A stretch of 64,000 nt of DNA from positions 620,001 through 684,000 of the forward strand of contig NZ_CP080376.1 in the NCBI RefSeq assembly GCF_019443405.1. The letters run 5' to 3'. Below are positions 1 to 64,000 of this stretch, one piece after another; within the stretch, counting starts at the first letter, position 1, and each line of letters begins with the position of its first letter. The notes under the pieces are model-generated. The model was given only the letters and a program-made list of their open reading frames with translations, did no database searches and was not told where the DNA came from. This DNA comes from Brevundimonas sp. PAMC22021 (GTDB lineage: Bacteria; Pseudomonadota; Alphaproteobacteria; Caulobacterales; Caulobacteraceae). The position numbers and the translations under genes are program-made.

Positions 1-722
1 TCGCCCAGCCGGCCGGCTCTGGGCGCGGTGATGCGGGTGTTGGCCAGGTCGATCTCGGCCAGGCGCACGGCGGCGCGCGCGTTCTCGACCGCCGCGACCA
101 GGCTTTCGCGGCTTACCACGGCCGAGGTGACGCCGGTCTCTGCGATGCTTTCGGCGGCGCGAGCTTGGGCGACTTGGGCCTGGGCCGAGCGCAGGGCGGC
201 CTCGGCGATGTCGACATTGGCCTGGGCGACCCAGCCGCCGGCCTTCAGGGTGCGGGCGCGGTTGGCGTCGGCCTGGGCTCTCGCCAGCGTCGCCTCGGCC
301 CCGGCGATGGAGGCGCGCTGCTGGGCCACCGAGCCGCGCGCCGAGGCCTGGCTCTGCGCCGAGTTGGACAGCGCGGCTTGAGCCGAATGCAGCGAGGCCT
401 GCGCCTGCTCCAGCCGCTGGCGATAGATGCGGTCGTCGATCTGGACCAGCACCTGACCCGCCTGCACGACCTGATAATCCTGAACCGCCACCTCGGTCGC
501 ATAGCCGGCGACCTGCGGGCTGATCAGCGTCACCTGGCCGCGCACATAGGCGTTGTCGGTGGTCTGCACCCCGCTGGCGAAGGGCGGCAGCTTCCAGGCG
601 TAGAGCACCAGCAGGACGCCAACGACGGCCACGCCGGCGATGATGGCGGTCCAGAGGATGCGCTTTTTCGGTTCCGGCGTGGTGGCGGCAGGAGCGGGAG
701 CAGGAGGGGCGGTGTCGGTCAT
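1..722 (-). CDS. HlyD/EmrA-type membrane-fusion adaptor of an efflux pump (3' end outside window)
   Basis: This is the periplasmic adaptor that links an inner-membrane MFS exporter to an outer-membrane channel. The frame is open from an ATG at 722 to the window edge, so the C-terminal part is missing. A Pro/Ala-rich cytoplasmic tail is followed by one membrane segment at about residues 21-43. Next come a biotinyl-lipoyl-like half motif (TTDNAYVRGQVTLISPQVAG) and a long Ala/Gln-rich coiled coil, typical of EmrA. It starts 11 nt after the MFS stop, so it is the third gene of the TetR-MFS-adaptor operon. The substrate is unknown. Confidence 0.88.
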   Translation of the reverse strand, partial: MTDTAPPAPAPAATTPEPKKRILWTAIIAGVAVVGVLLVLYAWKLPPFASGVQTTDNAYVRGQVTLISPQVAGYATEVAVQDYQVVQAGQVLVQIDDRIYRQRLEQAQASLHSAQAALSNSAQSQASARGSVAQQRASIAGAEATLARAQADANRARTLKAGGWVAQANVDIAEAALRSAQAQVAQARAAESIAETGVTSAVVSRESLVAAVENARAAVRLAEIDLANTRITAPRAGRLG

Positions 723-733
723 GGCGGGCTCGT

Positions 734-2419
734 TCAGTCGGCGGCGGCGACGGCCGCGGCTTGCGCGGCCTCGTCGTTGCGGGCGGCGCGTCGCGCCTTC
801 CAGCGCGGACGCAGATGGTTGATCGTCACCCACAGGCATCCCAAGGCGGCCAGCGCCGAGATCATCAGGAAGACGTCGTTGTAGGCGAGGACATTGGCCT
901 GCTGCGCCACCTGCTGGCTCAACAGCTGCACCCCCTCGGCCTGACGCAGGGCGGGGTCGGTCAGGGTGCGGCCATAGGCGGCCGACAGTTGCTGGAGGCG
1001 CTGCACCACCTGAGGATCCGTCAGGGTGATCCCTTCCGCCAACTGGCTGGAGTGAAACTTCTCGCGCATGACCTGAACGGTTCCGGTCAGGGCCGAGCCG
1101 GCCAGCCCGCCCACGTTCTGAAGCAGCGAGAACATGACAATGAAGCTGATGAAGTGCTGCTTGCCCTGCTGAAGCACCTTGGTGATGCCGATCATCAGCG
1201 CCGGTCCGATGAACATGGCCGAGGCGAAGCCGATCAGGGCCTGGCTGAAATAGAGGTTCACCGGCCGCGTCAGCCCGGTGGAATGGCTGTCGATAAAGGC
1301 GCCGACGGCGATCAGGGCGAGAGCGATGGCGATCGGCTTGTTCAGCTTGTTGAGGTTCAGGGTGAAGGCGCTGACCAGGGTGCCCGCTGCGACCGAGATC
1401 AGGATAACGACAAACAGGCCGTGCAGCTGATCCGGTCCGAGCCCCACCACCTGAAGAAAGCCCACCGCGCCCGCCGTTTGTTCGGACAGGACGATGCGCA
1501 GCAGCAGAACGGCGCCCAGCAACCGCAACAGGTCTGCGCCCGCCAGCCAGCGGGTGTTGATCAGCGGCGTACGCCGGTTGTGCTCCACGATCACCGCCAG
1601 CGTCAGCAGCACAATGGCGCCGACCAGCGCCCAGCCGATCCAGGCGGCCTGCGTCCACCAGACGATGCGGCCGAGGCCCAGCACCGCGCACAGCAGCGCC
1701 ACGCCCGGCGCGAACAGGGCGAAGGTGACGAAGTCCAGCCGGTCGAACACTCTGAACCGCTGCGACAGCGGGAGCTTCAGAAGGATCGTCGCGGCCCAGC
1801 ACATCAGGGCCAGGCCCATCTCGAGCAGATACACCGCCCGCCATTCGCCGATCTGCAGCAGGTGCGGAACCGTCAGGCGAGCCAGCGGCACGGCGAAACC
1901 CGCCAGGCCGATGCCGAGGATCAGTCCCTTCAGCCGATGGGCCGGAGGAAAGGCCTGGATCAGATAAAGAAATCCCAGACTGGTCAGCGGCGCGGCCGCT
2001 ATGCCCGCCGCTGCCCGGCTGGCCAGCGCCCAGCCGTAATCGTGCGCGAACAGCGAGGCGAAGGTCACCAGCACGAACAGCGCCAGCGCGATCTGGGTGA
2101 ACAGGCGCAGGCCGTACTGCATGCGGAACTTGACCAGGATCAGGTTCATGCAGGCGTTGGTCATCACAAAGACGACCGGCAGCCAGGCCGCCTCGAACGG
2201 CGTGATGCCGAGGGCGCCTTGAAGATTCTGCAGATTGGCGGTCACCGCCGCATTGCCGAAGCTGCCAGTCATGGCGACTAGCAGCCCGGTCAGGGCGTAT
2301 TGCAGCCGCCGGCGTGTCGGATGCGCGGGCGTCGCCGGCGATCCGGGGAACATCGGCATCTCGTGCGGCTGCAGGGTGGCGGCGTAGGCCTCCCAGGCCG
2401 GGTCGTGGCGCGGCTTCAT
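734..2419 (-). CDS. MFS transporter, DHA2 (EmrB/QacA-like) drug exporter family
   Basis: A 561-residue multi-spanning protein of the length and hydrophobicity pattern of 14-helix DHA2 proton-driven exporters. A short cytoplasmic N-terminus carries the Pro-rich stretch HEMPMFPGSPATPAHP, then hydrophobic helices follow through to about residue 545. The ATG at 2419 overlaps the TetR stop by 4 nt (ATGA), so translation is coupled. With the downstream adaptor it should form a tripartite EmrAB-type pump, presumably repressed by the upstream TetR protein. I cannot infer the substrate. The C-terminal region, with QQLSAAYGRTLTDPALRQ, lies in a large loop before the last helix. Confidence 0.9.
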   Translation of the reverse strand: MKPRHDPAWEAYAATLQPHEMPMFPGSPATPAHPTRRRLQYALTGLLVAMTGSFGNAAVTANLQNLQGALGITPFEAAWLPVVFVMTNACMNLILVKFRMQYGLRLFTQIALALFVLVTFASLFAHDYGWALASRAAAGIAAAPLTSLGFLYLIQAFPPAHRLKGLILGIGLAGFAVPLARLTVPHLLQIGEWRAVYLLEMGLALMCWAATILLKLPLSQRFRVFDRLDFVTFALFAPGVALLCAVLGLGRIVWWTQAAWIGWALVGAIVLLTLAVIVEHNRRTPLINTRWLAGADLLRLLGAVLLLRIVLSEQTAGAVGFLQVVGLGPDQLHGLFVVILISVAAGTLVSAFTLNLNKLNKPIAIALALIAVGAFIDSHSTGLTRPVNLYFSQALIGFASAMFIGPALMIGITKVLQQGKQHFISFIVMFSLLQNVGGLAGSALTGTVQVMREKFHSSQLAEGITLTDPQVVQRLQQLSAAYGRTLTDPALRQAEGVQLLSQQVAQQANVLAYNDVFLMISALAALGCLWVTINHLRPRWKARRAARNDEAAQAAAVAAAD

Positions 2420-2973
2420 TGGGGCCTCGCGCGGAGGCCGTCTAGGATGATGGCGCGAGTGCGCAGGCTAACCGCCTCTCGCTCGGCGGCGTCCGCGTTC
2501 TGGAAGCCGGAGGCCAGAAGCGTCGCGATCAGCCGCACGTCCATGGGACCCAGATCCTTTCGCACGAGCCCGGCGGCCTGTGCGCGTGCAAGAGGGGCTG
2601 CGCCTGCCTCCGCCAGCTTGGATCGAAGCGGCGTCAGCGCGTCAGGAGACCGCACCGTTCGCAACACGCCGGACAGGCCGGCGTTCCGGATCAGCAGCGC
2701 GGCCAGCTCGTCCAGGAACCAGAAGAAGACTTCCGGCGCATCGCCCTGCTCGACTGTACGGCGATGCAGGTCCTCGACGCCGTCGATCAGCACGGCCAGC
2801 ACCAGTTCGGTCCGGTCCGCGAAGTGACGATAGAGCGTTGCGCGGCCTACGCCTGCACGTTCCGCGATGAGGTCCAGCGGCGCCTCCAGCCCCTGTTCGG
2901 CCAGCACATCCCTTGCCGCGTGCAGCAGGGCGGTGCGGTTCTGGACAACATCCTTGCGGGCGGGGCGGCTCAT
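2416..2973 (-). CDS. TetR-family transcriptional regulator
   Basis: A 185-residue repressor with the N-terminal TetR helix-turn-helix (LIAERAGVGRATLYRHF) and a helical C-terminal ligand-binding domain. I chose the ATG at 2973 (MSRPARKDVV). An in-frame ATG at 2991 would add six residues, but it lies inside the palindrome that looks like this protein's own operator. There is no clear Shine-Dalgarno sequence for either start, so a leaderless or near-leaderless transcript is possible. It is the first gene of the operon and overlaps the MFS gene by 4 nt. It probably represses the operon and releases it when a pump substrate binds. The ligand is unknown. Confidence 0.88.
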   Translation of the reverse strand: MSRPARKDVVQNRTALLHAARDVLAEQGLEAPLDLIAERAGVGRATLYRHFADRTELVLAVLIDGVEDLHRRTVEQGDAPEVFFWFLDELAALLIRNAGLSGVLRTVRSPDALTPLRSKLAEAGAAPLARAQAAGLVRKDLGPMDVRLIATLLASGFQNADAAEREAVSLRTRAIILDGLRARPQ

Positions 2974-2985
2974 GCAAAACAAAGT

Positions 2986-2999
2986 GGACATCCATGTCC
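2986..2999. promoter_or_regulatory. Probable TetR operator
   Basis: A perfect inverted repeat, GGACAT-CC-ATGTCC. The flanks extend the symmetry imperfectly (AAAGT on the left, GTTT on the right). It lies directly upstream of the preferred start of the TetR gene at 2973, which is where an autorepressor of the efflux operon would bind. Assignment to this regulator is inferred from position and symmetry. Confidence 0.6.
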
Positions 3000-3150
3000 G
3001 TTTCGCAAGGGTGCGGCCTGCTGTCGCAGCGAAAAAGACGCGCGGCGGCTTACATGAAGGGCCGCAGTCGTCCGCGTTCAGCGCCGCACCCCAGCACTGC
3101 GCCTTCGGCGCAGGCGCCCGGGACAGCGCCGGCGAGCCACAGCAGTTTGG

Positions 3151-3675
3151 CTAGAGCCGCTTGTCCAGCACCACAAAGGACAGCGGCTCGAGCGGCAGGC
3201 CGAAGCGAGGATCGTTCATCGGGAAGGGGCGGCTCTCTCCGGTCAGGCGGTAGCCGCGCCGCTCGTACCAGGCGATCAGTTCGCGGCGCTGGGCGATGAC
3301 GGTCATCTCGATGCGGCGAGCGCGCAAGGCGGCGCGGGCCAGGTCTTCCGCCGCCGCCAGCACCTGACGACCCAGTCCGCCGGCCTGACGGTCGGGATCG
3401 ACCGTCAGCATGCCGAGATAGGCGAGGCCGGCGCCCAAGTCCACGACCTGGACACAGCCGATCACGTCGCCGTCCTTTTCGGCCATCAGCAGCACGCGCG
3501 CCGGATCGGCGATCAGGGCCGCCAGCTCGGCCGCGTCGGTGCGCTGACCGTCCAAGAGGTCGGCCTCGTGCGTCCAGCCTGCGCGCGCCGTCTCGCCGCG
3601 ATAGGCCCGCTCGCTCAGCGGGTGCAGGCGCGCGATGTCGCCTGCCGTGGCCGGGCGAAAGGCGAGGGGGCTCAA
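3151..3675 (-). CDS. GNAT-family N-acetyltransferase
   Basis: A 174-residue GNAT protein. The acetyl-CoA-binding motif A is VDPDRQAGGLGRQVLAAAEDLA, preceded by the beta-4 strand LAYLGMLTV. A C-terminal motif WYERRGYRLTGESRPFP is typical of the family. No ATG fits before the conserved N-terminus (LAFRPATAGDIARLHPLSERAY). The TTG at 3675 does fit: it overlaps the upstream S46 peptidase stop in a TTGA junction, giving MSPLAFRPAT. It is therefore translationally coupled to the peptidase. It may acetylate an amino group on a small molecule or peptide; the substrate is unknown. Confidence 0.85.
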   Translation of the reverse strand: MSPLAFRPATAGDIARLHPLSERAYRGETARAGWTHEADLLDGQRTDAAELAALIADPARVLLMAEKDGDVIGCVQVVDLGAGLAYLGMLTVDPDRQAGGLGRQVLAAAEDLARAALRARRIEMTVIAQRRELIAWYERRGYRLTGESRPFPMNDPRFGLPLEPLSFVVLDKRL

Positions 3676-5735
3676 CGCCGGACGCCCAGCTCCTGCACCA
3701 GGCCATCCATGCCGTAGACGTCGCGCAGCGCCGTCGTCACCGCGCCCGTGGTCACGATCACGCTGCGGTTCACCGCCCGGTCGTAGCCATAGGCGTTGCG
3801 CTGGCTCAGCACGGTCGAGTCGAAGTTGGCCCCGACGATCTCGCCCCGCGCATTGATGGCCGGCGAGCCGGACGAGCCGCCGATGGTGTCGGTGGACAGG
3901 GCCATGTTCAGCACCGTGTCGCCGTCGATCCGGTCCTTGGCCGCCAGGAGTTTGGGCGCGACGTCGAAGGGCGCGGCGGCCGTCGCGCGGTCCCACAGGC
4001 CGTCGAAGGTGGTGAAGGCGCCCCAGCGCTGGCCGGGCACGTCCGAGCCTTCGATCCGGCCATAGGTCAGGCGCAGGGTGCCGGTGGCGTCCGGATAGAC
4101 GCTGTCGCCATAGACGGCGAAGCGGGCGGCGGCGAGCTGTTCGGAGGCGCGGTCGGTCGGGGCCTGGACCTTTTCCTCCCATTCGGCGCGAACGGTGCGG
4201 GCCGCGGCGTCAGTCCGCAGCACATGCTGGATCAGCGGGTCGCTCGAGGCCTGGATGGCGGGCAGGCCGCCCTCCCACAGGGCGCGGCGCGCGGCCGGAT
4301 CGCCGAGGGTCGAGCCTTCGACCAGCCGCGCCGACAGCGCTTCGGGGCTCTCCTGGCCCAGAAGGCCGCGCACGCGCGGATCATCGACGGTCAGCCATTC
4401 GCGCGTCTTGGACAGCCACCATTCCAGCTGCACCTGCTCCAGCGCCGGATAGACGGGGCGTTCGGCCAGAATGCGCTGCTCGAGCGCGGGCAGGCGGCTG
4501 TCGGCGAACTCGGCCAGGCGCTCGGCGCTGGGCTTGGCGCGTTCCTGCGCGGCGCGCACCAGGGTCACGGCGGCCCCGTACAGCGACGAGCCGCCGCCCG
4601 CGCGTCCTTCCAGCAGGCTGTAGGCCGGATAGAGCTCGCGCTGGATCGGCTGCACGGCCTCCAGCGCGGCCCAGGGATCGCCAGACGAGGCCAGTGCCGG
4701 GTCGGCGGCGACCCGTTGACGGAAATCGGTTTCGGCCTCGGCCAGGCGGCCGGTGAAGGCGGCGTCGATCAGGGCGGCCTGGCGTCCGCGTCCGCGCTTG
4801 TAGGTGTTCTCCAGGCCCACGATCGGGTCCATTGCGATAAAGGCGTTCTGCTCGCTCTCTTCCGAGAAGCGGATCAGCCGGCCGCGCAGTTCGGAGGCGA
4901 TCAGCTGGTCCATAGGCAGGACCACGTCGCGCACGGTGGACAGCTGCGCCTGGGTCAGAAGGCGCTGGGTCGCGCCGGGATTGCCGGACACGAACACCGG
5001 CTCGCCCTCGGTCGGCCGCTCGGCGTTCCAGGTGAAGTGGACGGGCGTCTCGACCGGCTTGCCGTCCTCGTACAGGCGGATAAAGGCCGCATCGATGGCG
5101 AAGCGCGGGAAGGAGAAGTTGTCCAGGTCGCCGCCGAAGGTCGCCGCGCGATCCTCGGGCGCAAAGGCTAGGCGCACGTCGGTGTAGCGCCGGAAGGTGT
5201 AGAGCTTGAACTGGCCGCCGCGATACAGGCTGACCACCTGGCAGCGGACTTTCGCATCGCCCGCGCAGCCTTCGCTCTCGATCCGGCCGGCCTCCGCATC
5301 GCGCGCCTGGGTGAAGGCCTGGCCGGACAGACCCTCGCCGGCCTTTTGCATCCGCTCGGTCACGTCGGAAATGTCGGTCAGGATTTCGGCGGAGGCGCCG
5401 GGGCAGCGGCGCTCCTCTTCGCGTGTCCTGGGCGTGAAGCCCGTCTCGGCGTAGTTGACCTGCGGCGTGGACAGGTTGGCGACGCAGGTGGCCACGCAGT
5501 GGTTGTTGGTCATCACCAGCGCCTCGCCGGACACGAGGCCCGCCGAGCAGCCGCCGAACTTCACCGACGACATCCGCACCTTGTCGAGCCAGGCCTGGTC
5601 GATGGTTGTCCCCAGCGTCTGGTTGGCGCGCGCGATGGGGAAGTTGTCGAACGTCCACATGCCTTCTTCCGCGCTGGCCGAGGCGGCGGCGGCGAGGGCG
5701 AGAACGGCGGCGGAAGCGGCGAGGGCGAGACGCAT
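3672..5735 (-). CDS. S46-family dipeptidyl-peptidase (secreted), Ser at the specificity position
   Basis: A 687-residue precursor with a signal peptide at residues 1-22 (cleavage after SASA). The mature start EEGMWTFDNFP is typical of S46 exopeptidases (DPP7/DPP11/AOP), periplasmic serine enzymes that release dipeptides from N-termini. The catalytic His is H79 in TNNHC, the Asp region is GDLDNFSFPRFAID, and the catalytic Ser is S622 in GGSSGSPA. Eighteen residues after the catalytic Ser, the position that is Gly in DPP7 and Arg in DPP11, this protein has Ser640. Its substrate preference may therefore differ from both. The ATG at 5735 has AAGGA about 8 nt upstream; the frame runs further up but lacks signal-peptide character. 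It is paralogous to the gene at 5913-8003. Confidence 0.93.
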   Translation of the reverse strand: MRLALAASAAVLALAAAASASAEEGMWTFDNFPIARANQTLGTTIDQAWLDKVRMSSVKFGGCSAGLVSGEALVMTNNHCVATCVANLSTPQVNYAETGFTPRTREEERRCPGASAEILTDISDVTERMQKAGEGLSGQAFTQARDAEAGRIESEGCAGDAKVRCQVVSLYRGGQFKLYTFRRYTDVRLAFAPEDRAATFGGDLDNFSFPRFAIDAAFIRLYEDGKPVETPVHFTWNAERPTEGEPVFVSGNPGATQRLLTQAQLSTVRDVVLPMDQLIASELRGRLIRFSEESEQNAFIAMDPIVGLENTYKRGRGRQAALIDAAFTGRLAEAETDFRQRVAADPALASSGDPWAALEAVQPIQRELYPAYSLLEGRAGGGSSLYGAAVTLVRAAQERAKPSAERLAEFADSRLPALEQRILAERPVYPALEQVQLEWWLSKTREWLTVDDPRVRGLLGQESPEALSARLVEGSTLGDPAARRALWEGGLPAIQASSDPLIQHVLRTDAAARTVRAEWEEKVQAPTDRASEQLAAARFAVYGDSVYPDATGTLRLTYGRIEGSDVPGQRWGAFTTFDGLWDRATAAAPFDVAPKLLAAKDRIDGDTVLNMALSTDTIGGSSGSPAINARGEIVGANFDSTVLSQRNAYGYDRAVNRSVIVTTGAVTTALRDVYGMDGLVQELGVRR

Positions 5736-5756
5736 GGGAAATCCTTTTCTCCTCCA

Positions 5757-5905
5757 TGCTCGCGAAGAGAGCGGGGAGGTGGCGCGGCGCGTCTGCGCCG
5801 TGACGGAGGGGTTCTTCGATACACCACGATCGTTCGTGCGGCGGAAAGAACCCCTCCACCGCTTCGCGGTCCCCCTCCCCATCGCGGACGATGGGGAGGA
5901 GAGCA
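5757..5905. repeat. Intergenic palindromic repeat element (copy 1)
   Basis: A composite inverted repeat between the two S46 genes. The inner arms are GGAGGGGTTCTT (5805-5816) and AAGAACCCCTCC (5846-5857), perfect over 12 bp with 29 nt between them. Outer G/C-rich arms include GCGGGGAGG on the left and CCCCCTCCCC on the right. The same CCCCTCCACC...GGTCCCCCTCCCC vocabulary recurs in the element at 55284-55420. It is probably a dispersed REP-like sequence. It could also terminate or stabilise the upstream transcript. Confidence 0.7.
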
Positions 5906-5912
5906 GGTCGTC

Positions 5913-8003
5913 TTACCGCACGCCCAGTTCTTCCAGGAGGCGCGGCTGGTTGTAGACGGTGCGCAGGGCCTCGGTGACGGCGGCGGTGGAGACCGTCACC
6001 GTGCGGTTCAGTTCGCCGTCGTAGCCGAAGCTGCCGCCCAGCGAGTGGATGTTGCCGTCAAAGGCTGCGCCGATCACTTCACCCTTGGCGTTGATCACGG
6101 GCGAGCCCGAGTTGCCGCCGATGATGTCGTTGGTCGAAACGAAGTCGTAGACGGTGTCCTTGTTGATCCGGTCCTCGGCGGCCAGCCAGTCCTCGGCCGC
6201 GTTGAACGGCTCGGCGCCGGTGTTGCGCTCATAGAGGCCGCCGATCTTGGTGAAGGGCTCGACCGTCACGCCGCGATGGGTCCAGCCCTTCACCGCCCCA
6301 TAGGACAGGCGCAGCGAGAAGGTGGCGTCCGGGTAGAGGTTGGTGCCGTAGGCGGCGAAGCGGGCCTGGGCGATCTTTTCGCCTGCGCGGCTGGTGGGGC
6401 CGGACACGGCCGATTCCCACTGGGTGCGAACGGCCTGGGCCGCGTCGTCGTTGGCCAGCACAAAGGCGATCATCGGATCGCCCGACGCGGCCAGCTGCTC
6501 CGGCGTCATGGCCAGGGCCTGGGCGCGGAAGGCGGGGTCGCCCAGCCTGGTGCCGTCCACCAGACGCGTGGCGATTTGCTCGGGGCTTTCCTTGCCCAGC
6601 AGCGCCTTCACATCGGCGTTGTCGACCGTCAGGTACTCGCGCGTCTTGGCCAGCCAGAAGTCGAGATAGATCTTTTCCAGATCGTTGGAGATCGGCGTCT
6701 CGGTGGCCAGGCGGCGACCCAGATTGGCGATGTCGGCCTCGCCATAGCCGGCGCGGCGCTCGGCCGCCGGCTTGGCGCGCTCCTTGGAGGCGCGCACGAT
6801 GGCCTTGGCGTAGCTGTACAGCGACGAACGCTGACCGGCCGCGCCTTCCAGCTGGCGATAGGGCAGGAACAGGTCGCGCTGGGCCGCGGACACGCGCTCC
6901 AGATCGGCCCACGGGTCGCCGATGCGTTGGGCGAGGGCCGGGTCGGCGGCGACGCGCTGGCGCAGGTCCGCCTCCTCCTGGCGCTTGGTCGCCATGAAGG
7001 CGGGGTCGGTCAGGGCGCCCTGCTGGCCGTACTGAACCTTGAAGCCGTTCTCCAGGCCGAAGATCGGATCGACCGAAACGCGCTTGGCCTCCTCGCCCGT
7101 GGTCGAATACTCGAGCAGGCGACCGCGCAGTTCGGAGGTCTGGATAAGGCTGAGCGGCAGCTGCTGGTCGCGCAGGGCCTCCAGCTGCGCCACGGTCAGC
7201 AGGCGCTGGGTGGTGCCGGGATTGCCCGCCACAAAGGTCACGTCGCCTTCGCTCGGCGCGTTCGGGTTCCACTTCAGGAAGTTGGGCGAGGAGACGGGCT
7301 TGCCGTCCTCATAGGCGCGCAGGAAGGCCGCATCGAGCGCGTAGCGCGGGAAGTTGAAGTTGTCGGGATCGCCGCCAAAGAAGGCCGCCTGGAACTCGGG
7401 CGCGAACACCAGACGCACGTCGTCGTACTTGCGGAACTTGTAGAGCTTGTACTGGCCGCCGCGATAGAAGCTGATCACCTGGCAGGTCAGCTTCTGATCG
7501 TCGCCGCAGGTCTCCTTCTGGATGCGGTCGATCTCGGCCGCGCGCGCCTGCACAAAGGCGGCGCCTTCCAGGCCCTGGCCGGCGCCCGTGACGCGGTCGG
7601 TCACATCGACGATGTCCGTCAGGATTTCGGCCGTCTGGCCGGGGCACTTCTTTTCTTCCTCGCGCGTGGCGGGCATCCAGCCGTTCTTGACGTAGTCGTT
7701 CTCGGCCGTGGACAGGTCCTGCACGCACGACACCACGCAGTGGTGGTTGGTCAGGATCAGGCCTTCGTTCGAGACCATGGAGGCCGAGCAGCCCTGCAGG
7801 CGCACCGCAGCGTTGCGGACGCGGTCCAGCCAGGCCTGGTCGATGTTCGTGCCGTACTTCTCGTTCACCGTCGCGACGGGGAAGTTGTCGAACGTCCACA
7901 TGCCCTCGTCGGCGCGGGCGGGCGCGGCGGGAAGCGACAGGACGGCGGTCGCGGCGCCCAGGGCTGCGAGCGAGGCGGACAGGCGAATGGAGCGAAGCGA
8001 CAT
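5913..8003 (-). CDS. S46-family dipeptidyl-peptidase (secreted), DPP7-like
   Basis: A 696-residue precursor with a signal peptide (about residues 1-31, ending PARA) and a mature N-terminus DEGMWTFDNFPVATVN. The catalytic residues are H88 in TNHHC, the Asp region GDPDNFNFPRYALD, and S632 in GGNSGSPV. Position Ser+18 is G650 (AAFDGN), as in DPP7-type enzymes that prefer hydrophobic or uncharged P1 residues. The ATG at 8003 has GGGAGA about 10 nt upstream. It is transcribed towards the second S46 gene, from which the repeat at 5757-5905 separates it. The two probably arose by tandem duplication and provide dipeptides for uptake. Confidence 0.93.
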   Translation of the reverse strand: MSLRSIRLSASLAALGAATAVLSLPAAPARADEGMWTFDNFPVATVNEKYGTNIDQAWLDRVRNAAVRLQGCSASMVSNEGLILTNHHCVVSCVQDLSTAENDYVKNGWMPATREEEKKCPGQTAEILTDIVDVTDRVTGAGQGLEGAAFVQARAAEIDRIQKETCGDDQKLTCQVISFYRGGQYKLYKFRKYDDVRLVFAPEFQAAFFGGDPDNFNFPRYALDAAFLRAYEDGKPVSSPNFLKWNPNAPSEGDVTFVAGNPGTTQRLLTVAQLEALRDQQLPLSLIQTSELRGRLLEYSTTGEEAKRVSVDPIFGLENGFKVQYGQQGALTDPAFMATKRQEEADLRQRVAADPALAQRIGDPWADLERVSAAQRDLFLPYRQLEGAAGQRSSLYSYAKAIVRASKERAKPAAERRAGYGEADIANLGRRLATETPISNDLEKIYLDFWLAKTREYLTVDNADVKALLGKESPEQIATRLVDGTRLGDPAFRAQALAMTPEQLAASGDPMIAFVLANDDAAQAVRTQWESAVSGPTSRAGEKIAQARFAAYGTNLYPDATFSLRLSYGAVKGWTHRGVTVEPFTKIGGLYERNTGAEPFNAAEDWLAAEDRINKDTVYDFVSTNDIIGGNSGSPVINAKGEVIGAAFDGNIHSLGGSFGYDGELNRTVTVSTAAVTEALRTVYNQPRLLEELGVR

Positions 8004-8207
8004 CTGGTGCGGATCTCCCGGCGAGGAGCTGGATTGCCCCTGCTGTTATTTCATAACTAACGCCGCCATGCCGGCCGCGCCAAGCCCCTTCGCCCTTAGC
8101 GCCGCTGTGGCGTGTGCACAATCGGCCCTTCGGTCGCGCAAGCTTACCCCGATTTAACTTGGCCCCCGGCGAGGATGGCCGCACATGAGAACCGTGATCG
8201 GGGGACG

Positions 8208-9389
8208 ATGACGCTGATGTCGCTTGCGCTTTCCACGCTGCTGTTCGAGTGGCGCCGCTACATGGCGGCGGTGATGGCGCTTGCGCTGTCGGGCCTGCTG
8301 GTGCTGGCCATGACCGGCGTCTTCATCGGCATCGGCAAGAGCTTCACGGCCGCCATCGAGCGATCCAGCGCCGACATCTTCATCATGCAGCCGGGCGCCA
8401 AGGCGCTGTTCAGCGGCCCTTCGGGTGTGCCGCGCCGTTTCATCCCCCTGGCCTACAACCACCCGGAAGTGGTCGAGGTGAAGCCGCTCGACATGACGGG
8501 CGGCAATTTCCAGAACATCCGCGAGGTCGATCCCACGGCGACGCAGGCCGAACGCGCCCGCCAAGGCGCGCCGCGCCAGAAGCAGGTGCTGGTGAACATC
8601 ATCGACACGGCGCCAGGCTCGGTCACCATCCCGGTCGATTATTCGGACGAACTGGTTGATGCGTTGCGCCAACCCTACACCGTCGCGATCGACGAGACGG
8701 CTCTGGTTCCGCTGGGCGTCAAGCTTGGCGACAAGGCCCTGTTCAACGGTCAGACGGTGACGGTGGTCGGCATCATGCGCGGCTATCCCAACATGATGCA
8801 GCCGACGATCGTGATGTCGCGCGACACCCTGCGGATGCTTGGACAGGCCGACACGGGGCCGCGCGTCGGGCCGCTGATGGTCAAGCTGCGTGATCCCGCT
8901 CAATCCGACGTGGTCGCGACGCAGCTGAACGCAGCCGGAAACGGGCAATGGAAAGCCTGGACGCGCGCGCAGCTGGCCGAAGCCAATCAGGGCGCGATGT
9001 TCGAGGAAGGCATCCTGATGATCATCATCGGCGGCTGCGCCGTCCTTGGCGTCATCATCGGCGTGGCCATCACCTGGCAGACGCTGCGCGGCGCGATCAT
9101 GGCCAACATCAAGGAGTTCGCCTCGCTCAGAGCACTGGGCGTCGGCATGGGATCCTTGCGCCGGATCGTGGTGGAGCTGAGCTTCTGGGTCGGGGTGGTG
9201 GGCGTGATCGCCGCTGTCGCCCTGACCTGGCTGCTGTCGCTGGCGGCACGCGCCGGAGCGGTGGTCATCGCCATGCCGTTGCTGCTGCTGCTGATCGTGG
9301 GCGGCGGCCTGATCCTGATCGCGGTCGGCTCGGGCCTGCTTTCGCTCGGCATCCTGAAGAAGAGCCAGCCTGCGGATCTGCTGCGATGA
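8208..9389 (+). CDS. ABC transporter permease, FtsX/DevC-like
   Basis: A 393-residue permease with the MacB/FtsX layout. There is one membrane helix near residues 19-44, a large extracytoplasmic domain (about 45-255), then three helices near 265-290, 315-345 and 350-385. The extracytoplasmic part includes VGIMRGYPNMMQPTIVMS. The start is ATG 8208 or ATG 8217; the GGGGGA at 8200-8205 fits the second better (11 nt rather than 2 nt). The stop overlaps the ATPase start by 4 nt (ATGA). With the next two genes it forms a DevBCA-type exporter. The substrate is unknown; lipid or glycolipid export is typical of DevBCA relatives. Confidence 0.88.
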   Translation: MTLMSLALSTLLFEWRRYMAAVMALALSGLLVLAMTGVFIGIGKSFTAAIERSSADIFIMQPGAKALFSGPSGVPRRFIPLAYNHPEVVEVKPLDMTGGNFQNIREVDPTATQAERARQGAPRQKQVLVNIIDTAPGSVTIPVDYSDELVDALRQPYTVAIDETALVPLGVKLGDKALFNGQTVTVVGIMRGYPNMMQPTIVMSRDTLRMLGQADTGPRVGPLMVKLRDPAQSDVVATQLNAAGNGQWKAWTRAQLAEANQGAMFEEGILMIIIGGCAVLGVIIGVAITWQTLRGAIMANIKEFASLRALGVGMGSLRRIVVELSFWVGVVGVIAAVALTWLLSLAARAGAVVIAMPLLLLLIVGGGLILIAVGSGLLSLGILKKSQPADLLR

Positions 9390-10144
9390 ACATCCATACG
9401 AAAGTTCACGGCAAGCACGGCGACTTCGCGATCGAAGCCAAGGGTCTGGTCAAGCGGTTCAAGTCCGGCAAGGCCTGGGTCGAGGTGCTGAAGGACGTCG
9501 ATTTCGACGCCAAGCACGGCGATCTGACCATGGTCATGGGGCCGTCCGGTTCGGGCAAGTCGACGCTGATCGCGGCGCTGTCGGGCCTGTTGAAGCCGGA
9601 AGAGGGGCGGGTGGACGTGCTGGATGTCGACGACCTGTGGAAATTCTCCTCGGGCAGGATCGACAAGTTCCGCCTGGATAACTGCGGCTTCATCTTCCAG
9701 GGCTTCAACCTGTTCCCCTCGCTGACCGCCTTGCAACAGGTGGAGACGGTGCTGAAGTTTCAGGGGCTGACGTCCGGCCAGGCCAGGAAGCGCGCCACCG
9801 TCGCGCTGGAGGAAGTCGGGCTCGGTCACCGCCTGCATCAACGCCCGGCGGCCCTGTCCGGCGGTGAAAAGCAGCGCGTGGCGATCGCCCGCGCCCTGGC
9901 CAAGGACCCCAAGATCCTGTTTGCGGACGAGCCGACCTCGGCGCTCGACGGCGAGAACGGCCAGGTCGTGATCCGCCTGCTGCGCCGCGCGGCGACCGAG
10001 CACGGCGCCGCCGTCATCTGCGTGACCCACGATCCCCGCCTGGAGGCCTGGGCCGACCGGGTCATCCACATCGAGGACGGCAAGATCCTGGACGACCAGC
10101 GCCGCATCCCCAATCCGGACGCCGTTCTGGCGTCGCACCACTGA
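9386..10144 (+). CDS. ABC transporter ATP-binding protein, MacB/DevA-like
   Basis: A 252-residue ATPase that powers the permease encoded just upstream. Walker A is GPSGSGKST (52-60), the Q-loop is in FIFQGFN (103-109), the signature is LSGGEKQRVAIARAL (158-172), Walker B is ILFADEP (177-183), and the H-loop His is H215. The ATG at 9386 overlaps the permease stop. Upstream in-frame sequence overlaps the permease gene and is not coding. A C-terminal tail ending in PDAVLASHH follows the conserved DGKILDDQRRI. All functional motifs are intact. Confidence 0.95.
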   Translation: MNIHTKVHGKHGDFAIEAKGLVKRFKSGKAWVEVLKDVDFDAKHGDLTMVMGPSGSGKSTLIAALSGLLKPEEGRVDVLDVDDLWKFSSGRIDKFRLDNCGFIFQGFNLFPSLTALQQVETVLKFQGLTSGQARKRATVALEEVGLGHRLHQRPAALSGGEKQRVAIARALAKDPKILFADEPTSALDGENGQVVIRLLRRAATEHGAAVICVTHDPRLEAWADRVIHIEDGKILDDQRRIPNPDAVLASHH

Positions 10145-10172
10145 AACGATCGACTTTTAGGACCGAACGCCC

Positions 10173-11180
10173 ATGCCTGCCCTGCTGAAGAAGAAGCGCT
10201 TCTGGATCGGCATCCTGCTGGTCATCGTCGTGATCGTGGGATTCATGAGCCTGCAGGCGGCCGGCAAGGCCAAGAAGGCCGAGCTGGACAAGGCCGCCCA
10301 GACCAAGGTCGAGAGCCCCTATGCCGCCATCGCCAACGGGCGCGTGGACATCGAGGGCGGCCTGATCCAGGTCGCGGCGCGACGCGGCGGCGTGGTGCGC
10401 GAGGTGCTGGTGCAGGAAGGCGAACGCGTCACCGCCGGCCAGATCCTGGCCCGCCAGGAGGACGACGAAGCCCGCTTGGCCGTCCAGAGCGCCGCCGCCG
10501 CCGTGTCGCAGGCCGAAAGCCAGATGGCCCAGACCCGCGTCGCCATCCGCACGGCTCAGCGCGAGCATGAGCGGCTGGGCCGTCTCGTCGCCACCAACTT
10601 CGTCGCCGCCCAGCGCATGGACCAGGCGCAGGACGCCATCTCCACCGCCCAGGCCCAGATGCAAGCCCAGCAGGCGGCGGTGCAGACCGCGCGCGCCCAG
10701 TACGACCAGGCTCGCTACAACCAGGAACTGACGGTGATCCGCGCGCCGATGTCCGGCCGCATCGTTCGCCGCTACGCCAATCCGGGCGCGGGCGCATCGA
10801 CCCTGAACGTCTCCACCATGTTCGACCTGGAGCCGGACGCGCCGCGCATCATCCGCGCCGAGGTGGTGGAAAGCGACCTGCCCAACCTGCGCGACGGTCA
10901 GGCGGTCGAGATTTCGCCAGAGGGCGACGCCAGCAAGGTCTATATCGGATCGGTGATGCGCCGCGCCGCCGTGTTCGGCGCCCGCAAGCTGGCTTCGGAC
11001 GATCCCTCGCAACGCACGGATGAGCGGGTGGTCGAGGTCGTGGTCTCAGCCGGCGACGCGCCGCTGCTGATCGGTCAGCGAGTGCTGGTCAAGTTCATGA
11101 AGCCGGGCGAGACCGCCGGCGCGCCGCGCGCCGCCGCGGCGGGCATTGGTCCCGACCGCGCAATGAAGCCGGCGGCGTAA
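10173..11180 (+). CDS. HlyD/DevB-like membrane-fusion protein of the ABC exporter
   Basis: A 335-residue periplasmic adaptor anchored by one N-terminal helix (about residues 10-28). The lipoyl-like half motifs (VAARRGGVVREVLVQEGE and ELTVIRAPMSGRIVRR) flank an Ala/Gln-rich alpha-helical hairpin from about 105 to 190. A beta-barrel domain follows (EVVESDLPNLRDGQAVEIS). It lies 28 nt after the ATPase gene in the same operon. No outer-membrane factor gene is in the window, so a TolC-like channel would be supplied from elsewhere. Confidence 0.9.
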   Translation: MPALLKKKRFWIGILLVIVVIVGFMSLQAAGKAKKAELDKAAQTKVESPYAAIANGRVDIEGGLIQVAARRGGVVREVLVQEGERVTAGQILARQEDDEARLAVQSAAAAVSQAESQMAQTRVAIRTAQREHERLGRLVATNFVAAQRMDQAQDAISTAQAQMQAQQAAVQTARAQYDQARYNQELTVIRAPMSGRIVRRYANPGAGASTLNVSTMFDLEPDAPRIIRAEVVESDLPNLRDGQAVEISPEGDASKVYIGSVMRRAAVFGARKLASDDPSQRTDERVVEVVVSAGDAPLLIGQRVLVKFMKPGETAGAPRAAAAGIGPDRAMKPAA

Positions 11181-11193
11181 TCGACAGGACCGC

Positions 11194-12003
11194 TCAGCGG
11201 CCGGTGAAGTTCGCCGGCCGCTTGTTCAGGACGGCGTCGACGCCCTCGGCATGGTCGTCGGTCAGGTGAGCCAGCGCCTGCAGGGCCGCCGACATCTCCA
11301 GCATCTGATCGAAGTTGGCGTCTCGGCCTTGCCGCAGCAGGGCCTTGGCCATGCGCAGCGCCTGCGGCGGCTGGCTCGCGATCTGGCGCGCGACGGATGT
11401 GGCCTCATCCATCAACTGCTCGTGCGCGACGACGCGGTTGACCAGGCCCCACCGTTCGGCGGTTTCCGCGTCGATGGAGCGGGCGGTGAACAGCATCTCG
11501 GCCGCGCGGGCATAGCCGACGTTGCGCGGCAACAGCCAGGAGCCGCCGTCGCCCGGAATAATGCCCAGCTTCAGGAACGGCACGCCGAAGATGGCGCGCT
11601 CCGAAGCGATGCGGATGTCCGCCAGACCCGCAATGTCGCAGCCCAGTCCCATGGCCGGTCCATTCACGGCCGCCACCAAAGGAACCTCCAGCCCATAGAG
11701 GGACCGCACGATGCGGTGGACGACGCGGCGGTAGCGTTCCCGGACTTGGACGCCATTGCCCTCGAACAGGTCGCGCCGGTCGCGCATGGCCGTCAGGTCG
11801 CCCCCGGCCGAAAAGGCGCGGCCAGCGCCGGTCAGCACCACGCAGCGTACCGAAGGATCGGCGTTGACCCGCTCGCACGCCGCCGCGACCTCCTTGCCGT
11901 CACCGAGATCGGGCAGGGCGTTCAACCGTGCTTCGCGGTCCAGCGTCCAGAGCAGGATCGGGCCGTCCTCACCGTCCAGGCGTTCCTCGGCGATCAGCGG
12001 CAT
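11194..12003 (-). CDS. Enoyl-CoA hydratase/isomerase (crotonase) family protein
   Basis: A 269-residue crotonase. The oxyanion-hole segment is GRAFSAGGDLTAM and the second conserved block is NGPAMGLGCDIAGLADIRIA. The C-terminal region MAKALLRQGRDANF is typical. The usual second catalytic Glu region, normally LxPExG, reads IIPGDGGSWLLP, so one acidic residue is shifted or absent; activity as a classical hydratase is uncertain. The ATG at 12003 has AGGAGA 8 nt upstream. Earlier in-frame codons are not supported. It converges with the ABC exporter operon. The substrate is an acyl-CoA of unknown chain. Confidence 0.87.
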   Translation of the reverse strand: MPLIAEERLDGEDGPILLWTLDREARLNALPDLGDGKEVAAACERVNADPSVRCVVLTGAGRAFSAGGDLTAMRDRRDLFEGNGVQVRERYRRVVHRIVRSLYGLEVPLVAAVNGPAMGLGCDIAGLADIRIASERAIFGVPFLKLGIIPGDGGSWLLPRNVGYARAAEMLFTARSIDAETAERWGLVNRVVAHEQLMDEATSVARQIASQPPQALRMAKALLRQGRDANFDQMLEMSAALQALAHLTDDHAEGVDAVLNKRPANFTGR

Positions 12004-12071
12004 GGGCGTTTTCTCCTGAGACCAACCCCCGTCATCCACCCGCGCCGTCGCGTCAGGCAAGGCCCGGATGC

Positions 12072-12105
12072 AAAAAGCCCCGGCGCAACGGCCGGGGCTT
12101 TGTTT
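12072..12105 (-). terminator. Rho-independent terminator
   Basis: A perfect 11-bp stem, AAAGCCCCGGC/GCCGGGGCTTT, with a 6-nt loop, followed on the minus strand by TTTTT. It sits 20 nt after the stop of the 51-residue gene at 12125-12280 and insulates it from the crotonase gene. The stem also has T residues on the plus strand, but no plus-strand gene ends here. Confidence 0.85.
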
Positions 12106-12124
12106 GCGGATCAAGAGGCCGCGT

Positions 12125-12280
12125 TCAGCCGCGCTTCTTGATCTCGATGGGCACGAAGTTCGAGGGGTGGCTGACCACCCGACCCGCGTTGGACGGCATG
12201 TGCCGCGTGTTCACCAGCATCCCGCCCCACAGGGCGAAGGACATCATGGCGTGCTGGAGGTTGCGCTCCTTATCGTTCAT
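12125..12280 (-). CDS. Small conserved-looking protein, 51 residues, unknown function
   Basis: I do not recognise this protein. The start is set by a strong ribosome-binding site (AAAGGAGA, 7 nt before ATG 12280), and the gene ends in a well-formed terminator, so it is very likely a real single-gene transcript. The sequence begins MNDKERNLQHAMMSF and has a short semi-hydrophobic stretch (MMSFALWGGMLV) that is too short for a confident membrane helix. It ends with a basic IEIKKRG. It is divergent from the DUF1289 gene, sharing about 110 nt of upstream DNA. Confidence 0.7.
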   Translation of the reverse strand: MNDKERNLQHAMMSFALWGGMLVNTRHMPSNAGRVVSHPSNFVPIEIKKRG

Positions 12281-12392
12281 CTTGGCGTCTCCTTTCGCAG
12301 AACGATGAAAAGAGACGCGTCGTGCTTGTGGGGGGATCTCACCCGCTTCAGTCGTTTCGCGTCGGCTTCTATATGACAGGTTTGCGACATAA

Positions 12393-12635
12393 ATGCAAGA
12401 AACGGATGAAATTGGCTCGTTGGCGGTGAGCAGCAGGTCGCCCGGTCCGCCCAGATCCATCGCCAGCCCCTGCGTACAGGTCTGCACCGTCGATGGCGCG
12501 TCCGGCCTGTGCCTTGGCTGCTATCGCACTCTGCAGGAGATCGGCGGCTGGCGGGCGCTCGGCGAGGAAGGCCGCGCCCGGGTAATGGCCGAACTGCCGT
12601 CGCGCCGGGCTCGCCATTCTCCCGACGCCGGCTGA
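12393..12635 (+). CDS. DUF1289 family protein
   Basis: An 80-residue protein with the four-cysteine DUF1289 signature SPCVQVCTVDGASGLCLGCY, followed by RTLQEIGGW. The spacing CxxxCx8CxxC suggests a small metal (zinc or Fe-S) site, but the family's role is not established. The ATG at 12393 gives an N-terminal extension of about 25 residues rich in Ser/Pro. A later GTG is possible, since the conserved core starts only at residue 25. It is divergent from the 51-residue gene. Confidence 0.8.
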   Translation: MQETDEIGSLAVSSRSPGPPRSIASPCVQVCTVDGASGLCLGCYRTLQEIGGWRALGEEGRARVMAELPSRRARHSPDAG

Positions 12636-12737
12636 GCCGTAACCTTTCGTCAGGCACGTCGCTTCATCCCACACCAACCGTAAGCCCTTAGAACCCGAGA
12701 TGGTCGCACGACCGGCGATCATCCTGTGTGGGTTCTC

Positions 12738-13259
12738 ATGTTCGACAAGGCCATTCAGTCGTCATTCGTCCTCGGCGCGGCCCTGCTGGCGTCGCTGGGC
12801 GCCGCCTATGGCTTGAACCACCTGTCCTCGGGCGGCCAAGCGCAGGCCGCGGTGGCGACAACGGCGCCCGCCATGTCGCCGCCGGCCAGCGGACAGGCGG
12901 CCCAGGTGGTGCGCGGCGCCGACGGCCACTACTGGGCCGAGGCCGAGATCGACGGCCGCGCGGTGCGGGTGCTGGTCGACACCGGCGCCACGGTGGTGGC
13001 TCTGACGCGTCAGGACGCCCAGCGCTTGGGCCTGAAGGTCACGCCGGATGACTTCGATCGCGCGGTGCAGACGGCGTCGGGAGAAGCCAAGGCCGCTTCC
13101 GTCACGCTGGCGTCGGTGTCCGTCGCCGGCGCCACGGTGCGCAAGGTCGAGGCCCTGGTGGTGGAAGAGGGTCTGGCCCATTCGCTTCTGGGCATGAGCT
13201 ATCTGGGACGGCTGTCGCGCTTCGAGGCCTCGCCGGCCGGCCTGACGCTGCGACCCTAG
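12738..13259 (+). CDS. TIGR02281-type retropepsin-like aspartic protease, membrane-anchored
   Basis: A 173-residue clan AA protease. An N-terminal hydrophobic segment (about residues 9-27) should anchor it to the inner membrane with the catalytic domain in the periplasm. The active-site triad motif is VDTGATVVAL (D81), preceded by the flap-side strand GHYWAEAEIDGRAVRVLV. The C-terminal LLGMSYLGRLSRFE is the family hallmark. Only one DTG is present, so the enzyme should work as a homodimer. A GTG at 12726 would add four residues; I chose ATG 12738. Its stop overlaps that of pgsA by a few nucleotides on the opposite strand. Confidence 0.88.
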   Translation: MFDKAIQSSFVLGAALLASLGAAYGLNHLSSGGQAQAAVATTAPAMSPPASGQAAQVVRGADGHYWAEAEIDGRAVRVLVDTGATVVALTRQDAQRLGLKVTPDDFDRAVQTASGEAKAASVTLASVSVAGATVRKVEALVVEEGLAHSLLGMSYLGRLSRFEASPAGLTLRP

Positions 13260-13897
13260 ACGCCGCCCATCTGGCGGCGCGCCTCGCGGAAGTACTGCCA
13301 GCCGGTCCAGACGGTGATCACGGCGGCGAACCAGATCAGGAAGACGGCGAACGACTCGAACGCCGGCTGCCATGACAGCGGCGATCCGTCCGCCTGCTGC
13401 AAGCCGAACGCCGGCCACAGCAGCGTCAGCTGAAGCGCGGCCAGGGCCACCATCTGCAGCGTGGTCTTCCACTTGGCCAACAGGGTGACTGGCAACTGAA
13501 CACGGCCGGCCGTGGTCTCGCGCAGGGCCGACACCGCAAACTCCCGGAACAGGATCAGACCGCAGGGCAGGGCGATGCCGGGCAGGGATCCCGAGGCCAG
13601 AACGCCCAGGATGGCGCCGGTGATCAGCACCTTGTCCGCGATGGGGTCCAGGATCGCGCCCCAGCGGCTGACCGCGTTCCAGCGGCGCGCCAGAAAGCCG
13701 TCGACCCAGTCTGTCGAGGCCGCGATCACGAAAATCCAAAAGGCCCAGACGCCGAAGTCCTGCTGCGCCTGCGGCGACAGGATCGCATCCAGCGCGCCAG
13801 GCGCCGCCCCCGCCAGCATGGTGAACATCACCACCCCGGCCGCCAGCCGGATCGCGGTCAGGATGTTGGGGATCGGATTGGGGCGGGTCGGGGTCAC
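13256..13897 (-). CDS. pgsA: CDP-diacylglycerol-glycerol-3-phosphate 3-phosphatidyltransferase
   Basis: This enzyme makes phosphatidylglycerol phosphate from CDP-diacylglycerol and glycerol-3-phosphate in the inner membrane, the committed step to phosphatidylglycerol and cardiolipin. It is a 213-residue protein with several membrane helices. The complete CDP-alcohol phosphotransferase motif is D63xxDG67xxAR71x8G80xxxD84xxxD88. I chose GTG 13897 (MTPTRPNPIPNILTAIR), which has GAGG 6 nt upstream and puts the conserved PNxLTxxR at residue 10. A TTG at 13936 would add 13 residues of poor character. In many alphaproteobacteria pgsA sits beside uvrC; here about 3.3 kb separates them. Confidence 0.93.
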   Translation of the reverse strand: MTPTRPNPIPNILTAIRLAAGVVMFTMLAGAAPGALDAILSPQAQQDFGVWAFWIFVIAASTDWVDGFLARRWNAVSRWGAILDPIADKVLITGAILGVLASGSLPGIALPCGLILFREFAVSALRETTAGRVQLPVTLLAKWKTTLQMVALAALQLTLLWPAFGLQQADGSPLSWQPAFESFAVFLIWFAAVITVWTGWQYFREARRQMGGV

Positions 13898-14006
13898 GGT
13901 CGGCCTCGAGAAAACAGCGATGAACTGTAAAGCCAACGCTTCTAGCCGCCGGATCGTCGCAAGTCTTCCCTATGCAGCGTTGCCGCATCTTCGCTAGGCA
14001 TGGGAC

Positions 14007-15062
14007 ATGAGGACCCTTGTTCCCGATCCGCAGGTGATCGCGCCCAACTTCAAGCGGCGGCTGTCAGGCGTGACCACGACCCTGTTCCGCGTGGCGCCCG
14101 TGCAGGCCCGGTCGCTGCGGCTCGCCGTGCTGGGGCCGGTCGTGCCGGGCGAAATCCCGCAGATACGCTTTCGCGACCTCCCGCGCCTGGCGAGGCGTCC
14201 GGCGGACCGGCCGTTCCGCATCTGGCATGCGCGCCGCAACGTCGAGATGCTGGCGGGCGTGGTCCTGCGGGACCTGTTGCGATTTCCGATGAAGCTGGTC
14301 TTCACCAGCGCCTCGCAAAGGAAGCACACCGGCTGGAGCCGATTTCTGATCGGGCGGATGGATGCGGTGGTGTCGGTGTCGGAATTCACCGCCGCCTATC
14401 TGCAGAGATCGTCAACTGTGGTGATGCACGGCATCGACACAGGGGTGTTCCGGCCAGCCTTCGACGGCGAGGCGCGTCCGGCCGATCTGCCGCCCAGCGG
14501 TCGCCTGGTCGGCTGCTTCGGGCGCATCCGACGGCAGAAGGGCACGGACGTCTTCATCGACGCCATGATCCGGGTCCTGCCTGATCGTCCGGACGTCAAG
14601 GCCGTGGTGCTGGGTCGCGCGACGGGCGAGCACCAGGGATTTCTGGACGCCTTGAAGGCGCGTGTGGCGGCGGCGGGGCTTAGCGACCGCATCCTCTTCC
14701 CCGGCGAGGTGGGGCCGCTGGAGACGCCGGCCTACTACCGCGCACTATCTCTTTACGTCGCGCCCCAGCGTTGGGAGGGCTTCGGCGTGACGCCGCTGGA
14801 GGCGATGGCGTCCGGCGCGCCCGTGGTCGCCACCACCGTCGGCGCCTTCCCAAAGCTGGTGATCGAGGGCGAGACCGGTTCGCTGATCCCGCCGGGCGAC
14901 GTGGAGGCCATGGCGGCGGCGGTGGCGCGGTGGCTCGACGACGAAGCGGGAAGGACGGCGGCGGGCGAGGCGGCGCGCAGGCGGGTGGAAGCTCACTTCT
15001 CGCTTGAGGCGGAGGCCGAGGGGCTCAACGCCGTCTATCGCCGCCTCTGGGATCAGGCCTGA
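14007..15062 (+). CDS. Glycosyltransferase family 4, LpsD-like lipopolysaccharide core enzyme
   Basis: A 351-residue GT-B retaining glycosyltransferase. The C-terminal domain shows the nucleotide-sugar site GRIRRQKG (172-179), then the E257-x7-E265 motif in EGFGVTPLEAMASG. The N-terminal half (SGVTTTLFRVAP, IWHARRNVEMLAG) resembles alphaproteobacterial LpsD/LpcC-type mannosyltransferases of the lipopolysaccharide core. Its 3' end overlaps the convergent GT25 gene by 10 bp. Together they point to LPS or outer-core synthesis at the inner membrane. The exact sugar is not determined. Confidence 0.85.
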   Translation: MRTLVPDPQVIAPNFKRRLSGVTTTLFRVAPVQARSLRLAVLGPVVPGEIPQIRFRDLPRLARRPADRPFRIWHARRNVEMLAGVVLRDLLRFPMKLVFTSASQRKHTGWSRFLIGRMDAVVSVSEFTAAYLQRSSTVVMHGIDTGVFRPAFDGEARPADLPPSGRLVGCFGRIRRQKGTDVFIDAMIRVLPDRPDVKAVVLGRATGEHQGFLDALKARVAAAGLSDRILFPGEVGPLETPAYYRALSLYVAPQRWEGFGVTPLEAMASGAPVVATTVGAFPKLVIEGETGSLIPPGDVEAMAAAVARWLDDEAGRTAAGEAARRRVEAHFSLEAEAEGLNAVYRRLWDQA

Positions 15063-15859
15063 TCGATCCGGATCGGCAGGATGGCGCGGAACTCGTCATC
15101 GTCAAAGGCGACTGGCCGCAGCACCACATCAAATAGGCGGCGTAGATGCAGCCCCGCCAGACGAAACTGCGTCGCCACCCTGCGAACTCTGAAGATCGGC
15201 CGCTTGCGCTCCTTTGGCGCGCCGATCCGCTCCTTGCAGATGGAGGTGGCGATGGTGATGCCGGGATCGAAGCCGCGCTCGGTCAGGATGTGGGCCTGAC
15301 GCGCCAGGGCCGGCTCTACCTGCGCCATGTTCAGCCGCGCGACAGCGAACAGAAAGGCGTCGGACGGCGCGGCGGTGGTCTCCATCAGCGTGAGCAGTTT
15401 GGCGGCTCCGGCGGGCGAAACGTGGTAGGCGGCCGAGCCGGTCTTGTCGCGGATGACGCGGGTGATGCTGAAGTCGGCTTGCACCTCGCCCGGCCGGCGG
15501 GCGAAGAATTTGGCGCGGCCGAAATCTTCCAGATTGATCAGGTCATAGCCTTGCGGAAGCCGCTGAACGACGCCGGCGAACCGCGGCGACAGCACCGCGT
15601 CGTCCTCCAGCACCACCAGCCCTCCCGGACGATCCAGCGCCATCCGCCACAGCGCCGCATGCGAGCGCAGCAGGGCGATTTCGTTGGGCGTCAGCTTGCG
15701 CTCCCAGGCGTCGGCGAACCGCTCGTATTCGCCCGGCGCCAAGTCCTTGGGTTCGGTCGCGCGCAGCCGCTGAAGCCGAACGCCCCGCGCCTTCCCTTGC
15801 GCCTCCATGAAGGCGCGACGGTCGGCGGCCCGATCCAGGTTGATAAAGAAGACGTCCAC
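15053..15859 (-). CDS. Glycosyltransferase family 25 (LOS/LPS biosynthesis-type)
   Basis: A 268-residue GT25 protein. It starts with the diagnostic strand MDVFFINLDRAADRR, has the SHAALW motif, and carries the metal-binding EDD at 85-87 in LVVLEDDAVLS. Other supporting blocks are YDLINLEDFG and the Ser-rich AAYHVSPAGAAKLL. GT25 enzymes transfer hexoses to lipooligosaccharide cores. The substrate is unknown here, but the convergent LpsD-like gene supports an LPS role. Carbonic anhydrase lies 4 nt upstream on the same strand, so the two may be co-transcribed. Confidence 0.87.
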   Translation of the reverse strand: MDVFFINLDRAADRRAFMEAQGKARGVRLQRLRATEPKDLAPGEYERFADAWERKLTPNEIALLRSHAALWRMALDRPGGLVVLEDDAVLSPRFAGVVQRLPQGYDLINLEDFGRAKFFARRPGEVQADFSITRVIRDKTGSAAYHVSPAGAAKLLTLMETTAAPSDAFLFAVARLNMAQVEPALARQAHILTERGFDPGITIATSICKERIGAPKERKRPIFRVRRVATQFRLAGLHLRRLFDVVLRPVAFDDDEFRAILPIRIDQA

Positions 15860-15863
15860 GTCT

Positions 15864-16493
15864 TCAGTCCGTCGACAGCGGCTCGAAACGCGGCGCCTGG
15901 GTCAGGCGGGTCAGGACGCCATCGGCGATGCCGAAATGCAATCCGTTAAGCGTCAGCTGGCCGGCCGCCTCCCGCTCGGCGATCCAGGGAAAGGTGCGCA
16001 GGTTCCGGATCGACAGGCGAACAATGGCTTCTTCGGCGGCGCGGACGACCTGATCGGGCTCGACGGTTTCCGCCACGTGCTGGACCACCGGCGTGCCCTG
16101 GGCGACCCAGGGCGCCACGAAATCGGGGCAGTCCTCGGGCGCACCCTTCAGCATCGCGCCCACGCCGCCGCAGGAGGCATGGCCCATGACCACGATGCGC
16201 CGGACCTTCAGCACCTTGACGCCGAACTCCAAGGCGGCCGACACGCCGTGAAGCTGGCCGTCCGGCTCATAGGGCGGCACTAGATTGGCGACGTTGCGCA
16301 CCACGAACAGCTCGCCCGGCGCGGCGTCAAAGATCAACGCCGGATCGGCGCGGCTGTCCGAGCAGGCGACGATCAGGGTGTGCGGCTTCTGCCCCTCGGA
16401 AGCCAAGGCCCCGTATTCAGCCCGCGCCTCCGGCCAAGTCTCGGCGCGAAAGCGGCGATAGCCGGCTGTCAGTTCGTCGATGTCGTCGGTCAT
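15864..16493 (-). CDS. Beta-class carbonic anhydrase
   Basis: A 209-residue zinc enzyme that interconverts CO2 and bicarbonate in the cytoplasm. The zinc ligands and the Asp-Arg dyad are visible: C44, D46 and R48 in ACSDSRAD, then H105 and C108 in GHASCGG. The length and the C-terminal block LRTFPWIAEREAAGQL...FGIADG match clade B bacterial enzymes of the Can/CynT type. All key residues are intact. It precedes the GT25 gene by only 4 nt. The upstream region is shared with the divergent vapBC operon. Confidence 0.93.
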   Translation of the reverse strand: MTDDIDELTAGYRRFRAETWPEARAEYGALASEGQKPHTLIVACSDSRADPALIFDAAPGELFVVRNVANLVPPYEPDGQLHGVSAALEFGVKVLKVRRIVVMGHASCGGVGAMLKGAPEDCPDFVAPWVAQGTPVVQHVAETVEPDQVVRAAEEAIVRLSIRNLRTFPWIAEREAAGQLTLNGLHFGIADGVLTRLTQAPRFEPLSTD

Positions 16494-16533
16494 GATTCCG
16501 CCTTAGCCGTTCGCGCGCGTCGGAGAAATGGTG

Positions 16534-16545
16534 TATACGCGTATA
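16534..16545. promoter_or_regulatory. Palindromic operator of the vapBC operon
   Basis: A perfect 12-bp palindrome, TATACGCGTATA, inside the larger imperfect repeat TGTATACGCGTATATACA (16532-16549). It lies just upstream of the AAGGAGG ribosome-binding site of the antitoxin. An AbrB-type antitoxin would autorepress here, alone or with its toxin. The AT-rich core probably overlaps the -10 region. Confidence 0.65.
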
Positions 16546-16560
16546 TACAAGGAGGTGGTC

Positions 16561-16797
16561 ATGCCGATCGTGAGCCGAACATTCCGCAGCGGGAACAGCG
16601 ACGCCGTACGCCTGCCCAAGGAAATCTCCTTCGGTCCCGGCGTCGAGGTCGAGATCGAACGTAGGGGCGACGTGGTGACCATGGTCCTTAAGCGGCCAAC
16701 CGTAAGAGAGATGATGGACAAGCTGAATGCGCTTCCGAAACCCTCCAGCGTCGGTAAGCGGCCGCCATTCATCGCTCCGATCCGCAAGGGGCTATAG
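16561..16797 (+). CDS. vapB: VapB antitoxin, AbrB/MazE-like
   Basis: A 78-residue antitoxin. The N-terminal swapped-hairpin DNA-binding domain is visible in VSRTFRSGNSDAVRLPKEI (compare the family pattern KxFxxGxSQAVRLPKE). The Pro-rich basic C-terminus (KPSSVGKRPPFIAPIRKGL) should wrap the toxin. The start at 16561 is fixed by AGGAGG 5 nt upstream; an in-frame ATG at 16528 lies before the operator and is unlikely. It is followed 9 nt later by the PIN-domain toxin. The palindrome at 16534 is its likely binding site. Confidence 0.87.
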   Translation: MPIVSRTFRSGNSDAVRLPKEISFGPGVEVEIERRGDVVTMVLKRPTVREMMDKLNALPKPSSVGKRPPFIAPIRKGL

Positions 16798-16806
16798 CGT
16801 TTGCTG

Positions 16807-17178
16807 ATGTTGGATACGAACGTCGCCATCCATCTCCGAGATGGCGACGAGAGGATCGGCGAGCTGATCAGGGCGACTTCTGACACGCTCGCCTTCTCGA
16901 TCGTCACAGTGGTCGAACTTGAAGCCGGCTTGTCGCGCAAGGAGGCTGATCTCAGAAGTCTTCGCTTGGAGGCTCTGCTCCAGACCGTCGAGGTTCGCCC
17001 CTTTGACAGACGAGACGCTGCGGCATACGGCCGGATTGTGAGGGAGGCGGGCTTCTCCCGTCGCAAGGTGCTCGACAGAATGATTGCCGCTCAAGCGATC
17101 GTGGACGAGGCGGTGCTGGTTACCATGAACGGTGACGATTTCCGCGACATACCCGGTCTGACCCTGCTGGAGTGGTGA
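16807..17178 (+). CDS. vapC: VapC toxin, PIN-domain ribonuclease
   Basis: A 123-residue PIN-domain toxin, expected to cleave tRNA or rRNA when free of VapB. The acidic metal-binding residues are visible: D3 in MLDTNVAI, the Glu in VVELEAGL, the Asp in LDRMIAAQA, and the later Asp in MNGDDFRDI. I chose ATG 16807, which begins the canonical MLDTN; a TTG at 16801 would add two residues. It lies 9 nt after vapB. The downstream uvrC gene runs on the opposite strand. Confidence 0.88.
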   Translation: MLDTNVAIHLRDGDERIGELIRATSDTLAFSIVTVVELEAGLSRKEADLRSLRLEALLQTVEVRPFDRRDAAAYGRIVREAGFSRRKVLDRMIAAQAIVDEAVLVTMNGDDFRDIPGLTLLEW

Positions 17179-17190
17179 GGCGAGGCCGCG

Positions 17191-19068
17191 TCAGGCCTTG
17201 TGGAAGAAGGCGTGGATGCGCTCAGCCAGCGCCTGGTTGACGCCGGCCACCTTGACCAGATCGACCACGGAGGCGCGGCCGACGCCCTTGGCCGAGCCGA
17301 AGGCGTGCAGCAGGGCCTTCTTGCGGCCGGGGCCGACGCCTTCGATCTCGTCCAGCGGGTTCTTCTTGATGTCCATCGAACGGCGCTTGGCGTGGGCGCC
17401 GTTGGCGAAGCGGTGGGCCTCGTCGCGCAGGCGCTGCAGGTAGTAGAGCGCCGGCGACTTCAGCGGCAGCATGAAGGGCGGCTTGCCCGGCATGAAGAAC
17501 TTCTCCAGCCCCGCGTCGCGGTCCGGTCCCTTGGCCACGCCGACCACGGAGATGTCGTGAACCCCCAATTCGGCCATGACCTTGAGCACCTCGGCCAGCT
17601 GGCCCGCGCCGCCGTCGATCAGCAGCAGGTCGGGCCGTTCGACCTCCTCGCCCGCCTCCTCGTCCTTGACCAGGCGCGAGAAGCGGCGGCGCATGACTTC
17701 GCGCATCATGCCGTAGTCGTCGCCGGGCGCGAGGTCTTCGCCCCGGATGTTGAACTTGCGGTACTGGTTCTTGCGGAACCCCTCCGGCCCCGCGACCACC
17801 ATCCCGCCTACGGCGTTGGTCCCCTGGATATGGGCGTTGTCGTAGATCTCGATCCGCTCGGGCCGGCCCTCCAGGCCGAAGGCCTCGCACACCTCGTCCA
17901 GGATCTTGCCCTGGGCCGAGCTCTCGGCCAACCGGCGACCCAGCGCCTCGCGGGCGTTGGTCAGGGCGTGATCCACCAGCGACAGCTTGTCGCCGCGCAG
18001 GGGCCGCGCGATCTCGACCTTGCGGTCGCCCTTCATCGAAAAGGCCTCTTCCAGCAGCTCCAGCTCGTGCGGACGGACGCTGGACAGGATCAGGCGCGGG
18101 ATCGGCTTGTCTTCGTAGAACTGGCCCAGGAAGGCGGCGAGGATTTCCGGGTCGGTGTCGGCCCGGTCCACGCGCGGGAAGTAGGCGCGCCCGCCCCAGT
18201 TCTGGCCCGCGCGATAGAAGAACACCTGCACGCAGGCCTGGCCGCCATCGGTGTGCAGGGCGAAGACATCGGCCTCGGCCACGCCCTCGGCGCTGACCGA
18301 GTTCTCCATGGCGATGGCCGACAAGGCGCGGATGCGGTCGCGGATGCGCGCGGCCTGTTCGAAATCCATGTCCTCGGCGGCGGCGGTCATGTCCTGTGAC
18401 AAGCGGCCGATCACCGCGCGCGACTTGCCGCGCAGGAAGCTCTCGGCCTCCGTCACCAGGGCGCTGTAGTCCTCCAGCGAAATCAGGCCGGTGCAGGGCG
18501 CCGAACAGCGCTTGATCTGGTGCAGCATGCAGGGCCGGGTGCGGGTCTCGAACACGCTGTCCGAGCAGGAGCGCAGCAGAAACGCCTTCTGCAGGGTGTT
18601 CAGCGTCCGGTTCACCGCCCAGGTCGAGGCGAAGGGCCCGAAGTAGTCGCCGGGCACGGTGTGCGCGCCGCGATGCTTGCGAACCTGCGGCGCTCGGTGG
18701 TCGCGACGGATCATCAGCTCCGCGAACGACTTGTCGTCGCGTAGCACCACGTTGAAGCGCGGCTTCAGCTTCTTGATGAAGTTGGATTCGAGCAGCAGGG
18801 CTTCCCGCTCTGAGGCGGTGACAACCAGCTCCATCGAGCGTGTCAGCGACACCATGTGGCCGATGCGCTGGGTGTGAAAGCGGCCCTGCGCATACTGCAG
18901 GATGCGCTTCTTCAGCGAGCGCGCCTTGCCGACATAGAGGCAGGCGCCGTCCTCGCCGTACATGCGATAGACGCCCGGCTTGTCCGGCGCGCGATTGGCC
19001 TCGTCGCGGATCAGGGCGGCGGCCTTCAGGTCGCTGCCGGACGGCGCGCTCAGGGTCTCCTCGGTCAT
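17191..19068 (-). CDS. uvrC: Excinuclease ABC subunit C
   Basis: The dual-incision nuclease of nucleotide excision repair, acting with UvrAB at bulky DNA lesions. It is 625 residues long, normal for UvrC. The N-terminal GIY-YIG domain is PGVYRMYGEDGACLYVGKAR. The UVR (UvrB-binding) motif is near DFEQAARIRDRI. The RNase H-like C-terminal nuclease includes IEIYDNAHIQGT and LLLIDGGAGQL. It ends in helix-hairpin-helix repeats (DEIEGVGPGRKKALL and a second VVDLVKVAGVNQALA). I chose ATG 19068 (MTEETLSAPSG); 18 further upstream codons are weakly supported. Confidence 0.96.
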   Translation of the reverse strand: MTEETLSAPSGSDLKAAALIRDEANRAPDKPGVYRMYGEDGACLYVGKARSLKKRILQYAQGRFHTQRIGHMVSLTRSMELVVTASEREALLLESNFIKKLKPRFNVVLRDDKSFAELMIRRDHRAPQVRKHRGAHTVPGDYFGPFASTWAVNRTLNTLQKAFLLRSCSDSVFETRTRPCMLHQIKRCSAPCTGLISLEDYSALVTEAESFLRGKSRAVIGRLSQDMTAAAEDMDFEQAARIRDRIRALSAIAMENSVSAEGVAEADVFALHTDGGQACVQVFFYRAGQNWGGRAYFPRVDRADTDPEILAAFLGQFYEDKPIPRLILSSVRPHELELLEEAFSMKGDRKVEIARPLRGDKLSLVDHALTNAREALGRRLAESSAQGKILDEVCEAFGLEGRPERIEIYDNAHIQGTNAVGGMVVAGPEGFRKNQYRKFNIRGEDLAPGDDYGMMREVMRRRFSRLVKDEEAGEEVERPDLLLIDGGAGQLAEVLKVMAELGVHDISVVGVAKGPDRDAGLEKFFMPGKPPFMLPLKSPALYYLQRLRDEAHRFANGAHAKRRSMDIKKNPLDEIEGVGPGRKKALLHAFGSAKGVGRASVVDLVKVAGVNQALAERIHAFFHKA

Positions 19069-19084
19069 CGGGCGGGATATAGGA

Positions 19085-19531
19085 TCAGGAGCGCCGGACC
19101 AGAAGGACGCCGGCGAACACAAGGGCGACCCCGGCGATGCGGCCGAAGTTCAGCGGCTGGCGCGGCACGCCCAAGGCGCCGAAGTGATCCAGAAGCAGGC
19201 TGAGCGCCAGCTGGCCCGCCACCATCAGGGTGATGGTCATGGCGGCGCCCAGCCGGGGCACGCCCCAGGCCGCTGCGACCACGAAGCAAGCGCCGTAGAG
19301 TCCGCCGAACCACGCATAGGCGGGCAGGGCCCTGGTCGCCGTCACGTCCGGCCGCGCGTGCAGGACGGCGGCGGCGACCGCCAGTGCGATCGTGCCTACG
19401 GCGAAAGACACAAAGGCCGCATTCACCGGCGATCCGACCGCCGTCGCCAGCCGCGCATTGGTCGGCGCCTGGAGCGCGGTCGCGCCTCCGGCCAGAATAA
19501 CGACGAGGATCGGCAGAATCGCGGGGTTCAT
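19085..19531 (-). CDS. DMT family transporter, DUF606/YdcZ type
   Basis: A 148-residue membrane protein with five predicted helices spread along its length. It begins MNPAILPILVVILAGGATAL and carries the conserved block APTNARLATAVGSPVNAAFVS typical of YdcZ/DUF606 half-size DMT proteins. These usually work as dimers or paired subunits; the substrate is unknown. It is 16 nt upstream of uvrC on the same strand and may be co-transcribed with it. Confidence 0.85.
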   Translation of the reverse strand: MNPAILPILVVILAGGATALQAPTNARLATAVGSPVNAAFVSFAVGTIALAVAAAVLHARPDVTATRALPAYAWFGGLYGACFVVAAAWGVPRLGAAMTITLMVAGQLALSLLLDHFGALGVPRQPLNFGRIAGVALVFAGVLLVRRS

Positions 19532-19619
19532 CGCCCGATCCTAGCAGACGGCGACGGCGCGCGCCGCTTGCGAGCGGACGATCGGCACCTTATGCCGTAG
19601 GCCTTCACAGGAGCACGCC

Positions 19620-19700
19620 ATGCTGGCCCTCGCGATCATTCTCGGTTTCGTCGCCGTTCTCGCCGCCATCAACTATTTCGAGTTCGGTCGGGTTGACTGA
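19620..19700 (+). CDS. 26-residue membrane miniprotein
   Basis: A short ORF that begins ATG with an excellent ribosome-binding site (AGGAG, 6 nt upstream). The product is almost a single membrane helix (MLALAIILGFVAVLAAIN) followed by the polar tail YFEFGRVD. Its stop overlaps the TTG start of the SDR gene by 8 nt, so it may couple translation of that gene. I do not recognise a named family. The coding character and ribosome-binding site make it a credible expressed microprotein. It may also act simply as a leader that delivers ribosomes to the downstream TTG. Confidence 0.65.
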   Translation: MLALAIILGFVAVLAAINYFEFGRVD

Positions 19701-20445
19701 GGCCGGGCCGGGCGCGGCGCTGGTCACTGGCGGCGCCAAGCGAATCGGCCGGGCCATCTGCCTTGAGCTGGCGCGCGCCGGCCATGACATCGCGATCCAT
19801 TGCCACGCGTCGGTCGAGGCGGCGGAAGCGCTGGCGGACGACGTCAGAGCTCTCGGTCGGCGCGCGGCGGTGGTGCGCGCGGACCTGTCGGATGAAGCGG
19901 CTGTTCGCGCCCTGATCCCGGAAGCGGTCGCCAAGGCGGGTCCGCTGAGCGTGCTGGTCAACAACGCTTCCGTGTTCGAGGACGACCGCGTCGGCGCCCT
20001 GAGCCGCGCGCTGTGGGATCGGCACATGGAGACCAATGTTCGCGCGCCGATCGTGCTGGCCGAAGCGTTCGCGGAACAGGCGCAGGACGGGGCGTCCGTG
20101 GTCAACCTGCTGGACCAGCGGGTGCTGAAGCCCGATCCGCGCTTCTTTTCCTACAGCCTGTCGCGGAACGCCCTGTGGTGGGCGACGCGCACCCTGGCGC
20201 AGGCGCTGGCGCCGCGCGTGCGGGTGAACGGCGTAGGGCCGGGGCCGACGCTGGCTTCCGTCCACCAGACGTCCGCCGAGTTCGAAGCCGAAGCCGCAGC
20301 CATCCCCCTGGCGCGCCCCGGCAGCCCGGAAGCCGTAGCTCAGGCCGTGCTGTGGCTGACGCAGGCCGAGATGGTGACGGGCCAGATGATCGCCGTCGAT
20401 GGCGGTCAGCACCTGGCCTGGCGCACGCCCGACATCCTGGAGTAG
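19693..20445 (+). CDS. Short-chain dehydrogenase/reductase, pteridine-reductase (PTR1/FolM)-like
   Basis: A 250-residue Rossmann-fold reductase. The NADP(H)-binding motif TGGAKRIG (12-19) has the Lys-Arg pair seen in PTR1. NNAS is at 90-93. The catalytic residues fit PTR1 (Asp-x12-Tyr-x3-Lys): D141 and Y154 have the right spacing, but the usual Lys is R158 (YSLSR). The next gene is a FolB-like aldolase, so it probably reduces a dihydropterin in folate or monapterin metabolism. The start is TTG 19693, overlapping the miniprotein stop. No better ATG exists before the dinucleotide motif. The Lys-to-Arg change could lower activity or be lineage-typical. Confidence 0.87.
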   Translation: MTEAGPGAALVTGGAKRIGRAICLELARAGHDIAIHCHASVEAAEALADDVRALGRRAAVVRADLSDEAAVRALIPEAVAKAGPLSVLVNNASVFEDDRVGALSRALWDRHMETNVRAPIVLAEAFAEQAQDGASVVNLLDQRVLKPDPRFFSYSLSRNALWWATRTLAQALAPRVRVNGVGPGPTLASVHQTSAEFEAEAAAIPLARPGSPEAVAQAVLWLTQAEMVTGQMIAVDGGQHLAWRTPDILE

Positions 20446-20450
20446 CCGTC

Positions 20451-20828
20451 ATGTCCCCTCAGACCAGCGACGGCTTTCGGCGCGAAGCTCTGCGCGTCTT
20501 CGTGCGCGACCTGCGGATCGAGGCGGGCATCGGCGTCTATGATCACGAGCATGGCAGATTGCAGACGCTGGTGATCGAGGTCACTCTGGAACTGCAGCCG
20601 CAGTCGATCACGCGCCTGTCCGACACCATCAACTACGAAACCGTGGCGCAGGCCGCCCGCGCCATCGCCGCCGATGGGCATGTCGGCCTGGTGGAGACCT
20701 TTGCCGACCGGCTGGCGAGCGCGTGCCTGGAAGACGAGCGGGTGCGGCGCGCGACGGTGCGGATCGACAAGCCGGGGGCTCTGGGCGGCCACGCCTCGCC
20801 GGGCTGCGAGGTGGTGCTGTCCCGCTGA
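20451..20828 (+). CDS. folB: Dihydroneopterin aldolase-like protein
   Basis: A 125-residue FolB-fold protein. Expected reaction: retro-aldol cleavage or epimerisation of 7,8-dihydroneopterin in folate synthesis. Visible family blocks are IEAGIGVYDHEHGRLQTLVI, LSDTINYETVAQAAR, and VETFADRLASACL with the Glu that contacts the pterin. The C-terminal DKPGALGGHASPGCEVVL follows. The common ExG..R/Q lysine near the C-terminus (KPGAL) is present. It starts 5 nt after the SDR gene, in the same operon. Confidence 0.86.
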   Translation: MSPQTSDGFRREALRVFVRDLRIEAGIGVYDHEHGRLQTLVIEVTLELQPQSITRLSDTINYETVAQAARAIAADGHVGLVETFADRLASACLEDERVRRATVRIDKPGALGGHASPGCEVVLSR

Positions 20829-20918
20829 GACGGTTGCGCGCCGCCGCCGGCGCCGCCATTGTCCCCCGAACCCTCCGCCGCCCGTGAGCGGCGCCAGCAA
20901 AGAAGCACCTTCCTTCGA

Positions 20919-21425
20919 ATGGCCGAGCCCGGCGACAATCACGATCACGACGCCGAGATCGGCTTCGCCTCGGCCGCCTCGCTGCGTGGACAGCAGCGCG
21001 AGGACGCGCGGACGCAGGCTCCAGGGCTCGTCCCGACGGCAGGTCGCCACCCGAGGCCGAGCGTGCGTGATCTCGGCGTGCGGGCGACGACCGCCGCGGG
21101 CGTGTCGCCGGAACTGTACGCCGTCTACATCCTGATCCTGCTGGCCGTGCCGACGATCGGCGTCTCGGCGGTCATCGGGCTGCTGGCGGTGAGGAACCGG
21201 TCCATGCCGGATAATGCGCTGGAGGCCGGCCACTTCGTCTTTCAGCGGCGCACCCTGTGGATCGCGGCGGCGGCGGCCGCGTTGGGCGTGGTCCTGATCA
21301 TCGTCAATGTGGGCGTGATCGTGCTGTTTCTGGCGGCCGTGTGGGTGCTGGTGCGGGGAGCCTTTGGCGTGTTCAAGCTGAAGGCCGGGCAGCCGATCAA
21401 TCGACCCGGAACCTGGCTGATCTGA
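20919..21425 (+). CDS. Membrane protein, DUF4870-like, unknown function
   Basis: A 168-residue protein. A hydrophilic N-terminus of about 70 residues (MAEPGDNHDHDAEIGFASAA) is followed by three hydrophobic helices (ELYAVYILILLAVPTIGVSAVIG, LWIAAAAAALGVVLIIV, VGVIVLFLAAVWVLVRGA). The arrangement resembles DUF4870 proteins and the next gene. The ATG at 20919 is the best candidate but has a weak ribosome-binding site, so the exact start is uncertain. It is 13 nt upstream of a second related membrane protein and probably co-transcribed with it. The role is unknown. Confidence 0.7.
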   Translation: MAEPGDNHDHDAEIGFASAASLRGQQREDARTQAPGLVPTAGRHPRPSVRDLGVRATTAAGVSPELYAVYILILLAVPTIGVSAVIGLLAVRNRSMPDNALEAGHFVFQRRTLWIAAAAAALGVVLIIVNVGVIVLFLAAVWVLVRGAFGVFKLKAGQPINRPGTWLI

Positions 21426-21438
21426 GGGAAACGAGACC

Positions 21439-21831
21439 ATGAGCGATAGAGACCTGCACCACAACGCGACTGGCCCCGGACCTTCGCAGGGCAAGTTGGC
21501 GGCGATGGCCGCCTGGGTGCTGTTCATCCTGTCGATCCCCAGCGCCAACGTGCTGGTGCTGGTGGGGCTGGTCGTTTCCTATGTTGCGCGGGGCTCGTCG
21601 AGCGGCGTCGCACGCCAGCACATCGAAGCGCAGATCCGCCTGTTCTGGTCGGTGTTCTGGTGGACCATCGTGGCCTGGATCGGAATGGCCATCAGCGGCC
21701 TGGCGTCGCTGATCCTGATCGGCATTCCGTTCTTCTTCCTGTTCCTGCTGATGTGGTTCCTGCTCAGCATCTGGTTCACGGTGAAGAGCGTGCTGGGCCT
21801 GCTGGCGCTGCTGGGCGATCGGCCGATCTGA
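21439..21831 (+). CDS. DUF4870-like membrane protein
   Basis: A 130-residue membrane protein with three or four helices. Family-like features are the N-terminal GKLAAMAAWVLFILSIP, the central short loop ARQHIEAQIRLFWSVFWW, and a C-terminal hydrophobic run rich in Phe/Leu (IGIPFFFLFLLMWFLLSIWF). The AGGGAAACGAG region before ATG 21439 supplies a ribosome-binding site. It pairs with the upstream membrane protein and could form a hetero-oligomer with it. The function is unknown. Confidence 0.78.
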   Translation: MSDRDLHHNATGPGPSQGKLAAMAAWVLFILSIPSANVLVLVGLVVSYVARGSSSGVARQHIEAQIRLFWSVFWWTIVAWIGMAISGLASLILIGIPFFFLFLLMWFLLSIWFTVKSVLGLLALLGDRPI

Positions 21832-21882
21832 GCGGAACACGGCCGGGCGCCGACGGTTGATCCTGCCGAAGGAGACCAGCCA

Positions 21883-22167
21883 ATGAGCGCGTTCAAAGAC
21901 AATGCCGCCGAACAGCGGTTCGAGCAGGGGTTCGACGCCGGCGGCGAGGAGAAGCCCGTGTGGGCCGACTATGCGTCGCAAGGCGAGCGGCGCGTGATCC
22001 TGCATGTCGAGGCCGATCCGGCGCTGCGCGGATCAGGCGCTGCCGGGCGCTTCATGCAGAGCCTCGCCGAGCATGCGCGGGGGGAGGGGCTGAAGCTCCA
22101 GCCCCGCTGCGGATACGCGGTCGCCTGGCACAAGCGCCACCCGGACTACAACGACGTGCTCGGCTGA
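21883..22167 (+). CDS. Small GNAT-like (YjdJ/Gcn5-related) acetyltransferase
   Basis: A 94-residue protein of the short GNAT-like family (COG2388 type), with only the acetyl-CoA-binding core. Visible motifs are NAAEQRFEQ, then ERRVILHVEADPALRGSGAA, then the C-terminal LQPRCGYAVAWHKRHPDY, matching the family pattern for pCpfvxxyxxxhPey. The start at 21883 has GAAGGAGA about 7 nt upstream. The substrate is unknown. It may be co-transcribed with the two membrane proteins before it. Confidence 0.83.
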   Translation: MSAFKDNAAEQRFEQGFDAGGEEKPVWADYASQGERRVILHVEADPALRGSGAAGRFMQSLAEHARGEGLKLQPRCGYAVAWHKRHPDYNDVLG

Positions 22168-22173
22168 TACGCC

Positions 22174-23082
22174 TCAGACGCCCAGAATCCAGCCTTCCTC
22201 GCCCTCGACCTGGGCGACCAGCTCGGGCGAGGCGTCCTTCGGAGGGGCGAAGGCCTTGGCCAGCTCGCCCCGGTCGTCCATCTGGGCGAGGGTTTCGGCG
22301 GCGACGCGGACCTGGGCCTGGTCCTTGATCTCGCCCGGATTGGGCTTGGCGTTGAAGATCGACGGCCAGACCTCGACCGCCAGCACCGACAGCGGCTCGA
22401 CATCGGCGGGCGTCAGCTCGCGCCAGCCTGTCCCGAACGGCCACACGGCGCCGGCGGGACCAAGGCTCTCCAGCAGGCGACGCACGGCCGGCACGCCCAC
22501 CAGGGTCTGGCCGCCGACCGCACCCGCGCCGTGCATCTGCCACACGCTCTTGGGCTGAAGCTTGCCCTTGCGCGCCGCGTTCTCGGTCGCGCGGAACTCG
22601 GGAATGTCGCCAGCGCCTTGCGGCGGCTTGGTGGTGGTCAGCCAACGCTGCGCCTGCTTGGCCGGCGCGCCCCACAGCGGCCAGGCCTCGTCGGTCATCA
22701 GCCGGTTCATCTTGGCCGCGACCTGATAGCGGTTGTTGGTGTTGTCCGCCTTGTCGACGACATTGGCGGCGATGAACTTCCACATCGCCTGCCAGGGCGC
22801 CTGTTCGCCGTCCAGCTTCAGCCGCGCGGCCGTACCGGCCGGATAACCCAGGTTGAAGTCGAATCCGACCAGGACCTGGTCGCCGCGCTTCCTGTGGTCG
22901 GCCAGGATCGAAGACAGCAGCTTTTCGCCCTCGGCGCGCGTGGCGACGTTATGCGTCTCCGAATACAGACGGAAGCGCACGTCGCGCTTGGCCACGCCGA
23001 TCCACAGCGAGTTCTCGCCGGTCTTCTTGGTCTCGGCGGCGGTCCAGTCGGCGACGACATAGGCGTCGAAAAGGCGGGCCAT
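22174..23082 (-). CDS. Conserved hypothetical protein, possible RNase H-like fold
   Basis: I cannot name this 302-residue protein with confidence. The start is firm: AAAGGAGG 5 nt before ATG 23082. The N-terminus (MARLFDAYVVADWTAAETKK, then SLWIGV) looks like a first RNase H-like strand with an acidic residue, and GFDFNLGYP supplies a second acidic strand, as in DUF429-type proteins. Similar proteins are sometimes labelled as cobalamin or molybdopterin biosynthesis proteins; I see nothing here that proves such a role. There is no signal peptide or membrane helix. Upstream sequence in the same frame is not coding. Confidence 0.75.
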   Translation of the reverse strand: MARLFDAYVVADWTAAETKKTGENSLWIGVAKRDVRFRLYSETHNVATRAEGEKLLSSILADHRKRGDQVLVGFDFNLGYPAGTAARLKLDGEQAPWQAMWKFIAANVVDKADNTNNRYQVAAKMNRLMTDEAWPLWGAPAKQAQRWLTTTKPPQGAGDIPEFRATENAARKGKLQPKSVWQMHGAGAVGGQTLVGVPAVRRLLESLGPAGAVWPFGTGWRELTPADVEPLSVLAVEVWPSIFNAKPNPGEIKDQAQVRVAAETLAQMDDRGELAKAFAPPKDASPELVAQVEGEEGWILGV

Positions 23083-23165
23083 GGCGGCCTCCTTTGGCAA
23101 GGCGGTGGTCGGTTGCAGGAGAGGTGGGGCTTGTAGCGTCCCGCGTCGAGGTGCGGAAGAGGCCC

Positions 23166-23681
23166 TCAGTCCTTCAGCAGGGCCTCGACATGCGAAAGCC
23201 AGCGCCGGCCCAGCCGCATCGCCTCGGCAGGCGAGCCGGTGGGTGCGGGCGCAGCGGCGTCCCACAGGGCCAGCTCGAACTCGGGATGGCGCGCGTCGTC
23301 GAACATCAGGCGCAGCACGATCTGCTCTGCGTCGGGGACCATGACATCCAGTGACTTGCGCGCCTCGTCGCGGCGAACGCGGGCCACCACATGGCCGTCG
23401 ACGATGATCTCGCCGCCCTCGACCTCGTTGAAGTCGTAGGCGAGACCGTGAGCGCCCAGGCCCCACAGCACGACCAGTTGACCGCCGCTGAAGTTGAGGG
23501 CGCAGGCCTTGCCCTCGCCGACCGAGACGGCTTCCGCTTCGGGAACGCCGCCCAGCGCCTTGGACAAGGCGCGGCGGATGCGGCGGTCCGGCTCCATCCA
23601 CCAGGACAGGCCCAGCGCCCCGGTGGTCAGAAGCGCCGCGACCAGCCCGACCAGCAGGACCACCCGAAACGCCTCGCCCAC
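23166..23681 (-). CDS. Single-pass membrane protein of unknown function
   Basis: A 171-residue protein with one N-terminal membrane helix (about residues 6-28, VVLLVGLVAALLTTGALGLSW) and a soluble domain rich in beta-strand patterns (GQLVVLWGLGAHGLAYDFNE). The start is GTG 23681, which begins 3 nt after the xthA stop, so the two genes are coupled. I recognise no enzymatic motif. The soluble domain should face the periplasm or cytoplasm depending on the helix orientation; the positive residues after the helix (RRIRRAL) suggest the cytoplasm. Confidence 0.75.
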   Translation of the reverse strand: MGEAFRVVLLVGLVAALLTTGALGLSWWMEPDRRIRRALSKALGGVPEAEAVSVGEGKACALNFSGGQLVVLWGLGAHGLAYDFNEVEGGEIIVDGHVVARVRRDEARKSLDVMVPDAEQIVLRLMFDDARHPEFELALWDAAAPAPTGSPAEAMRLGRRWLSHVEALLKD

Positions 23682-23684
23682 GGA

Positions 23685-24470
23685 TCAGGCCTCCAGGTCC
23701 AGATCGACAACGACCGGCACGTGATCGCTGGGCTTTTCCATGTCCCGTGCGTCGCGATGCGTCTCGATCGCACGGAAGCGGTCGGCCGCCTGGGGCGACA
23801 GCAGGGCGAAGTCGATGCGGATGCCGAGATCGCGCGGCCAGGCGCCGGCCTGATAGTCCCAGAAGGTGAAGGAGCCCGGCGGCTGCTTGCCCAGCACGCT
23901 GGCGTCGGCCAGACCGATGGCCTTGAGCGCGCGAAACGCGCGACGGCTTTCCGGCTGAAACAGGGCGTCGCCGGTCCAGGCTTCCGGGTTTCGCACGTCG
24001 TGCCGCTCGGGGATGACGTTGTAGTCGCCGCACAGCGCCAGCGGCTCCTCAAAGGCGAGCAGGCTGCGCGCATGGGCGTTCAGCCGCTCGAACCACCGCA
24101 GCTTGTAGGGGAACTTGTCGGTGCCGATCGGATTGCCGTTCGGCAGATAGATGGAGGCGACGCGCACGGGACGGGGCCCCTCGACCACCGCCTCGATGTA
24201 GCGGGCCTGCTCGTCCGCCTCGTCGCCAGGCAGGCCGCGCCGGATGTCCGACAGCGGGTGCTTCGACAGCAGCGCAACGCCGTTGTAGCTCTTCTGGCCG
24301 TGGGTCTCGACATTGTAGCCCAGGCTCTCGAAGGCCTCGCGCGGGAACTTCTCGTCCACGCACTTGATCTCCTGAAAGCAGGCGACGTCGGGCTGGGCGG
24401 CCTCCATCCACGCAAGGATGGTGGGCAGGCGGGCGTTGACCGAGTTGACGTTCCAGGTGGCGATGCGCAT
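23685..24470 (-). CDS. xthA: Exodeoxyribonuclease III
   Basis: A 261-residue Mg-dependent AP endonuclease and 3'-5' exonuclease of base-excision repair. All EEP-fold motifs are present: MRIATWNVNSVNARL at the N-terminus, the metal-binding Glu in FQEIKC, the Tyr block SYNGVALLSK, then GDYNVIPERHDV, the Asp of the active site in LGIRIDFALLSP, and the terminal SDHVPVVVDLDL. I chose ATG 24470 over the upstream frame, which lacks family sequence. It is followed by the membrane-protein gene at 23681. Confidence 0.95.
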   Translation of the reverse strand: MRIATWNVNSVNARLPTILAWMEAAQPDVACFQEIKCVDEKFPREAFESLGYNVETHGQKSYNGVALLSKHPLSDIRRGLPGDEADEQARYIEAVVEGPRPVRVASIYLPNGNPIGTDKFPYKLRWFERLNAHARSLLAFEEPLALCGDYNVIPERHDVRNPEAWTGDALFQPESRRAFRALKAIGLADASVLGKQPPGSFTFWDYQAGAWPRDLGIRIDFALLSPQAADRFRAIETHRDARDMEKPSDHVPVVVDLDLEA

Positions 24471-24497
24471 GGCGCAGCAGGCTAGGCTGCGTCGCCC

Positions 24498-24538
24498 CAA
24501 AAACAAAGACGCCGCCCGCGAACGGACGGCGTCTTCAT
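24498..24538 (-). terminator. Rho-independent terminator
   Basis: A stem AAGACGCCG (24506-24514) paired with CGGCGTCTT (24527-24535), with a G/C-rich 12-nt loop, followed on the minus strand by TTTGTTTTT. It lies just after the secreted cysteine-repeat gene and upstream of xthA, separating the two transcripts. Confidence 0.82.
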
Positions 24539-24557
24539 CAGCAGCCCCGTAAGACGA

Positions 24558-25538
24558 TTAGTTTTCGGTCGTGGCCGGAGCGGCTGCGGCGGCCGTGGTC
24601 AGGGTGCAACCGCCGCCGATGTGGGCGGCCTCGGCGCAGGTATAGACGTCCCCAACCACGCCTTCGCTGACGCGCACCACATAGCCGGTGTCCGCCGCCG
24701 CGCACTTGGCCTCCATGAAGGTCCCGCGCGCGTTCTGACCCATCAGGCGGATCTGCTGCACGTCGCAGGCTTCACCGGGCGTGCCGGCCAGCAGCTTCTT
24801 CACGTCCGCGTTCTGCTCGTCGGCCGTGGTGAAGTTGCAGGTCTGACCGCTGGCGCCCAGTTGCAGGCAGGGCGTCACGTCCCAGCCGTTGTCGGCGGTC
24901 TGTTCGATCCAGGCGCCGTCGGAACCCACACAGCCGATCTCATAGATGGGCTTGCCGGCGGAAGACTGGCCGCGCAGCACGCCCTGATCGACCTGACAGG
25001 AGACGCCGGCTTCCTTGGCGTAGCCGAAAATCACGGCTTGCGCATTCTGGTTGGCCGGCAGGGTGCAGACGGTGCCGACGTCGGCGGCCGGGTCCTTGGC
25101 GCGGACGGCCTCGGCCGACGCGGCCAGCAGCACGCAGTCCGACGCCTGCGGCGGCGTGGACGTAACGACGATGAAACCAGGACCCGCAGCGCAGATGGCT
25201 TCGTACACATTGGTCTTGTCGGCGGTTTGCCCGCGCAGCGTCGCCTCCGTGACCTGGCAGGACGATCCGGCGGCCGTCAGCGCGGCCTGAGCGCCCGCCC
25301 TGGCCTCTTCCGGCGTCTGGGTGGGCGCGGCGGCGGGCGCGGCGCGGCGATCGCGGCGGTTTCCGCGCTCCTGGCGCTCCGTGTCCTGCTGACGGCCGAG
25401 ATTGTTGCGCTGGATCTGCGACTGGGTATCTTGCGCGGCGGCGGGGACGGCGGCGCCGAACAGGGCCGGCGCGGCCACGAGAATGGCGGCCAGAGCGCCC
25501 TTCAGGGCGTCGCTCAGAGCCGGAAACGTGCTGGGCAT
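24558..25538 (-). CDS. Secreted protein with three cysteine-containing repeats
   Basis: A 326-residue protein with a signal peptide (cleavage near AVPAAAQ). A charged, Gln/Arg-rich linker (QIQRNNLGRQQDTERQERG) follows. Then come three tandem repeats of about 60-75 residues with the pattern C-x-V-x5-LRGQ-...-YE-x2-C-...-C-...-C-x-L/F-T/P. The repeat starts are SSCQVTEATLRGQ, VSCQVDQGVLRGQ and EACDVQQIRLMGQ. Four Cys per repeat suggest two disulphides each, so it should fold in the periplasm or outside the cell. The ATG at 25538 has AGGAGG 4 nt upstream, and a terminator follows. I know no function. Confidence 0.82.
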   Translation of the reverse strand: MPSTFPALSDALKGALAAILVAAPALFGAAVPAAAQDTQSQIQRNNLGRQQDTERQERGNRRDRRAAPAAAPTQTPEEARAGAQAALTAAGSSCQVTEATLRGQTADKTNVYEAICAAGPGFIVVTSTPPQASDCVLLAASAEAVRAKDPAADVGTVCTLPANQNAQAVIFGYAKEAGVSCQVDQGVLRGQSSAGKPIYEIGCVGSDGAWIEQTADNGWDVTPCLQLGASGQTCNFTTADEQNADVKKLLAGTPGEACDVQQIRLMGQNARGTFMEAKCAAADTGYVVRVSEGVVGDVYTCAEAAHIGGGCTLTTAAAAAPATTEN

Positions 25539-25684
25539 GATGCCTCCTGGAAGCGGGGGATGCGGAGCCTTGGATCGCGTGTGTGGCCGCGTCAAGGCGT
25601 CGCGCGGTGGACGGCCCCGACAATCGACCGCTATGGATCGTTGCGATCGTGAACCCGCGTGGCGGGCGGCGGCGGGAGACGACG

Positions 25685-26458
25685 GTGAGCGAACAGGTTC
25701 TGACGACACTTCAAGCGGGCGTGCTGACGATCACGCTGAACCGGCCCGAGAAGAAGAACGCCATCACCCAGGCCATGTACGCCGCGCTGGCGCAGGCGGT
25801 CGAAGGCGCCGCTGCGGACGACGCCGTGCGCGTGCTGCTGTTCCGCGCGGAGGGCGACAGCTTTTCGGCAGGCAACGACATCGCCGATTTCGCGGCGCTG
25901 GGGGCGGGCGGAACCGCGCCCTCCGACATGCCGGTGTTCCGCTTCCTGAAGGCCATGGCCGATCTGGACAAGCCGGCGGTGGCGGCGGTGAAGGGCAGGG
26001 CGGTCGGCATCGGCCTGACGCTGCTGCTGCATTGCGACCTGGTGGTCGCGGCCGAGGACGCCCTGATGTCCGCGCCGTTCGTCAACCTGGCCCTGACGCC
26101 CGAGGCGGCCTCGTCGCTGCTGCTGCCGGGCGTGATCGGGCACCAGCGGGCGTTCGAGCTGTTCGCGCTGGGCGAAGCGGTGGATGGTCGAACGGCCTTG
26201 GCCTGGGGCTTGGTCAATCGGGCGGTCCGATCCGACGAAGTGGAAGCGACAGCCGCGGAACTGGCCAACAAGCTGGCGGCTCGTGCCCCCAACTCCCTGC
26301 GCAAGACCAAGGCCCTGATGCGCGACGCGGAGGGCATCTGGTCGTTGATGCAACGCGAAGGCGCGCAGTTCTCCGAACAGATGCGCAGCCCCGAGGCGAT
26401 GGAGGCATTCATGGCCTTCAGCCAGAAACGCGCGCCGGACTTCTCCAAGGGCGGTTGA
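25685..26458 (+). CDS. Enoyl-CoA hydratase/isomerase family protein
   Basis: A 257-residue crotonase. The oxyanion-hole motif is SFSAGNDIADF and the second block is KGRAVGIGLTLLLHCDLVVA. The segment NLALTPEAASSLLLPGVIG carries the catalytic Glu (PEAASS), and the C-terminus has LRKTKALMR. The start is GTG 25685 (MSEQVLTTLQAGVLTITLNR) with GGGAG 7 nt upstream. The upstream in-frame sequence is not conserved in character. Probable role: beta-oxidation or a delta-isomerase-type reaction on an acyl-CoA. Unlike the crotonase at 11194, its acidic residue is in the usual place. Confidence 0.9.
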   Translation: MSEQVLTTLQAGVLTITLNRPEKKNAITQAMYAALAQAVEGAAADDAVRVLLFRAEGDSFSAGNDIADFAALGAGGTAPSDMPVFRFLKAMADLDKPAVAAVKGRAVGIGLTLLLHCDLVVAAEDALMSAPFVNLALTPEAASSLLLPGVIGHQRAFELFALGEAVDGRTALAWGLVNRAVRSDEVEATAAELANKLAARAPNSLRKTKALMRDAEGIWSLMQREGAQFSEQMRSPEAMEAFMAFSQKRAPDFSKGG

Positions 26459-26492
26459 TCTGCCGGCCCGTTGCGCCTAGGTGCGCGCGCCC

Positions 26493-26987
26493 ATGCTGCA
26501 AGCCGCCCCCGCCCTCCCTGTCGATACGCCCGTCCAGCCCGAGGCTGCGCGCCACAAACACGCGGTGGACGCCCTGGTCGAGGCCGCCTTCGGTCCTGGC
26601 CGCTACGCCAAGACGGCGGAACGTCTGCGCGAAGGCTCGCGTCCGACGGCAGGGTTCGTTGTCGAAACCCAGGGCGAGGTCACCGGCGCGGTGCGGCTAT
26701 GGCCCATCGTGGTGGGCGAGACGCCGGCGCTGTTTCTGGGGCCGATCGCGGTGGACGCGGGGCGACGCGGCGACGGGCAGGGCGCGGCTCTGGTCCAGGC
26801 CTGTCTGGATCATGCCCGAGCGACGCACGCCAGCGGCGTGCTGCTGGTCGGCGATCCGCCCTATTTTCAGCGGTTCGGCTTTGTCGCCGCGCCGGACGTG
26901 ACGCTGCCGGGACCGGTGGATCGCCGCCGCGTGCTGTGGGCGCCCGTCACGCAAGCCTCGGCGGCCGGCGCGGTTCGCGCGGGCTGA
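26493..26987 (+). CDS. GNAT-family N-acetyltransferase, YhbS-like
   Basis: A 164-residue acetyltransferase. The acetyl-CoA motif is FLGPIAVDAGRRGDGQGAALV, followed by VLLVGDPPYFQRFGFVAAPD, which is characteristic of YhbS-type GNATs. The N-terminal segment DALVEAAFGPGRYAKTAERLREG is the substrate-side helix pair. I chose ATG 26493; a GTG at 26481 would add four residues. It lies 34 nt after the crotonase gene and 41 nt before DUF1285, possibly in one transcript. The substrate is unknown. Confidence 0.86.
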   Translation: MLQAAPALPVDTPVQPEAARHKHAVDALVEAAFGPGRYAKTAERLREGSRPTAGFVVETQGEVTGAVRLWPIVVGETPALFLGPIAVDAGRRGDGQGAALVQACLDHARATHASGVLLVGDPPYFQRFGFVAAPDVTLPGPVDRRRVLWAPVTQASAAGAVRAG

Positions 26988-27028
26988 CGCCTTCCGCATC
27001 GCCTCCTGCCGGCCTAGGTTCAGCGGCG

Positions 27029-27583
27029 ATGGATCAGGGCGACGAGAACAACACCACAGGCTTGGAAGGCGTGGCGCAGGCGGCGCGCCAGGCGCCTGGT
27101 CGCGGACCCGCGCCGGTGCATCTGTGGCATCCCACCCACTGCGGCGACATCGATATCGTGATCGGGCGCGACGGCGTGTGGATGCACGAAGGCTCACCCA
27201 TCGGCCGGACCGAACTGGTGCGGCTGTTTTCGACCATCCTGCGCAAGGACCCGGACGGCTATCACCTGGTCACGCCCGGCGAGAAGATGCGCATCCAGGT
27301 CGAGGATCTGCCGTTCCGCGCCACAGCCGTCGAACGACAGGGCCAGACGCTGGTCTTCACCACCGATGTCGGTGACGAGGTGGCGGCCGACGCCGACCAT
27401 CCGATCGTGGTCGAGACCAATTCTGTCACCGGCGAGCCGCAGCCGGCCGTGCGGGTGCGCAGCGACCTGTGGGCGCGGATCACAAGGCCGGTCTTCTACG
27501 AGCTGGTCGAGATGGCGGAGCCCGCCTCGGAGCTCCTTGTTGTACGGTCGGCCGGAACGGCGTTCGTGCTGGGCGAGGCCTGA
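27029..27583 (+). CDS. DUF1285 family protein
   Basis: A 184-residue DUF1285 protein. Diagnostic sequence includes HPTHCGDIDIVIGRDGVWMHEGSPIGRTELVRLF, which here begins near residue 33, then LRKDPDGYHLVTPGEKMRIQVED and RSDLWARITRPVFYELVEMA. The fold is known to be a two-domain beta-rich structure; the biochemical role is not settled. The neighbours NUDIX and cca, directly downstream with 3 nt and a 4-nt overlap, match a gene order common in alphaproteobacteria and suggest a shared transcript. Confidence 0.9.
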   Translation: MDQGDENNTTGLEGVAQAARQAPGRGPAPVHLWHPTHCGDIDIVIGRDGVWMHEGSPIGRTELVRLFSTILRKDPDGYHLVTPGEKMRIQVEDLPFRATAVERQGQTLVFTTDVGDEVAADADHPIVVETNSVTGEPQPAVRVRSDLWARITRPVFYELVEMAEPASELLVVRSAGTAFVLGEA

Positions 27584-27586
27584 GGC

Positions 27587-28228
27587 GTGGATCTGTCCGC
27601 CCTGCGACGCCGACTGACGGAGCGCCTTATCCCGGCAACCGACTGGCGGGCCGACGCCGGCGCCGCCCGCTCGGACTTCGATCTCAATCCCGATGCGGCG
27701 CGGCCCGAACGCTCGCTGAGGCAGGCGGCCGTGCTGGTCTCCGTGATGGCGAGGGACGAGGGGGCGACCGTGCTGCTGACCCGGCGGGCCGACACCCTGA
27801 CCAGCCACACCGGTCAGATCGCCTTTCCGGGCGGACGGCTCGATCCGGGCGAGACCGCGGTGGATGCGGCGCTGAGGGAGGCGTGGGAGGAGATCGGCCT
27901 GCCGCCCGACGAGGTCGAGGTGCTGGGCCTGTCCGACGCCTATGAGAGCGGGACGGGTTTCCTGATCACGCCGGTGGTCGGCTGGATCGCAACCGCGCCG
28001 ATCCTGCGGCCGTCGCCGGAAGAGGTGGCCGACGTGTTCGAGACGCCCTGGGACTTCCTGATGAACGTCGCCAACCACCGGCGGGACTCGCTGGTGCACG
28101 AGGGGATGACCCGCTGGTTCTGGGCGATGCCATGGGAGGAGCGCTACATCTGGGGCGCGACGGCGGGCATGCTGAAGGGGCTGCACGAGCGGATGTACGG
28201 CGCCGCGGCGAACAGAGAAGCGTCGTGA
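27587..28228 (+). CDS. NUDIX hydrolase, CoA pyrophosphatase-like
   Basis: A 213-residue NUDIX enzyme. The complete Nudix box runs from GGRLDPGE through REAWEEIGL. Upstream of it, the UPF0035-type sequence LLTRRADTLTSHTGQIAFPGG places the protein in the CoA/acyl-CoA pyrophosphatase group. Expected reaction: cleavage of CoA or oxidised CoA to 3',5'-ADP and phosphopantetheine. The start is GTG 27587, 3 nt after DUF1285. The stop overlaps the cca start in a GTGA junction. Confidence 0.9.
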   Translation: MDLSALRRRLTERLIPATDWRADAGAARSDFDLNPDAARPERSLRQAAVLVSVMARDEGATVLLTRRADTLTSHTGQIAFPGGRLDPGETAVDAALREAWEEIGLPPDEVEVLGLSDAYESGTGFLITPVVGWIATAPILRPSPEEVADVFETPWDFLMNVANHRRDSLVHEGMTRWFWAMPWEERYIWGATAGMLKGLHERMYGAAANREAS

Positions 28229-29445
28229 GCGCAACCCTGGCCGCGGCTTGGCTGACCCTGCCGGCAACGCACGCGGTCATGTCGGCGCTGGAGGCTGCCG
28301 GAGGGGTCGGCTGCGCGCGCTTTGTCGGCGGCTGCGTGCGGAATAGCCTGATGGGCCAAGACGTCGACGACATCGATATCGCGACCCGGCTGCAGCCCAA
28401 GGCGACAATGGCGGCGCTGAAGGCGCGGGGATTGAAGGCGATCCCGACCGGGATCGAACATGGAACGGTGACCGCCGTGGCGAACGGACGTCCGTTCGAA
28501 ATCACCACCCTGCGGCGCGACGTGGAGACCGACGGACGGCGCGCCGTGGTGGCCTTCAGCGAAGACTGGGCGGAAGACGCGGCGCGCCGGGATTTCCGCC
28601 TGAACGCCCTCTACGCTGATGCGGTGGGGCGGGTGTTCGACCCGACCGGCGGCGGCCTGTCCGACGCGGCGGCGGGGCGGATCGTCTTTGTCGGCGAACC
28701 GGAGGCGCGCATCCGGGAGGACTATCTGCGTATCCTTCGCTTCTTTCGCTTCTTTGCCTGGTACGGCCGAGGCGAGCCGGACGCCGACGGTTTGGCGGCC
28801 TGCGCGCGTCTGGCGGAAGGGGTGGAGTGGCTGTCGGCCGAACGGGTGTCCAAGGAGCTGTTGAAGCTGCTGGCCGCCCCTGATCCGCGCGCGGCGGCGC
28901 GAGCCATGGCTAGGGCCGGGATACTCGCACGGCTGACGGACAGCGAAGCCGACCTGGATGCGTTCGACGCCCTGACGCGCCTGACACCCGACCCGCTGCT
29001 GCGGCTGTCGATGCTGTTGTCCGACGCCGAGGCGGCGACGGCGGCGGCTCGCCTGCGCCTGTCGAACGCGCAACGGGACAGGCTGGTCGCCGCAGCTGAT
29101 CCTTCCGGCGAGATCAGTTCAACGATGGGGAATAAGGCGGCGCGCGCGGGCGTCTACCGCCTCGGCCGCCAGACGTTCGAGGATCGCCTGCTGAAATCCG
29201 CCGCACGGCAAGGGGGCGACCCCGCGCCCCTGCTGGAGGCGACGCGAGCCTGGACCCCGCCGGCGATGCCGGTCGGCGGGCGCGATCTTGCGGCGCGAGG
29301 CGTTGCGCCCGGGCCGGCGACAGGGCGGCTGCTGAAGGCGTTCGAACAAGGCTGGATCACCGACGATTTCCCCGACGCCGGACACGCGGCGCGCCTGGAC
29401 GCGCTGGTGGCGGCGATCAGCGCAGGGCCGACCGAAACTCGGTGA
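28225..29445 (+). CDS. cca: CCA tRNA nucleotidyltransferase / poly(A) polymerase family
   Basis: A 406-residue class II nucleotidyltransferase that adds or repairs the 3' CCA of tRNAs. Motif A is FVGGCVRNSL followed by the metal-binding DDIDIAT. Motif B is RRDFRLNAL, and motif C with the nucleotide-selecting helix is EDYLRILRFFRFFAWYG. The start is GTG 28225, overlapping the NUDIX stop. The 3' end overlaps the convergent EEP gene by 29 bp. A C-terminal tail of alphaproteobacterial type follows. The tRNA-Lys in this window already encodes CCA, so repair may be a main task. Confidence 0.94.
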   Translation: MSATLAAAWLTLPATHAVMSALEAAGGVGCARFVGGCVRNSLMGQDVDDIDIATRLQPKATMAALKARGLKAIPTGIEHGTVTAVANGRPFEITTLRRDVETDGRRAVVAFSEDWAEDAARRDFRLNALYADAVGRVFDPTGGGLSDAAAGRIVFVGEPEARIREDYLRILRFFRFFAWYGRGEPDADGLAACARLAEGVEWLSAERVSKELLKLLAAPDPRAAARAMARAGILARLTDSEADLDAFDALTRLTPDPLLRLSMLLSDAEAATAAARLRLSNAQRDRLVAAADPSGEISSTMGNKAARAGVYRLGRQTFEDRLLKSAARQGGDPAPLLEATRAWTPPAMPVGGRDLAARGVAPGPATGRLLKAFEQGWITDDFPDAGHAARLDALVAAISAGPTETR

Positions 29446-30361
29446 CCACCGGGCGGTGATCGGAGCCGGTGGGCGCGCCAAGGCCGCGCCTGACCAGCGC
29501 CAGGTCGGGCGAGCGATACACCTGGTCGATGGTCATGCCGGCGAAGGCCGGAAGGCGCGTCGGCCAGGTGCCTGGAAAGCCGGGCGCGGGGATCAGGCCG
29601 ATCTGCGACTGGACCTGCCGACCGATGCGGGCGCTGGACACGCTGTTGAAGTCGCCCGCCACGATGACGGGCCCTGTCAGGCTTGCGCGCACCTCGGCCA
29701 GCGCCATGACCTGGGTGATCTGGCCCCACTGATACTGATACGGCCAAGGGCGCGTCAGGTGAACGGCGACCAGGTTCAGCGGCCCGAGCGGACTGTCGAT
29801 CACCGCGCCGATGGCGTGAAGACCGTCCGGCTTGTCTTCGATGGTGCGCAGGATCGGCCATCGGGAGGCGATCACCGTGCGCGCGGCGCCGGTCGGCCGA
29901 TCGACGCGCGGAGTGGAGATCCGGTGCGGATAAGCGGCCAGCAACTGATCGATCTGCGCCGCGGGCGCATCGCCCAGCTCCACCAGGATCACCATGTCCG
30001 CCTGCGCGGCCTGGATGGAGCGGGCGATGTCCTCGACCTGCTCATTCCACGCCCAAAGGTTCGCCGAATACAGCCGAATGGTCGCGCTCTGAGGATCGGC
30101 CCGGCCGCGCGGCGGCGCCCATTGCGGCCAGGCGGCCAGGAGCAGCAGCAGGGCGGCTCCAGCGCCGATCAATGCGGCCGGCCAGAGCCGAAGAACCAGG
30201 CAGACGAGGACCATGATCGCCACGGCCGCCAGCGCGGGGGCGGTGAACTGGGCCAGAATGTCCACCCAGCGATGCCCGATGCGGCTCAGCGCCGCCAAGC
30301 CGATCGCGCCGAAACCGACAAAGGCGGCGCCCGCCAGCAAATTGGCCGCAAGCCTGAGCAT
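29417..30361 (-). CDS. Membrane-anchored endonuclease/exonuclease/phosphatase (EEP) family protein
   Basis: A 314-residue protein with three N-terminal membrane helices (about residues 1-85) followed by an EEP domain. Domain motifs are RLYSANLWAWNEQ, VILVELGD with the metal-binding Glu, VAVHLTRPWP, VIVAGDFNSV and the terminal SDHRPVVTEF. The catalytic domain should face the periplasm, as in related YafD-like proteins. The substrate could be a nucleic acid, phospholipid or inositol phosphate. The ATG at 30361 begins MLRLAANLLAGA. It converges with cca, overlapping by 29 bp. Confidence 0.87.
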   Translation of the reverse strand: MLRLAANLLAGAAFVGFGAIGLAALSRIGHRWVDILAQFTAPALAAVAIMVLVCLVLRLWPAALIGAGAALLLLLAAWPQWAPPRGRADPQSATIRLYSANLWAWNEQVEDIARSIQAAQADMVILVELGDAPAAQIDQLLAAYPHRISTPRVDRPTGAARTVIASRWPILRTIEDKPDGLHAIGAVIDSPLGPLNLVAVHLTRPWPYQYQWGQITQVMALAEVRASLTGPVIVAGDFNSVSSARIGRQVQSQIGLIPAPGFPGTWPTRLPAFAGMTIDQVYRSPDLALVRRGLGAPTGSDHRPVVTEFRSALR

Positions 30362-30434
30362 AGATGGCCTCGACCTCGATAGGGGTGAACGCAGGAAGCG
30401 ATGACGCGTTAAGGCGACGCTTGAGGAACGACGC

Positions 30435-30896
30435 ATGGCCAGACGCAGTCTGCAGGATATCGAAAAGATCTGGTCTGATGTCGAGGGCGTCAAGAAGCTG
30501 TCGGACCGCGCCATCTCGATCGGACCCTTCGGCGTCGGCATGGACGCCCTGCTGACCTGGATTCCGGTGGCGGGCACGCTGTACACCGTCGGGACCGGCG
30601 GATGGCTGATCGTTCAGGCGCTGAGGATCGGCGCTTCGCGTTCCACCCTGGCCAAGATGGCGGCCTATATGGGAGTGGACACCGCCACGGGCTCGGTGCC
30701 GCTGTTCGGGGACATCGTGGACACCTTCTTCCCGGGCCAACTGCTGGCGGCCAAGGCGCTGCAAAAGGAGATCGAGAGCACCCACTGGGTCGAAGACAGC
30801 GAGGCCAACGCCCGCGCGACCGGCGATCACGAGCGACATCAGGAGACCGTCCGTCTCGATCCGGCCCTGCGACGGATCGTCTATCTGCATGATTGA
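30435..30896 (+). CDS. DUF4112 domain-containing protein
   Basis: A 153-residue DUF4112 protein. Family sequence includes SDRAISIGPFGVGMDALLTWIPVAGTLYT and ALRIGASRSTLAKMAAYMGVDTATGSVPLFGDIVDTFF. Two hydrophobic segments (about residues 32-63 and 80-98) suggest a membrane-embedded or membrane-associated protein. The ATG at 30435 is divergent from the EEP gene. The function is not known. The C-terminal 40 residues are hydrophilic. Confidence 0.87.
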   Translation: MARRSLQDIEKIWSDVEGVKKLSDRAISIGPFGVGMDALLTWIPVAGTLYTVGTGGWLIVQALRIGASRSTLAKMAAYMGVDTATGSVPLFGDIVDTFFPGQLLAAKALQKEIESTHWVEDSEANARATGDHERHQETVRLDPALRRIVYLHD

Positions 30897-30953
30897 CTTG
30901 ACGCACATGCGCGGGCGCCCGCAATTCCCACTTTGGCTGAAACAGGGGCCTGG

Positions 30954-31511
30954 ATGAGCGCGACGTTGACCCGCGACGAACTGGCGGACGCCTTGGGACG
31001 GGCCGGCGAGGGCGACCGCGCGGCGTTCAGAATCGTCTATGAGGCCACCTCGGCGAAACTGTTGGGCGTTTGCCTCCGTATCTTGGCTGATCGTCAGTTG
31101 GCCGAGGACGTGTTGCAGGACATCTATCTCACAGTGTGGCGCAAGGCGGATCGGTTCGATCCCGCAAGGGCAAGCCCGATTACCTGGCTGGCGACCATCG
31201 CCCGCAATCGCGCGATCGATCGGCTGAGGGCTATGGGCGGCGATCGCCGCGCCGTGCCGGTGGATGCAGCGACCCACGTGCCGGACGCGGCGCCACTGGC
31301 GTCTACGCAGGTCGAGCGGAGCGAAGACGCCGCGCGGCTGAACGCCTGCATGGACGACCTGGACGACCGCACGCGGCGCGTGATCCGCACAGCCTTCTTT
31401 GAAGGCGCGACCTATGAGGTGCTGGCCGAGCGCGAGGCGGCCCCGCTCGGGACGATGAAGAGCTGGATTCGCCGTGGGCTGATGCGGCTGCGGGACTGTC
31501 TGGACCGATGA
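30954..31511 (+). CDS. ECF-type RNA polymerase sigma factor
   Basis: A 185-residue sigma-70 family ECF factor. Region 2 includes LADRQLAEDVLQDIYLTVWRKADRF and SPITWLATIARNRAIDRLR. Region 4 includes LDDRTRRVIRTAFFEGATYEVLAEREAAPLGTMKSWIRRG, where the Ala-Pro-Leu replaces the more usual GVPLGTVKS. The ATG at 30954 has AGGGG 5 nt upstream. It overlaps its anti-sigma partner by 4 nt. I see no clear autoregulatory promoter of a known ECF type before it. The stimulus is unknown. Confidence 0.92.
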   Translation: MSATLTRDELADALGRAGEGDRAAFRIVYEATSAKLLGVCLRILADRQLAEDVLQDIYLTVWRKADRFDPARASPITWLATIARNRAIDRLRAMGGDRRAVPVDAATHVPDAAPLASTQVERSEDAARLNACMDDLDDRTRRVIRTAFFEGATYEVLAEREAAPLGTMKSWIRRGLMRLRDCLDR

Positions 31512-32248
31512 CCGACGCCGTGGACATCGATGGCGGCGATCTGCTGGCGGCGGAACTGGCGCTGCGGGTACTGGACCGCGAGGCCGAGGCGGCGGCGCGC
31601 GCGCGTCAGGAGGCTGATCCGGCCTTCGCCGCGGAGGTCGAGGCGTGGAACGTGCGTTTCGCCGGCCTGTTTGGCGAAATCGCGCCGGTGCAGCCGTCGA
31701 CCGCGCTCTGGGCGCGGATCGAGGCTGGCCTGGTCGCGCCGGCAAACGACAATCGCAGGCTGGTGTTCTGGCGGCGCTGGGCCGTGGCGTCCACGGGCCT
31801 CCTGGCCGCCAGCATCGCGGCCTTTGCGGTGATGCTGACTCGCCCTGAGCCGGTCGTTTCGCCGCCCGTTGCGCCGCCTGCCGCGCCCGAAGCCGTGCAG
31901 GCGCCCGAGATCGCGCGCATCGCGACCCTGTCGACCCCAGGGGGGCAGGCGTTCGCAACCGTCGTCTACGACAGCGCCACAGAGACGGTCTACCTGGCGC
32001 CGTTGCGCTCGGCGCAGCAGGATGCGCGCGTGCCGCACCTGTGGCTGATGCTGCCGGACGGCGGGGTCCAGCTGGTGGGCGCGATCAACGGCCAGCAGCC
32101 GTCGCGCCAACTGGTCGCGCCGGACCTGTCGGCGCAGATCGGCCAGGTGGCTCAACTCGCCATCTCCATGGAGGCGCCCGGCCATACGCCTGCGCCAAAC
32201 AAGCCGGATGGTCCCGTGGTCGCCTCGGGCGACATCCAGACGCTCTGA
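31508..32248 (+). CDS. Anti-sigma factor, RskA/anti-sigma-K type
   Basis: A 246-residue single-pass membrane protein. The cytoplasmic N-terminal part (about 1-90) should bind the ECF factor. A membrane helix lies near residues 97-115 (WAVASTGLLAASIAAFAVML). A Pro/Ala-rich linker leads to the RskA C-terminal domain (VYDSATETVYLAPL, VPHLWLMLPDGGVQLVGAIN, LAISMEAPGHTPAPNKPDGPVVASG). It overlaps the sigma gene in an ATGA junction. It should hold the sigma factor inactive at the membrane until proteolysis. Confidence 0.9.
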   Translation: MTDAVDIDGGDLLAAELALRVLDREAEAAARARQEADPAFAAEVEAWNVRFAGLFGEIAPVQPSTALWARIEAGLVAPANDNRRLVFWRRWAVASTGLLAASIAAFAVMLTRPEPVVSPPVAPPAAPEAVQAPEIARIATLSTPGGQAFATVVYDSATETVYLAPLRSAQQDARVPHLWLMLPDGGVQLVGAINGQQPSRQLVAPDLSAQIGQVAQLAISMEAPGHTPAPNKPDGPVVASGDIQTL

Positions 32249-32343
32249 CGCACATTTCTCGCATCCGCGCGGAGCCATGCCTCGTAGCTAGGAATCGACA
32301 GGGCTCTCGCGCGCATTTGACCTCACTCGGTGCGTGCGGCGCC

Positions 32344-32550
32344 TGACAGCCGGGTCCTGTCACGCGGGGAGGCCGACCTAGCCCTTCCACCTGGTCTCCC
32401 CGCGCTTCCCCTCTGCACGGTTCAGGCGCCACGCCTGCGCAGTTCGACCCGCCAATCCCGGTAAATTCCCGCCTTTGCGGGCGTTGGTGCCCTATCGGCT
32501 CGCCGGGGTTCGAGGCTGACCCAGACTGATCTCCGACATCAACGGAGATC
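32344..32550 (+). promoter_or_regulatory. Highly structured leader of the lysis cassette (five hairpins)
   Basis: The gene-free stretch 32249-32554 holds five consecutive inverted repeats in its 3' two-thirds: TGACAG/CTGTCA (32344-32362); CGCGGGGA/TCCCCGCG enclosing GACC/GGTC (32363-32404); CAGGCG/CGCCTG (32423-32437); CCCGC/GCGGG (32468-32481); and GATCTCCG/CGGAGATC (32528-32550). They are spaced like an RNA fold, not like scattered operators. I tested it by eye against tmRNA, SRP RNA, RNase P RNA and cobalamin, TPP and c-di-GMP riboswitches and found no match. Nothing clear is visible at 32249-32343. It could be a riboregulator, an antitermination site or an independent sRNA. Confidence 0.55.
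32528..32550 (+). promoter_or_regulatory. Hairpin sequestering a Shine-Dalgarno sequence
   Basis: A perfect 8-bp inverted repeat, GATCTCCG-(7 nt)-CGGAGATC. The right arm contains the GGAG ribosome-binding site of the GTG-started ORF at 32555. When folded, ribosome access would be blocked, so translation of the whole coupled cassette could be switched at this point. It could alternatively be a protein operator. Confidence 0.6.
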
Positions 32551-32554
32551 ACGC

Positions 32555-32668
32555 GTGAAAGACGATATCAGCGCCCGCATGGGCCCACCCCGCCTGTCGG
32601 CGAGCGACGGCGACGATGGCGACCTGCGCCTTGCAGGCATGATGGTCGGCGGGCAGGGCCGCCCATGA
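32555..32668 (+). CDS. 37-residue leader ORF of the lysis cassette
   Basis: A short ORF starting at GTG 32555 with GGAG 7 nt upstream, the site covered by the hairpin at 32528-32550. The product begins MKDDISARMGPPRL and contains an acidic patch (SDGDDGDLRL). Its stop overlaps the next start in an ATGA junction. I do not recognise it. Its place at the head of five coupled or overlapping genes argues that it is translated. It may serve as a translational entry point more than as a functional protein. Confidence 0.55.
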   Translation: MKDDISARMGPPRLSASDGDDGDLRLAGMMVGGQGRP

Positions 32669-32802
32669 TCGCCGACGAGGATTTCGCCCTCCTGGACGAG
32701 GACGCCTGGGAGGCTCCCGACCACCTGACCGAGGACGACTGCTGGGCCGTCACGGGCTTCGCCTCGCCGCGCGACCGCCATGACGAGGAGGACGGCCGAT
32801 GA
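32665..32802 (+). CDS. 45-residue acidic ORF of the lysis cassette
   Basis: An ATG-started ORF linked by 4-nt overlaps to the 37-residue ORF before it and the holin-like gene after it. The product is strongly acidic (MIADEDFALLDEDAWEAPDH, then LTEDDCWAV) with no membrane helix. I know no family. Possible roles are an antiholin or regulator of lysis timing, by analogy with small cytoplasmic proteins near phage holins; this is a guess from position alone. Confidence 0.6.
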   Translation: MIADEDFALLDEDAWEAPDHLTEDDCWAVTGFASPRDRHDEEDGR

Positions 32803-33050
32803 CCGCCGTGCCCGAGGCGCAATGGCTGTGGCGCCGCCTGTATGTGTTCGTCGCCAGCTTTGGCCTGTGGCGGCTGCTGGATCGGCTGGTCGAGCGCGCG
32901 GGACCCGAGCAGATGGCGGAGATCGCGCACGGGCTGATGACGCTGCTGGCGCTGATGCTGGTGCTTTATCTGGTGGCGCCCACGGCGCAGCAACTGGTGG
33001 CCCTCTCGGCCAACCTGCGGCTCCGGCTTGCGCAGGGAGGAGGGGCATGA
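32799..33050 (+). CDS. Holin-like membrane protein
   Basis: An 83-residue protein with one clear membrane helix (HGLMTLLALMLVLYLVAP, about residues 47-66). A weaker amphipathic N-terminal segment (RRLYVFVASFGLWRLLDRL, about 12-30) precedes it, and a short basic C-terminus (LRLRLAQGGGA) follows. Small size, membrane topology and position directly before an endolysin fit a phage holin that permeabilises the inner membrane to release the endolysin. Sequence alone does not prove it. The ATG overlaps the stop of the acidic ORF, and its own stop overlaps the endolysin start (ATGA). Confidence 0.7.
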   Translation: MTAVPEAQWLWRRLYVFVASFGLWRLLDRLVERAGPEQMAEIAHGLMTLLALMLVLYLVAPTAQQLVALSANLRLRLAQGGGA

Positions 33051-33430
33051 GCTTTCGTCTCTCTCTTCGTTCGCGCCAGCGCCTGAAGGGCGTCCATTCC
33101 GATCTGATCGCCGTGGTCGAGGGCGCCATCGGCCGCTCCGACATCGACTTTATGGTGACGGAGGGACTGCGGACCGCCGCGCGCCAGGCGCAGCTGGTCA
33201 AGGCCGGGGCCAGCCGCACACTGAACTCGCGGCACCTGACCGGCCATGCGGTGGATATCGCCGCCCTGGTCGATGGGCAGGTGCGCTGGGACTGGCCGCT
33301 GTATCCGCGCATCGCCAAGACCTTCAAGGCGGCGGCTCTCGAGCTTGGCGTGTCGCTGATCTGGGGAGGCGACTGGCCGCGCCTGCGCGACGGCCCGCAT
33401 TTCGAACTCAGTCGAAAGGACTATCCATGA
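33047..33430 (+). CDS. M15-family peptidoglycan peptidase (phage-type endolysin)
   Basis: A 127-residue M15 (VanY-like) metallopeptidase of the size of single-domain phage endolysins such as T5 Lys. The zinc site is visible: H63 and D70 in SRHLTGHAVDIAA, and H118 in the terminal DGPHFEL, with D115 as the candidate catalytic residue. Other blocks are VTEGLRTAARQAQL and WGGDWPRL. It should cut an L-Ala-D-Glu or D-Ala-D-Ala-type bond in peptidoglycan. There is no signal peptide, so it needs the holin-like protein to reach the wall. It overlaps both neighbours by 4 nt. Confidence 0.9.
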   Translation: MSFRLSLRSRQRLKGVHSDLIAVVEGAIGRSDIDFMVTEGLRTAARQAQLVKAGASRTLNSRHLTGHAVDIAALVDGQVRWDWPLYPRIAKTFKAAALELGVSLIWGGDWPRLRDGPHFELSRKDYP

Positions 33431-33843
33431 AGGCCGGGCTGAGGATGCTGACGCCGCTCGGATGGCTGGCCTTGGCTATTGGCGGGATCCTGGTTGTTGC
33501 GGTGCTGGCGGGCGGGCTCGGTTTTAGGTGGGACCCGCTGGGGCTGGACCGGAGGCGACTCGACACAGCCCAGGCGCAGGCGGCGGCGGGTCGCGCAGCA
33601 GAGACGGCGCGACGCCTCGAGCAGCAAGGCGAAGCCACCCAGCAGCGCCGCTTGGACATCTTCAACGACACCACGACCCAGGCGGCGCGCGCGACCGCGA
33701 CCGCCGTCACTCAGGCCCGGAGCGCCGACGATGCACACACGCCCCTTGATCCCGATCGCCTTCGCCGTCTGCGCGAGCATGACCGCGAGCTGTGCCGCCT
33801 CGCCCCCGATGTCGATGGCTGCGCCGCGCCTGGTCCTGCCTGA
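33427..33843 (+). CDS. Rz-like inner-membrane spanin subunit
   Basis: A 138-residue protein with an N-terminal signal-anchor helix (about residues 9-31, PLGWLALAIGGILVVAVLAGG). A long hydrophilic periplasmic part rich in Ala/Gln/Arg has coiled-coil character (AQAQAAAGRAAETARRLEQQ, then NDTTTQAARATATAVTQARS). The C-terminus is DRELCRLAPDVDGC. This is the layout of phage i-spanins, which span the periplasm and fuse the membranes in the last lysis step. The next lipoprotein ORF begins inside it in another frame, as Rz1 does in Rz. Confidence 0.78.
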   Translation: MKAGLRMLTPLGWLALAIGGILVVAVLAGGLGFRWDPLGLDRRRLDTAQAQAAAGRAAETARRLEQQGEATQQRRLDIFNDTTTQAARATATAVTQARSADDAHTPLDPDRLRRLREHDRELCRLAPDVDGCAAPGPA

Positions 33844-34066
33844 GGCGGCAAGCCGGCCGTGCGACATGGCCGTGGTGCCCGACGCCGCCACCCTTGCCGA
33901 TCTCGAGACCGCCTATGTTCAGCGAGGCGAGCAACTGGTGCGGTGCGACGGCGCACGGCGACTGGCGGTCGAGACGCTGCTGGCCGAACGATCCATGATG
34001 GACGCCTGGTCAGCCGAGACGAACAAGCCCTCCCGTCGGTGGCGGCCAAGATCGGACGGACACTGA
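33731..34066 (+). CDS. Rz1-like outer-membrane lipoprotein (o-spanin), overlapping Rz
   Basis: A 111-residue ORF starting at ATG 33731, in a different frame from the Rz-like gene and overlapping its last 113 nt. The N-terminus is a lipoprotein signal peptide (MHTRPLIPIAFAVCASM), with lipidation expected at C21 in TASC. A Pro-containing stretch (AASPPMSMAAPRLVLPEA) and a helical segment follow. Small Pro-rich lipoproteins nested in Rz are the classical o-spanins. It is longer than lambda Rz1 and extends past Rz, as in overlapping-type spanin pairs. The lipobox -3 position is Thr, not Leu. Confidence 0.68.
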   Translation: MHTRPLIPIAFAVCASMTASCAASPPMSMAAPRLVLPEAASRPCDMAVVPDAATLADLETAYVQRGEQLVRCDGARRLAVETLLAERSMMDAWSAETNKPSRRWRPRSDGH

Positions 34067-34079
34067 CGCGTGTTGAGGT

Positions 34080-34138
34080 CGGCAAGATCTGCCGGGCGGC
34101 GGCGCCTTTTGCCGAGCGTCGCCGAAACTTGCCGAGCG
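34080..34138. promoter_or_regulatory. Candidate flagellar regulator binding sites upstream of flagellin 1
   Basis: The 204-nt gap before flagellin 1 contains an interrupted palindrome CGGCA-AGATC-TGCCG (34080-34094) and a direct repeat TTGCCGAGCG at 34109-34118 and 34129-34138, exactly 20 bp apart. An imperfect sigma-54-like element TGGCGCGCCGCTTGA follows (about 34189-34203; the GC of the -12 is GA). In Caulobacter, flagellin genes use sigma-54 with FlbD at ftr palindromes; this array fits that logic but the match is not exact. Confidence 0.45.
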
Positions 34139-34270
34139 GTCAGTCATCACCATTGTTGAAAAGGCGAAGGTTTCCGTACCGGCGACATGGCGCGCCGCTT
34201 GAAACGGTCGGCGCGAGCATAAGGCTCGGGGCGTCAGAACGGCGCCATTGATCCAGAAGGATGACTACCG

Positions 34271-35293
34271 ATGGCTAACAGCATCAACACCAACTATGGC
34301 GCTTCCGTTGCGCTGCAGAACCTGAACGCGACCAATCGCGCTCTGGAAACCACCCAAGGCCGCATCAACACCGGCAAGGCGATCACCAGCGCCAAGGACA
34401 ATGGCGCGATCTGGTCGATCGCTCAATCGCAGACGGTTCAGATGAACTCGCTGGATGCGGTGAAGCAATCGCTTCAACGCGGTCAGTCGACCATCGACGT
34501 CGCGATGTCGGCCGGCGAGACGGTCAAGGACGTCCTGGGCCAGATGAAGAGCCTGGTTCTGGCGGCTTCGGATCCCAGCGCCGACAAGGCCAGCCTGGAC
34601 GCGTACGAGGAGGACTTCAAGAACCTCGCCAAGCAGATTACGACGACCATTCAGGGCGCCAACTTCAACGGCGTCAACATGATCGCCAACCTGGACGCCA
34701 ACGGCGTCGTGGTGAACAAGTCGGACGCCGCGACCCAGACCGCCACCGGCAAGTCGCTGAAGGCTCTGGCCAGCGCCGATGGCAAGAACGCCATTGAAGT
34801 GACCGGCCTGAACTTCGGCCTGTACACGGCCGATGGCCGCACCGGCACGGTTGCGGGCACCGCGACTGTCGCGGGCGCCGCCGGCAGCGCCACCAACGCC
34901 GGCGCTTCGGGCGTCAAGGTCGCTTCGGACTCCTTCACGGCGGCTCGCACCGCGGCGAAGGTCCACTCCGACGCAGGCCTCGGCACCGCCGCGAACGAAA
35001 CGGCCCGCACGGCGGAATGGTCGAACCTGATGAAGCAGGTCGACGACTCGATCACTTACGTGACGAGCTCGCTGACCAAGCTGGGCACCGGCTCGAAGGC
35101 GCTGGACAACCAGCTGACCTTCACCTCCAAGCTGCAGGACACCCTGGAAACGGGGATCGGCAACCTGGTGGACGCCGACCTGGCCAAGGAAAGCGCCAAG
35201 CTGACGGCCCTGCAAACCAAGCAACAGCTGGGCGTGCAGGCTCTGTCGATCGCGAACTCGTCGAGCTCGGTTCTGCTCAGCCTGTTCCGCTAA
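34271..35293 (+). CDS. Flagellin, FljK-like (copy 1)
   Basis: A 340-residue filament protein. The conserved N-terminal D0/D1 helix (MANSINTNYGASVALQNLNA, then RINTGKAITSAKDNGAIWSIAQ) and the C-terminal D1/D0 helix (GIGNLVDADLAKESAKLTAL, ending SSSSVLLSLFR) match Caulobacter flagellins. It is about 65 residues longer than the 273-residue Caulobacter type because of a central Ala/Gly/Thr-rich insert near residues 180-240. That insert is the surface-exposed part and should carry glycans in this group. AGAAGGA precedes ATG 34271. It is closely paralogous to the gene at 35738. Confidence 0.95.
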   Translation: MANSINTNYGASVALQNLNATNRALETTQGRINTGKAITSAKDNGAIWSIAQSQTVQMNSLDAVKQSLQRGQSTIDVAMSAGETVKDVLGQMKSLVLAASDPSADKASLDAYEEDFKNLAKQITTTIQGANFNGVNMIANLDANGVVVNKSDAATQTATGKSLKALASADGKNAIEVTGLNFGLYTADGRTGTVAGTATVAGAAGSATNAGASGVKVASDSFTAARTAAKVHSDAGLGTAANETARTAEWSNLMKQVDDSITYVTSSLTKLGTGSKALDNQLTFTSKLQDTLETGIGNLVDADLAKESAKLTALQTKQQLGVQALSIANSSSSVLLSLFR

Positions 35294-35300
35294 GGCCTTT

Positions 35301-35337
35301 GAGGGGGAGGCGGGTTCGCCCGTCTCCCTCTTCTTCC
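35301..35337 (+). terminator. Rho-independent terminator after flagellin 1
   Basis: A G/C-rich stem, GAGGGGGAGGCGGG with CCCGTCTCCCTC, closed by a stable TTCG tetraloop and followed by TTCTT. It begins 7 nt after the flagellin stop and should end its abundant transcript. Confidence 0.8.
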
Positions 35338-35374
35338 CAATCTCTCAAGGGGGCGCGGCCTGGTCGCGCGGAGG

Positions 35375-35644
35375 ATGATGTCAGATCATGTCGCTCCAGT
35401 ACCCAGCGTAACGCCCGCAAACATCCCGGCTTCTCCCGTTCAGGCAATCTCGCCTGCCGCATCCGCCTCGGCCGACGCCGCGCGCTATCGCCTGGTGATC
35501 GAGGCGGCGAACGACGGCTTTGTCTACAAGACCGTGGATCGTCAGACCGGAGAGGTGGTGCGCCAGTGGCCTCGCGAAGAGGTGCAAAAGCTGGCCGACG
35601 ATCCGACCTATCGCCAGGGCCGCATCATCGTCGCCGACGTCTGA
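35375..35644 (+). CDS. flaG: FlaG-like flagellar protein
   Basis: An 89-residue protein. The N-terminal 35 residues are Pro/Ala/Ser-rich and the C-terminal domain shows the FlaG pattern: YRLVIEAANDGFVYKTVDRQ, TGEVVRQWPREEVQKLAD. The family affects filament length and export but its mechanism is unclear. The start is ATG 35375 or 35378; the GGAGG at 35370-35374 fits the second better. It lies between two flagellin genes, separated from the first by a terminator, so it has its own promoter or relies on read-through. Confidence 0.78.
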   Translation: MMSDHVAPVPSVTPANIPASPVQAISPAASASADAARYRLVIEAANDGFVYKTVDRQTGEVVRQWPREEVQKLADDPTYRQGRIIVADV

Positions 35645-35677
35645 TCGGACCAACGCTGACGCCGATGGTTTCCTCGC

Positions 35678-35708
35678 GTTAACCATCTGCACATATTTCG
35701 TGGTTAAC
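35678..35708. promoter_or_regulatory. Inverted repeat with CtrA half-site before flagellin 2
   Basis: A perfect 8-bp inverted repeat, GTTAACCA (35678-35685) and TGGTTAAC (35701-35708), with a 15-nt AT-richer spacer. The left arm plus one base reads TTAACCAT, a known CtrA half-site form in Caulobacter; the right arm reads TTAACCAC on the other strand. It sits 30 nt before ATG 35738. It is not the full TTAA-N7-TTAA consensus. Confidence 0.5.
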
Positions 35709-35737
35709 GGTCGCCCTACGAAGCTAGGGGCCGGACC

Positions 35738-36781
35738 ATGACCAACAGCGTGAACACCAACCGCTCGGCGCTCGTCGCACTGCAGAACCTCAACGCCACC
35801 AATCGGCAGTTGGACGACACGCAGAGCCGCGTGAACACTGGCAAGGTGATCAACAGCGCCAAGGACAACGGCGCCCTGTGGGCCGTGGCCCAGAACCAGA
35901 CCAACCAGATGAACGCGCTGGAACCGGTGAAGCAGTCGCTTCAGCGGGGGCAATCGACCATCGACGTCGCCATGGCGGCGGGCGATACGGTCAAGGATCT
36001 GCTCAGCCAGATGCGCAACCTGGTGCTCGCGGCCTCCGATCCCAGCGCCGACAAGGCCAGCCTCGACGCCTATGAGGAAGACTTCAAGAACCTGGCGACG
36101 CAGATCAACACCACGATCCAGGGCGCCAGCTTCAACGGCGTCAACATGATCGCCAACCTGGACGCCAACGGCGCGCTTGTCGGCAAGTCGACGGTGGCCA
36201 CCGAGACCGCCACGGGCAAGTCGCTGAAGGCGCTGGCCAGCGCCGACGGCAAGACCACCATCAACGTCGCCGGCGTCAACTTCGGCCTGTACACCACTCA
36301 GAAGGACGCGGGCACGACCACGACGGCCGGCACGGTGACGGGGGCGGGCGCCGCCGGCTCGGCCAGCAATGGCGCGGCCACGGGCATCAAGGTCGCCTCC
36401 GATTCGTTCACAGTCCGTCGCGCCTCGGCGAAGGTCCACAGCGACGATGCGGTGACCACGCCCGCGAACGCCGTGGCCGACGAAACGGCGCGCGCCGGTG
36501 AATGGTCGGCGCTGATGAAGCAGGTCGACGACTCCATCAACTACGTCACCAGCACGCTGACCAAGCTGGGCACCGGCTCGAAGTCGCTGGACAACCAGCT
36601 GCTGTTCACCAGCAAGCTGGCCGACAGTCTGGAAACCGGCATCGGCAATCTGGTGGATGCGGACCTGGCCAAGGAAAGCGCGCGTCTGACCGCGCTGCAG
36701 ACCAAGCAGCAGCTGGGCGTGCAGGCGCTGTCGATCGCAAACGCTGCGCCGCAGACGATCCTGTCGCTGTTCCAGAACTAA
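35738..36781 (+). CDS. Flagellin, FljK-like (copy 2)
   Basis: A 347-residue flagellin with the same layout as copy 1. The N-terminal block is MTNSVNTNRSALVALQNLNA and RVNTGKVINSAKDNGALWAV; the C-terminal block is LADSLETGIGNLVDADLAKE, ending APQTILSLFQN. The end differs from copy 1 (LSLFR). The central variable insert (about residues 185-245, Thr/Ala/Gly-rich) is longer and differs in sequence, while both ends are nearly the same. It has its own upstream region with CtrA-like half-sites. Two flagellins expressed under different control suggest a multi-flagellin filament. Confidence 0.95.
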   Translation: MTNSVNTNRSALVALQNLNATNRQLDDTQSRVNTGKVINSAKDNGALWAVAQNQTNQMNALEPVKQSLQRGQSTIDVAMAAGDTVKDLLSQMRNLVLAASDPSADKASLDAYEEDFKNLATQINTTIQGASFNGVNMIANLDANGALVGKSTVATETATGKSLKALASADGKTTINVAGVNFGLYTTQKDAGTTTTAGTVTGAGAAGSASNGAATGIKVASDSFTVRRASAKVHSDDAVTTPANAVADETARAGEWSALMKQVDDSINYVTSTLTKLGTGSKSLDNQLLFTSKLADSLETGIGNLVDADLAKESARLTALQTKQQLGVQALSIANAAPQTILSLFQN

Positions 36782-36840
36782 GCCCAACGCTTAAGCTGTT
36801 GTTAGAGGTCGTCCCCTAGCGTCGCCGCAGGAGCCGCCCG

Positions 36841-39549
36841 ATGATCAGCAACAGCTATGTTCTGGGCCTGTTCGGCGTTTCGACCAGCGCCGGCGCCTCC
36901 GTGTCCACGGCCGTCCTCGCGGCGGCCGCCAAGCGGCAGCCGACCGCGCCCTGGTCCACGACGGTGGTCAAGACCGAGCAGAGCGAACTGGTGCGCGAGG
37001 CCCTGCGCTCGCGCAGCCTGATCTCCGAATCCGAAGTCGATCTGGACGTCAAAGGCGCCTCGTCCGACTACAGCAAGCTGTTCGCCCTCTATAAGGGCCT
37101 GACCAGCCTGTCGGCGCTGGCTACGCGCGCCGGCGAGGCGGGGGTGACTTCCACCGAACTGGCCCAGCTCAGAAAGCGGTTCGCCTCCGGGCTGGCCGAA
37201 GCCTCCGCCTACGTCGGCGCGGCCTCCATGAAGGAGGTGCGGCTGGTGCAGGGGCTGTCGGCCACCTCCAGCAAGACTACCGCAGGCGTGGAAAAGGCCA
37301 ACGCCGTCTATCAGGGCGCGCCGATCCACAAGGGCTCGGCCAGCGAGCCGGTGAAGGCGTTCGAGGGCGACGTGCGCTTCACCCTGTCGCTGAAGACGGT
37401 CGGCGGGTTGAAGACGCTGGACATCGACCTGGCCAATCTTGGCGACAAGCCGCGCACGATGGATGCGGTGATCGGCCATATCAACGCCAGGCTGGCCGAA
37501 ACCGGCGTGGCCACCCGTCTCGCCAAGCAGCAGATCAAGGCCGAGCCGCGTACGATCGCGGCCGGATCGCAGACCATCACCTTGCCGGCCGGGCCGGATC
37601 AATGGGCGCTGAAGATCAACGGCGTGATCGGCGAAACCCTGACCCTGTCGGCCCCCGAGACCAGCGACGCCGTCTATGTGGTGCAAAAGGCCGGCGCCGG
37701 CGGGACGCAGCAGGTCGTCAAATTCCAGGCGGACGGCGGAACGGCCGACCCGGCGCAGGCCGGCGTCAACTCCACCTTCTGGGTGGAAGGGCAGTCGGGC
37801 CGGACCGACCTGCCCGAAGGCGTCACGGCCGTGCGCGCCAGCGCCACGGCGCCGGACGGCTCGATCTGGATGGTGGCGGACCTCGATCAGGGCCTGGGCG
37901 CCCAGCCGATCAAGGGACAGAGCGATGTCGCCCTGCTGAAGGTCGACAAGGCCGGCAAGGTGATCTCCAGCCAGGTGCTGGGCGCCGCCAGCCAGGCCAA
38001 CGGCTACGCCCTGTCTGTGGCGCCGGATGGTCGGGTGGCCGTCGCCGGATCGGTGATCGGCGCGCTGGACGACGGCAAGAGCGGCGATGCGGCCGGCGTG
38101 GCCGACAGCTTCGTCACCGTGTTCGATGCGAGCGGCAAGGAACAATGGACCCAACGTCGCGGCGCGCGTGCAGCAGACGAGGCGACGGCGGTCTCGTTCG
38201 GCGCCGACGGCGTGGTCTATGTCGCCGGGCGCGCCAAGTCGGCGATGAGCGGGGCCTCGGCCATCGGCGGCTGGGACGGCTATGTGCAGGCCTATTCGTC
38301 GAGACAGGCCAATGCTCTGGCGCCGGTCACCGCCACCAACATCGCCACGCGCCAGTTCGGCTCCACAGGCGACGACTCGGTCCAGGCGATAACCGTCAGC
38401 GGTTCCGACCTCTACACGGCCGGGGTCGAGAACGGACGCGCGGTGGTGCGCCGTTTCACGCTGGACGAGGCGGGTCGTCCGACGCTGGCCTCCATGCGCG
38501 ATCTCGGACAGATGCGCGGCGAGATCGCGGGGCTCGCGGTCGAGACCGGTCGCCTGATCGTCGCCGGCGCCACGACCAACCCTGCACTGGATGCGGGCAC
38601 GATCACCAAGGCGGCGTCCGGCGGCTCGGACGCCTTTGTCGCCAGCCTGTCGACGGACCTCCAGGCCGCGAGCACGGACCGGCTGACCTACTACGGCGGG
38701 GCCGGCGACGACACGGCCGCCGACGTGAAGATCACGAACGGCAAGGTCTGGATCACGGGCGTCGCTGACCGCGCCGCGACCGCAAAGACGACCGATCCGA
38801 CTCGCGCCTATCTGGCCCGGATCGACCCGGACACCGGTACGATCGAATACAGTCGGACCTGGCGGGGCGAGGGTGATCAGGCGACGCCCAGCGCCTTGGC
38901 CGTGGTGGCCGATGGCGCCAGCGTGCTGGACCGCCTTGGCCTTCCCAGCGGCCAGATCGCCCAGTCCGATCCCAAATACCTGACCCTGGCGACGTCGCTG
39001 CGTGTGGGAGACCAGTTCTCGGTCGCCCGCGGCGACGGGCGGGGTCGCGCAACGACCCTCACCATCACCGCCAAGGACACGCTGGAAACCCTGGCCCGGC
39101 GCATCGAGACGGCGGCGGGGCGTCAGGTCAAGGTCGCGGTCACCACCGACAGCACGGTGACCCCGCCGGTGCAGCGCCTGTCGATCACCGGCCTTGCGGA
39201 CAAGGGCGGTGCGATCATCACCTCGGGACCGGCGGGCAAGGACGCGCTCGCAGGCCTGGGTCTCAAGGCCGGCTATGTCGGCTTGAAGGATTTGGACGAC
39301 AAGGATGCGATCGAAACCTTTGGTCTCAACCTGCCGAACACCTTGAGCCTGGATGACGAGGCGGCGGTGAAGTCGGCGTCCGACGCCATCCTCGCGGCCC
39401 TGTCCTCGATCCGTTCGGCCTATCGCTCGCTGGCGCCGCAAAGCGCCACGGCCCCGACCAGCATCGCGACGGGCAGCAGCGCCGGCGCCGCCTACTGGAA
39501 CAGCAAGGCCTCGGCCTATCAGGCGGCGCTCAGCCGGCTGACAGCGTAA
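36841..39549 (+). CDS. flaEY: FlaEY-like flagellar regulatory protein, beta-propeller
   Basis: A 902-residue protein placed right after the flagellins, as FlaEY is near flagellin genes in Caulobacter; assignment rests on size, context and remembered similarity. The N-terminus (about 20-170) is helical (SDYSKLFALYKGLTSLSALA). Residues about 310-700 hold repeated blade-like units such as GYALSVAPDGRVAVAGSVIG, AVSFGADGVVYVAGRAK, and FGSTGDDSVQAITVSGSDLY, typical of SBBP-type beta-propellers. Residues about 715-800 resemble flagellin-IN/hook-associated motifs (LTITAKDTLETLARRIE). The C-terminus is helical. No signal peptide is visible. It may be exported with, or regulate, flagellins. Confidence 0.7.
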   Translation: MISNSYVLGLFGVSTSAGASVSTAVLAAAAKRQPTAPWSTTVVKTEQSELVREALRSRSLISESEVDLDVKGASSDYSKLFALYKGLTSLSALATRAGEAGVTSTELAQLRKRFASGLAEASAYVGAASMKEVRLVQGLSATSSKTTAGVEKANAVYQGAPIHKGSASEPVKAFEGDVRFTLSLKTVGGLKTLDIDLANLGDKPRTMDAVIGHINARLAETGVATRLAKQQIKAEPRTIAAGSQTITLPAGPDQWALKINGVIGETLTLSAPETSDAVYVVQKAGAGGTQQVVKFQADGGTADPAQAGVNSTFWVEGQSGRTDLPEGVTAVRASATAPDGSIWMVADLDQGLGAQPIKGQSDVALLKVDKAGKVISSQVLGAASQANGYALSVAPDGRVAVAGSVIGALDDGKSGDAAGVADSFVTVFDASGKEQWTQRRGARAADEATAVSFGADGVVYVAGRAKSAMSGASAIGGWDGYVQAYSSRQANALAPVTATNIATRQFGSTGDDSVQAITVSGSDLYTAGVENGRAVVRRFTLDEAGRPTLASMRDLGQMRGEIAGLAVETGRLIVAGATTNPALDAGTITKAASGGSDAFVASLSTDLQAASTDRLTYYGGAGDDTAADVKITNGKVWITGVADRAATAKTTDPTRAYLARIDPDTGTIEYSRTWRGEGDQATPSALAVVADGASVLDRLGLPSGQIAQSDPKYLTLATSLRVGDQFSVARGDGRGRATTLTITAKDTLETLARRIETAAGRQVKVAVTTDSTVTPPVQRLSITGLADKGGAIITSGPAGKDALAGLGLKAGYVGLKDLDDKDAIETFGLNLPNTLSLDDEAAVKSASDAILAALSSIRSAYRSLAPQSATAPTSIATGSSAGAAYWNSKASAYQAALSRLTA

Positions 39550-39607
39550 CGGCCGAGCCGCCCCTTTTCGTTTGACGGCGCAGCCTTGGCCGGGGTTATT
39601 GAGCCCC

Positions 39608-40291
39608 ATGGCGAGCCCCAACGACAACCGCATCATTATCGCCATCGGCGCCGGCCTTGTGATCATCGCCGCCATCGTGCTGGCGCTGGTGTTCAGCGGC
39701 GGGGGAGACCAGACGCCGGAAGCGCCGCCGGCCTCTCGCGGCGGCCTGACGGTGGACCTGGCCGAGGCGCCGAGCCTGGAGCCGACGCGCGAACTTCGGT
39801 GTTTCGTCGACGGCCAGTTCGTGGGCATGGCCACCTTGGCCGACTGCGCCCAGCGCAACGGCCTGGCCACCGACGCTCTCGATGTGGGGCTGGATGCGAC
39901 CGGCGCGCTGGCGGCGGCGCCCACGGCGGCCTTTGCGCCTCCGCCGGAGCTGCCCAGCGTCGAGATCGACGAGATGGAGCCTGCGCCCATCGAGGAAAAC
40001 CCCATCCGTCCATCCAATCCTCAGCCCCAGGCGCAGCCCGCCTCGGCCGGTCAGCAGTGCCTGCGTCACACGGGTTCGGATTGGCGCCAGATCTCGTCGG
40101 GCATGAGCCTGAACGCCTGTGTCCAGGCGCTGTATTCGGGCATGTGCGTGCGGCCGGGCGACGCGCAGTACGGCCGCTGGGGCGGCTCAACCCTGCGGTT
40201 GGTGCCGGGCCGGGTCGAACAATCCGGAGACAACGTCCGGTTCCGCACCCTGGCCGAACAGGACCGCAACTGTCAGTTCCCGAGCCTGTAA
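39608..40291 (+). CDS. Single-pass membrane protein, unknown function
   Basis: A 227-residue protein with one N-terminal membrane helix (about 9-29, IIIAIGAGLVIIAAIVLALVF). A periplasmic domain holds two cysteine-containing parts: LRCFVDGQFVGMATLADCAQ, and after a Pro-rich linker, QQCLRHTGSDWRQISSGMSL with later CVQALYSGMC. Disulphides are likely. The ATG at 39608 begins MASPNDNR. It is followed 6 nt later by a lipoprotein gene, so the two may work together in the envelope. I recognise no family. Confidence 0.75.
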   Translation: MASPNDNRIIIAIGAGLVIIAAIVLALVFSGGGDQTPEAPPASRGGLTVDLAEAPSLEPTRELRCFVDGQFVGMATLADCAQRNGLATDALDVGLDATGALAAAPTAAFAPPPELPSVEIDEMEPAPIEENPIRPSNPQPQAQPASAGQQCLRHTGSDWRQISSGMSLNACVQALYSGMCVRPGDAQYGRWGGSTLRLVPGRVEQSGDNVRFRTLAEQDRNCQFPSL

Positions 40292-40297
40292 GGACCC

Positions 40298-40726
40298 ATG
40301 CGCGCGCTTCTTCTCGCTTCCCTGCTGCTTTCGGCTCCGCTGGCCCTGTCCGCCTGCGCCAGCTCGAACGAGCCCGACTTCGAGCCGGGCGTCTGCTACC
40401 ACGTCAATCAGGAGACGGGGGCCGAGCTGGCCTACAACATCCTGGTGCGCGACCAGCCGCAGATCGAATACTGCGCGGCGCGGCTGGAGGAGATGCGGGT
40501 GCAGTTCCTGCGCATGGGCGGCTCCAAGCAGGACATCACCGGCGCCTATCAGGGCCGCTACATCTTCATCAACCGCGAGGGCGTCAGCTTCGCCCAGTCG
40601 CTGAACGGCGCCCGCTTCTTCGCCCTGGCGCGGACCGGCGACGGACGGCTGGCGATCCCCGGCGCGATCCAACGCGGCATCGACGGCGCGCCGGTCGCGG
40701 TGGCCGCGCCGCCGGCGCCTCAGTGA
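40298..40726 (+). CDS. Putative lipoprotein
   Basis: A 142-residue protein with a lipoprotein signal peptide (MRALLLASLLLSAPLALSAC, lipidation at C20). The mature part begins ASSNEPDFEPGVCYHVNQET and continues to a Pro/Ala-rich end. No catalytic motif is visible. It follows the membrane protein at 39608 by 6 nt and is probably co-transcribed. The residue after the lipid Cys is Ala, so outer-membrane sorting by Lol is expected. Confidence 0.8.
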   Translation: MRALLLASLLLSAPLALSACASSNEPDFEPGVCYHVNQETGAELAYNILVRDQPQIEYCAARLEEMRVQFLRMGGSKQDITGAYQGRYIFINREGVSFAQSLNGARFFALARTGDGRLAIPGAIQRGIDGAPVAVAAPPAPQ

Positions 40727-40743
40727 TCCACATCTGAATGGAC

Positions 40744-40758
40744 GTTCACATTCTGTTC
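40744..40758. promoter_or_regulatory. SOS box (alphaproteobacterial LexA site) upstream of ssb
   Basis: GTTC-ACATTCT-GTTC is an exact match to the alphaproteobacterial LexA consensus GTTC-N7-GTTC. It lies 83 nt before the ssb start, in promoter range, so ssb should be induced by DNA damage. Confidence 0.85.
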
Positions 40759-40840
40759 TCGTTGAGCTAGGCTCTCCGAACCCTCATCGACCACGACCCT
40801 GATCGCCCCTCGGCGGCGAACGACGAAAAGGAAGAAAGCC

Positions 40841-41335
40841 ATGGCCGGCAGCGTCAACAAGGTCATCCTCATCGGCAATCTCGGGCGCGACCCCGAAATT
40901 CGTTCCATGCCTAACGGCGATCGCATCGCCAATCTTTCGATCGCCACCTCCGAGACCTGGCGCGACAAGTCCTCGGGCGAGCGCAAGGAAAAGACCGAGT
41001 GGCACCGCGTCGTCGTCTTCAACGACAACATCGTCAAGGTGGTCGAGAACTACGTAAAGAAGGGCTCGACCGTCTACATCGAAGGCGCGCTGCAGACGCG
41101 CAAATGGACCGATCAGCAGGGCGTCGAGAAATACTCCACCGAGATCGTCGTCAGCCGGTTCAAGGGCGAACTGACCATGCTGGGCGGACGCGGTGAAGGC
41201 TCAGGCCAGGGTGGCGGTTATGGCGGCGGTCGCGGCAACGACGACGACTATTCGTCCGGCTTCTCCACCGGCGGCGCCAACAAGCCGTCCGGACCGCGCG
41301 AGAGCTACGACCTGAACGACGACATTCCATTCTGA
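40841..41335 (+). CDS. ssb: Single-stranded DNA-binding protein
   Basis: A 164-residue SSB that coats single-stranded DNA during replication and repair. The N-terminal OB fold begins [20 protein letters not shown] and includes [20 protein letters not shown] and WHRVVVFN. A Gly-rich linker ([15 protein letters not shown]) leads to the acidic partner-binding tip DLNDDIPF. The ATG at 40841 has AAGGAAG nearby. An SOS box upstream implies LexA control. uvrA, often adjacent to ssb, is not present here. Confidence 0.97.
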
Positions 41336-41401
41336 GGCGTGGAAACCTCGGGTCACGCGAAGTGAGCCGACCCGCCGGCCGCGCCGTGGCATAGCAGGGG
41401 A

Positions 41402-42316
41402 ATGACCGCCCCTGATCCCGCCACGTTCAAGCCCCACGCCCTGACGCGGCTGGAGATCGGCGCGATCTTGGCGATCATCGTGGTGTGGGGCGTCAACAAT
41501 GCGGCGGGCAAGCTGGCGACAGAAAGCCTGCCGCCGCTGCTGGTCGGCGCCCTGCGGTTCGCCATCGCGACCGTCTGCCTTGTCGGCTTCGTTCGGCCCC
41601 CGTTTCCCGACTGGAAGAGCCTGCTGCTGATCGTGCTGGTGGGCGGCGCCCTGCAGTACGGCCTGCTGTATGTGGCCTATTGGCTGGCGCAGGACGTGAC
41701 GCCGGTCACGGTCGCCAACCAGCTCTGGATCCCGCTGACCAGCCTGTTCGCCTTTCTGCTGCTTGGCGAGCGGCTCAGTCGCGCCGCGGCGGCCGGCATG
41801 GCCGTGGCCTTTGGCGGCGTGGCCTGGATGACGCTGGATGCGCATGCTCTGGAGGACTGGCGGGCCATCCTGGTGGCGATCGCGGCGGGCGCGGCCTGGG
41901 CTCTGACCACGGTGGTGGCCAGACGGACCACCTCCATTCCGCCGCTGAAGATGCAGGGCTTGCTGGCCGCCGCCACCCTGCCGATCATGGCCTTTGGCTC
42001 GGCCGTGTTCGAGCACGGCCAATGGGAGGCGATGCGAGGCGCGACGCCGCTGGTCTGGCTGTCGCTGCTTTGGGCCGGAATCGTGTCCTCGGTCCTGGCG
42101 ACGACCCTGCTGTTCTGGCTGGTGCAGCGGCGCGAGGCCGGACGCGTCACGCCCTATCTGCTGGCCACGCCCGTGGTGTCCATCCTGATCGGCTGGGGCC
42201 TGATGGGCGACATCCTGACGTCCCAGATCCTGATCGGCGCGGCCGTGGCGATGAGCGGCGTCGCCATCGTCGCCCTGGCCGAGCGCGGCTTGCGGGCCGG
42301 CGCGGCCAAGGCCTGA
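41402..42316 (+). CDS. EamA/DMT-family transporter
   Basis: A 304-residue inner-membrane protein with ten predicted helices in two EamA repeats. The first repeat starts LEIGAILAIIVVWGVNNAAG and ends near LDAHALEDWR; the second starts ILVAIAAGAAWALTTVVARR. The block LWIPLTSLFAFLLLGERLSR is typical of the family. The ATG at 41402 has AGGGGA just before it. The substrate cannot be inferred; amino-acid or metabolite export is usual. Confidence 0.9.
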   Translation: MTAPDPATFKPHALTRLEIGAILAIIVVWGVNNAAGKLATESLPPLLVGALRFAIATVCLVGFVRPPFPDWKSLLLIVLVGGALQYGLLYVAYWLAQDVTPVTVANQLWIPLTSLFAFLLLGERLSRAAAAGMAVAFGGVAWMTLDAHALEDWRAILVAIAAGAAWALTTVVARRTTSIPPLKMQGLLAAATLPIMAFGSAVFEHGQWEAMRGATPLVWLSLLWAGIVSSVLATTLLFWLVQRREAGRVTPYLLATPVVSILIGWGLMGDILTSQILIGAAVAMSGVAIVALAERGLRAGAAKA

Positions 42317-42325
42317 CGAGAGAGC

Positions 42326-42880
42326 CTACCGAGCGGCCTGGAACACGCCGCAGGCGATGCGATCGCCCGCGCCGCCGATCGGCTGGCTGACGTGGTCGTC
42401 GCGGTTGACGTGCACCAGGAACGACAGGCCGTCGCTGTCCAGCAGATCCTGCGGCTGCATGTTCAGGCCGGCCGCCGCCAGATAGACCTCGGCGTTGGCC
42501 GTGCCGTCCGCGTGGGCGTAGACGTTCTGAAGATCGCCGAGGTCGGGACCGCCGTTGGCGTTCAGCAGGCCGTGCGGCCGCGCCTGGTCGGCATGGTTCA
42601 CGTGGCCGCCGGCCGAGGTGAACTTGGGTCCCTCGCAGGTTCCGACCGCGTGCAGGTGGACGCCGTGCCATCCTTCAGGCCAGCCCTTGCCTTCGACCTT
42701 GAACACCACGCCCAGCGGTCCGTGGTAGGCCGTGACCATGCCCGCGTCGCCGCCGTCCGCCGTCTTCAGCATGGCGCTGCCAACCGGCTGGGGCGCGGGC
42801 GCGGGGGCGGGGGCCGGCGTCTGCGCCAGGGCTGAACCGGCGACGGTCGAGGCGAGGGCGGCGAGAAGAAGCGTGCGCAT
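42326..42880 (-). CDS. sodC: Periplasmic Cu-Zn superoxide dismutase
   Basis: A 184-residue precursor with a signal peptide (cleavage after SALA) and a Pro/Ala tether. It removes periplasmic superoxide. Cu ligands are H75 and H77 (GVHLHAVG) and H157 (VHVNRDD). H93 (GGHVNH) is the bridging His, H103 and D116 are Zn ligands, and the disulphide is C82 with C177 (RIACGV). The third Zn His, usually in GHLGDL, is D113 here (GPDLGDL), so zinc binding may be altered. The rest of the active site is intact. It converges with the DMT gene. Confidence 0.9.
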   Translation of the reverse strand: MRTLLLAALASTVAGSALAQTPAPAPAPAPQPVGSAMLKTADGGDAGMVTAYHGPLGVVFKVEGKGWPEGWHGVHLHAVGTCEGPKFTSAGGHVNHADQARPHGLLNANGGPDLGDLQNVYAHADGTANAEVYLAAAGLNMQPQDLLDSDGLSFLVHVNRDDHVSQPIGGAGDRIACGVFQAAR

Positions 42881-43000
42881 GGGGATGTCCTTGTACTGAC
42901 GGCCTGTCGGGCGGCTGTCGATTTGGCGTCCGGGGTGTCGGATGCTAGAAACCGCAGCAGCGGATCACGTTCCGATTCCGGCGAATAGAGCCACGCTTCC

Positions 43001-45790
43001 TTGACCGACGACAGCTACACAAACGCCGCACCCCCGGCCGGGCCGGGCGGCGCCTCGGGCGACATTTCGACCATCACCATCGAGGACGAACTGAAGCGTT
43101 CGTACCTCGACTACGCCATGAGCGTGATCGTCAGTCGGGCCCTGCCGGACGCGCGCGACGGGCTGAAGCCGGTGCATCGGCGCATCCTGTATTCGATGCA
43201 CGACCTGAACATGACGCCGGATCGGTCGTATTCGAAGTGCGCCCGCGTGGTCGGCGACGTGCTGGGCCGGTTCCACCCGCATGGCGATGCGTCGGTCTAC
43301 ATGGCGCTGGTTCGCATGGCGCAGCCCTTCTCGATGGGGCTGATGCTGGTCGACGGCCAGGGCAACTTCGGTTCGGTCGACGGCGATATGCCGGCCTCCA
43401 TGCGCTACACCGAAGCGCGCATGGCGCCGGCTGCGGTCGCGCTGCTGGCTGACATCGACAAGGACACCGTCGATTTCCAGCCGAACTACGACGAAAAGGA
43501 GCTGGAGCCGGTCGTCCTGCCCAGCCGCATCCCGAACCTGCTGGTCAACGGCGCGGGCGGCATCGCGGTCGGCATGGCCACCAACATTCCGCCGCATAAT
43601 CTGGGCGAGATCATCGACGCGGCGGTCGCCCTGCTGGACGATCCGAACATCTCGGACGACGCCATCCTGGACATCGTGCCGGGGCCGGACTTTCCGACCG
43701 GCGGCGAGATCATGGGGCGTACCGCGCCGCGCAATGCGCTGAGGGACGGTCGCGGCTCGGTGGTGGTGCGCGGCCGCGCCTCCATCGAGGAGATCCGCAA
43801 GGACCGCGAGGCGATCATCGTCACCGAACTGCCCTTCCAGGTGAACAAGCAGACCCTGATCGAACGCATCGCCGAGATGGTCCGCGAAAAGCGCCTGGAA
43901 GGCATCGCCGACGTCCGCGACGAGTCCGACCGCCAGGGCATGCGCATGGTGATCGAGCTGAAGCGCGACGCCTCGGGCGACGTGATCCTGAACCAGCTGT
44001 ATCGCTGGACGGCGCTGCAAAGCTCGTTCGGCGTCAACATGCTGGCGCTGAACCACGGCCGGCCCGAGCAGATGGGCCTGCGTCAGCTGCTGGAGGTCTT
44101 CCTCGACTTCCGCGAAGAGGTGGTGGTCCGCCGCGTCAAGTTCGAGCTGAACAAGGCGCGCGACCGGGGCCACGTGCTGGTCGGCCTGGCCGTCGCCGTC
44201 GCCAACATCGACGAGGTGATCCACATCATCCGCTCCTCCGCCGATCCGGCCGAGGCGCGCGAGCGGCTGCAGGCCAAGCCCTGGCCGGTCGGCGACATGA
44301 TGGCGCTGGTCGAACTGATCGCCGACCCCCGCACGGTGATCGTCGAGGGCGACAAGATCCGGCTGACGGACGAGCAGGCGCGCGCCATCCTGGCGCTGAC
44401 GCTGGCGCGCCTGACCGGTCTCGGCCGCGACGACATCTTTGGCGAGGCGCGGGGTCTGGCCGACACCATCCAGGGCCACCTGACCATCCTGTCGGATCGC
44501 AAGAACGTCCTGGCGATCATCCGCGATGACCTGATCGCGGTGAAGGACCAGTTCGCGGTCCCCCGCCGGACCCTGATCGGCGAAGGCGACGCCGAGATGG
44601 AGGACGAAGACCTGATCCCGCGCGAGGACATGGTCGTCACCGTCACCCACGGCGGCTACGTCAAGCGCGTCGCCCTGAACGCCTATCGGACCCAGCACCG
44701 TGGCGGCAAGGGCAAGTCCGGCATGTCGATGAAGGACGAGGACGCCATCACCGGCGTGTTCAGCGCCTCGACCCACACGCCGGTGCTGTTCTTCGCCACC
44801 AACGGCAAGGCCTACAAGCTGAAGGTGTGGCGCCTGCCGCTGGGCAATCCGCAATCGCGCGGCAAGGCGTTCGTCAATCTGCTGCCGATCGAGCCGGGCG
44901 ACAGCATCATGAACGTCCTGCCCCTGCCGGAGAACGAGGCGGACTGGGGGAACTACGACATCATGTTCGCCACCCGCTCGGGCGATGTGCGACGCAACAA
45001 GCTGAGCGACTTCGCAACGGTCAACCGTGCCGGCAAGATGGCGATGAAGCTGGAAAACAACGACCACATGGTGGGCGTGGGCCTGTGCACCGCCGAGGAC
45101 GACATCCTGCTGACCACGCGCAACGGGCGGGCGATCCGCTTCAAGGCGGACGACGTGCGGGTGTTCAAGGGCCGCGACTCGACCGGCGTGCGCGGCATCC
45201 GCCTGAACGGCGACGACCAGGTCATCTCCATGGCCGTGCTGGGCCGGGTCAATGCAACGCCGGACGAGCGCGCCGCCTATCTGAAGCTGGCGGTCGCCAA
45301 CCGTCGCGCCACCGGCGAAAGCATCGAGGATGCGGCGCCCGAGGCCATCGAGGAGGAGGTCGGCGACGACGCCAATGCCGATGCGCCGATCTCGCCCGAC
45401 CGCTTCGCGGAACTGGGCGCGGCCGAGCAGTTCATCCTGTCGGTCACCGACACCGGCTTCGGCAAGCGATCCTCGGCCTATGAGTATCGCCGCACCGGCC
45501 GGGGCGGGCAGGGGCTGACGGCTCACGGTCTGGGCGGTCGCGCCGGCACGCGTCTGGCCGCCGCCTTCCCGGTTGAGGAAAGCGACGACCTGCTGATGGT
45601 CACCTCGGGTGGCCAGATGATCCGCACGCGCGTCGGACAGGTGCGCGTGGCCGGACGCGCCGCCCAGGGCGTGACCATCTTCCGCACAAGCGGGGATGAG
45701 CGCGTGGTCTCGGTCGAGCGTCTGCCCGAAAGCGGCGACGACGCTGTCTCGGACGCATCGCCGGATGTCGAGGAGGGCGGCGAGGGCTGA
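43001..45790 (+). CDS. gyrA: DNA gyrase subunit A
   Basis: A 929-residue type II topoisomerase subunit that cuts and rejoins DNA for negative supercoiling. The active Tyr is Y136 (MRYTEARM). The quinolone region reads [19 protein letters not shown]97 aligns with E. coli Ser83 and M101 with Asp87. The C-terminal beta-pinwheel includes the GyrA box [10 protein letters not shown]. An acidic insert (residues about 775-800) accounts for part of the extra length over E. coli. The start is TTG 43001 ([10 protein letters not shown]); the next ATG (43116) is inside the conserved domain. Confidence 0.97.
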
Positions 45791-45809
45791 CGCCTCGTCG
45801 CGCAAGCCC

Positions 45810-46604
45810 ATGGCCGAGATCCTGATCGACGGGGCGCCGGCCTTGGCCGACGATCTGGCCTATCTGGCCCTGGTCAACTACGGCGCCTACACCTCCTTCG
45901 CCGTCGAGGGCGGGGCGGTCCGCGGGCTGGACCTGCATCTGGATCGGCTGGCGCGTTCGGCCGAGGCGCTGTTCGGGCAAGCGCCGGACGAGGAGGAACT
46001 GCGCCGCCTGATGCGGCGCGCCGTCGAAGGGCGCACCGCCGCCTGGCTGCGCGTCAGCCTGTTCTCGCCGGAGGTCTGGCCGCGATCGCCGTCATGGTCG
46101 GGCCGGCCTCGCGTCCTGACAATGACGGCGGACCCGGTCGCGCCGCTTGCCGCATCGGTCCGGCTGACGGTCCAACCCTACGAGCGCGAGGCGCCCGAGT
46201 TGAAGCACACCGCGATCTTCGGCCTGATCCGCGCGCGTCGCGCCGCCCGTGTGGCTGGGTTCGACGACGCCCTGTTCACGGACGCGGCCGGCCGCATCTC
46301 CGAAGGCAGCCTGTGGAACGTAGGCTTCATCTCGGGCGATCGTATCGTCTGGCCTCAGGCGGCGATGCTGTGCGGCGTGACCCAGGCGCTGATCGAGCGC
46401 GGCCTGCAATCCGCGGGCCTGCCTTGTGAAACCCGGCCCATCGCGGCGCAGGACATCGCCGGTTTCGACGCCGCCTTTCTCTGCAACAGCGCGACGCCGG
46501 TCTGCCCCATCGCCGCCATCGACGGCAAGCGGTTCGACGCTGACCCTCTGCTGATGGATCCTATCCGCGCCTGCTGGACCGCCCAGCCGCCGCAGCCGAT
46601 CTGA
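45810..46604 (+). CDS. PLP-dependent aminotransferase class IV
   Basis: A 264-residue fold-type IV enzyme. The N-terminal block is MAEILIDGAPALADDLAYLA, and the probable PLP lysine is in APELKHTAIFGLIRARR. The cofactor phosphate loop and strand are DAAGRISEGSLWNVGFISG, then GVTQALIERGL. The group includes branched-chain and D-amino-acid aminotransferases and aminodeoxychorismate lyase; the truncated N-terminal strand pattern is closest to the latter two, but the substrate is undecided. The ATG at 45810 lies 19 nt after gyrA. Confidence 0.85.
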   Translation: MAEILIDGAPALADDLAYLALVNYGAYTSFAVEGGAVRGLDLHLDRLARSAEALFGQAPDEEELRRLMRRAVEGRTAAWLRVSLFSPEVWPRSPSWSGRPRVLTMTADPVAPLAASVRLTVQPYEREAPELKHTAIFGLIRARRAARVAGFDDALFTDAAGRISEGSLWNVGFISGDRIVWPQAAMLCGVTQALIERGLQSAGLPCETRPIAAQDIAGFDAAFLCNSATPVCPIAAIDGKRFDADPLLMDPIRACWTAQPPQPI

Positions 46605-46691
46605 TGCGGGCTCGCCGCTAGGCCTCGGCTTTCCCACCTGCTAAACGCCCATGGACGTCGCGCCGGACAGGCTGGGGGAGAGACGCCGCAG

Positions 46692-47180
46692 ATGCGCATC
46701 GGGCTGTATCCGGGCACCTTTGATCCGGTCACCAACGGGCATACCGACATCATCGCGCGCGCGGCCAAGCTGGTGGACCGCGTCGTCATCGGCGTGGCCA
46801 AGAACGACGACAAGGGACCGCTGTTCTCGACCGACGAACGGGTGGAGATGCTGCGCGAGGCCGTGTCGCACATCCCCGGCGAGATCGTGGTGCAGCCGTT
46901 CTCGACCCTGTTGATGCATTTCGCCGAAGAACTGCACGCCAACGTCATCATCCGGGGCCTGCGCGCGGTCGCGGACTTCGAGTACGAGTTCCAGATGACG
47001 GCCATGAACCAGCGCCTCAATCAGGACATCGAGACCGTGTTCCTGATGGCCGATCCGCGGCACCAGGCGATCGCCTCGCGGCTGGTGAAGGAAATCGCAC
47101 GTCTGGACGGCGCGATCGACAGCTTCGTCAGCCCGGCCGTCGCCGCGCGGGTGCGCTCCAAGGTCAAGAACGGGAAGTAA
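46692..47180 (+). CDS. coaD: Phosphopantetheine adenylyltransferase
   Basis: A 162-residue enzyme that joins ATP and 4'-phosphopantetheine to dephospho-CoA, the penultimate step of CoA synthesis. Nucleotidyl-transfer motifs are GLYPGTFDPVTNGH and the C-terminal block ADPRHQAIASRLVKEIARL, where IASRLVKE replaces the common ISSSLVKE. Central RGLRAVADFEYEFQMTAMN is diagnostic. It lies upstream of the cyclophilin genes with a 4-nt gap, so the three probably form one transcript. Confidence 0.96.
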   Translation: MRIGLYPGTFDPVTNGHTDIIARAAKLVDRVVIGVAKNDDKGPLFSTDERVEMLREAVSHIPGEIVVQPFSTLLMHFAEELHANVIIRGLRAVADFEYEFQMTAMNQRLNQDIETVFLMADPRHQAIASRLVKEIARLDGAIDSFVSPAVAARVRSKVKNGK

Positions 47181-47184
47181 GGGT

Positions 47185-48051
47185 ATGCGTCTTTCGGTGA
47201 TGGCGGCGGCAGCCGTGCTTGTGGCGGCGACCGGCGTGTCGGGGGCGTTCGCGCAGTCTCCGGCTCAAGCCCAGGCGGCGTCGGACTGGCGCACGGTTTC
47301 GCCCGAGAACCTCATGGTCATCGACACGGCCAAGGGACGCATCCTGGTCGAGCTGTCGCCGCTCGCTGCGCCGAACCACGTGGAGCGCGTCCGCACCCTG
47401 GCCAATCAGGGCTTCTATGACGGGCTGAAGTTCCACCGCGTGATCCCGAACTTCATGGCCCAGACGGGCGATCCGCAGGGCACCGGCGAGGGCGGCAGCG
47501 ACCTGCCGGACCTGAAGGGCGAGTTCACTTTCCGCCGAGGCCGCGACGCCGGCTTCATGCCTGTGCCGAACGCGGGCGCAGGCCTGGTCGGGCTGGTCGG
47601 TACCCTGCCGGTCCAGACCCAACCGGACGCCCAGATGATGATCACCGCCGACTTCAAGGTCGACGCCCACGGCCTGTTCTGCCCCGGCGTGTTCGGCATG
47701 GCGCGCTCGTCCTCGCCCGACAGCGCCAACAGCCAATTCTATCTGATGACCGGTCGGAACGACGGGTTGAACGGGATCTACACCGCCTTCGGCCGCATCG
47801 TCTCGGGTCTGGACGTGGTGCGCGCGCTGAAGCCCGGCGCCGAAAGCCAGGACGGCGCGGTGATCGATCCGGACGTGATGACGCGCGCACGCATGGCTTC
47901 GACGATGCCTGCGGGCGAGGCGCCGACGGTGCGCGTGCAGGACCCGCGCGGGCCGGCCTTCGCCCAGACGCTGGCCGAGGCGCGCGCCGCCAAGGGCTCA
48001 GCCTTCAACATCTGCGACGTCCAGCCGGCGGCGGAGGTTTCCGGCGCCTGA
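47185..48051 (+). CDS. Secreted cyclophilin-type peptidyl-prolyl isomerase (copy 1)
   Basis: A 288-residue precursor with a signal peptide (cleavage near GAFA). The cyclophilin core has the catalytic Arg in FHRVIPNFMAQTGD and the MARSSSPDSANSQFYLM segment. Two extensions exceed the usual 165 residues: an insert near residues 105-160 (FRRGRDAGFMPVPNAGAG) and a C-terminal region of about 80 residues with one Cys (NICDVQP). It acts on proline bonds in periplasmic folding. It is a tandem paralogue of the next gene. Confidence 0.92.
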   Translation: MRLSVMAAAAVLVAATGVSGAFAQSPAQAQAASDWRTVSPENLMVIDTAKGRILVELSPLAAPNHVERVRTLANQGFYDGLKFHRVIPNFMAQTGDPQGTGEGGSDLPDLKGEFTFRRGRDAGFMPVPNAGAGLVGLVGTLPVQTQPDAQMMITADFKVDAHGLFCPGVFGMARSSSPDSANSQFYLMTGRNDGLNGIYTAFGRIVSGLDVVRALKPGAESQDGAVIDPDVMTRARMASTMPAGEAPTVRVQDPRGPAFAQTLAEARAAKGSAFNICDVQPAAEVSGA

Positions 48052-48078
48052 TCTGCAGGCAAGAAGAGGGGGGGGACC

Positions 48079-48957
48079 ATGCGTATCCAGATGGCGGCGG
48101 CGGGGGCCGTCCTGATGCTGTTCAGCGCCGCGCCGGCGTTCGCGCGTCAGGAGACGCCGCCTCCGCCCGCACCGCCTGCCGCCGAATGGCGCACGCCGGA
48201 CGCCGCCGATCTCTTGGTGATCGACACCACGCGCGGCCGCATCCTGGTGGAGATGTCGCCCGAGATCGCGCCGGCGCATGTCGAGCGGATCAGGCTGCTG
48301 GCCGGCAAGGGCTTCTACGACGGCCTGGCTTGGCACCGCGTGATCGACTGGTTCATGGCCCAGACCGGCGATCCGCTGGGCACCGGCGACGGCCAGAGCT
48401 GGTATCCGGACCTGAAGGCCGAGTTCACCTTCCGGCGCGGGCCGGGTTCGGCCTTTGCCGGAGTGGCCGAGCCGGCGGGCGCGGTCGTGGGCTTCATGGG
48501 CGCCTTGCCGGTGCAGACCCAGCCCGATGCACTGATGCCGGGCACCACCGACGGCAAGGTTCACGGCTGGGGCCTCTACTGCCCCGGCGTCGCCGGCATG
48601 GCTCGCGACGAGCCGAACGACAGCGCCAACAGCCAGTTCTTTCTGATGCGCCAGGCCTATCCGTCGCTGGACAAGCGATACACCGTCTGGGGCCGGGTGA
48701 TCTCGGGGCTGTCGGTGGTGCGCGCGCTGAAGGCCAGTCCCAATCCGGACGGCATCGTCAGCGAGCCGGACCGCATGACCCGGGTGCGGGTGGCGTCCGA
48801 CCTGCCGCAAGCGGAGCGGCCGGCGATCCGCGTCATGGATACGCGCTCGCCCGCCTTTCGCGCCCTGGTCGATCAGGCGCGGCAGGCGAGGGGCGCCGAC
48901 TTCTCGCCGTGCGACATCGAGGTTCCGGTCGAGGAGACCGCTCAGGCCGCGCCCTGA
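48079..48957 (+). CDS. Secreted cyclophilin-type peptidyl-prolyl isomerase (copy 2)
   Basis: A 292-residue precursor with a signal peptide (cleavage near PAFA) and a Pro-rich linker. The active-site block is WHRVIDWFMAQTGD, with Trp before His where copy 1 has Phe. MARDEPNDSANSQFFLM follows. It shares the same insert and C-terminal extension as copy 1, including the terminal Cys (FSPCDIE). It begins 27 nt after copy 1, so it arose by tandem duplication. Its 3' end overlaps the convergent Ppx/GppA gene by 16 bp. Confidence 0.92.
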   Translation: MRIQMAAAGAVLMLFSAAPAFARQETPPPPAPPAAEWRTPDAADLLVIDTTRGRILVEMSPEIAPAHVERIRLLAGKGFYDGLAWHRVIDWFMAQTGDPLGTGDGQSWYPDLKAEFTFRRGPGSAFAGVAEPAGAVVGFMGALPVQTQPDALMPGTTDGKVHGWGLYCPGVAGMARDEPNDSANSQFFLMRQAYPSLDKRYTVWGRVISGLSVVRALKASPNPDGIVSEPDRMTRVRVASDLPQAERPAIRVMDTRSPAFRALVDQARQARGADFSPCDIEVPVEETAQAAP

Positions 48958-50069
48958 GCGGTGCGTCCGACACCGCGTCCGCGTCGCCGGCGTCGGCGGG
49001 GCGGGCGTCGGTCCTCGCGCATCCGCTGCAGCAGCAGGCCTTCGCGCAGGCCCCGGTCGGCGACGCGCACCCGCTCGCACGGCCAGGCCCGCTGCACCGC
49101 CTCCAGAATCGCAGCGCCGGCCAGCACCAGATCGGCGCGATCCGGGCCGATGCAGGCCTCCTTGGCGCGCCCGTCGGGACCCAGAGCCTTCAGCCGGTCG
49201 GCCGCCGCCTCGCAGTCCGCGCGCGTCATCCATAGACCGTCCACGCGGTCGCGATTGTAGCGGGGCAGCTTCAGGTGAATGCCGGCCAGGCTGGTGATCG
49301 CGCCCGATGTACCCACCATGTGAACCCGCTCGCCGGCGAACAGCGTCTTCAGCGCCGGATCGTCGATGCCGCCCGCCGCGATCGCCGCGCCCATGTCGGC
49401 CACCATGGCCTCGTACCAGGCCCCGCCGCCGCCGCTCGGCTCAGGATGTCGCTCAGCCAGGCTGACGACGCCCAGCGGCGCCGACATCCAGGCCGCGGCG
49501 CTCCAGCCCTCGGCCTTGCGGGTCAGCCAGGACATTTCCGTCGAGCCGCCGCCCACGTCGATCACCAGCACCGCCTCGGCCGACGGATCGATCAGGTTCA
49601 TGCAGCCCTCGACCGCCAGCCGCGCCTCTTCGGCCGGGTCGATGATGCGAAGAGCGAGACCGGTGCCCCGCCGTACGCGCTCGACGAAGGCCTCGCCGTT
49701 CTCGGCGGCGCGGCAGGCCTGGGTGGCGACGGCGGACAGGCGGCCGGCGTCCACGCCTTTGCGCGCAATGCGCTCGGCGCACAGGGCCAAGGCGTCATAG
49801 GCCCGGTCCATGGCCCGTTCATCCAGCCGGCCGGTGCGCGTCAGACCTTCGCCCAGCCGCACGATGCGGCTGAAGCTGTCCACGACGCGAAAGCCGCCGT
49901 CGCGCGCCGGCCTGGCGATCAGCAGGCGGCAGTTGTTGGTCCCGAGGTCGAGCGCGCCATACAGCGGCGCCTCCCGACCCGATGCTTCCCGGCCGCCCGA
50001 CCGACCGGTCGGGGAGGAAGCGGGGGACCGCTCGTCGCGCCCTGCTGGCGCGCCGCGGGTCTCCGGCAT
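48942..50069 (-). CDS. Ppx/GppA exopolyphosphatase/pppGpp phosphatase family
   Basis: A 375-residue ASKHA-fold phosphatase. Phosphate-binding blocks are YGALDLGTNNCRLLIARP (P-loop 1) and VIDVGGGSTEMSW (P-loop 2), with VATQACRAAENGEAFVERV between them. The C-terminus is Arg-rich (RRPPRRRRRRGRG), a tail that may bind polyphosphate or nucleic acid. It should hydrolyse polyphosphate or the pentaphosphate of pppGpp. I chose ATG 50069 (AAGGA 10 nt upstream); a GTG at 50159 would add 30 residues of low complexity. It is shorter than two-domain Ppx of E. coli. Confidence 0.88.
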   Translation of the reverse strand: MPETRGAPAGRDERSPASSPTGRSGGREASGREAPLYGALDLGTNNCRLLIARPARDGGFRVVDSFSRIVRLGEGLTRTGRLDERAMDRAYDALALCAERIARKGVDAGRLSAVATQACRAAENGEAFVERVRRGTGLALRIIDPAEEARLAVEGCMNLIDPSAEAVLVIDVGGGSTEMSWLTRKAEGWSAAAWMSAPLGVVSLAERHPEPSGGGGAWYEAMVADMGAAIAAGGIDDPALKTLFAGERVHMVGTSGAITSLAGIHLKLPRYNRDRVDGLWMTRADCEAAADRLKALGPDGRAKEACIGPDRADLVLAGAAILEAVQRAWPCERVRVADRGLREGLLLQRMREDRRPPRRRRRRGRGVGRTAQGAA

Positions 50070-50215
50070 GGCCGTGTCGTCCTTTGGGCGGTCCAAAGCG
50101 GCGCCCGTTCCCCAAGACTCTAGCCCGCCGGTTCGCTCCGCGCCAAGCCAATCTGTCACGAAGATGAACGGCGGCGTTGGCGTCCTGCTCAGGATCGGGG
50201 TCGTACCTTCCGGGC

Positions 50216-50581
50216 ATGGCTCAGTTCCGCAACGCCCGTTTTCACATCGGTCAGATCGTTCGGCACTATGACGGCGCCTTCCAGGGCGCGGTTCTGGATG
50301 TTGATCCGGTCTATGACGGCTCCGTTCAGCAGGAGGGCCTGATCGCGCCGGATCAGCCCTTCTACCGCGTCTATGCGATCGGCGAGAACGGCGGCTTCGT
50401 CGCCTATGCAGCCGAGGCGGCGTTGCGCGACGCCTCGCACGCCCTGACTCTGTCCGAGGCGGATCAGCGCCGCTGGTTCAGCGTCGATGCCGCCGGCCAT
50501 CACGCGCCGATGGATCAGCCCATCCACTCACCGGTGGCCACTGACCGACTTGGCCCATGCGGCCGGGCGGCGCTAAGGTGA
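50216..50581 (+). CDS. hspQ: Heat shock protein HspQ
   Basis: A 121-residue HspQ protein, which in enterobacteria binds DNA in the YccV form and modulates Lon protease. The family sequence is plain: FHIGQIVRHYDGAFQGAVLDVDPVYDG and YRVYAIGENGGFVAYAAEAAL. The ATG at 50216 begins MAQFRNARFHIG. The tail after residue 95 is not conserved in character. It is divergent from the Ppx/GppA gene and lies upstream of phenylalanine hydroxylase. Confidence 0.9.
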   Translation: MAQFRNARFHIGQIVRHYDGAFQGAVLDVDPVYDGSVQQEGLIAPDQPFYRVYAIGENGGFVAYAAEAALRDASHALTLSEADQRRWFSVDAAGHHAPMDQPIHSPVATDRLGPCGRAALR

Positions 50582-50629
50582 GAGGACAAGGCGCGGGCAA
50601 GCGCCGCCAGCAGAGCCTCGGGAGTTCCC

Positions 50630-51505
50630 ATGTCCGATTTCGAGCACGTGTTCGACAAGCCGCCTGAAGGCGCCGCCGCCGACTGGACCATCCCGCAGAA
50701 CTGGCAGGGTTATACCGAGGTCGAGCACCAGACCTGGGACACGCTGTACGCACGACAGATGACCATCCTGCCGGGCCGCGCCTGCGACGCCTTTCTGCGG
50801 GGGCTGGACGCGCTGGACCTGAACGCCGGCGGCATTCCCGATTTCGACGTCATCAACCCGAAGCTTCAAGCCCTGACCGGCTGGAGCGTGGTGTGCGTGC
50901 CGGGCCTGGTTCCGGACGACGTCTTCTTCGACCACCTGGCCAACCGCCGCTTCGTCTCGGGCCAGTTCATCCGCAAGCCGGATCAACTGGACTACCTGCA
51001 GGAGCCGGACATCTTCCACGACGTCTTCGGCCACGTGCCGATGCTGACCGACCCCGACTTCGCCGCCTATATGGAGGCCTACGGCAAGGGCGGGCAGCGC
51101 GCGGCGTCGCTGGGCATGCTGGCGAACTTGGCCAGGCTCTACTGGTACACGGTCGAATTCGGCCTGATGCAGGAGGCGGAGGGCCTGCGCATCTACGGCG
51201 CGGGCATCGTGTCCTCGGCGACCGAAAGCGTGTTCGCGCTGGACGATCCGTCGCCGAACCGCATTGGCTTTGATCTGGAGCGGGTGATGCGCACCCTCTA
51301 CCGCATCGACGACTTCCAGCAGGTCTATTTCGTCATCGACAGCCTGGAGGCGCTGAAGGCCGAGACGCTGAAGGACTTCGGGCCCGTGTACGACGCGCTG
51401 AAGGGGCAGGGCGAGATCGCCGTCGACGCCGTGCTGCCGGGCGACCGGGTCATCACGCGCGGGACCCAGAGCTATGCCGCGCGGGGCGGCCGCTTCGCCG
51501 CCTGA
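50630..51505 (+). CDS. phhA: Phenylalanine 4-monooxygenase
   Basis: A 291-residue iron- and tetrahydropterin-dependent enzyme that converts Phe to Tyr. The non-heme iron ligands are H130 and H135 (PDIFHDVFGHVPML) and E176 (YTVEFGL). Other blocks are FVSGQFIRKPDQLDYLQEPD and YGAGIVSSATES. The length is that of single-domain bacterial enzymes. A GGGAG lies before ATG 50630. It converges with astB. The folate/pterin enzymes at 19.7-20.8 kb may recycle its cofactor, which is an inference. Confidence 0.95.
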   Translation: MSDFEHVFDKPPEGAAADWTIPQNWQGYTEVEHQTWDTLYARQMTILPGRACDAFLRGLDALDLNAGGIPDFDVINPKLQALTGWSVVCVPGLVPDDVFFDHLANRRFVSGQFIRKPDQLDYLQEPDIFHDVFGHVPMLTDPDFAAYMEAYGKGGQRAASLGMLANLARLYWYTVEFGLMQEAEGLRIYGAGIVSSATESVFALDDPSPNRIGFDLERVMRTLYRIDDFQQVYFVIDSLEALKAETLKDFGPVYDALKGQGEIAVDAVLPGDRVITRGTQSYAARGGRFAA

Positions 51506-51516
51506 CCTGAGCGCTT

Positions 51517-52854
51517 CTATCCGCGCTGGAACGGATAAAAGCCGCCGCCGAGCCCCAGGATCTGCGTCAGCTCGTCCAGCGCGCCCCGGCTCTCGACTAG
51601 CAGCTGCGGATCGGCGAGGTCGGCGGGCGTCAGGCGATCGCGATACCAGGTGGCGCCCCAGACGCTGAGCGCGCCGTGCAGTTCGTCAGTCAGGCGCATG
51701 GCCGCGTTGGCCGCCGCCAGCTCCGCATCCGTCAGCACGACGCGCAGACGCAGGCAGGCCGGCCCACCGCCGTTGCGCATCGACTGGCGCACATCGACAT
51801 AGTCGACCCGGCCGATCGGACCGTTGGATGAGGCGACGCCTTCGGCCACTGCATGGGCGCGGGGATTGTCGCGGGTCTCGGTCGGACAGATCAGCGTCAG
51901 CCGATCCTCGCCTGGAACGCGGACCAGCATGGAGTTGAACAGATAGGAGGAGATGGCGTCGGCCAGCGCCAGATCCGACAAGGCGACCTCCACAAAGATC
52001 GGATCGAACAGGCCCTCGGCGGCGCGACGGATCGTATCCCGCGTCCCGTCCGTGTCCTCGAACGCCAGCTCGTGGTGGAACAGGGTGTCCAGCGATCCGA
52101 CGCAGACCACGTCGTTGTGGAAGGTCCCGCCGGCGATGGCGGCCCGCCCCTGTTGGGCCAATACCGACCGACCCATGCCGTGGCGGCGGACGACAGCGTC
52201 GCAGGCCTCACGCGTCTGACGAGCAGGGAAGGGACCTTCCCAGGGCTGAAACGCCTCTCGACCCCAGACCAGCAGGTTCACGCCCGGCTCGCCATGGTCG
52301 CGGCACAGGCGCACGTGGTTGGCCGCGCCCTCGTCGGCCAGATGGGCGACGGAGGACAGGGCGTCGTGGACGGCGAACCGGTCGGGATCGGGGAACAGGG
52401 CGTTCAGCGCGCGCTTCGTCTGTTCATGCTCGAGCGAGCGATGAAGGTTGGTGTGAAGGTTCGCGGGCGTGAAGTGCACGCGGCCGTCGGCAGAGTCCGC
52501 GCTCGGCGTTACCGTCGCCGCGTTGGCGGCCCACATGGGCGAGGCCGAGCAGGCGGCGGCGGCGAAGGACGGCGCGTCCGTCCAGGCGCGCTCCAGCACC
52601 TGGTCGTCCGAGCCGGCAAAGCCCAGCGTGCGCAGGAAAGGGATGTTCGGCCGCTCGTGCGGCGGCAGGACGAACTGCGGCAGGCCGAGGTCCGCCAGCC
52701 GCTTCATCTTGTCCAGGCCCTGCAGCACCGCCGCGCGCGGGTTGGAGGCCTCGCCCCGGTTCAGGCTGGAAGCGAGATTGCCCGGCGACAGCCCGGCGTA
52801 GGAGTGCGTCGGCCCGATCAAGCCGTCGGCGTTGGCCTCGACCGCATGGGTCAT
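51517..52854 (-). CDS. astB: N-succinylarginine dihydrolase
   Basis: A 445-residue enzyme that releases CO2 and ammonia from N-succinylarginine to give N-succinylornithine, step 2 of the AST arginine pathway. Diagnostic blocks are GLIGPTHSYAGLSPGNLAS at the N-terminus, FHNDVVCVGSLDTLFHHE with the catalytic His, and SMRNGGGPACLRLRVVL with the catalytic Cys. The length matches the E. coli enzyme (447). The ATG at 52854 overlaps the astD stop by 4 nt, and it is the last gene of the astA-astD-astB operon. Confidence 0.96.
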   Translation of the reverse strand: MTHAVEANADGLIGPTHSYAGLSPGNLASSLNRGEASNPRAAVLQGLDKMKRLADLGLPQFVLPPHERPNIPFLRTLGFAGSDDQVLERAWTDAPSFAAAACSASPMWAANAATVTPSADSADGRVHFTPANLHTNLHRSLEHEQTKRALNALFPDPDRFAVHDALSSVAHLADEGAANHVRLCRDHGEPGVNLLVWGREAFQPWEGPFPARQTREACDAVVRRHGMGRSVLAQQGRAAIAGGTFHNDVVCVGSLDTLFHHELAFEDTDGTRDTIRRAAEGLFDPIFVEVALSDLALADAISSYLFNSMLVRVPGEDRLTLICPTETRDNPRAHAVAEGVASSNGPIGRVDYVDVRQSMRNGGGPACLRLRVVLTDAELAAANAAMRLTDELHGALSVWGATWYRDRLTPADLADPQLLVESRGALDELTQILGLGGGFYPFQRG

Positions 52855-54266
52855 CGCAGACCCCTGATCTCGCCCTCTATGCTCTTCACCGAAGCCGCCT
52901 CGAAGCTGGCCACCGGATAAGCGCAGTAGTCGGCGGCGTAGTAGGCGCTGGGCCGGTGGTTGCCCGACGCGCCCAGGCCGCCGAACGGCATGTCGCCGGC
53001 CGCGCCGGTCGTCGGGCGGTTGAAGTTGACCACGCCTGCGCGGATGCGGCGGATGAAGCGGTCCCAAAGCGCCGGATCGTCGCTGACCAGGCCTGCCGAC
53101 AGACCGTAGCGGGTGGCGTTCGCCGCCTGCACCGCCTGGTCGAAGGCGGCGACACGGGTCACCTGGAGGAAGGGGGCGAACATCTCCTCGTCCGGCACGT
53201 CCACGCCGGTGACGTCGATGACCGCCGGCCGGACAAAGGCGCCGGGCAGGTTTGCGACGGGACCGGAGGGGCGGATCACCCTGGCGCCCGCATCGATCCG
53301 CTGCTGCAGCGCCTCCAGCGCGCCGGCCGCCGCGCGGGCGGAGATCAGCGGGCCGGCGTAGGGCTCGCGGTCGCTGTTCCAGGGCGCGAACGTCAGGCGG
53401 TCCGACAGGGCGGCCACCGCCTCCACGATCGCATCGCCCTGCGCGCCTTCCGGCACGATCAGACGGCGCGCGCAGGAGCAGCGCTGGCCGGTGGTGACAA
53501 AGGCGGACTGCACGATGATGCCGGCCACGGCCTCGGCGTCGGCCGCGTCCCAGACCACCAGCGGATTGTTACCGCCCAGCTCCAGCGCCAGGATGACGTG
53601 CGGATCGTCGGCGAACTTGCGCCGGAAGTGCGCGCCGGCCGCGCCCGAGCCGGTGAACATCAGGGCGTCGATGCCGGCGTCCAGCAGCGCGGCGCCGGTT
53701 TCCCGCCCGCCCTGCACGACGTTCAGCACGCCCGTCGGCAAGTCCGCCGCCTCGAACGCCTCGGCCATCAGCTGGCCGGTCAGGGGGGTCTCTTCCGACG
53801 GCTTGAAGACCACGGTGTCGCCGGCCAGCAGCGCCGGCACGATGTGGCCGTTCGGCAGGTGGCCGGGAAAGTTGAACGGTCCCAGCACCGCCGCCACCCC
53901 GTGCGGACGGTGGCGCAAGACCGCGCGGCCGAATGCGGTGTCGCCCGCCCGCTCGCCCGTGCGCGCCTCATAGGCGCGGATGGAGATGTCCACCTTGCCG
54001 ACCATGGAGCCGAGTTCGGCGGTGGTTTCCCACAGCGGCTTGCCGGTCTCGCGGCTGATCGCCTCGGCCATCTGCGGCGTGCGGTCCTTGAGCACGGCCT
54101 GGTAGCGTTTTACCGCCTCGATGCGCTCGGCGCGGGGGCGGTCGGCCCAGGGCTCGAACGCGGCGCGGGCGCGGTCCACGGCGGCTTGAACCTCGGTTGG
54201 AGAGGCGGCTTCGCCCTCCCACACGATCTCTTCGCTGGCGGGGTCGATGGACTGGAACACGGTCAT
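52851..54266 (-). CDS. astD: N-succinylglutamate 5-semialdehyde dehydrogenase
   Basis: A 471-residue aldehyde dehydrogenase, step 4 of the AST pathway. The family is shown by GVAAVLGPFNFPGHLPNGHI, FTGSGAAGAHFRRKF, the catalytic Glu in LELGGNNPLVVWD, and the nucleophile Cys in TTGQRCSCARRLI, a segment specific to AstD-type enzymes. The start overlaps the astA stop and its stop overlaps the astB start, both by 4 nt. A longer upstream reading in this frame overlaps astA and is not coding. Confidence 0.95.
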   Translation of the reverse strand: MTVFQSIDPASEEIVWEGEAASPTEVQAAVDRARAAFEPWADRPRAERIEAVKRYQAVLKDRTPQMAEAISRETGKPLWETTAELGSMVGKVDISIRAYEARTGERAGDTAFGRAVLRHRPHGVAAVLGPFNFPGHLPNGHIVPALLAGDTVVFKPSEETPLTGQLMAEAFEAADLPTGVLNVVQGGRETGAALLDAGIDALMFTGSGAAGAHFRRKFADDPHVILALELGGNNPLVVWDAADAEAVAGIIVQSAFVTTGQRCSCARRLIVPEGAQGDAIVEAVAALSDRLTFAPWNSDREPYAGPLISARAAAGALEALQQRIDAGARVIRPSGPVANLPGAFVRPAVIDVTGVDVPDEEMFAPFLQVTRVAAFDQAVQAANATRYGLSAGLVSDDPALWDRFIRRIRAGVVNFNRPTTGAAGDMPFGGLGASGNHRPSAYYAADYCAYPVASFEAASVKSIEGEIRGLR

Positions 54267-55270
54267 GATTTCACTCGCACGATGTCGCCGGGGCTGATCT
54301 TGAGCGCCGCCGCCGTGTCGGAGGCAAGGCGGACGGTGTCGCCGTGGATGTCGGCCCGGGCGCGAACGGCGCGAAACGCGGCGATGCTGTCGGTGGAGAT
54401 CAGCGCCGGCAGTTCCGCGTCGATGGCGTCCGCGATCTCGACGGTCAGCACGCGTGCATCGCGCACCGTGCGGATGTGATCGCGCGGGCAGGAGACGGTG
54501 GGGCCGGCGTCGAAGATGTCCACCAGGCCGTTGGGGCGGAAGCCCTCGCTCTCCAGCAGCGCCATGGCGGGATCGCCTTGCGGATGCACCTTGCCGATCA
54601 CCGCGCGGGCGGGCTCCGGCAGCAGTTCGACATAGATCGGGTGGCGGGGCGCGAGGTCCAGGATGAACTGCTTGTCGGTTGAGCCCGTCATCCGGTCGGC
54701 ATCGTCGAACGCCATGGGAAAGAACTTGTGCGCCACGTGGTCCCAGAAGGGGCAGGCGCCGTCGGGGGTGAAGACGCCCCGCAACTCGGCCAGCACGGTG
54801 TCGGCGAACAGGTCCGGCTGGGCGCCGATCAGCATGTAGCGCGACTGACTGAGCAGCCGCCCTGCGCCGCCCTTGCGCCGGTCGGCCTTGAGAAACAGCG
54901 AGCCGACCTCGGTCCAGCCGGTGCATTCATTCACCAGCACCAGCGTCTGGTGCGTCAGCTTGACGTTCAGCGACGGCGACGAGGAAGTGTTGGTGTTGAC
55001 GCGAAAGGAGAAGAACGGCCGCTTCAGTCCCACCGCCGCCTTGACCGAGCCGACGCCGTCGATGTCGCCCGTGTCGCCGTCTTCCAGCATCAGGGTGTAC
55101 CAGGCGCTCTGCGGCTCCACCCGGCCCTCGAAGCTTGCCTGGCTGAGTTCAAGCCGTTCGGACAAGGCGTCGGGGTCTTCGGGCAGGCTGGTGAAGCCGG
55201 GGCCGGACAGGATGGCGAGTTCCAGCAAGGAGTCGAGGTCACGCGGACCGGCGGGGCGGACGACCAGCAT
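54263..55270 (-). CDS. astA: Arginine N-succinyltransferase
   Basis: A 335-residue enzyme that transfers succinyl from succinyl-CoA to arginine, step 1 of the AST pathway. The family blocks are MLVVRPAGPRDLDSLLELA, GPGFTSLPEDPDALSERLE, and WDHVAHKFFPMAFDDADRMT, with DAGPTVSCPRDHIRTVR near the C-terminus. It leads the astA-astD-astB operon. The transaminase astC and the desuccinylase astE are not adjacent. The palindromic element at 55284-55420 lies between it and the M20 gene. Confidence 0.95.
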   Translation of the reverse strand: MLVVRPAGPRDLDSLLELAILSGPGFTSLPEDPDALSERLELSQASFEGRVEPQSAWYTLMLEDGDTGDIDGVGSVKAAVGLKRPFFSFRVNTNTSSSPSLNVKLTHQTLVLVNECTGWTEVGSLFLKADRRKGGAGRLLSQSRYMLIGAQPDLFADTVLAELRGVFTPDGACPFWDHVAHKFFPMAFDDADRMTGSTDKQFILDLAPRHPIYVELLPEPARAVIGKVHPQGDPAMALLESEGFRPNGLVDIFDAGPTVSCPRDHIRTVRDARVLTVEIADAIDAELPALISTDSIAAFRAVRARADIHGDTVRLASDTAAALKISPGDIVRVKS

Positions 55271-55283
55271 TCAGAGGCTCTCT

Positions 55284-55420
55284 TGATCCTCCCCCGCCCA
55301 CAGGGTGGGGGAGGGGGACCGCCGTAGGTGGTGGAGGGGGCCGAACTTCGCACGGGTGTTCGGGGTTGCCCCCTCCACCACGCTGCGCGTGGTCCCCCTC
55401 CCCCAGACGGGGGAGGAGCT
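55284..55420. repeat. Composite palindromic intergenic repeat (copy 2)
   Basis: Nested perfect inverted repeats lie between astA and the M20 hydrolase gene: GGGGGAGGGGGACC (55307-55320) with GGTCCCCCTCCCCC (55391-55404), inside that GTGGTGGAGGGGGC (55328-55341) with GCCCCCTCCACCAC (55368-55381), and a central CCGAAC/GTTCGG. Flanking CTCCCCC/GGGGGAG units repeat at both ends. It shares its core vocabulary with the element at 5757-5905. The nesting suggests a dispersed REP/BIME-like unit. Confidence 0.85.
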
Positions 55421-55434
55421 TGTGGCCACGGTCG

Positions 55435-56688
55435 TCACGCCATCGTCTCCAGTCTCATCGTTTTCAGTTTCAGCGCGTCGATCTCGCCCGAGGCGACCTT
55501 GCACAGGATCAGGGCGCTGAGCTGGGCGCGTTCGACAAAGCTGTCGGGCCAGGCGAACTCGGCCTCCGAATGGATATCGCCGCCGCGCACGCCCAGGGTG
55601 TCGATGTTGGGCAGGCCGGCCGCATGCAGGTTGTTGCCCTCGCACACGCCGCCCGACGGCTTCCAGGCGATGTCCTGACCCAGCAGGGCGCCGGCGTCGC
55701 GGACGGCCTCGAACAGGGCGGTCTGCGCCGCGTCCATCGGCTTGGGCGGGCGGGTGAAGCCGCCGCGCAGGTCCAGCGTCAGGCCCTCGAACGGCGCGGC
55801 GGAGGCGATCTCGTCGATCCGGCCCCTGATCCAGTCGGCGGACGCCTGATCCGGCACGCGGACGTTGAAGCGGATCACGGCGTTGTCCGCCACGACGTTC
55901 AGCGCGCCGCCGCCCGCGATCTGGGCGACGTTGACGGTGACGCCGTCGCTCCGGCCGTTCAGGGCGTGCAGCCGCGCTGCGATCATGGCGGCGCCGGCCA
56001 CCGCGTTCCGGCCCTCCTCGAAGGCGCGGCCGGCGTGGGCGGCGCGGCCGGCCACGATCAGGTGGAAGTTGCCGCTGCCCTTTCTGGCGCCCGCCAGGGT
56101 TCCGTCCGCCAGGGCCGGCTCATAGGTCAGGCCGAGATGGCCGCGTGCGCCGAGTTCGGCCAGCAGCGGCGCGGAGGCGGGCGAGCCGATCTCTTCATCG
56201 GGGCTCAGCAGCACCGTCCAGCCGAGGCGCGTCCGATCCGGGTGCGTCTCGAAGGCTTCCAGCGCCGCCAGCATGACGCTGATGCCGCCCTTCATGTCGG
56301 CGATGCCCGGCCCGTTCAGCGCGCCGTCAGGGTGGGTCGTGACAGCCTGGAAGCGACTATCGGCCGAATAGACGGTGTCATAGTGGCCGGTCAGGACGAT
56401 CTGGATCGGCGCTTCGGGACGCGCGGTGATCCGGAGCGCGTCGGCGTGCGCTTCGGTCCGCACCGAACCGTCGTCGGCGACGGTGGTGGAGCCGCGCGTC
56501 GGCACGCGCTCCACGCTGGCGGGGAGGCCGCGCCCCGCGACCTCCAGAGCGTCCAGCACGGCGGCGAGGCCCGGCGCGTTGCGGCTGCCCGAGTTGAGGT
56601 TCGACCAGGCCACGGCGCGATCGACGATCGCCTCGCGCCGCGCCGCGACGTGGTCGAGCACGGCCTGATCCGGGTCCGAGATACGCAT
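55435..56688 (-). CDS. M20-family metallohydrolase (carboxypeptidase G2/AstE-replacing candidate)
   Basis: A 417-residue M20 dizinc hydrolase. Metal-site blocks are VLTGHYDTVYSADS (His, Asp), NGPGIADMKGGISVML (Asp), and LLSPDEEIGSPAS (the catalytic Glu and a metal-binding Glu). The lid domain has LIVAGRAAHAGRAFEEGRNA with its conserved His, and GGVCEGNNLHAAGLPNIDTLG holds a late active-site loop. It is 164 nt upstream of astA on the same strand. Such enzymes remove acyl groups or C-terminal Glu, so it might do the succinylglutamate desuccinylation. The ATG at 56688 begins MRISDPDQ. Confidence 0.88.
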   Translation of the reverse strand: MRISDPDQAVLDHVAARREAIVDRAVAWSNLNSGSRNAPGLAAVLDALEVAGRGLPASVERVPTRGSTTVADDGSVRTEAHADALRITARPEAPIQIVLTGHYDTVYSADSRFQAVTTHPDGALNGPGIADMKGGISVMLAALEAFETHPDRTRLGWTVLLSPDEEIGSPASAPLLAELGARGHLGLTYEPALADGTLAGARKGSGNFHLIVAGRAAHAGRAFEEGRNAVAGAAMIAARLHALNGRSDGVTVNVAQIAGGGALNVVADNAVIRFNVRVPDQASADWIRGRIDEIASAAPFEGLTLDLRGGFTRPPKPMDAAQTALFEAVRDAGALLGQDIAWKPSGGVCEGNNLHAAGLPNIDTLGVRGGDIHSEAEFAWPDSFVERAQLSALILCKVASGEIDALKLKTMRLETMA

Positions 56689-56743
56689 GGCGCGGACCCT
56701 AGACGGGCGGACGGCAAAGGTGAAGGCGACCTCGCCGTCCGTT

Positions 56744-59700
56744 TTAGCGCCGCAGCTCCCGGTTGGGGCGGCGGTCCTGGCGCTGGCCGGGCTCGCGGCT
56801 TTCGCGGCGCCAGCGGATCGACAGGCTGGTGTCGCCGGTGCCGCCGAACTGGGACGACAGCGCAAGGTTGCGGCGCACCTGCCATTCGACGTTGACCGCA
56901 GCCCCGCCTTCGCCGCCGCCGATGATCTCCAGATAGACGTTGTCGGTGATGTAGCGCCCGCCCGCGACCGTCACGGCCGAGGCCGTGCCGCCAAAGGACA
57001 GTCGGTCCAGACCCGCCAGCTCGCGCAGATTTCCGATCACGTCGAAGCCGCCGCCGCCCGCCAGCGACGCCACGCCGGCCGCCAGCTGCGCCGCCTCGAA
57101 GGCCGACAGCTGCGAGGCCGATCGGCCGAACAGCACCTGCGACAGGATTTCGTCCTGCGGAAGCTGCGGCGTCGAGGTCAGGGCGATCACCGGCGAGGCG
57201 GCCGTGCCGGTGACCCGGATTGTGGCGGTCAGGGCCGGGTCCTCGCGCGTCGCCTCGATGTTCAGCCGGATGCGGTTCACATCCGTCGACAGGGTGACAT
57301 AGCCCCGGTCATCGAAGATGAAGCGCTTGCCCGCGAACTCGTAGTCGCCGCGCACCACATTGGCGCGTCCGTCCAGCACCGGCTGGGCGATGGTGCCGCG
57401 CACGCTGGCCGCAAGGCTCAGTTCCAGGTTCAGGCCGCGCCCGCGCACAAAGATCTCGCGCCCGGTCAGGTCGATATCGAGGGCGATGGGCGGGCCGCCG
57501 GTGGTGGCGGGGCGGGCGGTCTCGTCGGTGTCGCCGCCCGGCTTGTTGATCTCCACCACGTCCATGCGGACGATGCCGTTCGAACCGGGCAGGTCGTTGG
57601 CGGAGATGGTGGCCTCGTCGACGTTGAGACGGCCGGCCAACGCGATCTTGCCGTCCGTTGCACGCGCGGCGGTCAGCGTGCCCGAACCGCGCGCCTCGGC
57701 CAGGTCGTTGTCGATGATGCGGAACCGGTTCAGCACCAGGCGCAGGTTGGAGGCCGAGCCCTGACGCAGGCCGATGCGGCCTTCGCCGGAGACCGTGCCG
57801 CCGTCGCCGTCGTTGGCCGAGAACCGCTCCAGATAGGCGGTGGTGTCGTCAAAGCGCGTGGCCAGGTTCAGCGCGTTAAGACGGGTGCCGGTGGAGCCTT
57901 CGAAATAGGCGCCGTCCGCGAGGTCGAGACGGCCGTTGAGGCGCGGCGCGTTCAGCGTGCCGGCGATGGTCGCCTGACCGTTGACGTTGCCGGACAGCGA
58001 GCGTTCTCCGCCAAGGAACAGGTCCCAGATCGGCTGCACCTGGCCCTGGATGGAGACATTGCCCGACATCGGACGCGTGCGGGCGATCGCCAGCCGCAGG
58101 GGCGCGGCCGAGGCCTCGACCGGCAGGGTCAGGTCGGCGTTGGCGCGCACCGCGCCCTCGTCCACGGCCGAGGCCTGGATGCGCAGGACGTTGTTCAGAA
58201 GGGTGGCGTTCAACTGGCCGTCGACGGCGAGACCGCGCGGCGCGTCGATGGAGCGGATCTGGTCCAGAGTGACGTTGGCGGAACCCGACAGGTCGTTTCC
58301 GGCGCCGCGCAGGGACACTCGACCGGTCGCGCGACCTCGCAGGTCGGGAGCCAGAGAGCCCAGTTCGACGCTGGTCAGGTCGGCCTGGATAATGGCGGAA
58401 TCCGAGTCCTGGCGAAGCTCGCCCATCAGCATGCCGCCGCCGACGTTCAGATCGACGCGGGCCACGCGGCCGTCGCCGGACAGGGCGACCACGGCGGGGT
58501 TGCGGGTGGTGAAGGCGATCTCGCGCACGCGCCCGCCGCCGGACAGGGTGACGCTCTGGTTCTGGCCCTGCCTGGAATAAAGGCCGTTGCCGTTGAACTG
58601 CACCGGCGTGCCGCCGCCGACGTCCAGCGCCAGATCGAAGGGCAGGCGCTCCAGCGTGCCGCGACCGTTCAGGGCCAGATTGCGGATGACGATGTCCGAG
58701 CCCGCCGGCTTTACGTTGCGGGCGGTGACATCCAGGATGGCGCTGTCCGCGCCGCCGCCGTCGAGCAGGCGAACGCGGCCTTGCGCCTCGCCGGTCTGCA
58801 AGAAGGCGCCGGGGCGTGCGGTGAAGGTCAGGTCGGCGCTGGACGGCACATTGTTGGACAGGGCGACGGCGCCCTGGGCGGTGACGCCGCCGGCGTTCAG
58901 GTCGACCTCGGTCAGGCGGATCTGGTTTCCGCCCAGGAAGAAGTTGCCCGCCGCGCGAGCCGGTCCGTAGTTGGAGCCTGAGGTCACGACGATGCGGCCG
59001 TCCGAGGCGTCCGCGCCCTTACGGAAGCTCAGCGTCAGGTCGGCGTCGGTCAGCTGAAGCGCGCCGGCGGTGATACGGTCGAAGTTGGCGGTCAGGTCGG
59101 CGCGCGGCTGGGCCAGGGTGCCGGTGACGGCGCCCTGTCCGCGCAGATTGCCGGCGATCTCGGCCGGGCCGGCGTTGAAGGGGCCTTGGGCGTTCCAGTT
59201 CAGCGCCAGACGCAGGCGGCCCTCGGGCTCAATCAGGCCCCGAGCGGAGGCGCGGCCGTTGGCGCCGGTCAGTTCGCCCTGGTTCAGCTCGATGCGGCCT
59301 CCGTTCAGCAGTCCCGCCAGTTGCAGGCGCGGCTGCTGGCCCAGCACGCGGTCGAGTTCGCCCAGGCCCGTGACCAGGCCGCGTCCCCGCCCGTCGAAGC
59401 GGATCGACCACGGGGCGCCGGTGCGGGCGGACGCCGCCTGGATGGGCCCGCCGAATGCGCCGCGCGCGCCGGGCTGGACGCGCGACAGGTCGGTGATCTC
59501 GGCGCGTCCTCGGAAGGACAAGCCGCCCAGGAGGTTGCGGGAACCGGAGCCGTTCAGCGCCAGCGCCTGGCCAGTCGCATTGACGCGCTCCAGCAGGATG
59601 GCGCCGTCCTTCATCCGGGCGGCTTCGAGTTGCACACGCGGCTGCGCGCCGAGCAGGGCGCCGATCACGCCCTCGGCCGAGCCGCCGGATGCGCGGATGT

Positions 59701-60988
59701 CGCCGTCGATGTCGAAGCGGCCGTCGCGCGCCTGGACGTTCAGAGGGCCTGCGATGCGGGTCGCGCGATAGCTGGCGAGAGACGCGTTCAGCAGACTGGC
59801 CTGGCCCGAAAGGCTCCAGGTCTGGGCGTCGCCCTTGAAAACGCCGGTGTAGGCGGTGGGGCCGGCGATCTCGGTTCCGGCTAGCCGGGTCAGGGATGGC
59901 GTTGCGACCTCAAGCGCGATGCCGCCGGGCGAGGCGCGATCTTCCTTGCGCAGCTTGCCCTGCGCCCGCGAGGTCAGGTTCTCGGCGTCCAGCACCCAGG
60001 CCACGCCCTGGAAGGCGTCGTCCGAGCGGTCGGGCACGATGGCGAAGCCGAACCGGGCGGTGCGGCCGACGCGCGTGACGAACGGCTCAAGCAGGTCGGA
60101 GCCGGAGAAGTCGAAATAGCCGGACAGCCGTCCGCCGTTCTCGCCGAACCGGCCCTTGATCGTCAGCGGCGTGAACTGCCCGGTCTGGACGCGAGCATCG
60201 ATGACCTCGCCGTTGACCAGGGCATGGGCGGCGAAGGGCTGGTCCGGCGAATAGCCGAGCGCGCCGGCGATCGGGCCGCCTTGCGCCTCCTGCGCGCGCA
60301 GATTCAGGCGCAGGTCCGACATCTCCTCGCCCAGGGTGGCGGCGAGACGCAGGTAATCGCCAGGGCGGCTGAGGCTGTCGGCGTTGACGTTGGCCGTCTT
60401 TGCGCCAAAGCGCGGAATGGCGGCGTCGCCGGCCAAGCGCCAGCGGCCGTACTCCTTTGAGAAGTTCTCCAGCAGTTCGACATTGGCCGAGAACTTGTCG
60501 ATCACGACGCCGATGGGCGCGGGGCGGGGCGGCTCGCCGGTCGGAGGCTCGGGCACAGGGCGGCGGATCAGGCGGATCTGGTCGGCGCTGATCTCGTCGG
60601 CATGGAAGCGGCGAAAGACGAGCTGAAGATAGCTCCAGTCCACCCGCACATTGCGCGCCTCCAGCCAGACGCCGTCACGATCGGTGATGGTGACGCGCGC
60701 CAGGGTGAAGTCGTCGAACAGGTCGCCCGACAGCCCCTCGACGTTGATGCGGCCGTAGCGGCCGATCTTCTTGCCGGCCACGAAGCTGGTGACCAGTTCG
60801 CGGCCCGGGCCGCTGAGCAGATAGGTCCGCCCCCCGATAAAGGCGACCAGCGCCAGCACGATCACCGCCGCCAGGATCGAGCCGATGATCAGGCCCGCGA
60901 CCTGCAGGCGGGTGCGCTTCTTCTTCGCCTTGACCGCGGGGGTCTCAGGCTTGGGCTGGTCCGAGGCGGGAGGCGGCGTGTCGGTCAA
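56744..60988 (-). CDS. tamB: Translocation and assembly module protein TamB
   Basis: A 1414-residue AsmA-like protein that bridges the inner membrane to TamA in outer-membrane assembly or lipid transport. A single N-terminal membrane helix (about residues 28-50, VAGLIIGSILAAVIVLALVAF) is followed by a very long beta-rich repeat region. The C-terminal DUF490 domain includes FSANDGDGGTVSGEGRIGL, RGDYEFAGKRFIFDDRGYV and ISVRW-type terminal strands (TSLSIRWRRESREPG). The start is TTG 60988, in a TTGA overlap with the tamA stop, so the two are coupled. Confidence 0.95.
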   Translation of the reverse strand: MTDTPPPASDQPKPETPAVKAKKKRTRLQVAGLIIGSILAAVIVLALVAFIGGRTYLLSGPGRELVTSFVAGKKIGRYGRINVEGLSGDLFDDFTLARVTITDRDGVWLEARNVRVDWSYLQLVFRRFHADEISADQIRLIRRPVPEPPTGEPPRPAPIGVVIDKFSANVELLENFSKEYGRWRLAGDAAIPRFGAKTANVNADSLSRPGDYLRLAATLGEEMSDLRLNLRAQEAQGGPIAGALGYSPDQPFAAHALVNGEVIDARVQTGQFTPLTIKGRFGENGGRLSGYFDFSGSDLLEPFVTRVGRTARFGFAIVPDRSDDAFQGVAWVLDAENLTSRAQGKLRKEDRASPGGIALEVATPSLTRLAGTEIAGPTAYTGVFKGDAQTWSLSGQASLLNASLASYRATRIAGPLNVQARDGRFDIDGDIRASGGSAEGVIGALLGAQPRVQLEAARMKDGAILLERVNATGQALALNGSGSRNLLGGLSFRGRAEITDLSRVQPGARGAFGGPIQAASARTGAPWSIRFDGRGRGLVTGLGELDRVLGQQPRLQLAGLLNGGRIELNQGELTGANGRASARGLIEPEGRLRLALNWNAQGPFNAGPAEIAGNLRGQGAVTGTLAQPRADLTANFDRITAGALQLTDADLTLSFRKGADASDGRIVVTSGSNYGPARAAGNFFLGGNQIRLTEVDLNAGGVTAQGAVALSNNVPSSADLTFTARPGAFLQTGEAQGRVRLLDGGGADSAILDVTARNVKPAGSDIVIRNLALNGRGTLERLPFDLALDVGGGTPVQFNGNGLYSRQGQNQSVTLSGGGRVREIAFTTRNPAVVALSGDGRVARVDLNVGGGMLMGELRQDSDSAIIQADLTSVELGSLAPDLRGRATGRVSLRGAGNDLSGSANVTLDQIRSIDAPRGLAVDGQLNATLLNNVLRIQASAVDEGAVRANADLTLPVEASAAPLRLAIARTRPMSGNVSIQGQVQPIWDLFLGGERSLSGNVNGQATIAGTLNAPRLNGRLDLADGAYFEGSTGTRLNALNLATRFDDTTAYLERFSANDGDGGTVSGEGRIGLRQGSASNLRLVLNRFRIIDNDLAEARGSGTLTAARATDGKIALAGRLNVDEATISANDLPGSNGIVRMDVVEINKPGGDTDETARPATTGGPPIALDIDLTGREIFVRGRGLNLELSLAASVRGTIAQPVLDGRANVVRGDYEFAGKRFIFDDRGYVTLSTDVNRIRLNIEATREDPALTATIRVTGTAASPVIALTSTPQLPQDEILSQVLFGRSASQLSAFEAAQLAAGVASLAGGGGFDVIGNLRELAGLDRLSFGGTASAVTVAGGRYITDNVYLEIIGGGEGGAAVNVEWQVRRNLALSSQFGGTGDTSLSIRWRRESREPGQRQDRRPNRELRR

Positions 60989-62781
60989 AAGGCCTGGCCG
61001 ATGCTGATGTAGAGTTGAAAGGCGGCGTCGCCGACCTGGGCGTCGAGCGGCACGGCGATGTCGGCGCGGATGGGGCCGAACGGCAGCTTGTAGCGCACGC
61101 CCAGACCCGCGCCGTAGCGCATGTTGGAGAAGTTCGGCGTTTCCTGAAAGCCGACCGCGCCCGCGTCGATAAAGGCCACGGCCTGGAAGCTCTCGCCGAT
61201 GTCGCGACGCACCTCCAGCGCGGTTTCGAACAGCGACAGGCCGCCGCGCGGGGTGTTGTCGGGCAGGCGCGGACCGACGCCCTGATATTCATAGCCGCGC
61301 ACCGAACCGCCGCCGCCCGAATAGAACAGCCGGTCGGCCGGCACCGTCAGCTCCTCGCCGCCGAGGATAGAGCCGATGCGGATGCGGCCGGCCAGCACGG
61401 TGCGGCCGCCGTCGGTGACCGGCAGATAGCCGGTCGCCACGAAGTCGTTGCGCAGGAACAGCACGGTGTCGTCGCCGGCCACGGCCGTGGGCTGGACCGA
61501 GGCGGTCAGGCGATAGCCGCTTCTGGGGTCTAGCGGATCGTCGGACCGATCCATGTAGGCCGAGCCGCGCAGGGTGACGATGGCCAGATCGCGGTCGAAG
61601 TCCACCGGCTGGGGCGGGTCGAACGCATAGTCGAACCGGTTCTCGTTATAGTGGCCGGCGTCCACGCCGATGCCGTAGCTGAAGTAGGAGGTGCGGCCGA
61701 TGCGCTGGCGCAGGTCGGCCGACAGCACCAGGGCCTGGCGGACGTAGGCGTCGGTATCCTCGTTGACCACGGCGGCCTGCATCGCCAGCGTGCGGCCGGG
61801 CCGGCGCCAGTGCGGCAGGCTGAGGTCCACGCCGATGCGGCTGTCGATGCTGGCCAGGCGCGCCTGGTAGCGCAGGGTGTCGGCGCGGCCGAACCGGTTG
61901 TAGTGGGTCCAGATCAGGTCCACGCCCGAGCCTTCGGCCGTGGAATAGCTGGCGCCCGCCTCCAGGATGCGGCGGGGCCGATCCTGGAGCGAGACGATCA
62001 CGGGACGCAGGCCCGCTTCGGTGTTCTGGGCCTGGGGCGCCAGCGCCACGCCGACGCCGTCGTAGACGCCGGTCTCCAGCAGGCGCCGCTCCAACTCGGC
62101 CACGTCCTCGGGATCGTAGCGGTCGCCCTCGTCCCATGGCGCAAGGCCCGCCACCCAGGCCGGGTTGGTGCGGCCCTCGGTTTCCAGCCGGACGCCGTTC
62201 AGCCGCACCAGCTCGCCCGAGGCGATGCGGTATTCGGGCGCAACTGTCCAGGCGGCGTGATCGACCACGACCCGGCGCGGGTTGGCGGCGGCGTCGGCAT
62301 AGCCCTGGCGGGTCAGGGAGGCGACGACACGGCCTTCGCCGGCGATCACGTCCACCGCCCGGCCGGGCGCGCCGGCCTCCAGGTCGATGGCCTCGATGGC
62401 GGTCGCGGCGCTGGTCTCGTCAGGCGCCGGCGCGGCCCACTGCACCGTCGGCGGCGTCAGGACGAAGCGGCGGCCGGGCGTGACCTGCACGATGGCGACC
62501 GGCGTCTCCTCGCCCTCGACGATGTCTTCCAGCACCGGCTGATAGTAGCCTTCGGAGCGCAGCAGGGCTTCGGCCGACCCCATCGCCGCGCGAGCTCTGC
62601 GACGCGCCTCGAAGCGGCTGGAGGGGGCGCCATCGACTTCCCCGACCGCCTGCTCCAGCTGTCGACGCAGGTCGCCGTCGATCTCGCCGCGAATTTGGGC
62701 GCGCGGATCGGCGTGGGCGGCGGCCCCGCAGGCGGAGCCGAGCGCAAGCGCGGCAAGAAAGAGCTTCGGCCTGGACGTCAA
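60985..62781 (-). CDS. tamA: Translocation and assembly module protein TamA (Omp85 family)
   Basis: An Omp85-type outer-membrane protein of about 598 residues. POTRA domains lie in the first half, for example SLTRQGYADAAANPRRVVV. The C-terminal 16-strand barrel carries family motifs, including YSGGGGSVRGYEYQGVGPRL with the conserved RGY, and ends SIGQAF. I chose TTG 62781 (MTSRPKLFLAALALGSACGA), which has AAGGG 5 nt upstream and gives a classical signal peptide. An ATG at 62841 would add 20 residues and has no ribosome-binding site. It is coupled to tamB. Confidence 0.93.
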   Translation of the reverse strand: MTSRPKLFLAALALGSACGAAAHADPRAQIRGEIDGDLRRQLEQAVGEVDGAPSSRFEARRRARAAMGSAEALLRSEGYYQPVLEDIVEGEETPVAIVQVTPGRRFVLTPPTVQWAAPAPDETSAATAIEAIDLEAGAPGRAVDVIAGEGRVVASLTRQGYADAAANPRRVVVDHAAWTVAPEYRIASGELVRLNGVRLETEGRTNPAWVAGLAPWDEGDRYDPEDVAELERRLLETGVYDGVGVALAPQAQNTEAGLRPVIVSLQDRPRRILEAGASYSTAEGSGVDLIWTHYNRFGRADTLRYQARLASIDSRIGVDLSLPHWRRPGRTLAMQAAVVNEDTDAYVRQALVLSADLRQRIGRTSYFSYGIGVDAGHYNENRFDYAFDPPQPVDFDRDLAIVTLRGSAYMDRSDDPLDPRSGYRLTASVQPTAVAGDDTVLFLRNDFVATGYLPVTDGGRTVLAGRIRIGSILGGEELTVPADRLFYSGGGGSVRGYEYQGVGPRLPDNTPRGGLSLFETALEVRRDIGESFQAVAFIDAGAVGFQETPNFSNMRYGAGLGVRYKLPFGPIRADIAVPLDAQVGDAAFQLYISIGQAF

Positions 62782-62847
62782 ACTCGACCCTTCGTCTTGG
62801 CCGCCGGGTAACGTCCGGCGAATGCGTGAGGCGAACCGCATGAACGG

Positions 62848-63114
62848 TCAGTAGAACAGGGTTTCGCTTTCCGGCTGAACCGACTCTTCCGAGGTCTTGG
62901 GCTCGGGCGGCAGGGTCTCGGGCGGCGGGGTGGTCGGCGCGGGATCGCGCACGTCGGGGGCCACGACCGGCGCGGCCGAATCCTCGGCGGCGGGCGCGAC
63001 GGGCTCGGCCTCGACGGCCATCGGCCGTTCGTCCACGTCTCGTTCCTGAACATCGTCGCAGGCGGACAGCGACAGGGCGCCCGCTGCGGCCAGAGCGAAA
63101 AGAATGCGCTTCAT
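62848..63114 (-). CDS. Small putative lipoprotein
   Basis: An 88-residue protein. The lipoprotein signal peptide MKRILFALAAAGALSLSAC places lipid on C19, followed by DDVQERDVDERP. The two Asp after the lipid Cys could act as an inner-membrane retention signal by the Lol avoidance rule known from enterobacteria. The rest is acidic and Pro/Glu-rich (PPPETLPPEPKTSEESVQPE) and probably unstructured. It lies upstream of tamA on the same strand. The function is unknown. Confidence 0.8.
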   Translation of the reverse strand: MKRILFALAAAGALSLSACDDVQERDVDERPMAVEAEPVAPAAEDSAAPVVAPDVRDPAPTTPPPETLPPEPKTSEESVQPESETLFY

Positions 63115-63258
63115 CGACTTGAATTCCCCGACTTCTCCACGCCAACGCTTTGAAAGCGCGGCCGTTCCCATGTCGAGCGCGCAATCCATGGATCGCCGCT
63201 CAAGATCGCCAGTCGCATCGCCTGATGGCGGCAACGAGGCTGGCTTGAAAATGAGAGA

Positions 63259-63335
63259 TGGTACGTCCTCTCGGGCTCGAACCGAGGACCCTCTGATTAA
63301 AAGTCAGATGCTCTAACCAACTGAGCTAAGGACGC
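63259..63335 (-). tRNA. tRNA-Lys (TTT anticodon)
   Basis: A 77-nt cloverleaf on the minus strand. The acceptor arms are GCGTCCT and AGGACGT (with a G-U first pair). The D arm is GCTC/GAGC, and the anticodon loop CTTTTAA with stem TCTGA/TCAGA gives TTT. The T arm is CTCGG-TTCGAGC-CCGAG. The discriminator A is followed by an encoded CCA. Pairing is otherwise complete. Confidence 0.97.
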
Positions 63336-63487
63336 GCCGACGCTGCGGCCGAGAAGGCGGACCGCTGCTGGGCGCCTTCTGTCGCGTCGGGCCGTTCCGG
63401 TCAAGGGCGAAGGCCGTCAACCGGCGATCTCGGAACAAGGCTCATGCGCGCCGGGTTCTTGTTGAAGCAACCCACAAGGAGCGATCC

Positions 63488-63817
63488 ATGCCGCATCAGA
63501 ACACGTCATCGTCGGACGCGACGGCCCAGAACGGGGTCGGCGACAAGCAGATGCCCAACGATCCGGGCCAGGACCAGAACGCCTCCGCCCATCCGGAGGC
63601 GAGCCGCTATGCGGCCGAGAACCTGGCCGATTCGACCCTGGCGCCGCCGGCAGCAGGCGAGGTCGACGACTATCTGGACGAGGGCGACGGCCTGGGCGGC
63701 GCCAATGTCCAGTCAGGCGGCAACAACGCCAATCGTCCCATCGGAACCGAGGGCGACCGCGGACAGGGCCCCAAGACGCGCGCCGCCAACCGCGACGAGG
63801 TTCGAGGACAGGATTGA
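63488..63817 (+). CDS. Hydrophilic small protein, unknown function
   Basis: A 109-residue, very polar and probably disordered protein rich in Asn, Gln, Asp and Gly (MPHQNTSSSDATAQNGVGDK; later GGANVQSGGNNANRPIGTEG). AAGGAG lies 6 nt before ATG 63488, a strong site that supports expression. The composition is reminiscent of stress-type hydrophilins, but I recognise no family. Its stop overlaps the TTG of the following lipoprotein. Confidence 0.75.
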   Translation: MPHQNTSSSDATAQNGVGDKQMPNDPGQDQNASAHPEASRYAAENLADSTLAPPAAGEVDDYLDEGDGLGGANVQSGGNNANRPIGTEGDRGQGPKTRAANRDEVRGQD

Positions 63818-64000
63818 TCCACAAGGTTTCTCGCCGGGCGCGGGACCGGTCCTGCGTCCGTCGCCTGTTCGCCTGTTCGGTTCTCGCCGGCGTCGTGATG
63901 GCGACCGGCGCCTGCGCCAGCCATCCGGCCGGGCGGGGGATCGGACAGGTGCGACAGGGTTTCGGCGCGGCGATCGGCGCGCCTCTGGAAGACCTCAACC
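63814..64000 (+). CDS. Putative lipoprotein (3' end outside window)
   Basis: The frame is open from TTG 63814 to the window edge. The TTG overlaps the previous stop (TTGA junction). After an Arg-rich n-region (MIHKVSRRARDRSCVRRLF) comes a hydrophobic stretch (ACSVLAGVVMA) and a candidate lipobox ATGAC, so lipidation is expected at the Cys before ASHPAG. The mature part IGQVRQGFGAAIGAPLEDLN resembles small Caulobacterales lipoproteins that end soon after this motif. An internal GTG or ATG start is possible but would leave too short a signal peptide. Confidence 0.6.
   Translation, partial: MIHKVSRRARDRSCVRRLFACSVLAGVVMATGACASHPAGRGIGQVRQGFGAAIGAPLEDLN

Follow-up and report, generated by a model that had tools for sequence, protein, structure and literature searches.

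Brevundimonas sp. PAMC22021 carries, between an anti-sigma factor gene and flagellin genes, a compact set of phage-type lysis genes, and the question is what such a set does on a bacterial chromosome. We have examined the locus in a window of 64,000 nucleotides (bases 620001–684000 of the single 2.9-Mb contig) and its counterparts in other genomes. A preliminary description of the window had read the locus as an orphan lysis cassette in a non-phage context, and had proposed as its role either the release of a gene transfer agent (GTA) or tailocin encoded elsewhere, or protein export by type 10 secretion. The locus is a domesticated phage lysis cassette, itself intact, that across the genus is partnered with a GTA tail fibre and most likely serves to release the GTA, here in a strain with a GTA that looks partly broken.

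Anatomy and conservation of the cassette

A lysis cassette is present in the window. Its six ORFs lie on the + strand, span positions 32555–34066 and are joined by ATGA-type or out-of-frame overlaps, just as had been noticed before, and the four lysis genes, encoding a holin-like protein, an M15 endolysin, Rz and Rz1, are intact (32799–34066). The endolysin (33047–33430, + strand, 127 amino acids) matches phrog_465 at E 4e-58 and Pfam PF13539 at E 6.6e-12, and on these family matches we class it as an M15 peptidase of phage lineage. S61, H63, D70 and H118, which we take to be the M15 active-site residues, are the same in all 97 chromosomal copies, that of the window among them; the preliminary description had named an M15 endolysin with intact H63, D70 and H118. 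By eye, the enzyme has no signal sequence. The next gene encodes an Rz-like inner-membrane spanin (33427–33843, + strand, 138 amino acids) with an N-terminal membrane segment and a weak match to phrog_214 (E 1.2e-4), and the last an Rz1-like outer-membrane lipoprotein spanin (33731–34066, + strand, 111 amino acids) with an equally weak match to phrog_456 (E 1.3e-4) and, by eye, a lipobox-like MTASC. The Rz1 start lies within Rz in a different frame; this overlap recurs in 82 of 82 full cassettes, and the spanin pair proposed before is supported, though weakly by family match.

The gene preceding the endolysin (32799–33050, + strand) encodes a protein of 83 amino acids with a hydrophobic segment at residues 39–70, for which Pfam, PHROGs and NCBIfam yielded no family match. 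Its designation as a putative holin, which was also the earlier call, rests on position, the membrane segment and conservation beside the endolysin. Two tiny proteins had also been proposed. One of them, ORF 2 (32665–32802, + strand), is a small acidic protein of 45 amino acids with relatives in 75 of the 82 full cassettes, whereas the other, ORF 1, is a remnant of a larger gene (see below). On the 5′ side the cassette is flanked by genes for a DUF4112 protein (30435–30896; PF13430), an ECF sigma factor (30933–31511; PF04542, TIGR02937), which is syntenic in several relatives, and an RskA-type anti-sigma factor (31508–32248; PF10099), and on the 3′ side by a flagellin gene (34271–35293; PF00669/PF00700), all on the + strand. 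The family matches agree with the anti-sigma factor and flagellin flanks given previously.

The endolysin is found in 96 of the 105 genomes of the genus (each at least 95% complete), and these make up 96 of the 102 positive genomes among 284 in the wider family. The complete set of holin, endolysin, Rz and Rz1 genes is kept in 83 of the 96 genomes with a judgeable locus, and gene order and strand are conserved in 82 of 82 fully readable cassettes. The count leaves out nine of the 105 genomes, either for contig ends (G094, G098, G103, G110), or for having no cassette gene by the flagellins (G084, G113), or for carrying a divergent cassette elsewhere (G063, G105, G127); G026 was entered as full though its contig ends before the holin gene. 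Pairwise dN/dS has a median of 0.24 in the endolysin (4009 pairs), which signifies purifying selection, and of 0.47 in the holin (3962 pairs). As far as sequence comparison can tell, the cassette is a Brevundimonas-wide chromosomal locus and not a prophage remnant. Across the genus it usually lies directly 5′ of flagellin genes, so the synteny seen in the window is the common arrangement; flagellin is nevertheless not a constant partner, since none was found within 20-kb stretches around the divergent cassettes of the deep-branching G063, G105 and G127.

Linkage of the cassette to a GTA tail-fibre gene

In relatives, a gene of about 430–520 codons sits between the anti-sigma gene and ORF 2. 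It encodes a DUF2793 protein (PF10983), with a glycine-rich tail in three of the four tested. Considering the cassettes of other genomes with at least 2.1 kb of upstream sequence, DUF2793 lies upstream on the same strand in 53 of 54, its stop falling 314–907 bp before the endolysin (399–480 bp in 51 of the 53); in the exception, G028, it is at a different site. Given this arrangement, the genes for fibre and lysis appear to form a single accessory operon of the GTA, one that would be co-transcribed. The three deep-branching genomes differ: their divergent M15-Rz-Rz1 set stands about 4–5 kb from the same sigma/anti-sigma pair, and DUF2793 is at another site in G063 and G127, the two of the three with a place listed for it. 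Divergent sets away from DUF2793 in deep branches suggest that the fusion of fibre and lysis genes probably arose inside the genus.

DUF2793 is present in 102 of 105 genomes of the genus. The three without it are G098 and G106, both with contig ends at that place, and the genome of the window. The contigs of many relatives end just upstream of the cassette; an rRNA or tRNA repeat was considered as the cause and rejected, there being no Rfam match in five loci, and a likelier explanation lies in the glycine-rich portion of the DUF2793 gene. In the window itself, the 37-codon ORF 1 (32555–32668, + strand) aligns in its first part with fibre residues 3–14 and in its second with residues ~151–163, and its 5′ DNA aligns with the fibre starts of relatives. 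By these alignments ORF 1 is a deletion relic of the tail-fibre gene, and the statement that all reading frames are intact does not extend to it. The conserved leader of the fibre gene still stands before ORF 1 and includes an inverted repeat, ATCTCCG...CGGAGAT (32529–32549, + strand), that overlaps the ribosome-binding region of the lost gene. Of the 42 relatives aligned upstream, 14 have an exact copy of the repeat ahead of the DUF2793 start and others have looser forms of it; the leader hairpin has a folding energy of -15.2 kcal/mol (z -2.98). Among the loci compared it was seen solely at fibre starts, and thus it provides no tie between the cassette and the GTA cluster.

What connects DUF2793 with GTAs? 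The GTA of Rhodobacter capsulatus (RcGTA) has a tail fibre, Rcc00171, described as attaching to the 'megatron' hub (PMC7296036), and one report lists DUF2793 as the tail-fibre family evolving in concert with GTA genes (PMC10883770). Outside Brevundimonas, 68 of the 69 genomes that carry a GTA hub also have DUF2793, against 8 of the 110 that carry none (68 with both, 8 with DUF2793 alone, one with the hub alone, 102 with neither), a comparison in which phylogeny is ignored. The Brevundimonas fibre finds a match (E 2.2e-11) in a protein of 230 amino acids named 'Ribonuclease III', which is chain S of PDB 8gtc, and the hub of the window's genome matches chain M of the same entry, the 'Megatron protein'; we take 8gtc to be the baseplate of phage R4C. 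R4C gene 017, annotated 'ribonuclease III', 230 amino acids long and located directly 3′ of a GTA-like hub gene, shares its PHROG matches with the Brevundimonas fibre. The name and size of gene 017 agree with 8gtc being the R4C baseplate. A DUF2793 relative in Paracoccus phage R3 overlaps the end of the hub gene.

The genome contains one RcGTA-like cluster, 1.2 Mb from the cassette. Its single HK97-type capsid and single GTA_TIM hub both map to ~1.868–1.876 Mb, surrounded by terminase, portal, head-tail connector, tail tube and hub genes; the cluster also holds a head-spike base protein (NF048002, RCAP_Rcc01079 family), and the hub matches RcGTA chain 6tba_8A over nearly its full length (E 6e-237). 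A Pfam search with ten ORFs of the cluster gave no lysis family. Genome-wide, we found no second HK97-type capsid and, by profile search, no contractile sheath (Phage_sheath_1, PF04984). As far as capsid and sheath show, the non-phage context described for the cassette is thereby borne out, the sole capsid belonging to the GTA, and of the two candidate particles the GTA encoded elsewhere is well supported by this cluster and by the genus-wide link to the fibre gene.

Relative to two relatives, a short tape-measure-like tail gene of the cluster, at about genome positions 1872790–1872835, is frameshifted. The frameshift falls in a GC-rich run and a sequencing error is possible. The relatives' GTA structural genes are otherwise matched here, in order, and one extra ORF inside each of these two relatives' clusters has no match. 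With a deleted fibre gene and a frameshifted tail gene, this strain may have a defective GTA, which the cassette would have survived. The preliminary argument from intact frames against decay fails for ORF 1.

Phage ancestry, persistence and rival explanations

The lysis genes are of phage origin. A homologous holin-M15-Rz-Rz1 set in the same order resides in a P2-like prophage of G131, identified by its P2 capsid and baseplate J, and also in a region of G082 that by eye resembles another prophage; seven of 52 viral contigs carry all four genes. Neither DUF2793 nor flagellin was present in any of the 52 viral stretches examined. A tree built on the four proteins joined, its 57 rows comprising all nine phage or prophage cassettes and 48 of the 87 four-gene chromosomal ones, separates chromosomal from phage copies by a 99/99 branch. 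The tree of the endolysin by itself (114 rows) has broadly the same shape, though the fork in question is less well supported (84/85), and in it four full cassettes without flagellin in range group among the flagellin-linked ones. As the sampled chromosomal copies share one side of the 99/99 branch, they look to have been domesticated once and inherited since. This would be a case of a phage lysis module domesticated alone, rather than within a prophage.

Does the cassette outlive the GTA? Six judged genomes are negative for both hub and capsid. Four of them (G065, G119, G135, G136) retain all lysis genes, while G011 and G116 have lost the spanins. The capsid search in G136 gave just a 34-residue match at E 8e-4, and the fibre ORF of G135 reads for only 316 codons, with its end out of frame. 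Elsewhere among hub-negative genomes, a capsid or fragments of it persist (G027, G031, G068, G073, G097, G125). The full lysis set is present in 71 of 79 GTA-positive genomes versus 12 of 17 that are GTA-negative or degraded; the excess of genomes with one or more lysis genes lost among the latter is weak (5/17 versus 8/79, Fisher p 0.05, phylogeny ignored), and the association weakens further if G084 and G113 are scored as losses (10/81 GTA-positive). Counts of changes in sister trios gave p 0.03 for GTA-negative lineages with one trio and 0.17 with two others, so relaxed selection after GTA loss, a result that varies with the trio chosen, was set aside as not robust. A de novo motif search, of low power, found no promoter motif common to the cassette and the GTA cluster: motifs obtained by expectation maximization proved to be coding sequence, and a resemblance of the upstream regions of the two, noticed by eye, was discarded since its GTA side looked coding. 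A strict GTA role is weakened on two counts, since four genomes without hub and capsid retain all lysis genes and since a promoter shared with the GTA cluster was not found.

Even so, we consider it quite probable that the Brevundimonas GTA relies on the cassette as its host-lysis (release) module; linkage to the GTA tail-fibre gene is the reason for counting the cassette as part of the GTA. We envisage the following course of events. A phage-type holin-M15 endolysin-Rz-Rz1 module would have been captured once within the genus and placed behind the DUF2793 gene of the GTA, giving an operon of fibre, small ORF, holin, endolysin, Rz and Rz1. When GTA is made in some cells, this unlinked accessory operon would be expressed along with it: fibres would complete the particle, the holin would permeabilize the inner membrane, the M15 enzyme would cut peptidoglycan, and Rz/Rz1 would disrupt the outer membrane, whereupon the particles could leave.

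Type 10 secretion cassettes consist of orphan chromosomal genes for a holin, a peptidoglycan hydrolase and spanins, which the Brevundimonas locus resembles. Were it such a system, or one of programmed lysis, it would serve to export a product of the cell or to release eDNA, with no particle involved, and its persistence in the four genomes without GTA hub or capsid, the failure to see robust relaxation of selection in GTA-negative genomes and the usual adjacency to flagellins would all be in keeping with that. We nevertheless judge it improbable: the single conserved upstream neighbour is the GTA tail fibre, with no recognized exported enzyme or other substrate, and no flagellin was found within 20 kb of sequence surrounding each divergent cassette. 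Least likely of the alternatives is the release of a contractile tailocin, for while the anatomy of the cassette would suit any particle, no sheath gene of the Phage_sheath_1 family was found in the genome. Almost as unlikely is a recent or decaying prophage remnant. Phage-derived lysis genes, with counterparts in the P2-like prophage and in viral contigs, and the decayed ORF 1 could be so explained, but not easily a cassette that occupies the same site in most of the genus, falls on one side of the 99/99 branch in the chromosomal copies sampled, and is under purifying selection with invariant active-site residues. Nor do the ORFs listed near the cassette in the loci of ten relatives include a phage structural gene, the linkage of which would have spoken for a prophage (the remaining loci were checked for cassette and flagellin genes only).

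The release module of the genus could still have lost its function in PAMC22021, where the cassette may be unused or may serve another purpose. That it is here an unused leftover of a dead GTA is compatible with GTA release as the explanation at the level of the genus, and we think it possible without favouring it. The relic state of the fibre gene and the frameshifted tail gene fit such a leftover; the intact lysis frames with every active-site residue in place, the otherwise ordered set of GTA structural genes and the possible sequencing error behind the frameshift do not.

Proposed GTA exit in Brevundimonas and comparison with other systems

Release of the R. capsulatus GTA is attributed to phage-derived holins and endolysins (PMC7296036), and disruption of rcc00555 was reported to trap particles in the cells, direct lytic activity being unshown at the time of that report (PMC3423380). 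Brevundimonas is alike in that the main RcGTA-like cluster is without recognized lysis genes, holin rcc00556 and endolysin rcc00555 of R. capsulatus being described outside the cluster, and in that the tail fibre, there rcc00171, is of the DUF2793 family. It differs in having fibre and lysis genes in one apparent operon, the separation in R. capsulatus being judged by locus numbers, and in having an M15 endolysin plus an overlapping spanin pair. The modules of P2-like prophages and IMG/VR contigs are homologous and of the same order as the Brevundimonas cassette; in contrast to it, they are phage-linked, form a separate branch and, in the viral stretches, lack DUF2793 and flagellin.

Caulobacter and Brevundimonas belong to the same family, Caulobacteraceae. 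In C. crescentus the putative tail fibre CCNA_02456 is described as distal to the CcGTA cluster and induced by GafYZ (PMC9632790), so C. crescentus and Brevundimonas both have an RcGTA-like cluster with a tail fibre, putative in the former, away from it. The accounts cited here report holin-endolysin homologues as absent from C. crescentus (PMC9632790, PMC13236601), and GTA lysis there as needing the CARD-NLR-like LypABC, with the lytic effector unknown (PMC13236601); on these accounts LypABC-dependent exit contrasts with the lysis cassette of Brevundimonas. Beside R. capsulatus and C. crescentus, Brevundimonas would be a third arrangement of GTA exit. A wider proposal, about which we are nearly evenly divided but lean to doubt, is that Caulobacteraceae have exchanged the exit route of their GTA, Brevundimonas by a one-time capture of a phage module fused to the fibre operon and Caulobacter with LypABC and an unknown effector, the fused operon being partly independent and outliving the particle in lineages that lose the GTA.

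The kind of system is known from R. capsulatus; what we had not met before is the apparent fibre operon, together with the spanin pair and the difference from Caulobacter, and a literature search covering the titles and abstract openings listed found no description of the Brevundimonas arrangement. For GTA exit in alphaproteobacteria outside R. capsulatus, Brevundimonas offers a complete and easily deleted candidate as well as a natural series of species with separate losses of GTA, fibre or lysis genes.

DUF2793 has different neighbours in other genomes. A phage-like contig of G313 has the order hub, DUF2793, a TIGR02594 endolysin-like ORF and a holin-like ORF without family match; the assembly is listed as 9% contaminated, and the contig is possibly foreign. 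In three loci of other genera (L210, L212, L218) DUF2793 adjoins a nitronate-monooxygenase-like gene, its identity tested in one, with no cassette among the ORFs listed beside it, and in L219 and L221 further genes lie behind DUF2793.

Small genes and flagellins at the cassette locus

Between the DUF2793 tail-fibre relic and the holin-like gene lies ORF 2 (window 32665-32802), which encodes a small acidic protein and is kept in 75 of 82 cassettes. Searches of Pfam and PHROGs gave no match for it; possible roles are those of a fibre assembly factor or a lysis regulator. Lysis genes have been lost separately at the cassette locus in four relatives (loci L186, L185, L192 and L184 of genomes G097, G089, G071 and G080, respectively). 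Across these four genomes, the losses comprise the endolysin only in one case, the endolysin together with the spanins in two, and the holin together with the endolysin in one.

The flagellin array adjoining the cassette (window 34271-36781) differs in copy number among species, from two to about seven as counted by matches. On the 3' side of the flagellins, a gene for a 902-aa protein (window 36841-39549) is kept with the locus in all 13 genomes searched. This protein has no match in Pfam and a weak one to an SBBP repeat in NCBIfam.

The gene transfer agent cluster

In this genome's GTA cluster, the interval between terminase and portal (L035:16406-18014, minus strand) holds genes for two proteins, one a head-spike base protein of family NF048002 and the other similar to GDSL lipases (PF13472). 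Among the ORFs listed for the same interval in the relative G036, neither has a counterpart. Elsewhere in the cluster, a short tape-measure-like tail gene (L035:10684-11204, minus strand; about 1872683-1873203 on genome contig C1) has a frame change in a GC-rich run when compared with two relatives; the gene may be truly damaged, or the change may be an error of sequencing.

DUF2793 loci in other genomes

At two loci from other genera, DUF2793 is followed by further small genes (L219:9038-11669 in G184; L221:12180-12644 in G248). These include a 71-aa ORF resembling a membrane protein and another that is Rz-like by eye, with no PHROGs match; the genes are perhaps other fibre-linked modules. 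On phage-like contig C328 of assembly G313 (locus L228), a GTA-type hub, DUF2793 and endolysin-like ORFs adjoin replication genes (Sak4-like and DUF669), and this contig is possibly a relative of the GTA's phage ancestor.
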